Shown piece by piece: positions 1 to 64,000 of a stretch of DNA of 64,000 nucleotides. The notes below the pieces were generated by a model. The model worked only from the letters and a program-made list of their open reading frames with translations. It was not told the DNA's origin and ran no database searches. The stretch covers positions 682,001 through 746,000 of the forward strand of contig BQMF02000054.1 of the NCBI GenBank assembly GCA_027922465.2, written 5' to 3'. How positions within the stretch are numbered: position 1 is the first letter of the stretch; the number at the start of each line of letters is the position of its first letter. Position numbers and translations under genes: made by a program. The stretch is from Turritopsis dohrnii. Lineage: Eukaryota > Cnidaria > Hydrozoa > Anthoathecata > Oceaniidae.

Positions 1-375
1 ATGATTGATCGTGGTCATCATGATAGGTTCATGGTGATCACGATGCATCAGGAAATTCATTAAAATCTCGATACTTTCACGATTAAAGTTTAATTTCTTA
101 CAAATTCTGTTTATATTGTAACTCATGGCCGCAGTTCTCTTTTTAAAAATGAAATTTACAAATCCATGCATGTTCAGTAAGAGAAAACGTTCTTGCGATC
201 GCATTTTTACACAACATAAGGATCGCGGTATTCCTTCGCTACGTAATTATACATGAAATAGTTATATCGTGAGTGTTTGTTAATGATTAATTTATCAATT
301 CAATAATTTTTTGTACATTATTTACAACGTCGAAAACTTAGAGAAGGGCACGCCCGGTGATGTATAAATGTTTTT
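1..375. other. AT-rich sequence, no gene seen
   Basis: No coding potential or RNA gene is visible. The first 60 bases contain several copies of an ATCACGAT-like word. The same word recurs around 3,530-3,680 in opposite orientation, which could mark worn ends of one larger element, but the similarity is too weak to call. Confidence 0.4.
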
Positions 376-378
376 TAA

Positions 379-543
379 AGGTGGGTTTCCACTTCATTCG
401 CTGTGCTGGCGTGAACGAGCAAACTGCTTTTCGATTTAATAGTTCAGATGATTGGAACTACCAGGCGAATGAGATTGCGTCAGCCAATCAAAAAGCAGTT
501 CGCTCGTTCGCGCGACCACAGCGAATGAAGTGGAAACCCACCT
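379..543. mobile_element. Palindromic MITE, PIF/Harbinger-type
   Basis: The two halves are near-perfect inverted repeats of about 60 bases beginning AGGTGGGTTTCCACTTC and ending in its complement. TAA lies directly outside on both sides (376-378 and 544-546), which fits the 3-bp TWA target duplication of PIF/Harbinger elements. The 81-codon open frame across it is an accident of the palindrome. There is no transposase, so it is non-autonomous. It shares the AGG start with the autonomous Harbinger at 61,071 but not the rest of the terminus. Confidence 0.8.
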
Positions 544-546
544 TAA

Positions 547-1094
547 AAAGAAAGACTTTAAATGCGGGATTTCACATGAAATTGGTTACGCGGGCAGCCT
601 AGTGGAAATTGATAGAAATTGGCGCACTTTTAAAAAACTGCTAACAATGAATCTGAATGTCTCGAGAAGGAGTTTGCTGGCGGTTTAACAAATTAAAACG
701 TTTTTATTTAGAAATCTTTTTCGTTATAACCAATACCAAGAGGCTGTTTGTGGATTTGCCTGTGTATGACATGTTGTATTGAAAAAAAAAATTATGTTTG
801 TGTTATTCATTGTACTATTATTTCCTGATTACCTCGGCTACCGGTGAAATGGAAATATACACAACTGACCAACTCGTGAGCGGTAACTAACAAACCGAAT
901 ACTTTGACAAACTGAAAAATATCCATAAAACATTCTTGACAGTGAAAACTAAATAGTTTTTCCAACAGCCGGTACTTTTGACGAATAATTACCAAAATTA
1001 TCCATCACAATTTAATAATTTTAACAAAAAAAGTTATTGATCAGAGTGATGTATTTCCGCCTTTGAAATAACTTACATGATGAGACCGCGCTCG
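547..1094. other. AT-rich upstream region, no gene seen
   Basis: No exon or repeat is recognised. This is the region upstream of the Tc1-like transposase gene. I looked for terminal inverted repeats matching sequence after 2,776 and found none. Confidence 0.4.
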
Positions 1095-1103
1095 TATAAA
1101 TAG
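1095..1103 (+). promoter_or_regulatory. Candidate TATA box
   Basis: TATAAATAG lies about 60 bases before the transposase ATG at 1156. That spacing leaves room for a start site about 30 bases downstream and a short 5' leader. Single AT-rich TATA words are common here, so this is only a plausible promoter. Confidence 0.35.
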
Positions 1104-1155
1104 CTCATATCTTGCAACGTATTATCTTGAATAGCTTTTACATTAAAATCTAAAC

Positions 1156-2776
1156 ATGGCGCCTCAGCTTAGCTGCTATATAAAACAAAGAATTGTAAAC
1201 ATGGCTGAAAAAGGAAAATCTTACACTAATATTTCAAAAATAATTTTGGCGGAAGATCAGTTAAATGTATCAAGACATGCAATATCTGCAGTATACAAAC
1301 AAACTGGTTCATTTACTTCAAAACGCAAATCTGGAAAAAAGAAAAAGTTAGAGATCGCACATTACGATTATATAGATGAATGCTACGAGAATAATAATGA
1401 ACTTACTTCCGTTGGTAAGAAAAAATGATTTTTTCACTACTTAGAGCACATCAACATGCCTTTTGCCTTTCGGTATAATGTATGATATATTGTATTAAAT
1501 CAGTAGGATGAATTAAACATAGGATAATTAAACGAAAAACAATCAGCAATCACTAAGCATCATCATTTTATTTAGATCTTCAAAAGCTTCTTAAAGAACG
1601 ATTCAACCTATCAGTTTGTACAAGCACAATAAGGGAAACCAGGAAAAAATTGGGATGGATCTTGACTGGTCCCAGGTATTGCCAACTAATTCGAGAACAA
1701 AATAAAATACAGAGGTTGGAATTTTGCCGAAAAATACAACATGAACAAGTTCAATTCGATAACGTTATTTTCACCGATGAATCGACAATTATGTTGGACA
1801 AGCATGGGAAAATATGCTTTCGAAGAAAAGATCATCTTCCAAGGTTAAAGCCAGCACCAAAACACCCATATAAAGTTCATGTATGGGCTGGGATATCAAA
1901 ACGTGGACCAACGGAAATTGCCATTTTTTCCGGTATTATGAGAAAAGAATTTTACGTAGAAATTCTTAGAGATACACTGATACCGTTTATCAGAAAAGTT
2001 TATCCAGATGGACATAGGTTTCAACAAGACAACGATCCAAAACATAAAAGTGCGTTTGTACACATACATACAACTTGTGTTTCAAACTTTGATCTGATTA
2101 TAATTGTATCTTCCTTTAACATTTCAGGTGCTTACACTTTGAAGTTTATTGAAGAGAATGGAATAAATTATTGGCCAACACCAGCAGAAAGCCCAGATCT
2201 CAATCCAATTGAAATGCTCTGGCATGAATTGAAGCACCACATAGAAAAAGGGTAAAGCCTTCGGTTAAAGAAGAACTTGTCAATGGCATACACGTTTTTT
2301 TTTATATAAGAAACACACTTTTTGAGTTCAGCTTCAATGTTTCTTAATATTTTCATATTTTCAGCCTAGAATGTTTCTTAAATGTTTCTTAACAACAGTT
2401 CAGTTAAAACTATAGAAAACTCTTTTTTGGCACTCACTGGTAGTTAGTTAAAGCAAAAAGTGTGTTTCTTATATAAAAAAAAAACGTGTATTGCAATGTC
2501 TGTTTATGTTTTCATAACTTTAGTGACATTTAGAGACAGTTTAACAGTTTGTAGCACTTTGTTTTTAAAAATATTTCGTTCATCAAGATTTCAGCCTGAC
2601 CATGTTTCTTAAATGTTTCTTAATTTTTACCAAATTTGAGCTTCATGTTTCTTATAATAAATGTTTCTTATATAAAAAAAAACGTGTATGCGAGTTTTGG
2701 GCTACTGTGGATTGGAAAAAATGTACGAGATACATTGACCACATACAGAAAGTTATTCCAATTGTGATAGAACGCT
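1156..2776 (+). pseudogene. Tc1-like DD34E transposase, spliced, interrupted by a MITE
   Basis: It encodes a Tc1/mariner transposase: an N-terminal helix-turn-helix region followed by a DDE domain. I read exons 1156-1414, 1576-2049 and 2128-2250 onward, with canonical GT-AG junctions. The third exon restores FTDES, QQDNDPKH and SPDLNPIE. Exactly 34 residues separate the second Asp from the Glu, the Tc1 (DD34E) spacing. The second intron is 78 bases with no stop, so it may be retained. Near 2,250 a 1-2 base shift breaks the frame. The C-terminus (VNGI, then CEFWATVDW) is split by the element at 2291-2686 and resumes at 2689, ending at TAA 2774-2776. Element termini were not found, so it could be an old transposon or a host-retained copy; the frameshift favours decay. 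Confidence 0.8.
2291..2686. mobile_element. Non-autonomous TA-target MITE inside the transposase gene
   Basis: It starts CACGTTTTTTTTTATATAAG and ends with the inverted form. It is flanked by TA at 2289-2290 and 2687-2688, the Tc1/mariner target duplication. A third copy of the terminus, followed by TA, lies inside at about 2,455-2,490; it pairs with the left end over about 35 bases, so 2291-2488 alone would be a complete shorter MITE. The inside is rich in the word ATGTTTCTTA. Removing the element rejoins the transposase reading frame GGC-ATA-TGC-GAG. Confidence 0.8.
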
Positions 2777-3960
2777 AAAGCTTCAGGACACTGATCTTTC
2801 TATGTTTTTCATTGTTTGTGAAAACTATTAATTGTAACTAATATAATTTTTCCCAAAAATGTTCCAAACAATCTGTAAGAAATGAATCGAACTTTTAAAA
2901 CTAAAAACTCATTATTTCGGAAGTAAGAAAAGTTTAGAACTAAACCCTTCGCTAGTAATTGATTTTCGATAAACACATCAAAATTTTCAAATAGTTCTGT
3001 TGTGTATGCGAACACAAAAACCTTCGACACATAAAAACGTAGAGTTACAATTATTATGGAGATAACATTTATTAAGGAAACGGCTCGAACAAACAACAAC
3101 AATTTCAAAGTCGGTTTTCCACTAATCGAAATGTTCAGCGCGGGAGGGCTATGTGTTCTCTTCATGATCATTTGAATCCATCAGTTGTTTTTCTCAGAAT
3201 GTATTTAAAAATAAAAACAATGAAAGACACTGGTAAAATTTAAAAAGTAATAACAATTTTGTTAGTGTGTTTAAAATTTTTCATCTTCTTAAGGCTGCCG
3301 ATTCCATAAAAACACAACGTCCCAACTAACCAGTTCAAAATGTTAAAAACCCAAAACGTTTGCAAACTTTCCAGACTTTTTCATCTTACTGTTAGTTAAT
3401 TTTAATTTAATTCCCATTATCAGCGAAGATTTTTTATATATAAATCAATCGCGTGAAAAAGATTTTTTTTTACGAATTACAAAAAGAACAATAAAAACAA
3501 TTAATGTGTTATTGTAAGGCATCATGAACCACACGATAATGTTTCGTGATTATCACGATCGGATTGTACATGATTTATCTTGGAGCACACGATACATGAA
3601 AATTTTTATTTCATGATGATATCAGGGATCGTGCGTGACACGCATGATACACGATACACGATGTTAGGCTACCTGATGGCAGTACTGTATGTGCTATGTG
3701 ACAAGTATTTAAGTGAGTATTTAAAATTTATATATTTGTTCATTTTGTTTTCTATTTGTGACATAAGCGTTTCTCTTCTATTTTTCGTGGTATAGTCTTG
3801 GGCCGGGCAGTGTATTTGTAGAACACTTTTTATCCTTTCATGTTAGTCTATACGTTTCTTAAAGTTAGTTTTTATTTTTTTTATGTAGCCTCATGAATAT
3901 GAATTGAATGCATTACGAAGTTAGAATACTGTCAGTTTGTTACCCTGTTCACCCAATGCC
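2777..3960. other. AT-rich spacer, nothing assigned
   Basis: The open frames here have no recognisable domain and no convincing codon bias. Around 3,530-3,680 there are several ATCACGAT/ATCGTGAT-like words resembling bases 1-60. Confidence 0.35.
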
Positions 3961-4583
3961 CTAAGTTGGGGGGCTCGAACAGCCATATATGACATACTCT
4001 GTTTTTCCTGGTTTTAGACTTAATATGAGATGATTGCTTTCAAACCACCTGAATAGATACTCTCCTCTACACAATGTATTTTCAATAGTTTTGGTAGACT
4101 CATGAGAGTACAGTAAAACGGCATCATCGGCATACATCAACAGTTTGTGTTTATCTAGTCCAAGATGCGCATCGTTTACTAGCAAAATAAAGAGCAAGGG
4201 GCTAAGTATGGATCCTTGCGGAACACCAAAGATTATGTTGTTCATTCTCGAAAAGGCTTGATCACATGACACATATTGCTTTTGGTTGAAGAGATCGCAA
4301 ATATCGTAGATACCATAGAACAGAAGCTTACTGAGAAGGCATGAGTGACTGACAGTGTCAAAGGCCTTTCATAAGTCTATACAATGCACCTGTGCATCTT
4401 CTTTATTCCATATTCTGCTGTATGTGTTTGTGTTAGTTGAGAATAGCATCCTGAGTTGATTTTCGCTTTCTAAAGCCATATTGATGTTCGTATAACAAAT
4501 TGTTTGTTTCTAAAAATTTAGTGTGCTGCTCTAAGACTATTCTTTCTAAGATTTTCAACATGACATTGAGTAGAGAGATTGAT
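3961..4583 (-). pseudogene. LINE reverse transcriptase, C-terminal half (host of nested LINE)
   Basis: Minus-strand translation gives ISLLNVMLKILERIV at the top, then YGFRKRKSTQDAIL, GVPQGSILSPLLF and MYADDAVLL, the palm motifs of a Jockey/CR1-type non-LTR reverse transcriptase. Stops and frameshifts interrupt 4,270-4,450. The first residues are exactly those expected to follow GEHSSFDDY at 6,753. This segment and 6753-7004 are therefore two halves of one LINE separated by the insertion at about 4,584-6,750. The 3' end past 3,961 is lost. Confidence 0.75.
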
Positions 4584-6744
4584 TGATATACAGTTCATTT
4601 TCATCGAAGTAGCTAGCTACGTTTTGAAGGTCAGCATTTAAAAACTCTTCAACTTTGTGCTTCCCGGCATTGTCAACATACACAATGGTATCATCAGCAT
4701 ACATAATACAGCGACAGTTCTTCAGAATATCTGGAAAGTCGTTGAAGAAAATAAGAAATAGCAAAGGCCCAAGTATTGAAACTTGAGATACACCTGATGT
4801 TAGTTGTTCACTTGTGGATTCGATGCCATCGATGCATACTATCTGGTTTCTGTTGAATAGATAGTTTGAAATCCAGTCATATTCACCCCCACAGATTCCA
4901 TATTGACTGAGCTTGGACAATAGGACTCCATGTCCTACTGTGTTAAACACTTTGGTAAGGTCAATATAAACCGCACCAACATATTTCCCCTTGTCGATAC
5001 AGCTACGGATGTCACCAACCAGCAAGGTGGAAGCAAGCTTTGTGGAACGGTTACGACGATATCCAAATTGAAACTTGGTTAATAATTTGTTTTCTTCCAG
5101 AAACGACAAAAGCTGGTTGTGAGCTGCTCTTTCGAGGATTTTGGAAAATATTGGTAAAACCGAAATGGGTCGAAAATTTTCTGGTTTGCCAGGATCTCCA
5201 CTTTTGTACACTGGATTGATTTTGGCGTACTTCCAGACAGTAGGAAAAACACCTGTTCGGAGGGAAAGATTTACAATTAAAGCTAAAGGCTGTGAGAGAG
5301 TTTTGGCACAGTCTTTAATCATGCATGCAGGAAGTCCATTGATGCCTGTTGCTTTTTTCCTTTTCATAGATTTTAGTTGTTTCTCGACGAAGAGTCTGGA
5401 GATGTACGAGAAAGCAACTGTCTTGTCGGTTTTTCGTGGTTGAGCGTTGTGTGGCTTCCAGATGTAGCTTGAAAACCAAATAGTTTTAGATTTTAATTTC
5501 GTGACGACTGTTGCAAAGTATTTCGAAAATGTATTCACCCTTTCTCGTGTTTCAGACTTTTGCATAGAAGGAAGTGACGATTTCGTCTTTGATGGAAAAA
5601 CAGATTTGATTGACTCCCAGAACTTCTGAGGGTTTTTCTTGTTTTTTTCAATGAGATCACGATGATATTTCCGCTTAGCTTCCTGTATTTTTCCGTTACA
5701 TTTATTCCTCGCTTGCTTGTACGCTTCCCAGTCGATGTCTGTTTTTGTATTCTTTTCTTTTCTGTAAAGTGTATTTTTGTAATCAATCAATTGTTTGATA
5801 TCCATTCAAAGCCAGGGAGAAGGCTTTCCTTTGACGGTCTTGTTTCGAATTGGAGCATGTCGGTCGAAAATGTCTTTTAAAGTTGATGTGAAAAAATTTG
5901 CAGCAGTGTTGACGTTGCACTGATAAAAGACGTTCCACTTAAGTTGTCGAGTTTCTGCAATAGATCTTCAGGGACATAATTTTTGTAATCACGACATCGT
6001 ACAGTTTTTGATTGATATTTGATATTGTGCATTTTTCTGATGCAACCGAATAAGTTCATGATCACCTATTGATGATCACCTATTACATTTTTAATTGTGC
6101 ATGGATTATTTGTTAAAACGATGTCAATAAGTGTTTCTGTTTCTTTTGTGACACGAGTCGGTTGTTCAATCATCTGTTCAAAGCTGTTAATGTCGATAAT
6201 TATCATTTTTATTCAAGTAGTTTGCATTGAAGTCTCCCAAGATAATTACTTCTTTATGCTTTTGTTGTGATAATTTTAAAGTGTTATTAAATGCCATATT
6301 CAAGTCTCTTGACAAATACTTTGACGGGAGGTCTGTAGTAACAAGCTATGAGAAAAGATTTTGCTTGCTGAGGAAAGATTTCTAGCCATAAACATTCAGT
6401 TGACTTATGTTCGTAATCAAGTCTTCGTTTCCATTTTAGCCACTTTTTCACGTAAATACCAACTCCTCCCCCAGTTCCGTTTATTCTGTTTCTTGACACA
6501 AATTCATACCCCTCGATGTCATAGAGATTATTAATGTTTTCATTATCTTTTATGTGCGTCTCAGAGCAGCAAAAAATGTCTGTTTTATGATGTGTGTACA
6601 AAAATATCTGTATCAAAGTAGAATTTTTAGTCCTTTTTGCTTTATAAATCCATTTGTTGATTTATCTTTATCTTGTGTAAATGAAGCAGCACTTCCAGGC
6701 AACAACAAAAATAAAAGCACGAGCATGACTGTACGCACCGCCAT
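4584..6744 (-). pseudogene. LINE with endonuclease and reverse transcriptase, nested in another LINE
   Basis: Reading down the minus strand, ATG at 6744 opens a 43-codon frame starting MAVRTVMLVLLFLLLPGSAA, a hydrophobic leader resembling a signal peptide, and reaching KGLKILL. Next comes an APE-type endonuclease (CCSETHIKDN, GGGVGIYV, ACYYRPP) with frame breaks at 6,060-6,290. A linker follows, with an in-frame TGA at 5,806-5,808. The reverse transcriptase frame 5805-4555 contains RPISVLPIFSKILE, FGYRRNRST, VYIDLTKVFN and MYADDTIVY. The frame runs into foreign sequence after DENELYIN, so the thumb and 3' end are missing. The family is Jockey/CR1-like; it is inactive. Confidence 0.8.
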
Positions 6745-6752
6745 CTTGAACT

Positions 6753-7004
6753 TCAATAATCATCAAAACTAGAGTGTTCTCCAGTTTTGTAAAGTGGTGT
6801 GACCTTTGCAATTTTTTCTGCTGAAGGGAAGGATCCAGACTTCAAGCTTGTATTCGGTAAGTAACAGAGAGGAAGTGATAGTTCTCTTTGAGCGTCTTTC
6901 AGCAATGATGTAGGAATGCTGTCATGGCCAGTGGCTTTAGAGGCTTTCAATGACGGTAGTAGTTTCTGAATGTACTGTGGGGAAACAGCTTTAAATTTGA
7001 ACAC
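6753..7004 (-). pseudogene. LINE reverse transcriptase, N-terminal fragment
   Basis: The 83-residue frame contains LKASKATGHDSIPTSLLKD, KVTPLYKTG and ends SSFDDY. This is the segment just before the RPIS motif in Jockey/CR1-type reverse transcriptases. It is continuous in homology with 3961-4583 and was split by the nested LINE. Nothing of this LINE's endonuclease is recognisable upstream. Confidence 0.7.
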
Positions 7005-8783
7005 TTTACGTAATTTATTATTCGATTTATGTTTGATTTACTTTACTTTAGGGGAATCACTGCTTATGTCTGAAAATCTCAGATATTTCTGTCCTATCAT
7101 TTTGTTGAATGAAGAAAGTAATTACAAAGAGACCCAATGAATATAGCTACTAACTAAGAACTAGCTAACAAGTCATCATCAATGCCACCTAAAATACTGA
7201 ATATGTATAACAAAATAGTCAATAGATTGTATTGTGTATTGTCATACAATCTATTGTCATAATCGGATGTTTCTTTGAAAAAAGTACAAGCAGTGGAGAT
7301 GTTGACACTCTTGATGCAGATGTGCCAAAAAAAGAGAGGAAGAAATTCTAGACAACAACAAACACTTCACATTAAGAAAAGAAGCAATTCCAAAGTAGGG
7401 ACATTCAAGACCTACTTTTATCACGAAATAAGAAGTACTGTCAAAAGTGTGTTCTATTCATATGTGATTCCTGGCTTTCCGATAAAGAACTGAGTTGAGA
7501 CATGCAAACACATGTTGTTCACTACACGCAGTGTGACTGAGTTCTTTGAAGACAGGAAAATATTATGGAAGTGGAAAAACATTCAATTATCTTGAAGAAC
7601 TTTACAAAAAAATGTATATGTTGTACAATGGGTGTGCTTTTTCTGACAAGAAGTGTGAACTTAATATTATTATTACATCTAAAATATGTAGTGCATAAAT
7701 TAGATGTAACGTTTATATAAAGAGTCTATTGACCGATGAAATTGTGAATATTCACATGATCATAACACAAAATAAAAACAAAACTAGCCATGTGACAGAT
7801 TGCGTCTCGGCTCTTTTATTTATTAAAACTATTTTGCTAAGTACTATTTTGCTCTTCGGACTTTGTTGTCGTCGACGAAGGTATCAACAGCCCTTCGAAA
7901 TATTGCTGAAAATTTAAAACGATAGAGTATTTTTCCGTAAAATGATGTATCTAAATTTACTCTTCGAAGATGACTCTGAAACAACACATTATTGTGAATG
8001 AATATCCGGCTTTCACGCATTCGATATTTTCGCTGGCGAACGGGTGATTCCACGCACCCACTCCGCAAACTAAAAAAAATTCATTACAGTATTGCAGTTG
8101 TTTTTTGTTATAAATGTGCATAAACAAAGTAATTTTGTTAGAAAAATAGAAAAAAGATGTGTCACACATTATACCACATGTTTGCAAGTTGCTGTTTAAA
8201 CAGACATTGCTTGCTTCTCAATATCAAAGTGAAAGCTTTTGCATAAGAGCTTAGGAGTGGTATTTCAATGGAAATAATTACAGGAAAGCACCCTATAGGC
8301 AATTTTTTTTTAAATATGGGGCTGCTTGGGAAAATGAATAGACATGTTGTGCTATCATGTTTAGCTGTAACAGCTAGGAAGAATTAGTCACGGTGAGATT
8401 TACAAGGACTAAAAGACTGTTTCAATTATTATGAGACCATAAAAAATTGTTTGCCGCTTAATTTGAGCATTCTTTAATTCGAACAAATCCTTCAGTCCCT
8501 TGAGTTTGGTCTAATAAAGTCTTATACTTTGCATTGCATTATTTGAACTCCATTTGTTCGAACGTTTCGTTAATTTGAACAGTTTTTCGGTCCCTAGGCT
8601 AAAAAAACACTCGTTAATTCAAACTTTTTCACACTATTAACCTACAACTGTAGTGAAAAGGAAGGCATTTTTGGTGGTGGTAAAACTTCTTCAACTTCTT
8701 CTTCAACTTCAACTTTTAAACTTTTTTCAACTTTTTTGATTAAACTATTTTCTCAGTTATATACTTTTACTTTGCAGCTATTG
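7005..8783. other. Spacer with no assigned gene
   Basis: Between 7,260 and 7,700 the plus strand keeps a faint coding look in shifting frames (DTLDADVPKKERKKF, then YYGSGKTFNYLEELYKKMY), possibly a decayed gene I cannot name. At 7,844-8,068 minus there is a basic 74-codon frame, unrecognised. The rest is simple AT-rich sequence with TTCAACTT repeats near 8,690. Confidence 0.3.
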
Positions 8784-9060
8784 TCATCGTTTGCTTGAAG
8801 AAAAAATGTGATTGCATTTGCAAAACTGCCTGTCTTTCCTTTTGCCATTATGTACAACCACAAGATTGTTCTGTATTACTTCAGCAGCAGCAGCATATTT
8901 GTCAAATTTGTTTTCTGGTTTTACTCGACTCTCATAGAACTTCTCCAATGTTTGGCTGCCATATTTCCATATAAGCATGACAACCTTTACAAAGACATTA
9001 TGTATTTCTGGAGTATAATAAGTTAGTTGCTCTTCTATCCCAAAATCCATGGCTTTGCAG
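8784..9060 (-). pseudogene. Short unassigned coding fragment, HIRAN-like at best
   Basis: An 88-codon minus-strand frame contains KPENKFDKYAAAAEVIQNN. That pattern resembles the EPENKYDKYAVAV core of HIRAN-like modules seen in many cnidarian and sponge proteins. Only this core matches, and no upstream exon is visible. It abuts the truncated 3' end of the LINE at 9,065, so it may be flanking sequence captured at that junction. Confidence 0.25.
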
Positions 9061-9064
9061 AGTG

Positions 9065-11131
9065 TTGTTTGAAAAGATCAGAGCCAGGGCCTACTAATTT
9101 AACTAAGTGCTTCTGAATTCGATCGAGAAGGTGAAGACAATGAGTAGGGGCTCCAGCCCAAAGGTGGCAGCAGTACTCCAGACAAGGGCGAATAGTGGCC
9201 TTAAAGATATAAATTATAGATTCAACCGAAAGAAAGTGACAGACCCGAAAAAGTGGGCCAACCTTCCTAGCAGCAGATTTAGCAATGGACTCGATTTAAG
9301 AATTCCATGGTGAAATTCTTTGAAAAGGTTAAACCTAAAAGACCAATATGAGATGACTCTGCAAGCTCACTCTTGTTCATAAGAACAGATGGAATTACAG
9401 GGTATCTGAAGTGATTAGTAGAGAGAAGCTTAGTTTTTGAAGCATTGAAGGAAACCAACCATTTCTGACCCCATTGAACTACTGTCCTAAGATCGTCTTC
9501 AAACTCAGCTGCCATTTCTTCAACCTTTTCAAACAAGTCCTTAGTCCTTTCAAGAGATGAGTAAACAGTAGTGTCATCAGCGTAAATAGCAAGTTTACTG
9601 AGAATACAATCAGGAAGATCGTTGATGAAAATGAGAAAGAGGGTTGAACCAAGAACAGATCCTTCAGGCACCTCTGAATTAGTAGGGTAAGAAGAAGACG
9701 AATGACCATCAAGAACCACCTTAATACTCCTGCCACTAAGAAAAGACTTAATAAGCTTCAAGAGTGTACCAGAAATACCATAAGACTTCAACTTGTGAAG
9801 AACACCACTATGCCAAACCTTGTCCAAAGCCTTAGAGATGTCAAGGGCAATAGCTTGTGTCTTACCAAAAGCATTGAAGGACTGATATACACATTCAGAG
9901 ATGATGGTCAGAGCATCAGCAGTGGACCGGTCAGAACAGAAACTGCACTGGTGATCTGAGAACAAAATAGAGAGATTCCAGATGATGGGTGATGGAAGAG
10001 TTGATCAATGATTTGAAGACCTTACTAACAGTAGAGAAAAAACTAATAGGGTGCTAGCAAAGAGGGTCCGATCTCTCACCAGAATTTTTGAAAATAGGCA
10101 CAACAGAAGCAATCTTCCTACAAGAAGGAAAACAAGATTCATCAATGCACTTCCTGAATACCTTAAGGGAATAAAATTTCGCGACCATTAAATTGCGTGA
10201 AAATTAAATTTCGCGATTTCGCGAATAGAAATTTGCCGTTTTAATGAATTTGCGAGAATTTAATTTTGCGAAAAGGTGAAATTCAAAAAATTCGCGAGAA
10301 TTAAATTTCGCGAAAAGGAAAAATTCAAAAATTTTGGGATTCCTTCGGGATGAGTAGCGTTAGAGGAGTCAAGCAAGAGTCAATGGTTACAATAACAACA
10401 AAATAATCAGAATTACCTGAAGGACAAGATGTTGATGCTGCACAAATGTTTGGGTTAGACGAAAGGAATAGGTCAAGTAAAGAAGGCTCTTGATCAGCTT
10501 GATCAGGTATGCGAGTGGGAGAGTTCACAAGCTGAGTAAGAGAGGGAAAGTTGCAAAGCAAAGTAGCAAAGTTGTAAGTGTCAATGCCAGATAGGGAGGT
10601 AGTGTGTGAGATAAGTAACCTATCAGCATGATGGATATTGAAATCACTGAACACAAAGATATTAGCAGAAGGGTGAGTTATAAGAGCTTTGTCAATGTAT
10701 TCTGAGATAGAATTGATGATGCTGCGCGACTGAGAAGATAGGAAGTGATACACAAAGAAAAGGTAACTAGTTGATTGCAAGAGAGAAGATGTAAACAGAT
10801 GAAAGATTCATCAGGTGATTTGAGATTCAATTGACAACTGACAGGAAGACAGTCACGAACATTGATACCAAGGCCGTCCATAAGAATAGATGAGTCCTTG
10901 CAATTAATAGGAAGATAGCCAGGTACATCGAAGTCAGAAAAGCTAATAGAAGGGTTGAGATTAGTTTCACAAATAGCAAGAATGTCAGGAGATGAGTTGG
11001 CTAGAAAAGATTCCTAATGAGAGAAGTTCCCAGGAAGCCCATGAATATTAGAGAAGGAAAGTGAGAAAGGCGTTAGCGATTTATGAAAACCCGATTTATT
11101 TTTACTAATAATTGCCATTTTTTATCATAAA
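9065..11131 (-). pseudogene. LINE endonuclease-reverse transcriptase, split by a MITE
   Basis: Minus-strand order: endonuclease start at about 11,120 (FSLSFSNIHGLPGNF, SPDILAICETNL), MDGLGINVRDCLPVSC near 10,860, FVFSDFNIHHADR near 10,650. A MITE follows at 10,162-10,340. Then come ASVVPIFKNSGERSDPL and FFSTVSKVFKSL, and the long frame 9965-9279 with ALDISKALDKVWHSG, GSVLGSTLFLIFIND and IYADDTTVYSS. After a frameshift near 9,280 homology continues to about 9,065 (IRPCLEYCCHLWAGAPTH). Stops, shifts and a changed PQGS motif (here PEGS) show it is dead. It is a different family from the 4.6-6.7 kb LINE. Confidence 0.8.
10162..10340. mobile_element. MITE fragment in LINE (CCTTAAGGGAA family)
   Basis: It begins CCTTAAGGGAATAAAATTTC after a TA, then repeats AATTTCGCGA-type words. 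The start matches the termini of the complete MITE at 30,654-31,087. The matching right terminus is missing, so the right boundary is approximate. It sits between the endonuclease and reverse transcriptase of the LINE, so it is younger than that LINE. Confidence 0.6.
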
Positions 11132-11760
11132 GAAGAGAAAGAAATCCTAGTTGAGTTAGATGAAGAACTCCTGCAAGAGGATCCTTTCAATGAACCTTTT
11201 GTCGTAACAAAAGCAATGTTGTGGCCTCTAAGGATGCAAACTGTTACAGCTGCAGGACACCGACCAAGTGCAACTTGGCACTACAACTGCAAAGCGATTT
11301 TTCGACTATTGATAGAGCAGCCTTTCTAAGTAGCTAGCAAAGAGTTCAGGCTCATGTACTACCTTCAAAAACATCATTTTTATAGTATAATAATAAAAAC
11401 AGACAGTAGACAGTTTTTTCTGACCTCCTTTTATAATACATTTATATGCAATCTCATAATTTTTCAATGTGTCATTAGTTATCAACTATATTTTGTAAAA
11501 AAAAGTTATAGTATTTTTGACAAATGAACTCTGTCCTATAGCAAATCTGTCGCTGTAAACCAGTTATCAGCGAAATATCAACACGTTTTCAACTTTATAA
11601 ACTGTTAAATGAAATTGATTTCATCATCATTCAATGTGAAGTGTGTGTGAATTCTATGGAATTTCTGTTAAAAATGTTACATAATCTTTTTGTGTATGAT
11701 AATTCAACAGAAGTCAAAGTCATGATTGTATTCTTTGCATTTAGAAAAATCAAACTGACC
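11132..11760. other. Upstream region of the transporter gene
   Basis: At 11,200-11,330 plus there is an open stretch (MQTVTAAGHRPSATWHYN) of unknown origin. A good splice acceptor (TTTGCATTTAG) ends at about 11,745, just before the proposed start codon, so an upstream non-coding or coding exon is likely but was not located. The frame is open back to 11,641, so an earlier start cannot be excluded. Confidence 0.4.
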
Positions 11761-14700
11761 ATGTCAAGTCCGTGTAATGCTGCAAATGTTATCAATTTCA
11801 TGATCTTGACTCTAATCAGAGGAACGACTCCACTCATGTTGGCTTATGCAATTCATAAATACAACACCACAAGTTTGGTTGTTTTATTAAAATGCAGTGT
11901 CACATTCAGCCTTTTTTTTGTGAGTGCTTCTTGGCAGTTCTGTAGGGATTCTGAAACTCAAAGAGACATTAGAAAAAGTTTTGCTGATAAATCAATTTTC
12001 TGGAGGTTGTGTAAGTAATCTTCTCAAATTGGGAAATCATACAAGTTTTGCTGTCTAAGGTAGTAATGATCAAATTGGAAAATGCAAGATGTTTCAACAT
12101 AATTTTGAAGCTGCAGTGAGATTCGCTTTCAAATGATCTTTCAGATATTTTTATTTCTTGATGAAGTGCAAACAGTTTCACATGAAAAATAATAAATTTG
12201 TTTGAGAAAATTGTTTTAATAAAACCTCTGAATGTTACTCTGCGTAACTGCAATACCGTAACTCTAATTTTTTCTGCTTACTAAGGATTGGGAAATCTCG
12301 GACTTGTTTATAATCATGAACTTCTTCCAATGCTTTTTATTCCTTTTGTTCTAAAGACATCAGCTGTCTAATTAAATCTGTTACAGATTATGTTGTATTT
12401 TTGAATGTCAATTTGTTCATATTAGCTGAATCTGAATGAACATTGTGAAACATTGATACTGAAACGTTTTATGAGAAATTTTAAAGGATCAAGCCTCTGT
12501 CAATATCTTTTGTTATTAAGCTGAAAGCCCAAATTAACATTTCTAATATTGTTGATATTTTTTTAATACTGTAATAAAAAATTTTTTTTCGCCGGACTAC
12601 TCCTCCTTCCTGAATGTTTTAGCTTTTATCAGTGCTGATTCACTGATTCATTCTTTTTGATTTTTCAACAATATTGGACCCCAAAGAATTACCCATTCAA
12701 CTGATTTTACCTCTCAAATTTCCAAAATGATTAGATAAAAAGACGAGTCAATTCTGTTGGACGGCCTAATTGAACCATAATGTGTTTAATCAGAAGTAAC
12801 AAGGCTCAACAAACAAACAAACAAACAAAGGGTCAGCGGAAAGAGCGAACTCTTAATCTAAACAATTCAATTCTAGGTATTGTTGGTTTCTTACAAAGTT
12901 TTGCACCATATATACTCATATTGTATAGCTTGAAATTCATTCCGATGACTGTTGTTGGAGCTTTCATTGTTATGGTACCATGGTGGAGCATTGTGATAGA
13001 AAGATTACCTTTCATCAAGGTTTGTAACAACATCTACAAAGGCTTAAGCCATCTGGAATTCTTAGAAACAATGTTGTTGCAATGGCAGGTTTATATGTAT
13101 TGTTTTGTGTCGGCTGAAGGTAAATGCAGCAGGATACATTGGGAACAGCTTCCAAGGTGAACATAAACTATGGAACACCCTGCTGTTTTTAGTGGTGCAG
13201 TTAGATTGCACAACATCGTTTCACATTTCAAATCACGTTTCCTGTTTGTTTTTTTCAAATAAGTTTTTTTCAAATAAGTACCCCCACCCCCAAAAAAGTG
13301 TTGGCAATGATCCTTTCAAATCAAGGAAAGCCTTGATATCTTGGTGATTATTTTTAAAATTTTTGAAATTTTTAAAGTTTTGGGTTATAATCTCTCTCCA
13401 GAAAATTCCTGGAAAATAAAATAAACTATTTTTAGATTCGTCAACATATACCAGCAATGATCAAGGCCGGCATGCTTCTTGGCGCTGTTGGTTCTGTTCT
13501 TATGCTTGGACCTGTTGTGATAGAGTCATTGAATTGTCGAAAATCGCTATTAATTAATACCACAAATATGACTACCTTGTATTCGTCTGATGAATGCTTG
13601 AAACCAAAGGATATTGGTATTGGAATGACTTCTCTTTGCATGGCGCCGATTTTGTGGGCAATTGCATCAGGTAATAGGATTTCTATGTTTAATAAATTAT
13701 TGTTTAAATTTTCTATTTCTGCGAGGCCTGTGACTAATGGAATATTAAAAATATCTATTTTGAAGCTGAAGGCTTCAAAGTTGTCTTTTTCGGTGAGAAT
13801 GTTGTTGATGGTAAAATCATAGGTGATAACATTCTTTGTCAGAGAATCATTAGACCTTGCATCAAAGATTCTTAATCTTTTATTCCAAAGAGAACAGTTG
13901 CTAGTATGAAGAAATTTTTTGTTAGTTTTGATAGCTGCAGCAGGTGTGTGAGAATGTATGGAAATCACTGCATTTCTTCATTTTCATAGAGGAATTATTC
14001 TTTCCAAAACAGATGTCAACATAGAATTCATTTATAAGTATATAAAATAGCTCTTTTATTTTTACAGTATTTTGGAAATGTCAGCGTAGAACCACACACA
14101 ACCTTGTTCAAAGTCTAGGACAAAATCTCTTTGGTGGACTGTTCGCTTTATTGATGTTTGTCATCACCTTACTTGGCAATGCAGCAGAGAAGGTAATTCT
14201 ATACCTATTGCAGTTCATGTAGATCCAATATCAAGTATCATACGAATTACACGTTATGGAAACACTATCAAGTTCTAATGAAGATTGCTTGTCTGGGCAT
14301 ATCTTACAATATGTGAGAAATGTTGTTCTCCATCAATTCATCTTGAATGTTTTAATTGTTCCACCATTTTTTATTTGTTCAGCCTGATTGGACTAGTGCA
14401 CAAAGTATCTCCAGCATTCTCTTTCTGGGTGTTGCAACTGGATGGCTAGCTACCTTGATTATTCAAAACCTTTATTGGACAATTGGTAAGCACTTTCATC
14501 CTTGTTCACACTCACTATTTTCTGTATGCTATATTTTCAGAAGAACATCATAGTTTCTTTTTCATTTTTATCTGAAGTACTCTCAGTCTTTTAAGAACAA
14601 TATTAGCGGTGGTATCACCATTAGCGGTGGTATCACCATTTTTGTTTTTGGTTTTGAGAATAATCAGAAATCTAAATGTCAAAGAAAAAAATTGATCGTG

Positions 14701-16739
14701 TACATCAGATTGTTGTTTGTTATTTGTATCACGTGATGTTATGCTGTTAGGAAACGCCCTTCTCAAAGAGAGCAATGGCGGAACAACTGCTGGAGAGGGA
14801 TTAAAAATACATTTCCACTGAAATTACTTTTGCCTTTACATGAAGAATTTCTGCCCGGGTCGATTGGCTTGAGACCGGTTCGATTGGCTTGAGACCGGAT
14901 CGTTTTTTCAGGATGATATTATAAATAAATAAATAAATAAATATTCGAACTATCTGAAGTTTTTTTGCACTTCAGTCGTCCCTTTCATTTCTTTTAATTC
15001 TTTATCTGTGTTTACATTGGGTGTTTTGTTTACATTGGGTGTTTTGTTATAGGTGGGAAACTGACCAATCAGGTGTTGACTGGAATTCCATTCATCGTGT
15101 TCCTGGAAGAACGATTGAGCCGTCAAAATGTTCCCTATACGAAGCCGTACGTTGTTGCCATGGTTATCATCGGTAAATAAGTAACATTTTAGAAACATTT
15201 TAAGATATGGACGCTACGGGTTTCTTTAACCACAAAATGAATGGCATTCAAAATTTATTTATTAATAACAGATGAATAGATCAAAAATTGAGATAAAACA
15301 CTGTTGTCACTTTGAAAGAATTGCGGTCTTACCGCTAAACAATTCGATTGTTCCTTATTCGGGTTTGAGGAGTACTTCAGGATTCTTCCGTCATATGCAA
15401 CACCAAAGTTTCATAGCCATCAAAAATTATTATATTACCGTCCCATTATATTTTACTATTATAAATGAAGAATAAAACTGCTGCTGTTGTTAAAGCACAG
15501 TTTAGATCCTGATTATATGAGGTGGGTTGACTCGTTTCTGTCCCGTCATGTCGGGTTGAGACTGATAAGCTGGAACGGTCCCGGGTCAACACCAAGTTGG
15601 TAAAACGAAAGCGCGAAATTTTAAAAAATGGCGAATGCAAAGCTTGAACAAATGCTTTTGAAATTGATATTTTCTTATTTTACTTATGTGGCTTTACTTC
15701 GCAGCAAACTGGTCACTAAATTGAAACATAGTAGAAGAAACATGGAGAAAACGATCTGCTTGGTATAAAGAAGGAAGAACTGAACAGTGGTGGATAAACA
15801 TGTACTACATATATAATGATGATCACTACACTACAGTACACTGGAATTTTTCACCTGCTATGTTTATCGTTCGATAATTTTTTGGTGGTACTACGCATGC
15901 ACTATTACAAAAACTATATTTTCCTACCCGGCCTTTCGAGATATTACATGAGGCGATTCAACCCGTCAAATCAACCCAACCCGGGTTGGAAAAACGAGTC
16001 AACCCGCCTTGCCTCATTTAATATGGGATATAATTTCCGCATAAATTTGTCAAAATTCCGTGTTAGCTGATTTTCTTCAACCCACCTCATGACCAGGCTC
16101 CGTAACAAACCATTGTTTTTTTCTGTATTGCGTTACTGACATTAATGTTTTAACCTTATTCCGAATAATACCACTTTATTGCTAAACCAACGTAAGTTAT
16201 AACATCACAATCACTAATTCAATACCAGTACCTCAAATAATATTACTTCCTGTTTCAGGCATGTTACTTGTAACAGCTGGTGTTTTCATTTCCAACCTTC
16301 CCGCTTCGGAATTGCAAGAACCCGATCGGAGAGGGTCATTTACCGAACCTCTGTTACATGATGGGACTCCGTCAGAGGTAAAATTTACGTTGACTATTTT
16401 TATGGTGTGGCTGCCTGACTCATGAAAAATTTGGTAATTTAGCTTTTCTGATCAAACTTGACGTCCATTTACTTCAGTGTTCCTATTTTCCACTTTCATT
16501 TTGATGCCAAAAACTTTTTCACTTTCTCATTGGTAATTTTTGTAAATTTTTGCTTTTATTTCTCTGGAAACAATTTTCCTAATTGTTTACAGGGTTTGAG
16601 GCCTGGGTCGAGCGATATCATTGCGGACGACGCTCTACGATACAAATCCTTGCAAGACGAAACCGAAACCGAAACTGAAGAAGAAATAAATTGTCATGGC
16701 AACATTTCTGCTTTACCACCTTTGGCAGCAATCTCGTAA
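11761..16739 (+). CDS. EamA/DMT-superfamily multipass transporter, 8 exons
   Basis: A predicted membrane transporter of 413 residues. Coding exons: 11761-12010, 12877-13019, 13436-13670, 14068-14192, 14383-14485, 15053-15172, 16259-16377 and 16593-16739. All introns are GT-AG, all phases agree, and the total is a multiple of three. About ten hydrophobic segments are visible, for example FLQSFAPYILILYSL, VVGAFIVMVPWW and GLFALLMFVITLLGN. The two-halves layout and the PFIVFLEE-type second half fit the drug/metabolite transporter (EamA, SLC35-like) fold. A loop after the fourth helix has Cys and N-T-T/N-M-T glycosylation sites. The C-terminal tail is acidic and cytosolic-looking (DETETETEEE). 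The substrate is unknown. The start could lie further upstream at 11,656. Confidence 0.8.
14580..15052. repeat. Small tandem duplications in transporter intron 5
   Basis: Four short direct duplications lie in this one intron. ATTAGCGGTGGTATCACC occurs twice near 14,605-14,640. TCGATTGGCTTGAGACCGG occurs twice near 14,858-14,898. An AAAT microsatellite lies near 14,922-14,942. GTTTACATTGGGTGTTTT occurs twice near 15,009-15,047. They look like replication-slippage products and have no evident function. Confidence 0.7.
15504..16100. mobile_element. MITE-like insertion in transporter intron 6
   Basis: The left end GATCCTGATTATATGAGGTG and the right end CACCTCATGACCAGGCTC are imperfect inverted repeats, each followed inward by GGGTTGA-type sequence. 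The words GGGTTGACTCG and CGAGTCAACCCG repeat inside. There is no coding capacity and no clear target duplication. Confidence 0.45.
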
Positions 16740-17220
16740 CAATAGTCATGTTTTGAAACTCTATTTATCAAGCGTTCGTTGTTAACCATTCAATTTTAAC
16801 TTTGAAACTTTTCAACTCCTTTTAAGTACATCTAACGTCGTTTCGAAATTCAGCTCATACTTTGATTTTCACCCAATCAATCAAGCAAAAAACTGAATGA
16901 AATTGTCGCCGGATAAGATGTTTGCTTGAAAATATTACATCATGGCTTGAAATGCTCCCCAATCTCCTGTCATATAACCTCCTTCACGGAACTTCTGGCC
17001 TTAATATATATAACATATCAAAAACAAAAGAAGCCCTGATAACGAGGTTACGTAGTTTATTTCGAGGCTGATGGAAATTTTTTTAAGTGCGGAACGTTTC
17101 CAACATTTTGTAAAAAAACTGTAAATAATATTACATACTTGAATATCATTTTAAAGATTTTATATTTAATTCTGTTACGTTAACTAATGGTTTTCTCCTC
17201 GATTCCCCAACAGAGTGTCC

Positions 17221-17226
17221 AATAAA
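17221..17226 (+). terminator. Candidate polyadenylation signal of the transporter gene
   Basis: AATAAA lies 482 bases after the stop codon. It is the first canonical signal on this strand that I noticed downstream of the last exon; use by the gene is inferred. Confidence 0.35.
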
Positions 17227-18016
17227 TGTATTTTGACCCGTTCACGCATATCGAAAAAGCAAATGGTCCTGGGTTCGAAATTTGCACCTTAAAACCATAT
17301 CACCTGATAATAATTTGCTGATTTGTTGCCGTGCAAAATAACACGAAACTTCATTGAAGGCTCTTAACAAAGAGAAGTGCCGTTTACTAAAAACAACAGT
17401 CCGAGGCAGTGGCATTGAAAGGGCAAATGATCATTTTAAGCATCTGCTCACATTGTATGAAATATTGATATCTAGTGTTGCCATTAGTTACGTATTTGTG
17501 ACGTCAAGAAGTAAAATTCTTTGAATATTTTGTTTACATCTCTATGATATTTTTTTCTCAAGAGGATAAAAATAAATAAGTAAATCTAATTTTTGTCACT
17601 TATGTTTCTGACTTGAAACTCTTCCAGTCATAGGTTGTTCCAATAATACATCCAAAGATTCACAACAAACTTGGATGAAAGAGGGATCAACGAAACTTGT
17701 AGAGCAACGACCGTGGTTTGCGGCTTTCTTTACTGCATTGTGAAACGATGACGTCACAGCGGTTTTCTTTTTAATTTGATAACCACCTCGCTGCCAATCG
17801 AAACTTCTGACGTGAAGAAAAGAAAAGATAATGAATTGATGAATTTAAAATTAGTTTAAATACACAGCGTTCGTTATTCTCAATGCAATGGTTTCTACGT
17901 AGAATTGTTTATTCAAGAAAAATGTCATTACCTGTCATGCACTCTCTTTCCTCTTACGAATATCCCTCCTTGATGAAAACAGAGAAAAAAATTGGATAAC
18001 GACATTCAAACGAAAT

Positions 18017-18403
18017 TCACTTTGAACCTCCATCCGAGAAAAGAAAATGAATATGTCGTTCGTAGAAACCTTTTGAGACGAGGAAGCTTGACTTTTTATT
18101 TGCTTGTAGTATCAAAATGACGAAAAACATTATGACGTAAGCACCTATAGAAAAGGTCAACACAAATAACATGTTTAGTGTTTGTTTTGATTGCTTTTTG
18201 TTTGTTTGTTTTGTCAAGTCTAAGGCATGATACATACATGGTCTGCTGCATAAAAATTTGTATGTATCTCTCTCCGTTATCAGAATATCATTGATAAAAA
18301 CCATACGTGGAAACCAAAAGTTCTTTGACAAGACAATTTTACTTTCTGTTATTTTTAACGTCAGGTCTATTATCCATTGATGATGACACGACGCGTCCCA
18401 CAT
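18017..18403 (-). CDS. Unassigned 128-codon frame with one membrane segment
   Basis: It opens with ATG at 18403 and ends with a stop at 18017. Residues about 84-104 (FVLTFSIGAYVIMFFVILIL) could cross a membrane. The upstream part (WFPRMVFINDILITERDTY) vaguely recalls a PLAT-type strand pattern but is not diagnostic. A GTATGT donor-like site after the codons for CSRPCM could mean only the first part is an exon. It is divergent from the ephrin gene and could be non-coding. Confidence 0.2.
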   Translation of the reverse strand: MWDASCHHQWIIDLTLKITESKIVLSKNFWFPRMVFINDILITERDTYKFLCSRPCMYHALDLTKQTNKKQSKQTLNMLFVLTFSIGAYVIMFFVILILQANKKSSFLVSKGFYERHIHFLFSDGGSK

Positions 18404-18971
18404 TAACGGCTGATTCGAAACGACAACGGCATGACGAATGTTTTGGCCATCTGTTTAAGCTCTTAATAACAAAGGATTAAAAGATAACAGCTTTTATCGA
18501 AAATTATCATGTATTATTTACACGTTTTAGCAGCTTGTGTCTGTTAGTCAGACTCTTTCTTGAAGTTTCATTTTTGTTTTAAAACAACAAAGCCTGTTCT
18601 TTGTTGAGTCAGCCTCTTTTATAGAAGCGAAAGTCTTCTAAAACCTTCCCAAATCGCGAGATTTGATCAGCCGTATAAATGATGTATGAAAGGCTTATGA
18701 AACTTTCATAAATTATCAATCATGTTAAATTTATTCATGATGTAAACAGACCCTTGATTTTAAATATGGCTCCTTTTTGTTAACAATTTATTGTTAGTTC
18801 ATCCTCAGATCAGAACTTTCATGAAACGAAAGGGTTCCAAAGATAGAAAAATAATTGCAAATAATTTGTTTAATTGATTTGGTAATTTATTAATTTAACT
18901 GACTGTACTTAATGATAGTTATCAAGCTGATCATTGTAATTTTTCACATAGTATGAAGAAAAGAAAGGAAG

Positions 18972-21900
18972 ATGATGCTCAATAGTAAAATATTTCTACT
19001 TGTTTGTTTATTTTCAAAGTTCAACTATTGTCTTTTGACTGCGTTATCAATGCCAAGCATTCTCTGGGATCCAAGAAATCCAATGTAAGTTCATATTTCT
19101 TGTTTCTCCACTGCAGTTTTTCTTACATTAATACTCTATTTTTCCCTTGTCTCTCCTCTCTCGCACTTCATGACAATATACTTGTGTAAAAAATGAAAAA
19201 CTGAATGAAAAACTTAATTTAATGGTTACTAATGAATAAGTATTATGTTGATTTAATAAAAAGTACTTGGATCCATCATTTTATAACTTTGCTTTTATGT
19301 TATAACATATCATAACAGAATGAGCTAGTGGTATTGTTACAATATTGTATATAATTGATATTCATACTCATAATGAAAAAATATTTTTGAGGCCTGTTTC
19401 TCAAACAAACTACATCTTGTAAATTTTGTTTGAGCATATTCTTCGGTTAACACTTCAAGTGTTTGTGAAACATATTTGTAAATATATATATATCTTGTTT
19501 TCCTTTCCTTTGTTGTTCAAAATGACATTTACTTACAATTGCCTCCTTTCACTTTTGTTATATGCATAATATAATAAGCATTATATAGGTATTCAATATT
19601 TTTTTCTTCCTATGTGAATGCATCAGTGTAGAATTAAACTTAGCACTCTGTGAGATGGTTTATTTTAATACATAATTCATTATAGCTAACTAGATTGTTA
19701 TAATAACAGAGATAATTAAAATGGTATCTCACGCTAAACATAATGACAAAAAAGCAGCACTCTGAGAATATCTCTGAAGTGAAGCACAGTAATAACTATT
19801 CCAGAAATAAATATTTATAAAATTATGTAACTAAATAAGGACTTGCTATAAGGTTTACTTACACACTTAACAATTTCATAGGGACACGAGCCTCAGATTT
19901 GGCCAAAAAATAAGACAAAATAAGAACAACCTGAAACTCAAATCAGTGTTTCAAAAATTAAGAACAGCCTGAACCTGAAATTTTTTGTTAACTAAGAACA
20001 GTTCAGGATGTGAATTTTTTCTCAAGCTGCCATAAATAGTTTAGAAGTATATTATGTTAGCTTGTTAATGTTTCTTTTCTCACCTATAATAAATGCAATG
20101 CATCATGCGGCCTGCTTTAAAAACTTTTTATTTTACTGAAAGTTCCAGAAATAAGAACGAAATAAGGCTGAGATGTGAAACTGTGTTCTTAAAGTCAAGA
20201 ACAAAATAAGAACAATTCAGGCTGAAAAAGGCTCAAAAAATAAGAACAGGCAGCCTCAGGTCAGATTTTACTGGTTCTTATAAAAAAAGTGTGTATCATT
20301 GATAGTTGTAATTCTGAATTAACAATGAAAAACAATAGATGTTCAAGCATATAAAGAGAAATGCTTGTATTCACCAGATTATAGATATTAGGGACTTTTT
20401 GATTTCGAAAACGGGAACGGGAACTTCATAATATCGCTTGACTGTGCATGCGCGAGGTGATTCTCATGAAATTTTGTAGTTACCCTTATCAAAATATAGT
20501 ATACATCATGTATACTTTTTCTGTACTTTAAGTATACTACAAAGTATAATAGGAGTATGGAAGAAAGTATACAGGATGTATACTTTCAATGTACTTCAAA
20601 TATACTTTAGAAGCATACTTGAAGTAGCATGTATTTTGGACATTTTCATGTATACATAAAGCATACTTCATTGAGAATATATACTTCATGTATACTTCTT
20701 TAATTGAAAACTCAGAATGATGTATGTATACTTTTGCTGAAGTATACTTTGGGTGAAGTATGTAAGAAGTTTAGTGACATGAAGTTACTCAGAAGCATCA
20801 AAATCAATGCTGTGAATGATAACAATTGTTAATTTCAAAAATACCTTATTTAAAAATGCAATTTTTAAACAGATTTTAACATTTTTTTAAGATTTTTGAA
20901 AATTTTCGTTTTACTGGGGAATCCCCTACTCCATAACATGCTCAAACCCTGGTTGAAATCCTGGCTAGGATCCTGACACGATCTTACAGGATTCCTAACA
21001 GGATCCTATGTAGGATCCTATGTAAGGTCTTGCAGGATCCTGTAGGATCCTATAAGATCCTGCACAGGATCCTGTAAGATCTTACATAGAATCTCCGTTT
21101 TCCGAGAGTTGATTTGAAGTGTTTTGATACAGTATGGACTTTGAGTGGAGAAAGATCTAACTTTTGCAAAGTTGTATTTAAAGAATCTTTCGGAATTTCG
21201 AAATTTTTGTTAAGTGGCAGTGGCAGTAGTGTCTTGGTAAATCAAGTTATCATCATCACTTTCACTACATTCAATCACTGTATTAAACTCCATTTTATTG
21301 CTTCTACAGAATGGACAGAATTTCATAGCACAACTGTAAAACCTTTATCACATTATAAACTTAACCACGCTGATGGTAACTTCTGGAAGACTATCTAAAT
21401 TACAGTTATAATTATTATAGAAAATTCAAGTTCAAATTTCAACATACCTCTAGATCCGCCACTGTCTATGTAAAAACTATTTCTCCTTGTCTTTGTCAAC
21501 AAGTGACTAGGACTATCATTAGCAATTCCAACTGTGCATGAAGATGTCATCATGTAATCAGAGCAAATTAATCTAATAGTTTACTTTACACAAACTTTTT
21601 CATAAAACACTTATATTATAAACTCTATATAAATCTGTATAAAATTCTATACTATTCTTTTTAATTAACTAGGGAATTAATTCCTGGGAGTATTCTAATT
21701 TTAGAATTCTTATTCATGTGAAATTGATACACATGGGATTTGAAGTTCCAATATAAAAAAACACTGTTATAATAAAGACAGTCATAAAATTATTAATAAT
21801 ATCAGATAGCTTTTCTAATAAGTCACTTTCATCAACTTTAGAAATACTAGAATTGTCTTTTAAAGATTTCTCCTTACTTTTTTCTTAAAGCCTGCACAGT

Positions 21901-24900
21901 ATATTCCTAAGCATTCATTTGTAGCATTTCATTATTAATAAGACATACTTCTAATGTACTTCAAACTTGAATTTTATTTTAGCGTGATTTTCTGTTTTTT
22001 AAAAGAACAAAATAATGTACTTCCAATGTACTTCAATATGCTTTTTTAATGTTCTGCTTTTCTGAAGTATAAAATCAGTATACTTCATTTATACTTCAAG
22101 AAAGAAGTATAAATGAAGTATGAATATCAAGTTATACTTCTTCTGTACTTCCATCTCAGAAGTATAGAATAAGTATATTTCAAACCTACTTCTTCAGTTA
22201 AAAGTAGAAATGAAGTATGCTTTATGTGTACATAAAGTATACTTATGGTACTTCAATTTTGATAAGGGTAGCTCTGTTTGTTCCGAACGTGAAATCACAC
22301 ATTTTGAAGTTCTGAGAAAACGTGAACGCTCAAGGAAGGAAGATGGCTGAAACTGCTGAGCTAAAACCACCGAGCATTCCACTGTCGTGGTGCTTCCCCT
22401 CTGCAGGTCCAAATAAGTTTGCAATTAGACCATTAGGAGCTACTACTGATCGAAACTTTATTGAATGTACTCTTTTGTGCCCATTTATAAACAATCCTCT
22501 GATTTTCGTTTGGTCTACATATTACGGTTTTATATATGAAACCCCAACAGGCTCAATGGGGCATCACTTTCAGCGTTTAAAATAAAAATTTATTCACTAC
22601 CGGTCAGTTGACCGGTACGACGCAAATCGAGGCGGCCATCGTCTAATTCATGACGGACATGACGTATTACAGCCTCGAAACTAGGGCAGTTGTAGAGGGC
22701 ATCCGCCCCGCATGTTAAGAGTGCCCGGGGTTTGAGGATGGCCGTAATAATGTATTTATCAGGTAGAATAGTTAAGAACTTAAATTTTCTTTTCCTTTTT
22801 CTTTTGCCTGATCGATAAGTAAATAAATTCTTTAAAAAATCATGTTTGACTATTAGGCTCGCGGGTGCATTCATTTCACTTTTGAGGTTTTTTTTATCTA
22901 TCAAAATAAATCTTTTCGCTGATGTATTTTATATAGATTTCTTATGCTTCATGATACTTTTTGAAAACACCGAAAATTAAAATCATTTGAAGAATAATTC
23001 CCTTTTGGTAGTTCAAGAAAAAAAAGTTTATTATTTTTTTGTTAAGTTTCAAAACAGAGTGATCTTTTTTTTCTTTTTCATTATACTTTCGTTGTATGTC
23101 AATCTTTTTAAATAAGATAATAAACACTAACACCTGTGCGGAATAAATGTAAGAGAACACGTGTTTGGGTTTTTCTGTAACTAAACAATTCGACATTGTT
23201 TTCACTTGTTTAATTTAAATAAAATCATGGGGGAAGGAGTGTTAATTTTTTTCACTTCCGCTTAAGAATAGTAGACATCACATACGCCATTTTTTCTGTA
23301 CATTTTATTTTAATCATATTACACAACCTGTTATGGTTATTTGGAAGGTTCTACAAAGGTTTTAACAGGAGTAAATAATTATTATGTCTCACAAAATAAG
23401 TGGCCGGTCATGTTGGCCGTTTATTAAAGTTTTCAGACGGTCACAGACATCATTATGGCGGCCAATGACCGGTGACCGGCAGTTACTTTAAGCGTTGCAC
23501 TTTCGTTCACTATGTCTGCAAAGATTTGGAGATTAGTGGTGATAACCAGGGCTGATTCTTATCACTCAATAAATGTCTCCATCGCTCATAAATTAGGTTG
23601 AGAATATGGTTTATTATACAAAGTTCAGGTGCAGACCTAGCAAACCTAGGTACCATATCTATCTGAGTATCTGCAGGGATATTCATACCTTTTAAAAAAA
23701 ACACATAGTGCCTCGAGGCCACACACATTCGTGCCATTGTAACAAATTATTCTCTCAGGGATTTCTAGGGTTGTTCTGAGAATTGGAATATCATCTTTTT
23801 TAAAGCGAAATTCAGCCAGACACTCATCTTCAGCTAGATTATACTTTCTTAATCTCCGTTATTACACATAACCGGAACGAGAACCTAACTATGGAATGGC
23901 GTTCCCGTTCCCGTCCCGGTTGTGAAATCTTAAAGTTCCAACGCCAGAACTGAGAGAACCCCTTCAGTTACAAACAAAGATATAATATATGTAATATAGA
24001 GAATAATACTTTGTTATATTATAATTGCAAAATAAAAATATTGTCAAGTAGAATAGAAATATGAAACAGTGGTATATAAACGACAATTCAACTGCTATTT
24101 GCAAGTTGGTGATTGCAATAGCCAACCTTTACAGATGGAAGCCCAAGGACTCCCAGTTACTTACTAATACTAAATTTTGTATTTTAAATTAAATTGAATT
24201 GAAAGTCAATGACAGGGTTTGCCTTTAGTACAAAAGATGACAGTGACATTAGCAAAAAATATGTAGTGATATAGGTTTTCTGACATTTTCCCACACATAG
24301 GGTAGTATTTGAGATGAGGTCAATGGGTTTATGACTACTTGAATATTTGTATGTTGTGTATTAATGTATGTAAATTTGATGCTGGCTGGAATGTGTGTAG
24401 AAAAAAGTGGCCTTCGTTTGGAGTTTTGTATTTCAGCTTCATGCTGCAGGCTTGAATACACCTACAACTAGACATAAGGCTGAAAAACAGGAAAGAAAAA
24501 GCACAAACATTATTTTGTATGTATACTGTTAAAATGGTAACAAAGGTGTTCACACGATAACATGGCCATTGTTTAAGTTTTGTGATTGAAAGAGACTTGG
24601 TTTATGTCGAAGAATCAAGATCAATACTGTACTGATATGAAATCTATTAATCCCATGTTTTAGGTTTGACGAGGAACAATGTGGTACCATATCGAGGGAG
24701 TTCAGTGTCAAATTTGAAGACATTCTCTGTGTTCTTTGTGGAAACATTAGAATAAACAATGCATTGAAAAGTGTAAATGAAGCCACTCCAAAGTTTAATT
24801 ATAACCTCTATAAGACTGAACATGAAGACCAATACAGGAACCGTATTGTGGACAATAGATCAGAACTGATTCATGTTTGTAAGCCGAAAATAAGTTCTGA

Positions 24901-26071
24901 ACAGGAGACTATTGTGGACTCACACAATTTGGTTTTTCGAAGATATTCTAAATACGTTGAGGGCAGGACATATTATTTTTTCAGTGAGTTAGTTTATTAT
25001 TTTTCTTTCTCCGTTTTTTGTTCTCTGTTGGTAGGTGTGTAAACTTTATATATTTTTTTTAAAATTACAGCAACTTCGGATGGATCACCCGAAAGTTTAA
25101 ACAACACAATTGGAGTTCCAAGTAGTGAACACATGAAATTTTCTGTTTACATCTGTAGAGAACACGATACCTGCTCACAAAGACTAAGAATAAATTGTAA
25201 GAAAATGAAAATTGTACACAATTTACAGTGTTTGGAATTCTATGGATAGTGATGTCAATATTACTTTGTTTTTTAGCCTGTATTGGTGGTGTAAAGGTGG
25301 GAGGTCGATATGGTCAAAGTTCTAATCCCAACCTTACAGAACCACAATTTGTTTTGGTTGTTTTGGCTGCCCTTATCATCGGAACAGTCCTTGGAGTTAT
25401 TGGGATGTTGATGCAGCGAAAATGCAGATCTCATTGTGAGTAATATTTCACGTTTCCATGGAAATGGCAGAAGTGATGAAAGCTTTGTATATCCTCACCT
25501 TTTTGTTATGTTATCTTTAAGCCTTGCATCCATAGAATCAGCCAATTTTTATAGCATCTACAAATTTTGTTGTTTCAGTAATGAATATTTTGACTTTTTC
25601 ACTAAAGTTTTGCTCTGGCAAAACAGCTTAACAACTAGGCATACAAACACGTGTGTTTTGGTATTATTTAGATATTGTCAGTCATAATGGTACGCCATCA
25701 ACGCAAAACTCAAGCAATTCTTCAACTTCTCCTCTCAGTAAAGAATTTGGTGAAAAGGAAGAATTTCTAAGTAAGTATGGTTGAAATAAATACATGTTAT
25801 TTAAGAAATACTTCATGTGATCGAACAAATCAGATATCTACTTCCAGGAACTTATAAATAATTTTTTTGATAATTGGAGAAAAACAGTTGATCCACTAGA
25901 TCATAATCCTTAGAAAACTGTATCATATGAACAGTTATAAAAACTTTCCATGTGCATCTTCTCTGGTCTCGACAACTGCAAGCAGAAAATATCTCCGTAT
26001 TGAAGGAAAGTTCCATGAAAGCCATCTGTTCTGTTTAGAAGAGGATACAGCAATCACCGTGGAAGCTTGAC
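18972..26071 (+). CDS. Ephrin, transmembrane (ephrin-B-like) type
   Basis: A cell-surface ligand for Eph receptor tyrosine kinases. Exons: 18972-19084, 24664-24983, 25071-25196, 25277-25435, 25672-25770 and a tentative 26040-26071; all are GT-AG with matching phases, giving about 282 residues. Exon 1 encodes a signal peptide (IFLLVCLFS) and ILWDPRNPM, matching the VYWNSSNP start of mature ephrins. Exon 2 gives the receptor-binding fold: VKFEDILCVLC, YNLYKTEHEDQY, HVCKP and YVEGRTYYFF. Exon 3 continues TTSDGSPESLNN and MKFSVYIC. Exon 4 carries one membrane helix (FVLVVLAALIIGTVLGVIGM). Exon 5 is a Ser/Asn-rich cytoplasmic tail. The last exon is uncertain: reading through the strong GTAAGT donor gives SKYG and stop, while splicing to 26,040 gives KEDTAITVEA and stop. 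A polyadenylation AATAAA at about 26,397 fits the spliced ending. Confidence 0.85.
20955..21085. repeat. Cluster of AGGATCCT palindromes
   Basis: The palindromic word AGGATCCT and close variants (AGGATTCCT, AAGATCCT, AAGATCTTA) recur roughly every 10-20 bases over 130 bases. The array is not a clean tandem repeat. Its function is unknown; it lies at the middle of the TA-target element. Confidence 0.75.
21447..21464. other. Isolated hAT-like terminal motif
   Basis: CCTCTAGATCCGCCACTG is the complement of CAGTGGCGGATCTAGAGG, a terminus I associate with hAT-type MITEs. A partner end was not found nearby, so this may be a solo fragment. Confidence 0.3.
22343..22585 (+). CDS. Unassigned small frame, possibly an exon of the buried element
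   Basis: An ATG in good context (GGAAGATGGCTG) opens about 80 codons beginning MAETAELKPPSIPLSWCF. I do not recognise the protein. It lies inside the decayed Harbinger element and antisense to ephrin-free intron sequence, so it might be the first exon of the element's second gene. It may also be chance. Confidence 0.2.
   Translation: MAETAELKPPSIPLSWCFPSAGPNKFAIRPLGATTDRNFIECTLLCPFINNPLIFVWSTYYGFIYETPTGSMGHHFQRLK
22596..23483. mobile_element. Possible short-TIR element in ephrin intron 1
   Basis: ACTACCGGTCA on the left and TGACCGGCAGT on the right form an 11-base imperfect inverted repeat. Further CCGGTCA words lie next to each end. No coding sequence or certain target duplication was seen. 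Confidence 0.3.
23510..23850 (-). pseudogene. Harbinger-family transposase N-terminal fragment
   Basis: Minus-strand translation from about 23,850 gives LAEFRFKKDDIPIL, IPERIICYNGTNVCGLEALC and YPCRYSD. After a one-base shift near 23,655 it gives VPRFARSAPELCIINHILNL and NQPWLSP. This is the conserved N-terminal stretch of a widespread animal PIF/Harbinger-type transposase group, in which it leads to the GFIDGTVRPI catalytic block. That block is absent, so this is a truncated copy. It is a different lineage from the intact element at 61 kb. Confidence 0.65.
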
Positions 26072-27117
26072 CACAGCCATCATGCACGTTTGACCGCGAC
26101 GTGATCATAGAAACCTAGCTGCTGTGTCGCCTATGAATGGTCTAAATTCCTGACCTAGATAGTATGGATACTGTCCTTGGTGGAACGCTTTGTTGAATAT
26201 TTCGATGGTGCTTTGAACTGAAAACGATGGACAAAAAGAAATGTTACGTTTTTAATTTGTATATAAATTTGTTCAAGTTTGTAGAATGTTCTTTTAATTT
26301 GATGTTTATATTATTGTTACTAAAATTATATGTTCTGCTGTTGATAAATTATATTGCATTTTCGCGGACATTATGTTAGTGTTATTTTTCCCTTTAAAAT
26401 AAACCTGGTTCACGTTCGATCTTGGATCTTGGAAAACTATTCTTGAAAATTTATTCGAAAAATCCAATGTTTTGTCTTATCGAAAGTTTTTTGTAGGCTA
26501 GATTTTTCGGAATTTGAATCGATTTTGATCCAACAATTTCATCAGTGAATAAGCCTTGGAAGTAATATTAAAAACTCTCTTAAAAGGGTTTGACACCATA
26601 CATTCAAGATTATACCCCCCGGTTAGATTTCGGAAATCTTCAATGAAACTGCGATCTCTCAGTGTTTTCATGAACAAAGAAAAAATTTCTCTTAGACCCA
26701 ACCACCCAAGTGATCGCTGTAATATTAACTTCAAGCAAGCGTTATATCTTCCTACCATCTTTCCTGTGAATTGTATTTTTAAATCTCTGGAGTCCCTTAT
26801 CCTCTCTCACCCAATTTTAACAAATATGATTCCAAATTCCTCATTCATGAAGTGTTCTCAGGACATTTTCTTAGTGTGTTTCTTATCGTCAAGGAAGAAA
26901 AATCTTGTTGTTATCATATGGTTTATTAACGTAACAGTGATGATATCTGAGATAATCAAGTTCAGTTTAGCTTTTATGTCTTCCTTTTTCAAGCATCCCG
27001 GGACAGACAGAAATGTTATTCTTTAGAAAATGGCGATTTAGAATCTGCAGCAGAATGCTCTGTATATTGCCGTTGTTATTATTACTAAACCGTTACACAA
27101 CATAGAATATTAATGTT
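26072..27117. other. Ephrin 3' flank and unassigned sequence
   Basis: AATAAA at about 26,397 probably ends the ephrin transcript. Between 26,498 and 27,026 both strands are open for long stretches. The minus strand (GWLGLREIFSLFMKTLRD) looks slightly more protein-like but has stops upstream and no known domain. I assign no gene. Confidence 0.3.
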
Positions 27118-27183
27118 CGAAAAACCTCTCATAGAAGGTCGAAAAACCTCTCAAAGAAGGTCGAGAAACCTCTCAAAGAAGGT
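27118..27183. repeat. 22-bp unit repeated three times
   Basis: The unit begins CGAAAAACCTCTCA and ends AGAAGGT; three contiguous copies differ at two positions. Confidence 0.85.
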
Positions 27184-27378
27184 TAACACAAAGAAGGTCA
27201 TGCGACGAAACGTTTTTTGACAATGATCAAACAACCCTATCCATAACATGTGTATTTTAGAGGATATTAAACTCATATTGGCATCATATTATTTTCGTGT
27301 GACATTCTTTACATTCAGATTATTTACGGTGTTGTTAACCTTATGAAGTGTGTTTGGGTTATTCCATCTGACATGTGA

Positions 27379-27770
27379 ACCGACTGGTAGCCTTGTGGTA
27401 GAGTGCTCGCTTCCTGTATGTTCGGGAGGTCGCGGGTTCATTCCCCGACCGAGTCATGCCGCCAGCGACTATAACAGCGTGAATCACTCCTCTCTGCTTA
27501 GCACTCAAGAGAGTAGGAATGATGTCTAGGGGTGGTTGTCTAGTTGAGCGGTCCTGTCATTACACTGTAATGACAGGTTTCTTGCCTTTTCGATAATACG
27601 GATGGCGCCGCCATCCATATATCGAAAAAGCAAGAAACCCTGGGGGTTCGAGGTTGGTCATTACAGCTTCCGTAGCCCAAATGGGGGCTTTAAATGCTCT
27701 AGGATCTCCTTCACAGTTACCTTAAGGAACTGAAGAGGCTATCCTGGGTAAACATTCGTAAATAAAAAAA
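27379..27770 (+). repeat. tRNA-derived SINE
   Basis: The head has Pol III A-box-like TGGTAGAGTGC at about 27,396 and B-box-like GGTTCATTCCC at 27,435-27,445, with tRNA-like spacing. The body contains two strong hairpins, CCTGTCATTACA with its complement and a longer one around GGATGGCGCCGCCATCC near 27,600. The tail ends in an AATAAA-rich stretch. The spacer 27,184-27,378 before it holds nothing recognisable. Confidence 0.7.
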
Positions 27771-28267
27771 TAAACACATAAGTATGTCACGCAAAGGACG
27801 TAGAATTAGGGAGGAGGGGCGGGGTGGGGGGGGGGGGGGGGGGGCATTGTCAATTATGAGGAATTTGTGTTTGCCTTTCCTAAAAACTGAAAATCATGTT
27901 GAAATTATCGATTTTGAGTGCTTTTGTAGGCAATCTAGAAAACTTTCGACAACTCACCCCCCAACCCCAAGACTTGCTACGTCTCTGTTAATCCCAGCGT
28001 GATTGAAAAGTATTCCGTTTGATCGATTTCGAAAAGTTACGAAGACTCCACTCCCTTAAGTATTGATGCAAAAGAACGATTGCAATAGTAGAAAGGACGA
28101 AGATTTTCATACCTTTTTGATTTGTGAGGCAAAAAAATTGTTATACCTTTTTATCGGTAAAAAATCCGTCGGTAAAAAATTTCGTCGGCAATAAATGTTC
28201 GTGGCCTAGACAAACATTCATCATCACTTTTTACCGACGAAACCTTTTGCCGAGATATATATGAAAC
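27771..28267. other. Spacer with an 18-base G run
   Basis: A run of about 18 G lies at 27,827-27,844. It is preceded by GGAGGGG and followed about 110 bases later by a C-rich stretch. Near 28,140-28,250 the word CGGTAAAAA and its complement form a hairpin; the same word recurs at about 28,980. No gene is seen. Confidence 0.5.
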
Positions 28268-28279
28268 ATTCATACACTT

Positions 28280-28716
28280 AAACTGAAACCGATGTGCAGT
28301 CTAGATGATATATATTATTCAATGATATCCGCACACAATATGTACCTCTCCAATTGCAGCGCAAAGTTATCGGATCGAGTGGGACTCGAACCCACGACCT
28401 CTCGCTTGTCGGGCGATTGCTCTAACCACTAAGCTACCGACCCCTTGCGATCACACTAGTTCGTAGCAGACGAGGCGAGCGTTCAGTTACCTGACTGAAG
28501 ATGTCCAAAACCGGGGCTCTGTTGGGCGTGTTGACGCCTCTCCCCAATGTAATACACCTTCCTAGTTGCATCAAAGTTAACGAGTTGGTTGGAACTCGAA
28601 TCGCCTCTGAGCATCTATCCAATGAGATTTCACTGATTCGTAGACATTCGGGTCCAATTGAGCACAAACGCTCGCTGCAATTGGAGAGGTACATTGTGTG
28701 CGGATATCATTGAATA
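28280..28716 (-). repeat. Solo copy of the tRNA-headed hammerhead repeat, core inverted
   Basis: It is flanked by a 12-bp target duplication ATTCATACACTT (28268-28279 and 28717-28728). It starts AAACTGAAACC, the same terminus as the array at 44,988. It contains the antisense tRNA-like region (28372-28444). Unlike the array, it has a 42-44 bp inverted repeat (28316-28359 and 28675-28716). The roughly 190-base core between the tRNA-like part and the right repeat is in the opposite orientation, bounded by CGAGCGT and ACGCTCG. The hammerhead core, here on the plus strand at 28483-28512, is damaged: helix II is lost and GAAA has become AAAA. Confidence 0.75.
28372..28444 (-). promoter_or_regulatory. 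tRNA-like Pol III promoter (solo copy)
   Basis: The minus strand reads TAGCTTAGTGGTTAGAGC (A box) and GGTTCGAGTCCC (B box) within a 73-base cloverleaf-like stretch. The T arm and D arm pair well. The acceptor stem pairs poorly, so this is not a functional tRNA gene but could start Pol III transcription. Confidence 0.7.
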
Positions 28717-28728
28717 ATTCATACACTT

Positions 28729-30653
28729 TTTAGTATCTATATTATAAGCAAGCTTAATCAATCTAGTGTTATAATATTGGAACTGGTATGTCTTCGTCAT
28801 TTATTTGGAAATCAATTTTGCTCGACTGACTTTCCGTTGACTGTTGACTGACTGTCGGTTTCTTTATTGCTCAATCACGATGGCTTGACGATCCTCTTCA
28901 TCGTTATCATCGTCTTCATTATCGACAATTGAAACATAGGCGCCTATTTCCGAGTTGAGAAGAAGTTGACTACCTTATCGGTAAAGAATCCGTCGGTAAA
29001 AAGTGACGAATTTTTGCCTTGTTCTACCTAGGCAAACTTTTCGCAAACTTTTTCGTGCATTCTTCTCAAATCGAAAATTACTTGTGTGCAAAAATGATTC
29101 CACAGTTGAACTTGTCTTCAAATTCAGATATTATATTTGTAGATATTTTAGGAATTTTTGGTTTCATTCACACTGTTTTCTGGTTCAAAAGGAAAAACAA
29201 CCGCCGATCAAAACCCGTAATGAGAGAGAAAGATTTACTCACGGTTGCCGAAGGTTTTTAATCCTTTACTGTTCATTTAAAGTTTTCGGTTTGATCTTGA
29301 AAAAAGCTGATGTAATCAAGTCTAAAAGATACCGCTGAACCACCTCAATTTGCATCCGCGGGCACTGTTTTTCAAAATCGAACGAAAAGCTGGAGAAACA
29401 AGAAGGCGGCAATGGTAAACTGCGGTGAGATTGTCACGCCCAATTAAAAGTGGGTAAAGGAAAGCTTTTGTGGTTCAATAAAGGGGTTTACATACATGTT
29501 CAGTATTACGGTCAATATTGCGTTAAAAGCACTCAGAAATATCTTTCATATTACAGTCGTAGCTTCAAGAAAGATACGCGGGATGGGAGTATAGCTATCA
29601 ACTTGTGAAGACATCAAAAACCCCTTCTTACCCATTTCTACTTCATTTAATGTATCCTAAGCTTATTCTCTGTTCTTCATTAAGCACATTGACGTAATTT
29701 TCATCCAAAGTTTTAATATAATCTTATAGCAAGTACATTTTAAATGTGATGCTCTAGTATATACTGTATATATACATAATTATTAAAATGAATTAAGTAG
29801 GTTGTCAGCATAATTATTATTTGGTCATGATTATTATCTGATACCCTACCCCACAAAGTATAAGCTACTCAGATAGTCTTAAAGTTTTTTGATATCGCGG
29901 AATTTTTCAAGTGAAAATAGGAAACTAAATAAAAGATATGATGGCCAGTTATGTACCGAGTTTAGAGCAACTTTAAGGAAATAATTGTGGTGTATTGATA
30001 TATGTTTGGCTTATTTGTTATTGGAAGGTTTGGTATCATTGTTATTGTCTTTAAAATATTCTATTTTTCCTTTGCTTTAGAACATATTGCCAGAGACAGT
30101 TTTTCTTTGATAATATTTCTTTATTTCAAACTTGCCTGTTGTATGAATACATCATATTCCAAGTCATTATTCAACATTATTTTTGGTTTGGATACCATTT
30201 TTGTTTCCAATAAAAAACTTTATGGTATAGGAATACTATGCAATCATTTTCAGTGTCAATCTCAGCAATATTTATTGAAAGCCAATTATTTCATCCTATT
30301 TAAAACTGCTGACCTCGTTGAAATAAATATTTTGACAGAATCTCAAGATCAGCAACAAGGAATCATAATGAACAGCAACTGTACAGTCCTTTATTAATGC
30401 AGAAGTGAATGCTTTCCGAGCACAAATGAAACAAGTCTGAAACAACACAGTTACAGGCTGAGAAATATCAAGGTGATGTTTGTTAAATGAGAACATCATA
30501 ATTGTCTTTTGATAACTATCTCTGGAACAATGTTGACTTTTTTTGTAATTAAGGCCTATGCTAACTTCAATTTGCATTTTTTCTAAAAACAATTTGCTAA
30601 ACCCTATATACCTCCAACCAGCATAAAATTTTTGCAAAAAGTTTGAAACCTGT
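28729..30653. other. Intergenic, no gene assigned
   Basis: Open frames at 29,003-29,338 and 30,002-30,397 have no recognisable domain, and the composition is ordinary AT-rich. I see nothing I would annotate. Confidence 0.35.
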
Positions 30654-31087
30654 TACCTTAAGGGAAGAAATTTTTGCTGGAATTTAGTTTCGTGGTTGAT
30701 CAAAATAATTGTTTTCGTGACAATTTAATTTTGCTGATGGTAAAATTTATTAATTTTTATTTTGGAATTTAATGCTTATTTTATATTTTTGAGCGTGGTA
30801 TTACTTCAAAGCATGACAAATATATTAGTAAAAACCCTAAGGAAACCACTAATCCTCCTAGTGTACTATTTAGAAGGAAAGAAAACATATTCCCAGTATA
30901 TACCTAAAATAAATGATTTTTTTTTTCAAGTATAGAATACGAAGAAATACTCTGGTTTAATTTTGTAATTTTGTGCATTTAGTTTTGCGGACAGCCAATT
31001 TTGAAAACTTTTGTAGGAATTTAATTTTGTGGATTTCAACAAATTCTGCGAAATTTTCTTCCAGTGAAAATTTCTTCCCTTAAGGTA
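30654..31087. mobile_element. MITE, CCTTAAGGGAA family, complete
   Basis: The left end TACCTTAAGGGAAGAAATTT and the right end AAATTTCTTCCCTTAAGGTA are inverted over 20 bases. TA at each outer edge fits a TA target duplication. The inside repeats AATTTAATTTTG-like words. The same family, truncated, is in the LINE at 10,162. Confidence 0.75.
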
Positions 31088-32082
31088 TTTTGATCCTTGG
31101 AGTAGTTGGAATAATTTCTGATGGGACATATTTGAATAATATAATTTAAAATGAGTTTAAGGAGTTTTTGTCAGTTTTTGTCAGAAATTAACCATTAGTA
31201 AGTAAAGGAAAGGCTTTTCAGTGTTCTGTTATATGGTTACAAGCAATTTAACAAGAGATTAAACTAGTTTTGAGCATGATGATGTATCCTGTAACAATAA
31301 CAAGAGTATATAAGTTTTTAATTGTGGCTTGAGAAATTTATTTTATATATATTTTCTGCAGCTTTTGAAATATCTATATGCATTTTTTTGTTATTTTGTT
31401 TTTGTTTATTTTTCCCCACTTTAAGTACATTTTGAGTATCTTAGGAAACTGCTTACTTATTGGAGTGTAGTAAGACACTTACTCACTTTGAATTAGTTAA
31501 AATTCGAGACTTTTAAATATTGTTTTTCAAGAGTTTTTCTATTCTCTGAAGTGACGATGGCATAGTATAAGCTATTCTATTATAATTCTTTTTCTTCTCC
31601 ATGTTTACTGACACAATCTCTAATGTTATTCATATCTGATATTGTATAGAATTACGCTTGTACTCTGGAATAGAATTTCAAGCGGGTTATTGTTTCAGCA
31701 ACTAATCTTAGATACTCCATACTTGACACTGTGACTTTCAGTTCTTATTTATGTTTAATTCTAGTATACCCATTAATCTTGTCACTAATATTTTTGTTTG
31801 TCTTCTGGGGTATATATATTGAATCTCGTGAATCGTTTACCCTGTTGTTTTCATGTTTGTGTCAACATGTTTTGTTGACTTTCAAATTGTTGAAATTAAC
31901 AAAGTGTTTTTATTTCCTTTAGATTTGTTTATAATTCTTATTTTTATATGCACTCTAACTTTCATAATTGATATGTAAGTATATGCAAACATATTTTTTA
32001 CTTTGAATTTGATGCAAATTACACAAAATTATCTGACTATAATGCCTAACCATTTTTGTCATAGACAGCTTCTATTTTCAAA
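31088..32082. other. ARF6 upstream region
   Basis: AT-rich with no coding exon recognised. A good acceptor (TTTTTGTCATAG) ends 18 bases before the ARF6 start codon, implying an upstream non-coding exon somewhere in this region that I cannot place. Confidence 0.4.
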
Positions 32083-37056
<4,974 letters not shown>

Positions 37057-37898
37057 AAGCTATTTCAACATACACATCTGAAAGACATACCCTGAAACTG
37101 AAAAGAATCGATTAATCCATGGCAATGTTGTATACATACATGGGCAGTCGTGTGTGTGTAAAAACGCTTATTCTTCCTTTGGGAGGGATTTAATGAAGTG
37201 TGACCAGTTTTGGTATGACTTCAACCTTCTATACGTTCATAATACTGAAAAATTTTGTTCTCGGAGTTAAAGCCAATGTGCTTGTTTGCGTCTCCCCAAT
37301 GACGTTATCTCTCTAATATTTTCCCTTCATGCCGTTTTATTATCTTTAGTAATTTTTATCTCCATCATATGTAAAAATTAATGACAGAATAGGAAGGTTA
37401 ACAGCTAACAGCGAATCAAGAATCATGTCATTTATTGGTTTATTGATTTGTTTTGGTTTCTCTCCAAATACCTTCTGCATGTGTTATTGACCAAAGTGTT
37501 TCTTCTCTTTCCGATTCGGAACAGTGTCGCGTGATTTATTTTTGAATCTTCTTCATTGTCCTTTTATGCACATTAAGCTGTTTTCGTGATAAAATTTATG
37601 TCAGGTTTTTTAAGTGACGGCTTAACGCCTGTTACTTGCAGTGTATTTATCTAACAATTTCATATCATCAAACTTCTCAGTGAATACTTTTAGAACAGAG
37701 TTTGAATGAATGAGTCAACACGTCATTATAGGCTCACTGGCCCAAACAGATTTTACAAAGCTTACACCATGAAGTTTTGATGGAATTGTTAGCTGAATTA
37801 CATGCTGACAGATATGATAACTGAGCGAACATATATATATATTTTGTCGCTCAGACAAACGAACAGGAAATCTCGTGAAAACGCGTCATTTTATGTCA

Positions 37899-37904
37899 AA
37901 TAAA
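37899..37904 (+). terminator. Candidate polyadenylation signal of ARF6
   Basis: AATAAA 843 bases after the stop codon, a plausible ARF6 3' end. Confidence 0.35.
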
Positions 37905-38949
37905 TTGTAAGTTGGATCTGGTCATATACTCTGTGTGAGAGGGGATCCCAATGTTGTTTTGAAGTATGTGATAGATTATTTGCAGCCTTTTTGTATCAGC
38001 CTCATTTTTTCAGTCTTGTAAATAAGAATTGTTTTATTTGCCAACAGTGAGCCTCAGTTACCCAAATCAACTTACATATAGACAGCTACTCTTTAATAAT
38101 AGTAATTGAGGTAAAATGTTAGTAAAAAATTTATAGGGAATTATAAACATTGTATGTTGAACGATTAGTAACGTGCTGTTTTATTTTTTCCTCGAAAAAC
38201 ACATTTTTCTTGTTTCTGTCTCGTTTATATAGTGACGTCATATCACTCATAGTAACAAGATTTTATTGCGCCTTTTATCAGAAATGTGGTGTAAACATTT
38301 CGCTTTGCACACCTTTCCGCCCTGATGATGTAATTATTTATATTGCTGATTAACACCCTAACCTGGAGTGGCGTTAATTTCAATTTCTATTGACATTATA
38401 TTCCGCCCTCACAGAAGGTGTCTAGTATTTCTCAAACCTTTTTAATTGCGTTTATTCTGCTCTGTTTTCAACGTGACGTTTTTGACGCTGAAAACTCGGA
38501 TCGTCAACATCAAGGAGTTTGAACATATATGTCTTTGCAGAAGTTTAACTGGGACATTTTACTTCTAAGGAGCAAAGGATGCAAGATGTTATATGAATTT
38601 ATGACTTCCAAGGATTTTACACGAAAACTTACAGGCAGTGCAGGTTGATTCCCAACCCTTTTGATTTCTTTAAAAACAGTTGCAGGAAGCAAATATTATG
38701 GTTGATCGAGCATTCCATTAATTAATCACATGGTCTCTTGATATTTAATTGATATTAGCGGGAAATTAATTACAAATTTCAGTTAAAAAAAAAACAGCAA
38801 TGTAAAATAAAGATACATTTACTACAGATACATATACAATATCCCGAATTCATGTTTAAACGATGCATTGTGGCTGAGTTGTCGTGTCTAAACTCACTTT
38901 TAATGTTTAAACTGCTTCTAATTATTGGAATGGGAATTGAGAATAATAG
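37905..38949. other. Intergenic, no gene seen
   Basis: Ordinary AT-rich sequence; short open frames on both strands lack domains. Confidence 0.4.
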
Positions 38950-39162
38950 AGACTATCATTAAGTGCATAAAAATACTGACATAAAATATACTATTCTAGT
39001 CAGTAAAAGAAGACAATTCCGGTTACAAAGTGTTGCAGTGCGAGCAGTTTGAAGCGAAAAGAACTAAAACTCTTTGGAAATCTGGATGACTGCTGAATTT
39101 AGTCGTTTTTCACATTTATGTTATTTTAAAAAAAACTTCCACACACAACTTTACGACGAGAC

Positions 39163-41403
39163 ATGGTTTCTATATGTAATCTATGTAATGGAGAATTTAA
39201 AAATCCCACTGGACTGAAGATTCACTTAACACGTGTTCACAAAAACTATGTTGCAATAGATAGAGTTATTAACGAGACATTTGAAGCAACAAACTTGACA
39301 AAACTTAATGAACAAATAGAAACTACCGCGATTGTTGACATTGACGAGGTATCCATAGAACTAGAAACCGAATCCCGAATACCGAATCTTCCGGAGTATA
39401 CAGAAGTACAACGCTACCCGACATCATCATGTTATGGTCTCGAAGGGAGAGAGTTCGTGAAAATTATCTGTGATACATACGAGGAAATTATAAGATGGAG
39501 AAAGAACTTATTCAAACTTCCCACGGGAAAAGCATCCAAGGAATTTATTAATGAACTGACGAAATGGTTAGACCATTTCAACCGGGGAAGCGAGTTTCAA
39601 GGAATAGCACTCAAAGTATACATGATCTTACCCATCCTTATACTCCAGAAACCGAGCAAAACAAGCAAGGCAAAGGACCACTGTAAGAAGGTCGAAGACA
39701 GAATGAAAATCTGGAAAGAAGGCCAGATCATTGACCTAGTCCGGGAATGCCGAACCATCCAAGCCAGACTGATTTCAAACACCCGGAGAACCAAGGACGA
39801 TCGTGCAAAAGTGTTTTCGAGACTCATCTTTCAAGGAAAGATAAAAGCCGCTTTAAAAATGCTTTCTGATGAGGATGCTGGTATAATTACCGTAGATGCA
39901 GATGTCCTAAAAGAGCTTCAAAATAAACATCCCGCAGCAGCCCATATTGAAGACGAAACTCTGCTATCTGGACCAATAGACAGCGTACTACCATCTTTTT
40001 ATGATGATATCGACGAAACAATGATCCACAAGGCGGCTAGTCTCACTAAAGGCGCTGGTGGCCCCTCTCAGTTAGATGCTGAACAATATCGCCATATTTT
40101 AACAGGAGTGAAGTACAAACGCGAGAATAAAGAACTCCGTACGCAAATAGCCACCTTAGCGAGAAAAATTGCTACTCAAGTTATTGATCCTGCCACCCTT
40201 GACGCGTTTGTTTCATGCCGACTCATTCCATTGAATAAAAATCCCGGTATTCGACCGATTGGGATTGGAGAAGTTCTGAGGAGAATAGTCGGAAAATGCA
40301 TCAACTGGGTTCTAAAAACTGAAATACAGCAAGCAGCAGGCCCATTGCAAACTGCAACTGGTATACAAGGTGGGGCTGAAGCCGCAATCCACTCTATGAG
40401 GAAGATATTCGAGGACGAAAACTCCGATGCTGTAGTTCTCGTAGACGCTAGTAATGCCTTTAATTCATTAAATAGAATGGTGGCATTGCACAATATTCGC
40501 ATCATATGCCCAGCCTTTTCCACCATACTCATTAACACCTACAGAAAGCCAGTGAGAATGATTGTACTCGGTGGTGGAGAAATCTCATCTGTTGAAGGAA
40601 CTACCCAGGGCGATAACCTGGCAATGCCATTCTACGCTCTGGGAACAAGCACGCTGCTGAGAGCACTTAAAAACGATGTACCCTCAGTGAACCAAGTGAG
40701 TCTGGCAGATGATATTACTGGTGCTGGGAAGCTACTTGAACTTAGAAAATGGTGGGATAAAATGGTTGCAGAAGGGCGCAAAGTTGGGTATTATGTAAAT
40801 GCTTCTAAAAGCTGGCTAATACTAAAAGAAAGAACTCTGCTTCAACAAGCTGAGAGAATTTTCATCGGGACAGGTGTAAAATTTACCTGCGAGGGAAAAA
40901 GACATCTTGGTGCTGCTCTCGGCAGTGACAACTTTAAAGCACAATACGTAAATGAGAAAGTAAGAGCTTGGTGTGACGAGATTGATCGACTCACCGAATA
41001 TGCACGATCACAGCCACATGCTGCATATGCTGCTTTTGTACATGGCATGCTTCACAAATTTACATTCTTCATGCGAACAATCAAGAAAATGAATGAATTT
41101 CTTCAACCACTAGACGAAAAAATCACATCTGAATTTCTTCCAGCCGTTCTTCAGAATTTTGTCACAGTACAGGAACGTGACCTATATTCACTTCCCATCC
41201 AACGAGGAGGACTCGGGATACCTATTCTATCCGATGTTTCTGAAAACCAGTATCACGGCTCTTTGAAAGTCACAGCACCACTCGTAGCCGTGATGATTCT
41301 GCAAGGCGAAGACATACCTGACAATAGCGTGGTAAGAACACTGAAATCCGAAATAGCTAAAGAGCGAGTTGATTATGTCAATGAAAAAGAGAAAGAGTCT
41401 TGA
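39163..41403 (+). CDS. LINE ORF, part 1: zinc finger and reverse transcriptase
   Basis: 746 residues. The N-terminus has a C2H2 finger (CNLCNGEFKNPTGLKIHLTR, then VH), typical of R2/NeSL-like elements, which use it for target binding. Reverse transcriptase motifs follow: RLIPLNKNPGIRPIGIGEVL, VVLVDASNAFNSLNR, EGTTQGDNLAMPFYA and SLADDITGAG, the last being this group's LADD form of the catalytic YADD box. The final residues (VNEKEKES) are out of frame with the family. The protein should continue as SLDQRTLKAVNDAREPGASN in the +1 frame at about 41,395, within an AAAAAGAGAAAGAG tract. That may be a mutation, or slippage at that tract. Confidence 0.85.
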   Translation: MVSICNLCNGEFKNPTGLKIHLTRVHKNYVAIDRVINETFEATNLTKLNEQIETTAIVDIDEVSIELETESRIPNLPEYTEVQRYPTSSCYGLEGREFVKIICDTYEEIIRWRKNLFKLPTGKASKEFINELTKWLDHFNRGSEFQGIALKVYMILPILILQKPSKTSKAKDHCKKVEDRMKIWKEGQIIDLVRECRTIQARLISNTRRTKDDRAKVFSRLIFQGKIKAALKMLSDEDAGIITVDADVLKELQNKHPAAAHIEDETLLSGPIDSVLPSFYDDIDETMIHKAASLTKGAGGPSQLDAEQYRHILTGVKYKRENKELRTQIATLARKIATQVIDPATLDAFVSCRLIPLNKNPGIRPIGIGEVLRRIVGKCINWVLKTEIQQAAGPLQTATGIQGGAEAAIHSMRKIFEDENSDAVVLVDASNAFNSLNRMVALHNIRIICPAFSTILINTYRKPVRMIVLGGGEISSVEGTTQGDNLAMPFYALGTSTLLRALKNDVPSVNQVSLADDITGAGKLLELRKWWDKMVAEGRKVGYYVNASKSWLILKERTLLQQAERIFIGTGVKFTCEGKRHLGAALGSDNFKAQYVNEKVRAWCDEIDRLTEYARSQPHAAYAAFVHGMLHKFTFFMRTIKKMNEFLQPLDEKITSEFLPAVLQNFVTVQERDLYSLPIQRGGLGIPILSDVSENQYHGSLKVTAPLVAVMILQGEDIPDNSVVRTLKSEIAKERVDYVNEKEKES

Positions 41404-42199
41404 TCAACGGACATTGAAAGCCGTTAACGATGCAAGAGAGCCAGGCGCGTCAAACTGGCTTTCGGCTCTTCCGTTAGAAGAATATGGCTTTGTCCTGAAC
41501 AAATCCGAGTTCAGGGATGCCATTGCTTTACGGTATGGACAAGAACTGAAAGGCCTATCTTCGAAATGTCCCTGTGATCAACCATATAGTGTAACGCATG
41601 CCTTGAACTGCAAAACTGGAGGATTTGTCACAATACGACACAATAATGTCCGAGATTTTGAATCTCAATTGCTAAAAATCATTTGCAATGACGTAGAAAC
41701 CGAGCCTCAACTCCAGCCCATTGACGGTGAAACTGTGGAAGGACTGACAGGAGATAACGCGAAACCAGACGTACGTGCAAGAGGATTCTGGCGGGATGGT
41801 CAGAATGCCTTTTTTGACGTTAGAATTACGAACACTAACGCTAGCAGTCAAGCACATATGACCACAGAGAAGATATTCAGAAAACACGAAGCAGAGAAGA
41901 AGAGGCAATACAATCGAAGGATCATGAACATTGAGCACGGCTCTTTTACTCCATTAGTTTACTCGGTTAACGGGGGTATGGCCAAAGAGTGTTCGATGTT
42001 TCACAAACACCTTGCAGAAAGAATTGCTAGTAAAACAGGATGCCGATATGCAAAAGTCCTCTCCTTCATCAAATGCAAGCTCTCGTTCCTGATTCTGCGC
42101 TCCTCCCTTATGTGTGTTAGAGGCAGTCGTTCCATTACCAAACATACGGGCAAGAATGTCGAGGAATTTGATATTGTTCATGATAGCGTGCTGTCATGA
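41369..42199 (+). CDS. LINE ORF, part 2: CCHC finger and restriction-like endonuclease
   Basis: It overlaps part 1 by 35 bases in the +1 frame. It starts at a codon in the slippery tract rather than at a likely true initiator. CPCDQPYSVTHALNC is the C-x-C...H-x4-C finger that precedes the endonuclease in R2-group LINEs. KPDVRARGFW and NAFFDVRI supply the PD...D core of a PD-(D/E)XK nuclease, which nicks the target for target-primed reverse transcription. The C-terminus reads LRSSLMCVRGSR as in related animal elements. Apart from the frame break both parts look intact. Confidence 0.8.
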   Translation: MIMSMKKRKSLDQRTLKAVNDAREPGASNWLSALPLEEYGFVLNKSEFRDAIALRYGQELKGLSSKCPCDQPYSVTHALNCKTGGFVTIRHNNVRDFESQLLKIICNDVETEPQLQPIDGETVEGLTGDNAKPDVRARGFWRDGQNAFFDVRITNTNASSQAHMTTEKIFRKHEAEKKRQYNRRIMNIEHGSFTPLVYSVNGGMAKECSMFHKHLAERIASKTGCRYAKVLSFIKCKLSFLILRSSLMCVRGSRSITKHTGKNVEEFDIVHDSVLS

Positions 42200-42615
42200 T
42201 TTTAATTTACTCTAGAATGTTGTACATACCTAATGTCGCTATTATTTATATGTATATATGCATCTTAAATTTTTATGAAATACATGCTTTTAAGACTATC
42301 ATTAAGTTATAAAGTAATGAAATCAGTGGAACAATGAATTGCATAAAAACGAGGTTAGATATGAAACTCGGCCACAATTCAGTGTTTGAACTGAAATTCG
42401 GGAAAGGTCTATTGTAACGTAAAATCTTTGTTTGAGAATCTGTAAAATAACTGCTATTATCAGACGAAAAAGGGTGCGAACAGTTACTACATAAGTACAT
42501 ATAAACAACAAAATGTAATTATCAGAGTAAAAAACCATAGTTCAATCTGATAAAAAAATTTGACAAGTTGACAAAAATTCCCATGAATGACTTCAAACAA
42601 GTGACTTTGAAGTGG

Positions 42616-42858
42616 TTATATTTTGATGGTAAGCTTCCTGCCACAGTATTCTTCCTTTAATGGCGGTTTGAGTTCTCTAATAAATAATGCTTCAATTGTA
42701 AATAGATGTCTCTTGTTCCCCTTATCAATTACTTTGACATCTTCATATATGTTGGTATGTTTGAAACACAGTTCCTGAGAAATGGATGTAGTGCGATTGC
42801 TCTCTTTGTGCTCTCTGAACCGAGTAAGCAATAATGCCGGCGTGTTTGCAGGTGCCAT
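42616..42858 (-). pseudogene. Penelope-like element remnant, GIY-YIG C-terminus
   Basis: The 80-residue minus-strand frame has TRFREHKESNRTTSIS, VKVIDKGNKRHLFTIEALFI and RELKPPLKEEY. This is the pattern after the GIY-YIG box in Penelope-like or related reverse transcriptases (variants of 'KEALFIKWLNPTLN'). The GIY-YIG box itself and all upstream reverse transcriptase are gone. The spacer 42,308-42,615 before it is featureless. Confidence 0.55.
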
Positions 42859-44773
42859 GACCTGAACATGTAATTATACACGTCATTATGATTAGCCTTA
42901 AGCGTACTAATTTTCGCGTGCGCAATTATTCGCGAGATTAAAAATACATGCGAAATATCAGGTTTGAGCAGATACGCGAAAATCGATAAAATTGAAATGC
43001 AATTTTTTTGGACTAGCGAAAATAAATCCACATGAAAATTAGAGTACGCTTAAAGTGAATATGAGTGTGTTGTTATCGATGCAAAATGAAGTGATCATGA
43101 CAAAACTGAACAAAACTAAACATATTTTTATTCGCTTGAGTTTCTTGTATCATTTCTTAAGGCCCTAGTTAGACGGTAAATGCTAAACTATTATTCCGTA
43201 AGCTATTCAAAAATTATTCAAAGAACGAAAAAAGTAGTTTAATTTAGCTTCGAATAAAATCAAATCGTTTTGATTTTATTCCGAATAATAATATAGCGAA
43301 GTTCAAAGAATGCCGACATTTAAATAATCGAACACATGTGTTGCACAAACCCAACACTCGAACGCTGTGTTGCACAGCTAAATGTAAATGCGACGGTTGT
43401 AGAACAAACTTTTCCCTTAAACGCCAGATGATTGCCCCTTAATAAATTGGCCCCCAGAGCATGAAAAATTGCCAGTTCAATCTTAATTCTTGTAGAGTCA
43501 TTGTGCTCCATTGTCACGCTCTCTTTATTAAAATTTCTTCAACTACTTCTTCCATCATGTTTAATGACGACAGGGCCTTTTTTCCCATGCCTTTATCATA
43601 TTGAGTCTATCGAGTGAGGAGACCACAAAGCGAACGAGGACTCTGGGAGATACCATGGACGTCATCGCCGAAATCGCTGTTCCACCGAGTACTCATCGAA
43701 AAGAGAGCAAAAATTGGAATCAATCAAACTATCGGTTGAGGAAGGGGATGATAGCGTTACTCTAAACCGCATCAGCAAACTTTCAACTACTTTTTGGACG
43801 GTTCGTGCGAACTACTTCCAAAGGATTCTTGAAAGCTACTATTCTTTGTATGAGCTTATGGAATAACTGTCTTGAAGAAACTGGTCTCACAAGAGAAGTT
43901 AAGTCAAGGATAATCGGGTGCAAAGCATAGATGAAATGTTTTGACTATTACTTTCGCTTAAAGGCTTTTGTATTCTCATGGATAAACTGTCGCAAATATT
44001 CAGCACGAAAAGATGTCAGTAGTAAGCGCATAGCCATGTTAGAAACCATTAGAAATACCTTATCGGAGAAAAAAATCGCGGAAAAGTGACCAATTTACCG
44101 ACTTTTTTTTCTCCGATAATATGCGAAACGAGGAGTCTTTTAATGCGTTCTGATCTAGCCTTGAAAGAAACCAAGAAAATCTCGTTTATTGGAGAACCGC
44201 TTTTGGAAAGAAAATAAAAAAATGCCAAAATATTCACTGCTAACATTATGTTGAATACCAAAGAACTCACCAGCCCATCTGTCCCACTAATCGTCACCAG
44301 TAAGACAATAGGATGTCTTTACTTTCTTCAGTGACCGATTCGACCAACCTTCGATTCTAGTATTCGAAAAATGTGTACACTTTTTACCCATTAAAATATT
44401 TTTTTGAATACTTAAATAATTAGAAACTATGGTTGTGTTTTAGCCAATCTAGAAAACCGAAATTTCAAAAATTTTCTTGTCCGTCCGCCCCAGCCATGTT
44501 GGAGGCGGACGGACATGGTTAGACACTAAATCATCAGCCCCACCACCTTTAATTTGCTCTGCCGCCCCTGAATGAATGAATGGACATATATTCCATAACT
44601 TAACGAATTAATTGATTAGTTTATCAGTGTAATTTCAACATAAAGCTAAACAAGATAACCTACGGGCAGAAAAATTTCTGCAAAATCTGTTGAAGCATGT
44701 TATGACATTTATGAAATTCGACAAAAAAATGTCGATCTAAGTGGGTTCGAACCAGATGGCCAGATGGCGCAAA
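42859..44773. other. Spacer, no gene assigned
   Basis: AT-rich. A strong hairpin (GTCCGTCCGCC ... GGCGGACGGAC) lies at about 44,483-44,515. Between 43,560 and 43,900 there is more GC-rich, possibly once-coding sequence, but no frame or motif is recognisable. Confidence 0.35.
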
Positions 44774-44987
44774 ACGGTAACAGCAAAAGTACTTGCCACA
44801 AGAATACTTTCTAAATTTTACTTAAAGTTCTTAAAAGTTCTTTAAACGTTATTTCTTGAAATATCTTACTGGTGGAAAACAGGCATAAACGATAATAATG
44901 TTTAAAATTACTAACTCGTGTAAATAGGGTCTAATTGTAGCACTTTAATTTATTAGACAAAAGAATTATACATGCATGAGCTGTTTA
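44774..44987. repeat. ACGGTA-repeat copy 3, left part (host of nested insertions)
   Basis: It matches 35,738-35,960 nearly base for base. It stops at the 12-bp duplication ATGAGCTGTTTA (44976-44987), resumes after the array (46026-46078), stops again at the big transposon and resumes at 57,565. This continuity dates the array and the transposon as later insertions into one older repeat. Confidence 0.8.
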
Positions 44988-45073
44988 CTGAAACCAATGT
45001 GCTATATCGATATATACATTAATTAATGATAACCGCACATAATGTACCTTTCCAATTGCAGCGCAAAGTTATC

Positions 45074-45146
45074 GGATCGAGTGGGACTCGAACCCACGAC
45101 CTCTCGCTTGCTGGGCGATTGCTCTAACCACTAAGCTACCGACCCC
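45074..45146 (-). promoter_or_regulatory. tRNA-like Pol III promoter, array unit 1
   Basis: A box TAGCTTAGTGGTTAGAGC and B box GGTTCGAGTCCC on the minus strand. The anticodon-position triplet is AGC. The acceptor stem is poor. Confidence 0.7.
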
Positions 45147-45332
45147 TTGCGATCACACTAGTTCGTAGCAGACGAGGGGAGTATGGCCGCTCAATTGAAC
45201 CTGAATGCCTACGAATCAGTGGAATCTCATTGGATAGATGCTCAGAGGTGATTCAAGTTCCAACCAACTCGTTAACTTTGATGCAACTAGGAAGGTGTAG
45301 TACATTGGGGAGAGGCATTCGCCCAACAGAGC

Positions 45333-45380
45333 CCCGGTTTCGGACATAGTCCATCCTCAGTCAGTTAACTGAAACCAATG
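45333..45380 (-). ncRNA. Predicted hammerhead ribozyme, type-III topology, junction 1
   Basis: Read on the minus strand: helix III 5' strand UUGGU with cleavage triplet GUU; helix I TCAG-TTAA-CTGA; conserved box CTGAGGA (matches CUGANGA); a single U; helix II GGAC-TAT-GTCC; then GAAA; and helix III 3' strand ACCGG (three Watson-Crick and two G-U pairs). The order of parts is that of viroid and plant-retrozyme hammerheads. Helix I is short and the U before helix II is unusual. Cleavage is predicted between 45,373 and 45,372. Confidence 0.55.
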
Positions 45381-45454
45381 TGCTATATCGATATATACAT
45401 TAATTAATGATAACCGCACATAATGTACCTTTCCAATTGCAGCGCAAAGTTATC

Positions 45455-45527
45455 GGATCGAGTGGGACTCGAACCCACGACCTCTCGCTTGCCGGGCGAT
45501 TGCTCTAACCACTAAGCTACCGACCCC
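45455..45527 (-). promoter_or_regulatory. tRNA-like Pol III promoter, array unit 2
   Basis: Same A and B boxes as unit 1; the anticodon-position triplet is GGC. Transcription would run from here through the unit towards lower coordinates and across the hammerhead at 45,380-45,333. Confidence 0.7.
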
Positions 45528-45713
45528 TTGCGATCACACTAGTTCGTAGCAGACGAGGGGAGTATGGCCGCTCAATTGAACCTGAATGCCTACGAATCAG
45601 TGGAATCTCATTGGATAGATGCTCAGAGGTGATTCAAGTTCCAACCAACTCGTTAACTTTGATGCAACTAGGAAGGTGTAGTACATTGGGGAGAGGCATT
45701 CGCCCAACAGAGC

Positions 45714-45761
45714 CCCGGTTTCGGACATAGTCCATCCTCAGTCAGTTAACTGAAACCAATG
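45714..45761 (-). ncRNA. Predicted hammerhead ribozyme, type-III topology, junction 2
   Basis: Identical in sequence to junction 1, exactly 381 bases away. Cleavage at both sites would release a unit-length RNA with ends suited to circularisation. Confidence 0.55.
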
Positions 45762-45835
45762 TGCTATATCGATATATACATTAATTAATGATAACCGCAC
45801 ATAATGTACCTTTCCAATTGCAGCGCAAAGTTATC

Positions 45836-45908
45836 GGATCGAGTGGGACTCGAACCCACGACCTCTCGCTTGCCGGGCGATTGCTCTAACCACTAAGCTA
45901 CCGACCCC
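45836..45908 (-). promoter_or_regulatory. tRNA-like Pol III promoter, array unit 3
   Basis: Same boxes and GGC triplet as unit 2. Downstream of it both hammerheads would be transcribed in one RNA. Confidence 0.7.
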
Positions 45909-46856
45909 TTGCGATCACACTAGTTCGTAGCAGACGAGGGGAGTATGGCCGCTCAATTGAACCTGAATGCCTGAATGCCTACGCTTATTTAAAACTTACT
46001 TAAATCTTCGTGGGAGTAAAATTTCATGAGCTGTTTATAACGTACGTTTTTTTTATAAGAGCTTATGTAGAAAAAAAAACTCGTTTCTTCGAAAAACACA
46101 TGTATATATGTAGACAGGCAGCTGATGGCCAAAAAATGTTGGAAATGTCTGGGACAAACCCGATTTACTGTAAGACCATCATTTTCATCCTTGGAAACAA
46201 GAATCTGAAACCCGATTTTCGAAATTTTCTTTAAGGCGGATTTTAGCGTCACTCCATAGGACGAAAAAATTTTTACTCAAAATTTAAGATTGTTATATAT
46301 CAATCGATAGATTTTTTGATACTGATTAAACTTTCATAAAAAAACATTAAAGTCAAAATTTATGTATCAAAAGTATCAAGCTCCAAAGTTTGAATATTGA
46401 CGTCATCAAACCATTAGTATAATCGCTTACCGCACAACATAATTGGAAGTTTTCAATGAAAACGCTTATTTAAAACTTACTTAAATCTTCGTGGGAGTAA
46501 AATTTCATGGATACTATGTAAAGAATGGGCTTTTTATGCATTGTTTACGAAGTATTCTAGTGAAAAATCCTTGAAATTGCTAAGTTTTTCCAAATAATAA
46601 TATATCGTTATAGAAAGAATATCTTGAAAATTTCAAAAACCACGGAAACCGTAAACGCAGAAATCATAATTTACAAGCTTTCAAAGTTGCTGTTAAGATA
46701 TCATTTTTCAGGAAAAAATTGTAAATTGTCAAAATATTTAAGATTACAACACTGCGCGTTAAGGGTCTGAATACGGCACGGAATTTTTGGATATTTTTCG
46801 CGCAGTGCAAGTTGTAGATCTAAAAAAATAAACACATAACTGAAAACAATCATGCT

Positions 46857-47585
46857 TTAGTCAATCTCGTCATCGCTATCACTATCATTCTCATCGCCAG
46901 AGCTTTCGTAATTCGCTTCCTCATCGTCATCTTCATCATCAATTCCGTCCTTTTGGTTTACACAATCTTTGCATGACCAAAGATCAGTGCAAGGTAACCC
47001 ATGAACAGGCGAGGGTGAGGCATCCTTTTTTGCAATTAAAAGTTATTGTATGTAAAAATTGCTCAGGGGCTGGAGGTAGTAACATCCATCGAATTTCAAG
47101 ATTGCCATCCTCATCAAGTAACCATCCATAGCCATCTTGGGGATCGGGTACGTCTGGAAAGCTTTCCAACGAGCCTTTCACCACAGCATTAACATACGCA
47201 ACCCTTTTGCAATGTTATAAAAGAACATCTTTTGTCGGAGGGAGCTTCTGTGGCTCGGAGGCTTTCTCACTGCTGCAGAATTTATAATATCTGGCCTCGT
47301 TAACATCGGAGCACTGTTTGGCACCTTATAGATCGCATACAAACTTTTCGATGCTGTTAAAGGACCCCAAATCGAAGATAAAGGATTTACCCAAACGCAT
47401 TCAAATACTCATCTTACTTGAGCATTGTCTTATACGCCTTAACCTTGCCTAAACCATGAAAGGCACTCGTGTAATCGTTTCCTGTAAAGTCGTGCATAAA
47501 GGAAAGGGCCTTGCAACAGTCAACTCCACGTTCTCTAGAAATTTTTGTCTAAATGTCTAAAACTAGTCGTTTGTTGCCTGCAACA
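46857..47585 (-). pseudogene. Decayed XPG-transposon C-terminus, left arm
   Basis: From about 47,530 down the minus strand: DCCKALSFMHDFTGNDY and SAFHGLGKVKAYK, then CSDVNEARYYKFCSSEKAS, LESFPDVPDPQDGYGWLLDE, LPPAPEQFL, CKKGCLTLACS, LPCTDLWSCKDCVNQ and an acidic tail ending in TAA at 46857-46859. FTGNDYTSAF corresponds to FTGCDYTASF in the 1,218-residue protein, so the two are related families. Stops and shifts occur throughout. Confidence 0.7.
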
Positions 47586-47688
47586 AACATTTGTGCATGT
47601 TGTTAATTAAGCCATTGAACAGTTTTACCCAGATGGAAATGAAGAAAGAGATTGGAAACAAAACTACGAGACAAATTTACAAAATTAC

Positions 47689-47889
47689 ATGGAACGAACA
47701 GGGTTTTACACCTCAAAAAGTGTTTTTACACTAATCACAGGTGATGATGATAGGTGCAATGCAAATGTTATTAGTGACATTTCCAGTGATTCTGATGCTG
47801 ACGATCTAATGGATGGTGTAAGTGATGACTTGATAAACTCAACACCAAACATTTGGAAAAAAGGAAAACTGATAATCAACCAGAATTGA
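47689..47889 (+). pseudogene. Acidic unassigned frame in left arm (twin at 49,135-49,279 minus)
   Basis: It starts MERTGFYTSKSVF and is rich in Asp and Ser (VISDISSDSDADDLMD). The first 48 residues recur in the right arm on the other strand; after the arm ends, the two continuations differ. It could be the start of a second transposon gene. No domain is recognised. Confidence 0.35.
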
Positions 47890-49134
47890 TCGAATTTTCT
47901 GAAACCGTTCTGCAATTTGATAATTTCCATAGGTTCAAGCCTGAGACATTTCGTGAAGGCATAGAAATGCATATTGCTTTATTAACTACCATTGAAAAGT
48001 ATTCATGGCTTTTCAATTAGAATAAAGTCTATTTCGTTAAGTCAGATCAATTTTCCTATACCTTTCGGTCAAAAGTATAACTCACAGTCAGACTTTTCTG
48101 TAGTTCTAACTTCAAACATTCGAATGTTCGAAAAATGTTTATATAACTGAAGATTAAAGTTTATTTATATGGTATTTAAATGGCGTCAAAAGGAGGTAAA
48201 TGAGGTATTGAAAAATACAAGATTTGAAAACTGATCTAATGCTACGAGAACCAACCATGCGTTTGATTTCACCTTTCACAGTTTTAAAGGATATTTCTGA
48301 TTGACACTATCTATTTCTGACACAGGTTTCATTATGGAATACATTGCTCTTGGCATAAGAGAAGCGCGCAGAATAGTCGATGATAGCGAGCACTGTAATG
48401 CCACACAAGAGCGCGCACTAAAAGGGAAGCGCGCAGTGTTTCTTGAAGTGCGCGCAGTTCGATCCTCCTGGGCCATCGTACATTGATGGGAAGAAATACC
48501 CCGTGGGGTTGCTTTCCGCATCCCACTCGGCATCTTCCAAAAATATTTCCCGCCAAGATGATGTTTTCGTATATTTATAATGATATTTTGCTTTTTATTT
48601 GAAATTTTGCTATACGGGAACTGCTATACGGGGTAATACGGGGTAAAAGTTTTATTTTTTCACACTTTTATTGAAAAGAGGCAAATGAATTCAGTCTGAC
48701 TTTTTAAATATCATTTTATTTCAAACGTTAGTTAGTTATATGTAAATCAATTTTAAAAGAATTGCGTAGAATTAAGTGTATTTTTTTGTTTATTACCCCC
48801 GTCTTTAAATACTGTAGAAGGAAATGTTTTGAAATTCGAATTCGAAAATAAAAGCTTCTATGATGTAAAGATGGTGTACATGAAGTGAGGAATGACGAGT
48901 AAAACTTGACATTGCTTTTTTGTTATATTTTGATCCTTAAAGAAAATTTGGATAATCGGGTTTTGGTTTTGGTTTATATTAAGTAGATGGCTCATGAATT
49001 TTGTATTTTCAAATTGTCCCTAGAGTTTGCATTGTTTCCATTTTTTTTGGTCATCAGCTGCCTGTCTAATATTTTTGGAAGATGCCGAGTGGGATGCGGA
49101 AAGCAACCCCACGGGGTATTTCTTCCCATCAATG
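47890..49134. other. Unique loop of the 4.1 kb element
   Basis: No gene. At 48,365-48,460 GCGCGC-rich words repeat (AAGCGCGCAG, GAGCGCGCAC). At about 49,043-49,065 there is a lone copy of the big transposon's terminus, CATCAGCTGCCTGTCTA, with no partner. This suggests a third related element contributed the loop. Confidence 0.5.
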
Positions 49135-49384
49135 TCAAGTCATCACTTACACCATCCATTAGATCGTCAGCATCAGAATCACTGGAAATGTCACTAATAA
49201 CATTTGCATTGCACCTATCATCATCACCTGTGATTAGTGTAAAAACACTTTTTGAGGTGTAAAACCCTGTTCGTTCCATGTAATTTTGTAAATTTGTCTC
49301 GTAGTTTTGTTTCCAATCTCTTTCTTCATTTCCATCTGGGTAAAACTGTTCAATGGCTTAATTAACAACATGCACAAATGTTTG

Positions 49385-50109
49385 TTGCAGGCAACAAACG
49401 ACTAGTTTTAGACATTTAGACAAAAATTTCTAGAGAACGTGGAGTTGACTGTTGCAAGGCCCTTTCCTTTATGCACGACTTTACAGGAAACGATTACACG
49501 AGTGCCTTTCATGGTTTAGGCAAGGTTAAGGCGTATAAGACAATGCTCAAGTAAGATGAGTATTTGAATGCGTTTGGGTAAATCCTTTATCTTCGATTTG
49601 GGGTCCTTTAACAGCATCGAAAAGTTTGTATGCGATCTATAAGGTGCCAAACAGTGCTCCGATGTTAACGAGGCCAGATATTATAAATTCTGCAGCAGTG
49701 AGAAAGCCTCCGAGCCACAGAAGCTCCCTCCGACAAAAGATGTTCTTTTATAACATTGCAAAAGGGTTGCGTATGTTAATGCTGTGGTGAAAGGCTCGTT
49801 GGAAAGCTTTCCAGACGTACCCGATCCCCAAGATGGCTATGGATGGTTACTTGATGAGGATGGCAATCTTGAAATTCGATGGATGTTACTACCTCCAGCC
49901 CCTGAGCAATTTTTACATTCAATAACTTTTAATTGCAAAAAAGGATGCCTCACCCTCGCCTGTTCGCCTTACCTTGCACTGATCTTTGGTCATGCAAAGA
50001 TTGTGTAAACCAAAAGGACGGAATTGATGATGAAGATGACGATGAGGAAGCGAATTACGAAAGCTCTGGCGATGAGAATGATAGTGATAGCGATGACGAG
50101 ATTGACTAA
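49385..50109 (+). pseudogene. Decayed XPG-transposon C-terminus, right arm
   Basis: The inverted twin of 46857-47585, almost identical, with the same disabling stops. It differs near the Cys-rich end, where it reads ACSPYLA rather than ACSWVTL. The open frame 49784-50008 is one piece of it. Its stop TAA is at 50107-50109. Confidence 0.7.
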
Positions 50110-50697
50110 AGCATGATTGTTTTCAGTTATGTGTTTATTTTTTTAGATCTACAACTTGCACTGCGCGAAAAATATCCAAAAATTCCGTGCCGTATTCAGA
50201 CCCTTAACGCGCAGTGTTGTAATCTTAAATATTTTGACAATTTACAATTTTTTCCTGAAAAATGATATCTTAACAGCAACTTTGAAAGCTTGTAAATTAT
50301 GATTTCTGCGTTTACGGTTTCCGTGGTTTTTGAAATTTTCAAGATATTCTTTCTATAACGATATATTATTATTTGGAAAAACTTAGCAATTTCAAGGATT
50401 TTTCACTAGAATACTTCGTAAACAATGCATAAAAAGCCCATTCTTTACATAGTATCCATGAAATTTTACTCCCACGAAGATTTAAGTAAGTTTTAAATAA
50501 GCGTTTTCATTGAAAACTTCCAAATATGTTGTAGTCCAGGAGCTCTCAACATGTCTATCTACCTCATTTTCCTCAGAATTTTAACCCATCTAGCGGCAAT
50601 AGGTATTTATTGAATAGCGTAAAACGCTCGGTCAGACGCGATATTAGCGGTTCCTTCAGGTTCCAGGACCAAAACAAGTCAGGTAAAAAGGGACGTT

Positions 50698-51335
50698 TAT
50701 CTACCTCATAAGCCTCAGACTTGAAACTTGGGATATATATAACTAAAACTAAAAAGTACATGAAAATAATAAATCTGACCAAAATTTCTGGTTCTGGGAC
50801 CAAACTGACCTAAATTTATTGATGCGAAAAAAGGACTTTATCTACCTCATAAGCCTCAGATCTGAAATTTTGCCCAAATCTTAACAATGTATCAGGCATA
50901 CTTAAAATCATAAATCTGACCAAAATTTCAGGTTCCTTCCGAGGATCTGACCCCAAAATAATACAGGGCCAAATAGGTATTTTATCTACCTCATAAGCCT
51001 CAGATTTGAAATTTTGCCCAAGTCTTGACAATGTATCAGGCATACCTAAAATCATAAATCTGACCAAAATTTCCGGTTCCTTCCAAGGATCTGACCCCAA
51101 AAATGGTGCGGGGCAAAAGGTTACTTTGTCTACCTCATAAGCCTCAGATCTTAAATTTTGCCCAAGTCTTAACAATGTATCAGGCATACCTAAAATCATA
51201 AATTTCCGGTTCCTTTCAAGAATCTGACTCCAAAAATGTTCATTTATAATTAAAAAGGGATTCTGTCTACCTCATAAGCCTCAAATGTTCATTAATAATT
51301 AAAAAGGGATTCTGACTACCTCATAAGCCTCATGG
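50698..51335. repeat. Subterminal ~143-bp tandem repeats, left TIR
   Basis: CTACCTCATAAGCCTCA recurs at 50701, 50842, 50986, 51130, 51267 and 51316. Spacing is about 141-144 bases, then shorter at the inner end. Each unit also has TCTGACCAAAATTTC. The right TIR has only three units (around 56,745, 56,890 and 57,030, opposite strand), so the two TIRs differ in copy number. Confidence 0.85.
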
Positions 51336-51664
51336 TTGAAATTTTGACCGAGCATTGAATAAACATTTTCATAAACTTTTAAAAAAGGTACTCTATCATA
51401 AAAACAGAATTCTAAATATTGTTCATCGTTGTTATTTTGCGTCATAATCGTGCCATTAGTTCCTAGAAAAGAATAATAATGTGACTTAAAAGGATTTATT
51501 GGAGTTTTTAAATAAGAATATCAAAGATGCTTTACTTACGTCATTTAGCTATTCTCCATCGGAAATATCGTCCTCGTCTTCCGTATCGCTTTCGCTTGTA
51601 TTACCCTCTTCGTCTTCTGTTAAAGGAAAACATTTAATTTGTGTAGAAATTTTTTTGGTGTGAT

Positions 51665-54600
51665 TTAATACTTATTCATAAAAGAACATTTTATACCACT
51701 TTCTTCTGCAGAATCGGTTTGAACAACATCAATGATTGAAGGTGCTGCATCTCCATTGAACCATTCGATTTTGTATTGTCCCTCATCTAGAATCCAGCCA
51801 TAGTTTGTTGGTGAATCCGTGGATGTTGTTTCGTAAACAGCATTCTGCCACACTCGTGTCACGTACACCGATCGTTTTATTTTCTCCAACAGAACTTTTC
51901 GGCACGGTGGCATTGAACTGGAATCCATCCCTTTTACATTGTTCACCAATTTATCAGTTTGCTTTTTGGGTTTGTATTTCTTCAGAAACATATTGACTCG
52001 GCATTCATTAACAGATGATATTCTCTTCTCGCCATACATCTGACATACGAATTTTTCGATCCCATCTACAATCTCCTTGCTCGTACCATTTCCAAGCTTG
52101 CTAAAAGTATCGCGAATGAGCTCATTCTGCTGTAGCAGTTTCAATGGTCTCGTCTTTCCTTTCCGGTTAAATGAAGCCGTATAGTCACAACCAGTAAAGG
52201 CGTGATAAGCAGGTAGCGCTTTGCAAAGGTTTTCTCCGAACGTTTTGTAAATTTTGTTGACATTGATAAAACGGAGGGTATTTTTTGATTGCAGACCTGC
52301 CTCGACCCAAATACTTCTATTTGGCAGCTTCTCTAAACAACCCAGCAATATCACAAGAACATCCGTATCAACGGTTCTCACAACAAATTTGGAAGCATTC
52401 TCTATCTGGTGTAGATGGTAAACCATTCTTGTATCTGCCTCTTCATGGGAGCAACAAAATCTTTCTTCTAAGTCTCGGCGTACTGTCTGACCATCTGATT
52501 TATAGGAATAACACAAATCTTTATCGTTGAGGTAAAGTTTTTTTGTTCCCAAGATTTGAGCAGCCATATCGCTTTTCCATTGGTTTGCAAGAAAGGTTAC
52601 AAGTGCTTCTTTAAACTGATCTTTACGCATTGCAGCTAGCCAGTTACCAGGACGCTTTTGCTCAGGTCCAGTTATTTGATATGAGCTTTCTCTTACATCC
52701 GATCGCTTGTTTCTTTCTGCATCTTTGATTGACGGAGAGGTTGTTTTATCAAAAACCAGATGGATATTTTGACCTTTGTGTCTACAGGCCATCTGGAGAA
52801 CATGTCTTGCAACACCACCGAATGTTGCTGGTGGATCATACAGCAAATTTAACATGAACATTCCATCAATTATCGTGACATCAACTTGACTTGGCAGGGA
52901 CGTAATCGCCTCTTTCTCCAGCACCTGGAGAAGTTTAGACTTCGGAGTTTTTTGCATTCTTCCATCAACGTGGCTAAACGATAAAGGGAAAGGTGTGAGA
53001 GGGTATTCCAAAACATGCTCTATATCAATCTTCGCTTGCAAAGCATGAAAGAGCATGCTCCCAAACACATCTCGTGTCAGTGATACTGAAACAATCTTTT
53101 GATCACCAGATGATATTCTAAACTTTCCACTTTCTGTCGCAAAGGTTTTCACTTTGTTTTTCTTTATGGGTTTCGTGTAACTTAGTGGGTCAGCATTGCA
53201 GTCTGCAATGAAAGCATCACGGACAGCAGAACCAGTACATTTGACATTGAGAAGAAAAGTTGCAGTTTCATCAGAAGCAGCCTTGCCAGTGGAAATGTTA
53301 AAAAGGCATTCTTTGTTAATATCAGCACTGAACGGATTCATTGTTTGACTGATCATCTCACGAACAGCTGCCAAGTCTTCATTATTTTTCTTTACACGAT
53401 GTGGTTTCAGTTCTTCAGAGATATCAGCAGAAATGGAGTTTGTAAGTGCGATAATACCACTTCTTTGACTGGCTGCGTCCGCATTGATGGTCTGCTCTAG
53501 AGTGAGATCAATAGGAGTTCTTGAGAATGTCTTCTTGGTTCTTTTCAATGCAAAGAATCCATTTGAAAACTCTCTGAACACTTCAGGATGTGTGCTTTTC
53601 AACTTTAGCAAGTTGTCGTGATAAACCACAAGCCATCTGGCATAATTTTGGTGATTGAACGTGAAGAAGTAACTAGCCATTCTTGGCAGACAATACAAAT
53701 ATAGTGGAAGATCACCATCACGAATGCTTCTTGAAAATTCATGATATAAGTGGAACATCTCAATAAAACCAATCCAAAACTGGGCAGACATCCCGTGTTC
53801 ACCATTTCTCGTTTTGTCAGTATATTCATGATACTTCTTTTCCAACATCTTGAGATTAGGAGGTAACTCTGCAGCAGAGTTCGAGGCTTCTTTGTTATTT
53901 CTCATCTCTGTGCAATACTGTTGTAATTCATCAATGAATATTAAATCATTTTCTTCAAGAGATAACTGAAAGCTTTTGAAGTGCTCAAGCTCCATAGCCA
54001 AAGCCAAAAGGGTATGAATTCTTTTGCAGCGCTTGTAACTTTTCCCACTAAGAAAACAGTTCAATGATCCTTTCTCGATTATATGGGATTCAGTAAGAAT
54101 GTATGGACCCCCAGATTCAGCTATGTATTTACCGAGAACTCCAAAATAAGCCATTTCTATATGAAACGAGCCAAGAGCTACAAAGATGTTGTCAAAGTGA
54201 GGTGCTTCTTCGAATTGAATCTCCATTGCTTTCTTGGCGATTGCTAAATCGTACGTCACTGCGATTTGTTTTCTGCCGCATTCGAAGGAAAGTCTCTGAG
54301 CTCTCTTCATAGTTTCTCTAACCACAGCAGATGAGGTAGGTGACTGGTTTATTTGAGGAAGATACCATAGTTTTTCTGTCGCTTTTGTGTCTGTACGATT
54401 CTTTGAATTCCAACCAACCCACATTGGAGTGTCCGAATTTAAAAAAGCAAAATCTGCCATCCATAAGAAATTACACGTTACTGCTTGACTGTAGGAGATA
54501 GGAACGTCATTTCTTCTAGCATCGTTCAATGCCACCATTTTACGAGACAAAATCTTTGGGTTCTTGTGGTACGGTTCAATTGAGAGCCCAACTGCTTCGT

Positions 54601-55321
54601 ATGTTCTTTTTCTTTTCTTCTTAGAGGATGATGAAATAGGAATTAACTGGAATTCATTCTTGCAGTGATCTTCTGACTGATTAAAGGTATCATTTGTTTG
54701 TTCATCTTGGCCGAGTTCTGTGATGCGCTGGAATGCAATCCCAACGGTGTCATGAAGAGTGTCTTTGCCACTTAGTGTCTCTACGAATCGATCGAAATTG
54801 TCAAAGGCTAATCCAACAAAGGAGTTTGAGTCCAAAATCATTTCTGGCGGAGCTATTTTGTTTGATGAAGTGATGGAATACGTAAGTTCAGTTTCAAGTT
54901 CTTCCACCGTGCTGTAACTAGCGCAATGCCCATATCGGTTGAGTACTTCGAGAACCTTTTTACTTCCAGTCATACTCTTCATAGCAAGCCCAAGCTTTAA
55001 GTGTTTTGCAGGCTTTTTTCTTCCAGAAGTTACAGCAAAAACAGTATCAGCGCAAAGTGCATCCACCTTTCTCTTTTTCGACAAAGATTTTTTAATTCTT
55101 ATATCAGGACCACCTACAAGACAGGTGAAGAAATGTTCCAACTCTATGGGAATTTCGACTTCACCGGCATAGATTTGTTCGAGTTCGATCTTAGAACTCG
55201 GTAATGGAGTGCAATCGGCATACTGTATTGCTCTTCTTAGAAGATATGCAGCATCCCTCAGCAATTTTTCTTGGTTATCTTTTTTCATACATTGAATTTT
55301 GAGAGCTTCATCATATGACAT
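51665..55321 (-). CDS. XPG-like nuclease transposon protein, 1,218 residues
   Basis: The main protein of the large transposon. It matches a family I know as many unnamed cnidarian and other invertebrate proteins: KVLEVLNRYGHCASYSTVEE, FVGLAFDNFDRFVETLSGKD and MWVGWNSKN in the first third. EADTRM (about residue 960), DTDVLVILLGC (about 985) and HAFTGCDYTASF (about 1,044) form an acidic PIN/XPG-type nuclease signature. YGWILDEGQYKIEW lies near the C-terminus. The frame is uninterrupted. It probably lacks its true N-terminus, which lies in 55,410-56,339. The intact length suggests recent activity. Confidence 0.75.
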   Translation of the reverse strand: MSYDEALKIQCMKKDNQEKLLRDAAYLLRRAIQYADCTPLPSSKIELEQIYAGEVEIPIELEHFFTCLVGGPDIRIKKSLSKKRKVDALCADTVFAVTSGRKKPAKHLKLGLAMKSMTGSKKVLEVLNRYGHCASYSTVEELETELTYSITSSNKIAPPEMILDSNSFVGLAFDNFDRFVETLSGKDTLHDTVGIAFQRITELGQDEQTNDTFNQSEDHCKNEFQLIPISSSSKKKRKRTYEAVGLSIEPYHKNPKILSRKMVALNDARRNDVPISYSQAVTCNFLWMADFAFLNSDTPMWVGWNSKNRTDTKATEKLWYLPQINQSPTSSAVVRETMKRAQRLSFECGRKQIAVTYDLAIAKKAMEIQFEEAPHFDNIFVALGSFHIEMAYFGVLGKYIAESGGPYILTESHIIEKGSLNCFLSGKSYKRCKRIHTLLALAMELEHFKSFQLSLEENDLIFIDELQQYCTEMRNNKEASNSAAELPPNLKMLEKKYHEYTDKTRNGEHGMSAQFWIGFIEMFHLYHEFSRSIRDGDLPLYLYCLPRMASYFFTFNHQNYARWLVVYHDNLLKLKSTHPEVFREFSNGFFALKRTKKTFSRTPIDLTLEQTINADAASQRSGIIALTNSISADISEELKPHRVKKNNEDLAAVREMISQTMNPFSADINKECLFNISTGKAASDETATFLLNVKCTGSAVRDAFIADCNADPLSYTKPIKKNKVKTFATESGKFRISSGDQKIVSVSLTRDVFGSMLFHALQAKIDIEHVLEYPLTPFPLSFSHVDGRMQKTPKSKLLQVLEKEAITSLPSQVDVTIIDGMFMLNLLYDPPATFGGVARHVLQMACRHKGQNIHLVFDKTTSPSIKDAERNKRSDVRESSYQITGPEQKRPGNWLAAMRKDQFKEALVTFLANQWKSDMAAQILGTKKLYLNDKDLCYSYKSDGQTVRRDLEERFCCSHEEADTRMVYHLHQIENASKFVVRTVDTDVLVILLGCLEKLPNRSIWVEAGLQSKNTLRFINVNKIYKTFGENLCKALPAYHAFTGCDYTASFNRKGKTRPLKLLQQNELIRDTFSKLGNGTSKEIVDGIEKFVCQMYGEKRISSVNECRVNMFLKKYKPKKQTDKLVNNVKGMDSSSMPPCRKVLLEKIKRSVYVTRVWQNAVYETTSTDSPTNYGWILDEGQYKIEWFNGDAAPSIIDVVQTDSAEESGIKCSFMNKY

Positions 55322-55409
55322 CTCACTTCTTTCACTTCTTTACCATCTTTTCTTGATTGCCTTTTGAATATTTCTATTTTGTCTTTAAAATGGGCTTTTA
55401 ACTTTTCCT

Positions 55410-56339
55410 CTAACCTTTGAGGAGAAGAATAATTCCATCCTCTTTTGATATCTCTTCCAAGACATAAAGATACTCTTGATTTAGCTCTTTCAACGTTGTC
55501 ACATCACCACCAACTATCAGCTTTTCATCAACAAATTTGCAAATAATCTTGAAAGCTTCTGAATGAGCATTCCTTTTGTAATGCCAATCTTCCGTGGAAA
55601 CTTTATTTGACTTCTTTTTGGCGACTTGTTCAGCTGCTGTTTGATACTTAGTCCTACAGATTCCGTGGTATCGAATTTCTTTGGCAACAAAATCAACATC
55701 ACCTAGTTTTGTTTGCATTCTTTCATCCTTCAACAACGCAGCGTATGACTTTATTTTCGCTTCAAAATCATCTGTCTCAGCCATCACCAGCTTTTGTTTG
55801 CAAGCATTGTGCTTTTTATCTTTCTTGCCGCAAAATATACAAATGACAGGAAAAATTCCAGAGGCTGTTGAAGGAGTCATCTCTGATTGTGATCTGGTGT
55901 TTGGAACCTTAGTTTGAGGGTTCGAAATAGGTTCAAGGTTTTCAGCGTTCTTTCCAAGTGCTGTAAACTTTCTATAACATGTAATATGATATCCCTGTAC
56001 ATCATTTACCTTGTCTGGCAGTTCTACGTTGCTGTACTTCAGTTGTTTCGAAACTCTAATTCTGTGGATGTTTTTGCATTTCTCCAAGGAGCTTGAATTG
56101 AATGTAACGATAGGCCCAACGTTAAAACCATCGCCATCATGCAGCACACAAACTTTACCTAAATTCAGTATGTTATCTTAAAGTGCTAGAATTTTATGTT
56201 AATTTCATTTGCTTTTAGAGTAGAAGCTTTACAATTGGAATAATCAAAGTAAATAGGATCTAGGAAGCTCGAGAAATTGTTAGAATAAAGAAATTATCAT
56301 ACCTTCCTTTGAATTTACTTTACATTCGTTTATGTTCAT
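55410..56339 (-). CDS. Zinc-finger N-terminal part of the transposon protein
   Basis: A probable first exon, 56303-56339, starts MNINECKVNSKE and splices with GT-AG to 56158, giving GKVCVLHDGDGFNVG. Paired Cys/His motifs follow: GYHITCYRKFTAL, CIFCGKK and RYHGICRTKY. In the known family this Cys-rich region is fused to the nuclease protein. Here the frame closes at 55410. Coding similarity continues in another frame (RLEEKLKAHFKDKIEIFK) up to the start of the 1,218-residue frame, so two small frame shifts separate the parts. Confidence 0.65.
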
Positions 56340-56589
56340 AATGTTACAGCTTCATCACAACAATCCAAACGACTGAACAAGTTAAAAATCACGAACGAAT
56401 CGATTTTTTCTTCATGCAAAATGTTCTGATAACTTTGAGAAATTCGAACGTTCTAATGTTTTTCTGATCGAATTATTTTATATAAAGAAATTCGAAAATC
56501 ATATAAAAGGGTTAAAGATAACGGGATAAGATAACAGGTTGTTGAGGTCGAATGAGGTCCTAATTGGACGTGTTTTAGCCTATCCTAGA

Positions 56590-57564
56590 TTGATGTTTGA
56601 GAAAGAAGAAGGGGTTAAATCCAGCCCTTTTTGCCCCGTACCTTTTTTGGGGTCAGATCCTTGGAAGGAACCGGAAATTTTGGTCAGATTTATGATTTTA
56701 AGTATGCCTGATACATTGTCAAGACTTGGGCAAAATTTCAAATCTGAGGCTTATGAGGTAGATAAAATACCTATTTGGCCCTGTATTATTTTGGGGTCAG
56801 ATCCTCGGAAGGAACCTGAAATTTTGGTCAGATTTATGATTTTAAGTATGCCTGATACATTGTTAAGATTTGGGCAAAATTTCAGATCTGAGGCTTATGA
56901 GGTAGATAAAGTCCTTTTTTCGCATCAATAAATTTAGGTCAGTTTGGTCCCAGAACCAGAAATTTTGGTCAGATTTATTATTTTCATGTACTTTTTAGTT
57001 TTAGTTATATATATCCCAAGTTTCAAGTCTGAGGCTTATGAGGTAGATAAACGTCCCTTTTTACCTGACTTGTTTTGGTCCTGGAACCTGAAGGAACCGC
57101 TAATATCGCGTCTGACCGAGCGTTTTACGCTATTCAATAAATACCTATTGCCGCTAAATGGGTTAAAATTCTGAGGAAAATGAGGTAGATAGACATGTTG
57201 AGAGCTCCTGGACTATTGTGCGGTAAGCGATTATACTAATGGTTTGATGACGTCAATATTCAAACTTTGGAGCTTGATACTTTTGATACATAAATTTTGA
57301 CTTTAATGTTTTTTTATGAAAGTTTAATCAGTATCAAAAAATCTATCGATTGATATATAACAATCTTAAATTTTGAGTAAAAATTTTTTCGTCCTATGGA
57401 GTGACGTCATCAGAACCTAAAATTGACCCTAAAATCCGCCTTAAAGAAAATTTCGAAAATCGGGTTTCAGATTCTTGTTTCCAAGGATGAAAATGATGGT
57501 CTTACAGTAAATCGGGTTTGTCCCAGACATTTCCAACATTTTTTGGCCATCAGCTGCCTGTCTA
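56590..57564. repeat. Right terminal inverted repeat of the large transposon
   Basis: It is the uninterrupted counterpart of 46111-46437 plus 50532-51230, including three 143-bp subterminal units. The open frames across it (56539-56931 and 56944-57174) are translations of these repeats, not genes. Confidence 0.85.
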
Positions 57565-57858
57565 AATGTTTGAATTATAATTTCTTGAAACCGAAAATGA
57601 ATTCGAACAGATAACTTCCTTTTTTTTAACTCGATTTTTGAAAACCTGATGTTCAAAGACAGAACAGATAGCTAACAAACGTAGAAAGTAATAAGAAAGT
57701 CTGTGCTTTACTGACACGAAAAACATATCTATTTTCAAGTGCCAAAGTACATTGAATCAGTACCAAAAGTAACTAAAAGTCCCAGTTTTATGTAGACCTA
57801 TTTGATTAATATCTATTCCTTCATCAATTAAGTGATAAAATATCAAAGAAAACGTACT
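57565..57858. repeat. ACGGTA-repeat copy 3, right part
   Basis: It matches 36,020-36,322 in ARF6 intron 3 almost base for base and marks the outer edge of the large transposon. The copy ends at about 57,858, where similarity stops; the microsatellite block seen in the other copies is missing. Confidence 0.8.
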
Positions 57859-58358
57859 TTCTACCTTAATTAGCTCTTTTGACTCTTCTGTTTACAAAAC
57901 GTTGAGAACTTCTTTTTAGTTAGAAAAGAATGATCACAGTCCAAGATAATTATAAGTTTCTTCTATATATTTTCTGTTTTCACCTTAAAATATGTATATC
58001 TTCTTTAAAATCCATTTAATAGTGATCAAAGAAACTTTTGTAAATCTTTCGCTGACATGCAATGCACGGTGCTTTGGTTTCATGTAAATGCACGCACGAA
58101 ATTTCAAAAAACCGCTAGGTTTGGACAGTATGAAAAAGAAAAACCAAAGCCGGTTGTAAGGTATTTCTTGCTTTCGCAGAAATCCAATTATTTGAATAAT
58201 TTTCTGTGTCTATTTTTAGGAATAGTTTACTGTGTAACAGGGCCTTTAATTTCATGGAAAACATCAGTGTTTTATCAACTAAGGTCATCTAAAAAAAGTT
58301 GAATTTTAGAAAAAAATTAATCGTTGGATCTTTTTATTTCGACTGCCGTTCGATATTT
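57859..58358. other. Spacer, no gene seen
   Basis: An 81-codon plus-strand frame at 58,057 has no recognisable domain. Otherwise AT-rich. Confidence 0.35.
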
Positions 58359-58640
58359 GGCGGGAGTTTTCGATCCTTTTTTTTTGAGCTATTTATAGAT
58401 GAAACATTTTCGCGGGAGTTTTCGATCCTTTTTTTGAGCTATTTATAAATCGAACATTTTGGCGGGAGTTTTCGATCCTTTTCTTGAGCTATTTATAAAT
58501 CGAACATTTTGGCGGGAGTTTTCGATCCTTTTCTTGAGCTATTTATAAATCGAACATTTTGGCGGGAGTTTTCGATCCTTTTCTTGAGCTATTTATAAAT
58601 CGAACATTTTGGCGGGAGTTTTCGATCCTTTTTTCAAATC
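58359..58640. repeat. 50-bp minisatellite, about 5.5 copies
   Basis: GGCGGGAGTTTTCGATCC recurs at 58359, about 58411, 58461, 58511, 58561 and 58611. The last four intervals are exactly 50 bases and almost identical; the first two copies are diverged. Each unit has a TTTATAAATCGAA segment. It is contiguous, so it is not a spacer-repeat array. Confidence 0.95.
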
Positions 58641-59064
58641 TCAGGTATCTCAAGTAACAATCCATAACGAACCTCATAAACGAATAGGTTTTGTAGGAAA
58701 TAGATAAACTTAACCTTAAAAAAATACTCCATTCACACATTCATGAAGCAAAGTGTTGATAAACTCTTAATCCTAACTAAAATATCTGAACAGCACGTTT
58801 CCTAGCAACCTTTGGTTCACAATCAAAGAACTCACCGAAACCTCGAATTACTCACAATGATGAATTCCAGAATTTATCATTTTCTATTCAAAACTATTCT
58901 TATCATCGTTAATAACATATGATCATTTAATTTCATGTTTTCCCTGGAAAAGTGTCCAATCCAATTTCTAATGTCAATCCAAATAAAACTTTTCCGTAAT
59001 TCATTTAACGTTTAATCGGAACAGGAATTCAAGATCCAAAATCAAATTACGATAATTTCATGAT
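58641..59064. other. Spacer, no gene seen
   Basis: AT-rich, featureless. Confidence 0.4.
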
Positions 59065-59372
59065 AATATGATTGGAATGGCGAATATTCTGAATACAAGA
59101 CGTTTATTTTCAAATAAATCATTCAAAGTTTTGCACGTAAAGAAAAAAGACAATATCGCCAAGAAACTTTAATCGATTTGCGATTCGAAACTTATCGAAC
59201 GTAAAAAAACATTCCAACCTAATTATCAAAATAATTATCAAAATAATTTATCTAAATTTATCTACATTCATTCATTAACACTTGTATCTGTTTTTTTCTC
59301 TCTTCACGATCAGTTTCACGGTATCTATCGCATATCACATCGTAAGCTGTTTTATTGGAATCTGTACTTTAA
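59065..59372 (-). pseudogene. Partial tandem duplicate of the ankyrin exon end
   Basis: It matches 59,430-59,725 closely, covering the last 30 or so codons and the 3' flank: NKTAYDVICDRYRETDREER and KKQIQVLMNE. The upstream ankyrin repeats are absent, so this is a truncated duplicate beyond the real stop codon. Confidence 0.75.
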
Positions 59373-59613
59373 ACTGTTCATAAAATCTAAGAATAAAAAT
59401 CAATTAAAAATTGCGATATTTTCATTAAAATATGGCTGGAATGGCGAATATTTTAAACACAAAGTTTTCATTTAAAAAACCATTCAAAACGTTTAATCAT
59501 AATTCTTTTTTGATCGTCAAGAAAATTTAATCGATTTGCGATTCGAAAGTTATCGAATGTAAAAAAACCATTCCAACCTAATTATCAAAATATTTTCTTA
59601 CTAAAAAATTTAT

Positions 59614-60113
59614 CTACAATCTATTAAATAACGCTTGTATCTGTTTTTTTCTCTCTTCACGATCAGTTCCACGGTATTCATCGCATATCACATCGTAAGC
59701 TGTTTTATCGGTTCTTGTACTTCTGACGTCAACATCCACATTCATGTCTTTCAATAAAAACTCCACACATTCGAATGAACCATTCCTACAAGCATCATAA
59801 AGAGGTGTTCGGTTATCTTTATCTCTTTTATTAAATGCTTTTATTGAAGCATGCATTCGAAATGTGTGGAGAATGTCTATGCGGTTATAACTACATGCGT
59901 AATGAATGACGTTTCCACCAAACCGATTTACATCTTCCACATCAGCACCATTGTTGATACACACTTCAAAGAAGGATAGTGGTGCTTTGTAGCGTATTAC
60001 CAACATCATCAATGTTTGATCAAATGAATATCTTGATGTGGTAAGTGAAGGGTGAGCGTTTATGATATTTATCAACGTTTCCCACTCACCTCTGCTCATG
60101 AGGTTCCAAAGAT
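59614..60113 (-). CDS. Ankyrin-repeat protein, last exon
   Basis: The exon begins at a splice acceptor (TTTCATTTCTTCAG on the minus strand, ending at 60114) and reads LWNLMSRGEWETLINIINAH. It contains about three ankyrin repeats: PLSFFEVCINNGADVEDVNR, GGNVIHYACSYNRIDIL and DNRTPLYDACRNGSFECVEF, the second and third with the usual helix-turn-helix spacing. It ends AYDVICDEYRGTDREERKKQ and a stop at 59614. Earlier exons were not found on the minus strand up to 61 kb, perhaps because the Harbinger element separates them. Proteins of this short ankyrin type are often in tandem families, and the partial duplicate next door fits that. Confidence 0.7.
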
Positions 60114-60115
60114 CT

Positions 60116-61070
60116 GAAGAAATGAAAACAAACGATTACATAAGAACAAATGGAAATAAATAAACAAAAAATAAAAGGATAAATATAAAATTTCAAAAGT
60201 AACATAATTTTCGGATGGAAATATTTAATGGAATGACGCGAAATTTGACGTTAACAATTTTTAAAACAAAAATGAATTAGGGAAAGCTAGTAACAGGATT
60301 TGAGAATTATACAAACAAATGTATAATATCAATGTTAATATATTTCTTATGAAAAAAATGAAAAACTTTTTGATGAAAGTCAATCAACAGGTTTAGAACT
60401 CAATTTTTCATGAAAACCAGAAGAATAAAATTCAATGAAAAAAGTTTCCTAACCTTTCGCTTAAATAACATAACGATTATGATGTTAAGTTTAAAAGCTG
60501 TGTATGAAATCGAAAAAGTTGACTTTTTCAAGGAAAAGGAAACATTAAAAGGAAACATGTATTTGAAAAAAACACCAATTCTATATAGCTACAAATTCCA
60601 CATTACATAGGATAAATGCAAATACTCACAATTTTCAAAAACCACAAAAACTTCAAAACAACATCGACTGAAGCACAGTAAAAGTGAAATGAACTTGGAT
60701 GGACAAATGGAACAAATATAACAAAAATTTCGAAAAACAAGCTTCGATATGATTGGTTCGATAATGTTGCATATGATAATAACACTTTCCGACACAAACC
60801 ACGTGATGTATAGAATTCTTAAGGCCCGGGACAAACGCTCAGCTTTTAGAAACATTAGAAAAATCGGTACATTAAAACTTGTGTTGAATGATGATGTTAA
60901 AGGGAAAGTTTGATTTTGTTTCAACTTTTCATCGTTTTCTGAACGATCAGGGATCAAGATAAGGCTATGTTTTCACTAAACAACTATCCTCTCGTTGCCG
61001 GTTGTAGGACAAACAAATATCATTTAAATGATGGAGAATCGAGAGATTTGCAAGAGTTTCTGAAATATAA
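60116..61070. other. Intron or upstream region of the ankyrin gene
   Basis: No further ankyrin exon is recognisable. Open frames at 60,589-60,957 minus have no domain. Confidence 0.35.
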
Positions 61071-61083
61071 AGGCGGCCGCAAA

Positions 61084-61165
61084 TCGAGACAACATTTAGG
61101 ACAACATTTTCACCAACATTTTGGGCAACATGTTGGTACGATTTGCTACCCCTATAAAATTTCTG
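61084..61165. promoter_or_regulatory. Left subterminal binding-site cluster of Harbinger
   Basis: ACAACATTT, CCAACATTTTGGG and CAACATGTTGG words follow the left TIR, with spacing of about 10-15 bases. They are likely binding sites for the element's own proteins, by analogy with other Harbingers. Confidence 0.55.
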
Positions 61166-61228
61166 CCAACATTTAAACCAACATTTTATTAGTTTCATTC
61201 ATTCTCTTTCTCGTCACAATTTTTCAAA

Positions 61229-62485
61229 ATGGCTGAAAGGGAAGCCGCAGCATTTATTTTGTTGACTTTGGCTATAGATGAAGATGATGAGAAAAAGAGT
61301 CGGGGTCCTACGAGAAAATGGATACAGCGGAGGAATCAGGATGGCATGTATAATAATCTTGTTCAGGAGCTCTTAATCGAAGATACAAAATCTTATAAGG
61401 AAATGATGAGAATGGATTATAGTTGTTTCAAGGTAATCCTACAGTTGATTGAGCCCTATATTGCTCCAAAAAGTTCGGGAGTTTCAGGACAGCGTGTTGT
61501 CTCACCTGCTGAAAGGCTAGTTTTGACCATTCGGTTTCTTGCAACAGGTGAAAGCTTCAGATCATTATGTTATCAATTCCGTGTATCAGAAAGGGCAATA
61601 TCATATATAGTTGATACAACAGCAAAAGCAATTGTAGCATACATTGGTAAAGATTATATAAAACTTCCTTCTTCTTCTGAATGGATGAACATTTCTGAAA
61701 CGTTTGAATCGCGGTGGAACTTTCCTAATTGTCTTGGGGCAATCGATGGCAAACATATACAAATAAGACCACCTCCTGGTACTGGGTCAGAATACTACAA
61801 TTACAAGAAAACATTTTCTATAATTCTATTAGCCATTGCTGGGCCAAATTACGAATGTATCTATGCAGATATAGGTAGCAATGGGCGTATGAATGATTCA
61901 GGCGTTTGGAATGCATCTGATCTGCGGAAAAAAGTTGAAGACGGTGATTTAGGAATTCCTGAAGCCAAAGTGTTGCCTTTTGGGTGGACGAAAGTACCTC
62001 ATGTTTTTGTTGGAGACGATGCATTTGCGTTGAAACCATATATGATGAAACCTTATCCACAGAAAGAGCTGACAGAAGATAAACGCATCTACAATTATCG
62101 CCATAGCCGAGCTCGTAGAATCTCAGAAAACCTTTTTGGTATTATGGCTAATAAATGGCGTATTTTTCAACAACCTTTAAATTTATCGCCAGAAAAAGCT
62201 CGTACAATAACATCATGTGCTTTGGTGCTGCATAACTTTCTCCGGATAAATAGTAAATCTGTGTACACACCACCTGGTTTAATTGATTATGTTGATAGAA
62301 ATGGTCAATTAGTTCCAGGATCCTGGCGATCTGAGCAAGTAAATCCGCTTGGGGTATTTTCTACATCTTTTCCAAAACAGACAGGAAAAAATGCATCAAG
62401 AAATGCTAAGGTGATCAGAGAAATTTTTACAGAATATTTCATGAGCGAAGGAGGAAGTGTCAATTGGCAATGGGAACGGTCATGA
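61229..62485 (+). CDS. Harbinger transposase (HARBI1-like, DDE)
   Basis: 418 residues. The catalytic domain has GAIDGKHIQI (Asp at about 173), YADIGSNGRMNDSG (about 214), VGDDAF (about 264) and RHSRARRISENLFGI (Glu at about 300), the DDE_Tnp_4 layout. An N-terminal helical region (about 90-140: AERLVLTIRFLATGESFRSL) is the helix-turn-helix seen in this family. The length fits HARBI1 and active Harbinger transposases. There are no stops or shifts. In known systems this protein needs the Myb/MADF partner for nuclear import and DNA binding; that partner lies at the other end of the element. Confidence 0.93.
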   Translation: MAEREAAAFILLTLAIDEDDEKKSRGPTRKWIQRRNQDGMYNNLVQELLIEDTKSYKEMMRMDYSCFKVILQLIEPYIAPKSSGVSGQRVVSPAERLVLTIRFLATGESFRSLCYQFRVSERAISYIVDTTAKAIVAYIGKDYIKLPSSSEWMNISETFESRWNFPNCLGAIDGKHIQIRPPPGTGSEYYNYKKTFSIILLAIAGPNYECIYADIGSNGRMNDSGVWNASDLRKKVEDGDLGIPEAKVLPFGWTKVPHVFVGDDAFALKPYMMKPYPQKELTEDKRIYNYRHSRARRISENLFGIMANKWRIFQQPLNLSPEKARTITSCALVLHNFLRINSKSVYTPPGLIDYVDRNGQLVPGSWRSEQVNPLGVFSTSFPKQTGKNASRNAKVIREIFTEYFMSEGGSVNWQWERS

Positions 62486-62614
62486 AAAACACTATAAACT
62501 AAAAGTTAACTACATTTTATTCTTTGAAAAGTTTAATAACAAAAACATAAAATGTAAACAATATTATGTAAAATATACTATAAACTATATTATAAGTTAC
62601 ATAATAAAAACGTG

Positions 62615-63436
62615 TCAATTATTATAATCTTGAAGCATTGAAGTATATTGACCCTGGGTTACATCATAAGGGTTAATTGGGGCTGGGGACAGAGCGTGTC
62701 GAGAATGTACAAATTGGTTGTTTTTTGAATAGTGAGCAGCACCAGAACCAAACTCTTGCATTTTTATTTCAAATATGATATCGTTGATTCTTTTTTCTGC
62801 AATACAACGACTCTTGTTGTCCAAGGTTTTCAGTTGCTCTGACACGTATAGAGCGAATGGATCCTCAAGTAATGGGCGTTTTGGGCTTTGGGGCTTATCC
62901 AACACATCAATACACTTTGCAATTAACTTTTGCTTTTGTTTCTGTCTTTCTTCAGCAGGAGTGATACATCTTTTCCTGCTGACTTGTTTTTGTGAATTAG
63001 CCTCCATTTCGATAGAGTCATCCATCAGATCTTCAGTATCACTTTCGTCGTTGACCATCATCGACTGTGATTCAAAGTTTATTGTTGATAAACTCTTGGC
63101 TGTTTTCTTTACTTGATCCACGAACTTCATTTTTTGCATGAATTGCCAGGAACTCTCGAATAATTCGTCAGTACTTTGGCCACTCTTTGTTTTGTTTTCC
63201 TTAGAAAGCTCTCTACCAAATTGGGCTCGTAATGATTTCCACTTAGCTTGTATGGTTTTTAGATCCATATCCATAGCTTCTTTAATTTCAGACAAAGCCT
63301 TCTCTTTTTTATCTCTTTTTGAATAGCTTTTGTCGGAAATGTCCCATAGACAAGGTCTTTCCTCATACAAGTCAATGAGTTTTTCCACTGACTCATCGTC
63401 CCACTTAAATTTATTACGTTGCGAAGCTTCATCCAT
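62615..63436 (-). CDS. MADF-BESS DNA-binding protein of the Harbinger element
   Basis: 273 residues. The N-terminal 16-105 region is a MADF (Myb/SANT-like) domain: ESVEKLIDLYEERPCLWD, IQAKWKSLRAQFGREL and WQFMQKMKFV. An acidic linker follows, then PFALYVSEQLKTLDNKSRC at about 195-225, resembling a BESS motif. It is the usual second gene of PIF/Harbinger elements, binding subterminal sites and recruiting the transposase. It is intact. Its start lies about 120 bases from the palindrome-rich right end, so it is probably transcribed from within that region. Confidence 0.88.
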   Translation of the reverse strand: MDEASQRNKFKWDDESVEKLIDLYEERPCLWDISDKSYSKRDKKEKALSEIKEAMDMDLKTIQAKWKSLRAQFGRELSKENKTKSGQSTDELFESSWQFMQKMKFVDQVKKTAKSLSTINFESQSMMVNDESDTEDLMDDSIEMEANSQKQVSRKRCITPAEERQKQKQKLIAKCIDVLDKPQSPKRPLLEDPFALYVSEQLKTLDNKSRCIAEKRINDIIFEIKMQEFGSGAAHYSKNNQFVHSRHALSPAPINPYDVTQGQYTSMLQDYNN

Positions 63437-63555
63437 TTTAATGAAATTATTGAACTTTCTTGTTTGGATTTTCTTTTGATATTTTTTTCATACAGGTCCG
63501 ATGGGATTAAAAACATTCGAAAAGTATAAAAAACATTCGAAAAGACATCATAATA

Positions 63556-63795
63556 TCAAAATGTTGTCCAAAATGTTGGGCCAACATGTTGAAAAGTATA
63601 GCAAATCGCAAGCAACATAGAGCAACATGAAATATCATCAAAAATGTTGGCCAACATTTTTAAAAAAGTTTAAAAATGTTGGCCAACATTTTTGACGATT
63701 TTTTTCCTTCTCCAACATGTTGCTCGCTATAGCAAATCGAGGCAACATGTTGGCCAACAAATGTTGTCAATGCATGTTGTCACAAATGTTGTCTC
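63556..63795. promoter_or_regulatory. Right subterminal palindrome cluster of Harbinger
   Basis: It contains at least four long palindromes of the type AATGTTGGCCAACATT or CCAACATGTTGG, plus several half sites, in 240 bases. It also holds an inner copy of the TIR word AGCAAATCGAGGCAACATG at about 63,732. It is much richer than the left end, as expected if it also serves the MADF promoter. Confidence 0.65.
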
Positions 63796-63810
63796 GATTT
63801 GCGGCCGCCT

Positions 63811-64000
63811 TTACTAACTACTTAACTGGTTGTTCCCATAAGTTAGTTATCTCCATAATACGTCATACAAATCCTGCATGTTAGAATATCCTATAAAAAT
63901 CCTATATATTAGAATTGCTTTAGGAATACTTTGTGCACTGATTTCATTTCATAGAAAATTGAGGCTAGATTTAATCCTGGATCCGACCTTCTCGCACAGT
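63811..64000. other. Right flank, nothing seen
   Basis: The word ATCCTATA repeats with minor variation near 63,890; no gene. Confidence 0.4.

What the first reader, a model, noticed from the sequence alone, without database searches (positions are those of the whole stretch)
44988..46025. Tandem 381-bp units combining a tRNA-like Pol III promoter with a type-III-topology hammerhead ribozyme
Seen: an exact 381-base period and, on the minus strand at each complete unit junction, the ordered parts of a hammerhead: GUU site, helix I TCAG/CTGA, CTGAGGA, helix II GGAC/GTCC, GAAA, helix III GGU/ACC. Seen: A and B boxes in every unit on the same strand, and a 12-bp target duplication around the array. 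The array edge lies four bases from the predicted cut. Known: retrozymes and schistosome Sm-alpha repeats are tandem, ribozyme-bearing, circular-RNA-producing elements, but most metazoan hammerheads have type I topology. Inference: this is a Pol III-driven animal retrozyme with viroid-like hammerhead order. Weak points are the 4-bp helix I and one extra U before helix II.
Basis: partly seen in the sequence, partly recalled or inferred. Interest (0 to 1): 0.88.

Follow-up and report, generated by a model that had tools for sequence, protein, structure and literature searches.

The report
Mobile tRNA-like repeat with possible ribozyme
A recently inserted run of nearly identical 381-base repeats in what looks like a jellyfish- or hydra-like animal genome carries a tRNA-type promoter and a plausible self-cutting RNA motif, so it looks like a mobile element copied through multi-unit or circular RNA, with an arrangement of the cutter unusual for animals.

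Summary
44988-45972 is a 381-bp tandem array (2.6 copies). Each unit has a tRNA cloverleaf with A and B boxes on the minus strand. Both complete junctions hold, on that strand, all hammerhead core boxes in type III order (helices I/II/III of 4/4/3 bp, GUU site, one extra U); chance expectation per unit is about 1e-4, or 2e-3 with laxer rules. A paralogous empty site (35955-35967) shows that 44988-46024 entered as one block with a 13-bp (not 12-bp) duplication. A diverged second copy lies at 28281-28718.

Best reading: a non-autonomous, Pol III-type retrozyme like the schistosome tRNA/hammerhead repeats, but with type III order. Reverse transcription started in the helix-I hairpin, 4-6 nt past the predicted cut, on RNA that was circular or longer than one unit.

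Against activity: no Rfam hammerhead hit; the hammerhead fold lies 4.4 kcal/mol above the minimum; its loops are shorter than usual for type III; copy 2 has lost helix II and G12 while its tRNA is preserved. The host genome could not be searched and cleavage is untested.

The parts
44988..46024 (-). Whole inserted block: 2.6 tandem 381-bp units, a short 8-bp step back of unit sequence, and 44 bp shared with another element at its 5' (minus-sense) end
   Evidence: empty site at 35955-35967
44975..44987 (.). 13-bp target-site duplication, left copy CATGAGCTGTTTA
46025..46037 (.). 13-bp target-site duplication, right copy
35955..35967 (+). Paralogous empty target site (single CATGAGCTGTTTA) inside a repeat whose flanks match both sides of the array (35723-35967 = 44759-44987, 88.6%; 35955-36009 = 46025-46079, 100%)
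45373..45753 (-). Predicted 381-nt monomer that the two complete hammerheads would release (cuts 45754/45753 and 45373/45372)
   Evidence: sequence; inference
45334..45378 (-). Hammerhead-like motif at the unit 2/unit 1 junction: UUGGU-U^UCAG(UUAA)CUGA-CUGAGGA-u-GGAC(UAU)GUCC-GAA-ACCGG
45715..45759 (-). The same motif at the unit 3/unit 2 junction
45073..45145 (-). tRNA cloverleaf of unit 1 (anticodon AGC)
45454..45526 (-). tRNA cloverleaf of unit 2 (anticodon GGC); A box 45519-45509, B box 45475-45465
45835..45907 (-). tRNA cloverleaf of unit 3 (anticodon GGC); its promoter lies upstream of both complete hammerheads
44959..44962 (-). TTTT in the minus sense, 26 bp beyond the array: first possible Pol III terminator after the promoters; none in the unit itself
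45981..46024 (+). Filler identical to 46462-46505 and to 50504-50461 (48/48 with the shared CATG), joined by ACG and CATG microhomologies; read as a template switch or templated repair insertion
28281..28718 (.). Second, rearranged copy (about 8-9% diverged): minus 28479-28281 holds the tRNA side and 3' edge, plus 28482-28663 the hammerhead side (helix II deleted, G12 to A), plus 28673-28718 a third piece
28371..28443 (-). tRNA cloverleaf of the second copy (anticodon GAC)
28268..28279 (.). 12-bp target-site duplication of copy 2, left (ATTCATACACTT); right copy at 28717-28728

Best explanation
The array is a recent insertion of a non-autonomous, tRNA-promoter retrozyme. RNA polymerase III starts at the A/B boxes of an upstream unit and reads through whole units, because the unit has no T4 stop. 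The hammerhead at each junction is meant to cut the transcript into 381-nt monomers, alone or more probably as a pair joined through the palindromic helix I (UCAGUUAACUGA), and a host ligase may close them into circles. A helper reverse transcriptase, plausibly of the Penelope-like or another target-priming kind, nicks an AT-rich site and starts copying inside the helix-I hairpin (UUAA loop), just past the cut. It copies more than one round of a circular or multi-unit template, so the insert is a tandem array with a fixed 3' edge and a ragged 5' side. Shown: array, tRNA, insertion as one block, the same 3' edge in two separate insertions. Strongly implied by the anatomy: a template longer than a unit or circular. 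Inferred: Pol III transcription, cleavage, circles, identity of the helper.
For: Tandem units nearly identical. Full tRNA with A/B boxes in every unit. No TTTT in the unit, and a TTTT 26 bp after the array. Insertion proven by an empty paralogous site with a 13-bp duplication. Two separate insertions have their 3' edge in the same hairpin (GGTTTCAG, then T or TT), 4 and 6 nt past the predicted cut, and truncated or rearranged 5' sides. All hammerhead core boxes are present in order on the strand of the promoter, with expectation 1.3e-4 to 2.1e-3 per unit and no other hit in the window. In copy 2 one helix III pair goes from U.G to C-G, keeping the pair (by eye, sequences). The hammerhead-side piece of copy 2 starts at TTCAG, 1 nt from the predicted 5' product end UCAG. 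The double hammerhead is at -26.0 kcal/mol against -22.4 for two monomers at their minimum. The whole monomer is more stable than its shuffles (z -3.18). Size, tandem form and long duplications fit published animal retrozymes (PMC7229834, parts 1-4 of 6 read; PMC4918200, passages). A Penelope-like RT starts internally in an RNA stem-loop at AT-rich DNA (PMC11167929, section 3 part 1 and passages).
Against: No Rfam hammerhead match at E<=10 even for the 56-nt core. The 45-nt hammerhead fold is -6.8 against a minimum of -11.2 kcal/mol, the minimum keeping helices II and III but tying up the CUGA box in a shifted 6-bp helix I. The 56-nt core is hardly more stable than its shuffles (z -1.34, 19 of 200 shuffles fold as well) and its minimum is not the hammerhead; in the monomer minimum the 3' end pairs elsewhere than in helix III. 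The double hammerhead is still 4 kcal/mol above the dimer minimum of -30.0. Helix I (4 bp, 4-nt loop) and loop II (3 nt) are shorter than the 6 bp, 6-8-nt and 4-nt loops usual for type III (PMC7936874, passages), so the loop-loop contact is doubtful. An extra U follows A9. Copy 2 lacks helix II and G12, yet its tRNA side has 2 differences in the first 131 columns, which suggests that the loss was inherited and that copy 2 moved without a working hammerhead; if so, its TTCAG edge was not made by self-cutting either. No further copies could be examined.
Confidence: 0.58

Rival explanations
1. A tRNA-derived SINE that inserts as head-to-tail multimers by target-primed reverse transcription, with no working ribozyme. 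The hairpin at the 3' edge is a start signal for the helper reverse transcriptase, and the hammerhead resemblance is chance or a dead relic.
For: No Rfam hit; weak fold; copy 2 seems to have moved with a core lacking helix II and G12 while the tRNA is preserved; the 3' edge lies past, not at, the predicted cut.
Against: Expectation of the full ordered motif 1.3e-4 to 2.1e-3 per unit; it sits at the element's edge and on the promoter strand; tandem multimers with long duplications are typical of ribozyme-bearing animal repeats (PMC7229834, parts read).
Confidence: 0.3
2. Ordinary tandem duplication of a single inserted SINE (unequal crossing-over), not multimeric reverse transcription.
For: Units are nearly identical, as after recent duplication.
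Against: The block between the duplications ends inside a unit at the 5' side and at the shared edge at the 3' side. A single truncated insert of about 0.6 unit has no internal repeat to expand from, so at least 1.6 units should have come in together (inference).
Confidence: 0.06
3. A cluster of true tRNA genes or a satellite array.
For: Cloverleaves score 58.6-61 bits.
Against: Anticodons differ (AGC, GGC, GAC) in an otherwise identical tRNA; position 33 is C (by eye); a mobile insertion with duplications, and a second dispersed copy.
Confidence: 0.02
4. A short non-autonomous LTR element with a Pol III promoter in its repeats (TRIMp3: Helenus, Ajax, Cassandra).
For: These carry promoters derived from small RNA genes and can form tandem arrays (PMC10886601, passages).
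Against: Duplications of 13 and 12 bp, where plant LTR retrozymes have 4 bp (PMC4918200, passages); 5' truncation and rearrangement. Primer-binding site and polypurine tract were not searched for.
Confidence: 0.03

Closest known systems
Schistosome Sm-alpha / Sj-alpha SINE-like hammerhead repeats
   Same: Tandem hammerhead repeats with a full tRNA sequence (PMC4918200, passages) and A and B boxes (PMC2576457, passages); called SINE-like in a title seen in a reference list
   Different: Their hammerhead is type I and shown active (PMC6155905, passages); here the order is type III, helices are shorter, there is a bulged U, and activity is untested. No sequence comparison was made.
Metazoan non-LTR retrozymes (coral, mussel, axolotl, Nematostella)
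   Same: 150-450-bp tandem repeats, target-site duplications longer than 4 bp (15 bp in Nematostella), self-paired RNA, cnidarian hosts included (PMC7229834, parts 1-4; PMC4918200, passages)
   Different: Those described in the parts read carry type I hammerheads, and a tRNA is mentioned only for schistosomes (PMC4918200, passages). GC of this unit is 47.5%: within 'below 50%' of the text, above the 'below 45%' of its figure 1
Plant LTR retrozymes (type III hammerheads)
   Same: Type III order of the hammerhead
   Different: 600-1000-bp spacing, LTRs, primer-binding site and 4-bp duplications (PMC7761336 and PMC4918200, passages), against a 381-bp unit and 13/12-bp duplications here
Type III hammerheads in animals: HDV-like RNAs of toad and termite, motifs in termite and fly genomes
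   Same: Type III order in animal material (PMC7936874, passages)
   Different: Those have longer helices with a pseudoknot, the termite genomic ones are isolated motifs, and the passages seen report no tandem tRNA-promoter element. PMC7761336 (passages) alludes to elements with type III hammerheads in insects, unpublished then.
Penelope-like elements
   Same: Tandem organisation, hammerheads, AT-rich targets, reverse transcription starting inside an RNA stem-loop (PMC11167929, section 3 part 1 and passages)
   Different: They encode a protein; this unit has no long reading frame and its helper is unknown

Membership tests
Hammerhead ribozyme, type III | Core boxes CUGANGA, GAAA and NUH with three helices in the order III-I-II | tested here: met
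   (with one extra U allowed after CUGANGA)
Hammerhead ribozyme, type III | Match to a curated covariance model (Rfam Hammerhead families) | tested here: not met
   none at E<=10
Hammerhead ribozyme, type III | Helix I about 6 bp with a 6-8-nt loop contacting loop II | tested here: not met
   4 bp and 4-nt loop; loop II 3 nt; yardstick from PMC7936874, passages
Hammerhead ribozyme, type III | Core conserved or covarying across copies | tested here: inconclusive
   One diverged copy only: helices I and III and CUGANGA kept, helix II and G12 lost
Hammerhead ribozyme, type III | Self-cleavage at the NUH site | not testable with these tools
   needs in vitro transcription
Metazoan non-LTR retrozyme | Non-coding tandem repeats of about 150-450 bp | tested here: met
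   381 bp, 2.6 copies; no stop-to-stop frame of 120 aa or more overlaps the array
Metazoan non-LTR retrozyme | Non-LTR insertion with long target-site duplications | tested here: met
   13 bp with empty site; 12 bp for copy 2
Metazoan non-LTR retrozyme | Type I hammerhead | tested here: not met
   only type III order found
Metazoan non-LTR retrozyme | Linear and circular monomer RNA in tissue | not testable with these tools
   no RNA data available
tRNA-derived SINE | Internal Pol III promoter in a tRNA-related region, target-site duplications | tested here: met
   (sequence only; transcription not tested)
tRNA-derived SINE | Dispersed copies in the host genome | tested here: inconclusive
   one further copy in 64 kb; genome search did not complete
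Plant-type LTR retrozyme / TRIMp3 | LTR integration with a short duplication (4 bp in plant retrozymes) | tested here: not met
   13 and 12 bp

The most novel reading that the evidence does not exclude
An animal, probably cnidarian, retrozyme that joins a complete tRNA Pol III promoter to a type-III-order hammerhead. It works as a pair through a self-complementary helix I and is re-inserted as multimers by a reverse transcriptase that starts inside that same hairpin, so cleavage signal and copying-start signal are one structure.
Probability: 0.38. Interest if true: 0.75.

Novelty: new variant of a known kind. Interest (0 to 1): 0.56.

Why it matters
The animal retrozymes described in the parts I read carry type I hammerheads, type III being typical of plants and their circular RNA agents (PMC7229834, parts 1-4; PMC7761336, passages). 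A Pol III-driven animal retrozyme with type III order would show that the order is not tied to kingdom, would give a minimal system for testing whether circles or multimers are the reverse-transcription template, and would link tRNA SINEs with retrozymes. If the hammerhead proves inactive, the locus is still a clean case of a SINE inserted as a multimer, with an empty site and a patched 5' end.

Tried and rejected
Rfam at loose thresholds for any other ribozyme or RNA: over the tRNA, tRNA itself plus sub-threshold Plastid-ycf2, Plastid-psbl-rps4 and mascRNA matches; in the flanks three sub-threshold matches; at gathering score in the whole window 4 tRNAs only. Exact-pattern scans for relatives: viral contigs 4 scans and genome contigs 1 scan, 0 matches each; these collections are not animal genomes, so absence says little. 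blastn against phages: 285 records, none covering 80% of the query; the 20 rows listed fall at query positions 220-306, the tRNA part, and I take the unlisted 265 to be of the same kind. A protein search with the ankyrin frame to place the host: 18 candidates, none at E<=0.001. Idea dropped as needless: that the anticodon difference between unit 1 (AGC) and units 2 and 3 (GGC) records A-to-inosine editing; by eye it is a C-to-T at a CpG on the plus strand, copy 2 having C there. Type I reading: the descriptor finds none. Local folds of six pieces gave no notable stability (z -1.49 to 0.88).

Full report
OBSERVATION. The window holds a 381-bp tandem array at 44983-45972, 2.6 copies at 99%. Units 1 and 2 differ at one base of 381 (45112) and partial unit 3 matches unit 2 up to 45972. 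On the minus strand each unit has a full tRNA cloverleaf (3 of 3 units by ARAGORN and by Rfam, 58.6-61 bits) with canonical A and B boxes (box consensus recalled; the loose A-box pattern has one further match in the unit). At the two complete junctions the minus strand reads UUGGU-U^UCAG-UUAA-CUGA-CUGAGGA-u-GGAC-UAU-GUCC-GAA-ACCGG. That is helix III, GUU, helix I, CUGANGA, an extra U, helix II and GAAA: type III order. A descriptor (helices at least 4/4/3, 0-1 bulge, loops 3-40, types I and III) finds 2 hits on both strands of the 64 kb, exactly these junctions, against an expectation of 0.02 per type, estimated from 2 hits of each type in 12 Mb of simulated sequence. For one unit, both strands, the expectation is 1.3e-4 (2 hits in 12 Mb), or 2.1e-3 with laxer settings (33 hits in 12 Mb).

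INSERTION. CATGAGCTGTTTA flanks the block at 44975-44987 and 46025-46037 and occurs once more on the plus strand, at 35955-35967. There the left flank of the array (44759-44987) matches 35723-35967 at 88.6% and the right flank (46025-46079) matches 35955-36009 at 100%: a paralogous empty site. So 44988-46024 came in as one block with a 13-bp duplication. At its right end the unit sequence steps back by 8 bp (CTGAATGC twice, by eye), and 45981-46024 is a copy of 46462-46505 (48/48 including the shared CATG; also 50504-50457 inverted), joined through ACG and CATG microhomologies. I read this as a template switch or templated repair at the 5' side.

SECOND COPY. 28281-28718 is a diverged, rearranged copy: minus 28479-28281 (92.0% over 199 columns), plus 28482-28663 (91.4% over the 163 columns from 28501), plus 28673-28718 (89.1% over 46), with a 12-bp duplication at 28268-28279 and 28717-28728; no empty site was found for it. 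Its 3' edge is in the same place (GGTTTCAGTT). The hammerhead-side piece begins at TTCAG (28482), 1 nt from the predicted 5' product end. Flanking 9-base inverted stretches (by eye) suggest that the middle was flipped; put back by eye, copy 2 would be one whole unit bounded by TTCAG on both sides plus a 46-nt inverted piece, as in twin priming (inference; twin priming recalled). Its core keeps CUGANGA, helix I and helix III (one U.G pair becomes C-G) but has a 7-nt deletion in helix II, and GAAA became AAAA. The tRNA side shows 2 differences in the first 131 of 199 columns and 14 in the other 68. The loss of helix II may therefore be inherited rather than decay after insertion. That counts against the hammerhead being needed, and against reading copy 2's TTCAG edge as a self-cut end.

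MECHANISM. Two separate insertions share a 3' edge 4 and 6 nt past the predicted cut, within the helix-I hairpin. The copied RNA therefore ran across the cut site: it was a circle, an uncut multimer, or a partly cut transcript. At least 1.6 units should have been copied at once to give the array (inference). Starting inside an RNA hairpin at AT-rich DNA is what was found for a Penelope-like enzyme (PMC11167929, section 3 part 1 and passages). The unit has no TTTT on the sense strand, and the first TTTT after the array is at 44962-44959, so Pol III could read from the unit 3 promoter through both hammerheads; the TTTT rule is recalled. As a single strand the hammerhead is weak: -6.8 against -11.2 kcal/mol for the 45-nt junction, whose minimum keeps helices II and III but shifts helix I into the CUGA box. 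The 56-nt core is not clearly more stable than its shuffles (z -1.34, 19 of 200), though the 381-nt monomer is (z -3.18). Because helix I with its loop is a 12-nt palindrome, two junctions can pair into a double hammerhead (-26.0; two monomers at their minimum -22.4; dimer minimum -30.0). The palindrome alone proves little: the window has 47 perfect 12-nt palindromes. Dimeric action is known for amphibian type I hammerheads with short helix III (PMC7229834, part 3). An extra residue in the core has precedent in a chrysanthemum viroid hammerhead (PMC3705267, passages; its exact position is recalled).

COMPARISON. Animal retrozymes are tandem, 150-450 bp, low-GC, with duplications longer than 4 bp and type I hammerheads (PMC7229834, parts 1-4 of 6; its methods searched type I and type III motifs). 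Schistosome repeats hold a full tRNA and A/B boxes (PMC4918200, PMC2576457; passages), and Nematostella repeats have 15-bp duplications (PMC4918200, passages). Type III in animals is reported for HDV-like RNAs and for motifs in termite and fly genomes (PMC7936874, passages), and PMC7761336 (passages) alludes to unpublished elements with type III hammerheads in insects, which may narrow the novelty. In nine literature searches (listings, plus passages of some papers) I saw no animal tandem retroelement with type III order; the library lacks most subscription journals, so this is weak evidence of novelty.

HOST. Among the best 120 rows listed of 212 hits, the top named relative of the 1,224-aa frame is Hydractinia (52% over 77%); the other named ones are mostly insects at about 41% or less. 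For the transposase at 61193, 7 of the 120 rows listed (of 2,319) carry an organism name and 5 of these are cnidarian: Rhopilema twice, Actinostola, Montipora, Clytia. A cnidarian is likely but not shown; transposons can cross species.

VERDICT. The element, its promoter sequence and its mode of insertion are solid. The hammerhead is a good candidate with real weaknesses. Probability that the motif is a true hammerhead by descent about 0.7, that it is active about 0.5; both are judgement.

Noticed in passing
46434-50532: 4.1-kb element with 1.4-kb inverted ends (46434-47833 and 50532-49135, 99.6%), apparently inserted within another repeat that is uninterrupted at about 57216.
   Followed up: partly
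50835-51203 and 56645-56910: 144-bp-period repeats flanking the 1,224-aa frame 55339-51665 (DUF6589, 26.4 bits, just under the cut-off of 27); the two regions match each other in inverted orientation (50532-51118 and 57215-56629, 99.3%), so this may be a transposon with repeat-rich ends.
   Followed up: no
39130-42199: Reverse transcriptase frame (757 aa; RVT_1 28.4 bits, just under the cut-off of 29.6) followed by an overlapping second frame of 280 aa with no Pfam match; looks like a non-LTR element with a frameshift.
   Followed up: no
61193-63487: DDE_Tnp_4 transposase frame (430 aa) with an oppositely oriented MADF/Myb-like frame beside it, the usual pair of a Harbinger-type transposon (label recalled).
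   Followed up: partly
58356-58632: 50-bp tandem repeat, 5.5 copies at 96%.
   Followed up: no
36802-37056: Fragment of an ADP-ribosylation-factor gene, a possible host gene (Pfam Arf, 6.3e-10).
   Followed up: no
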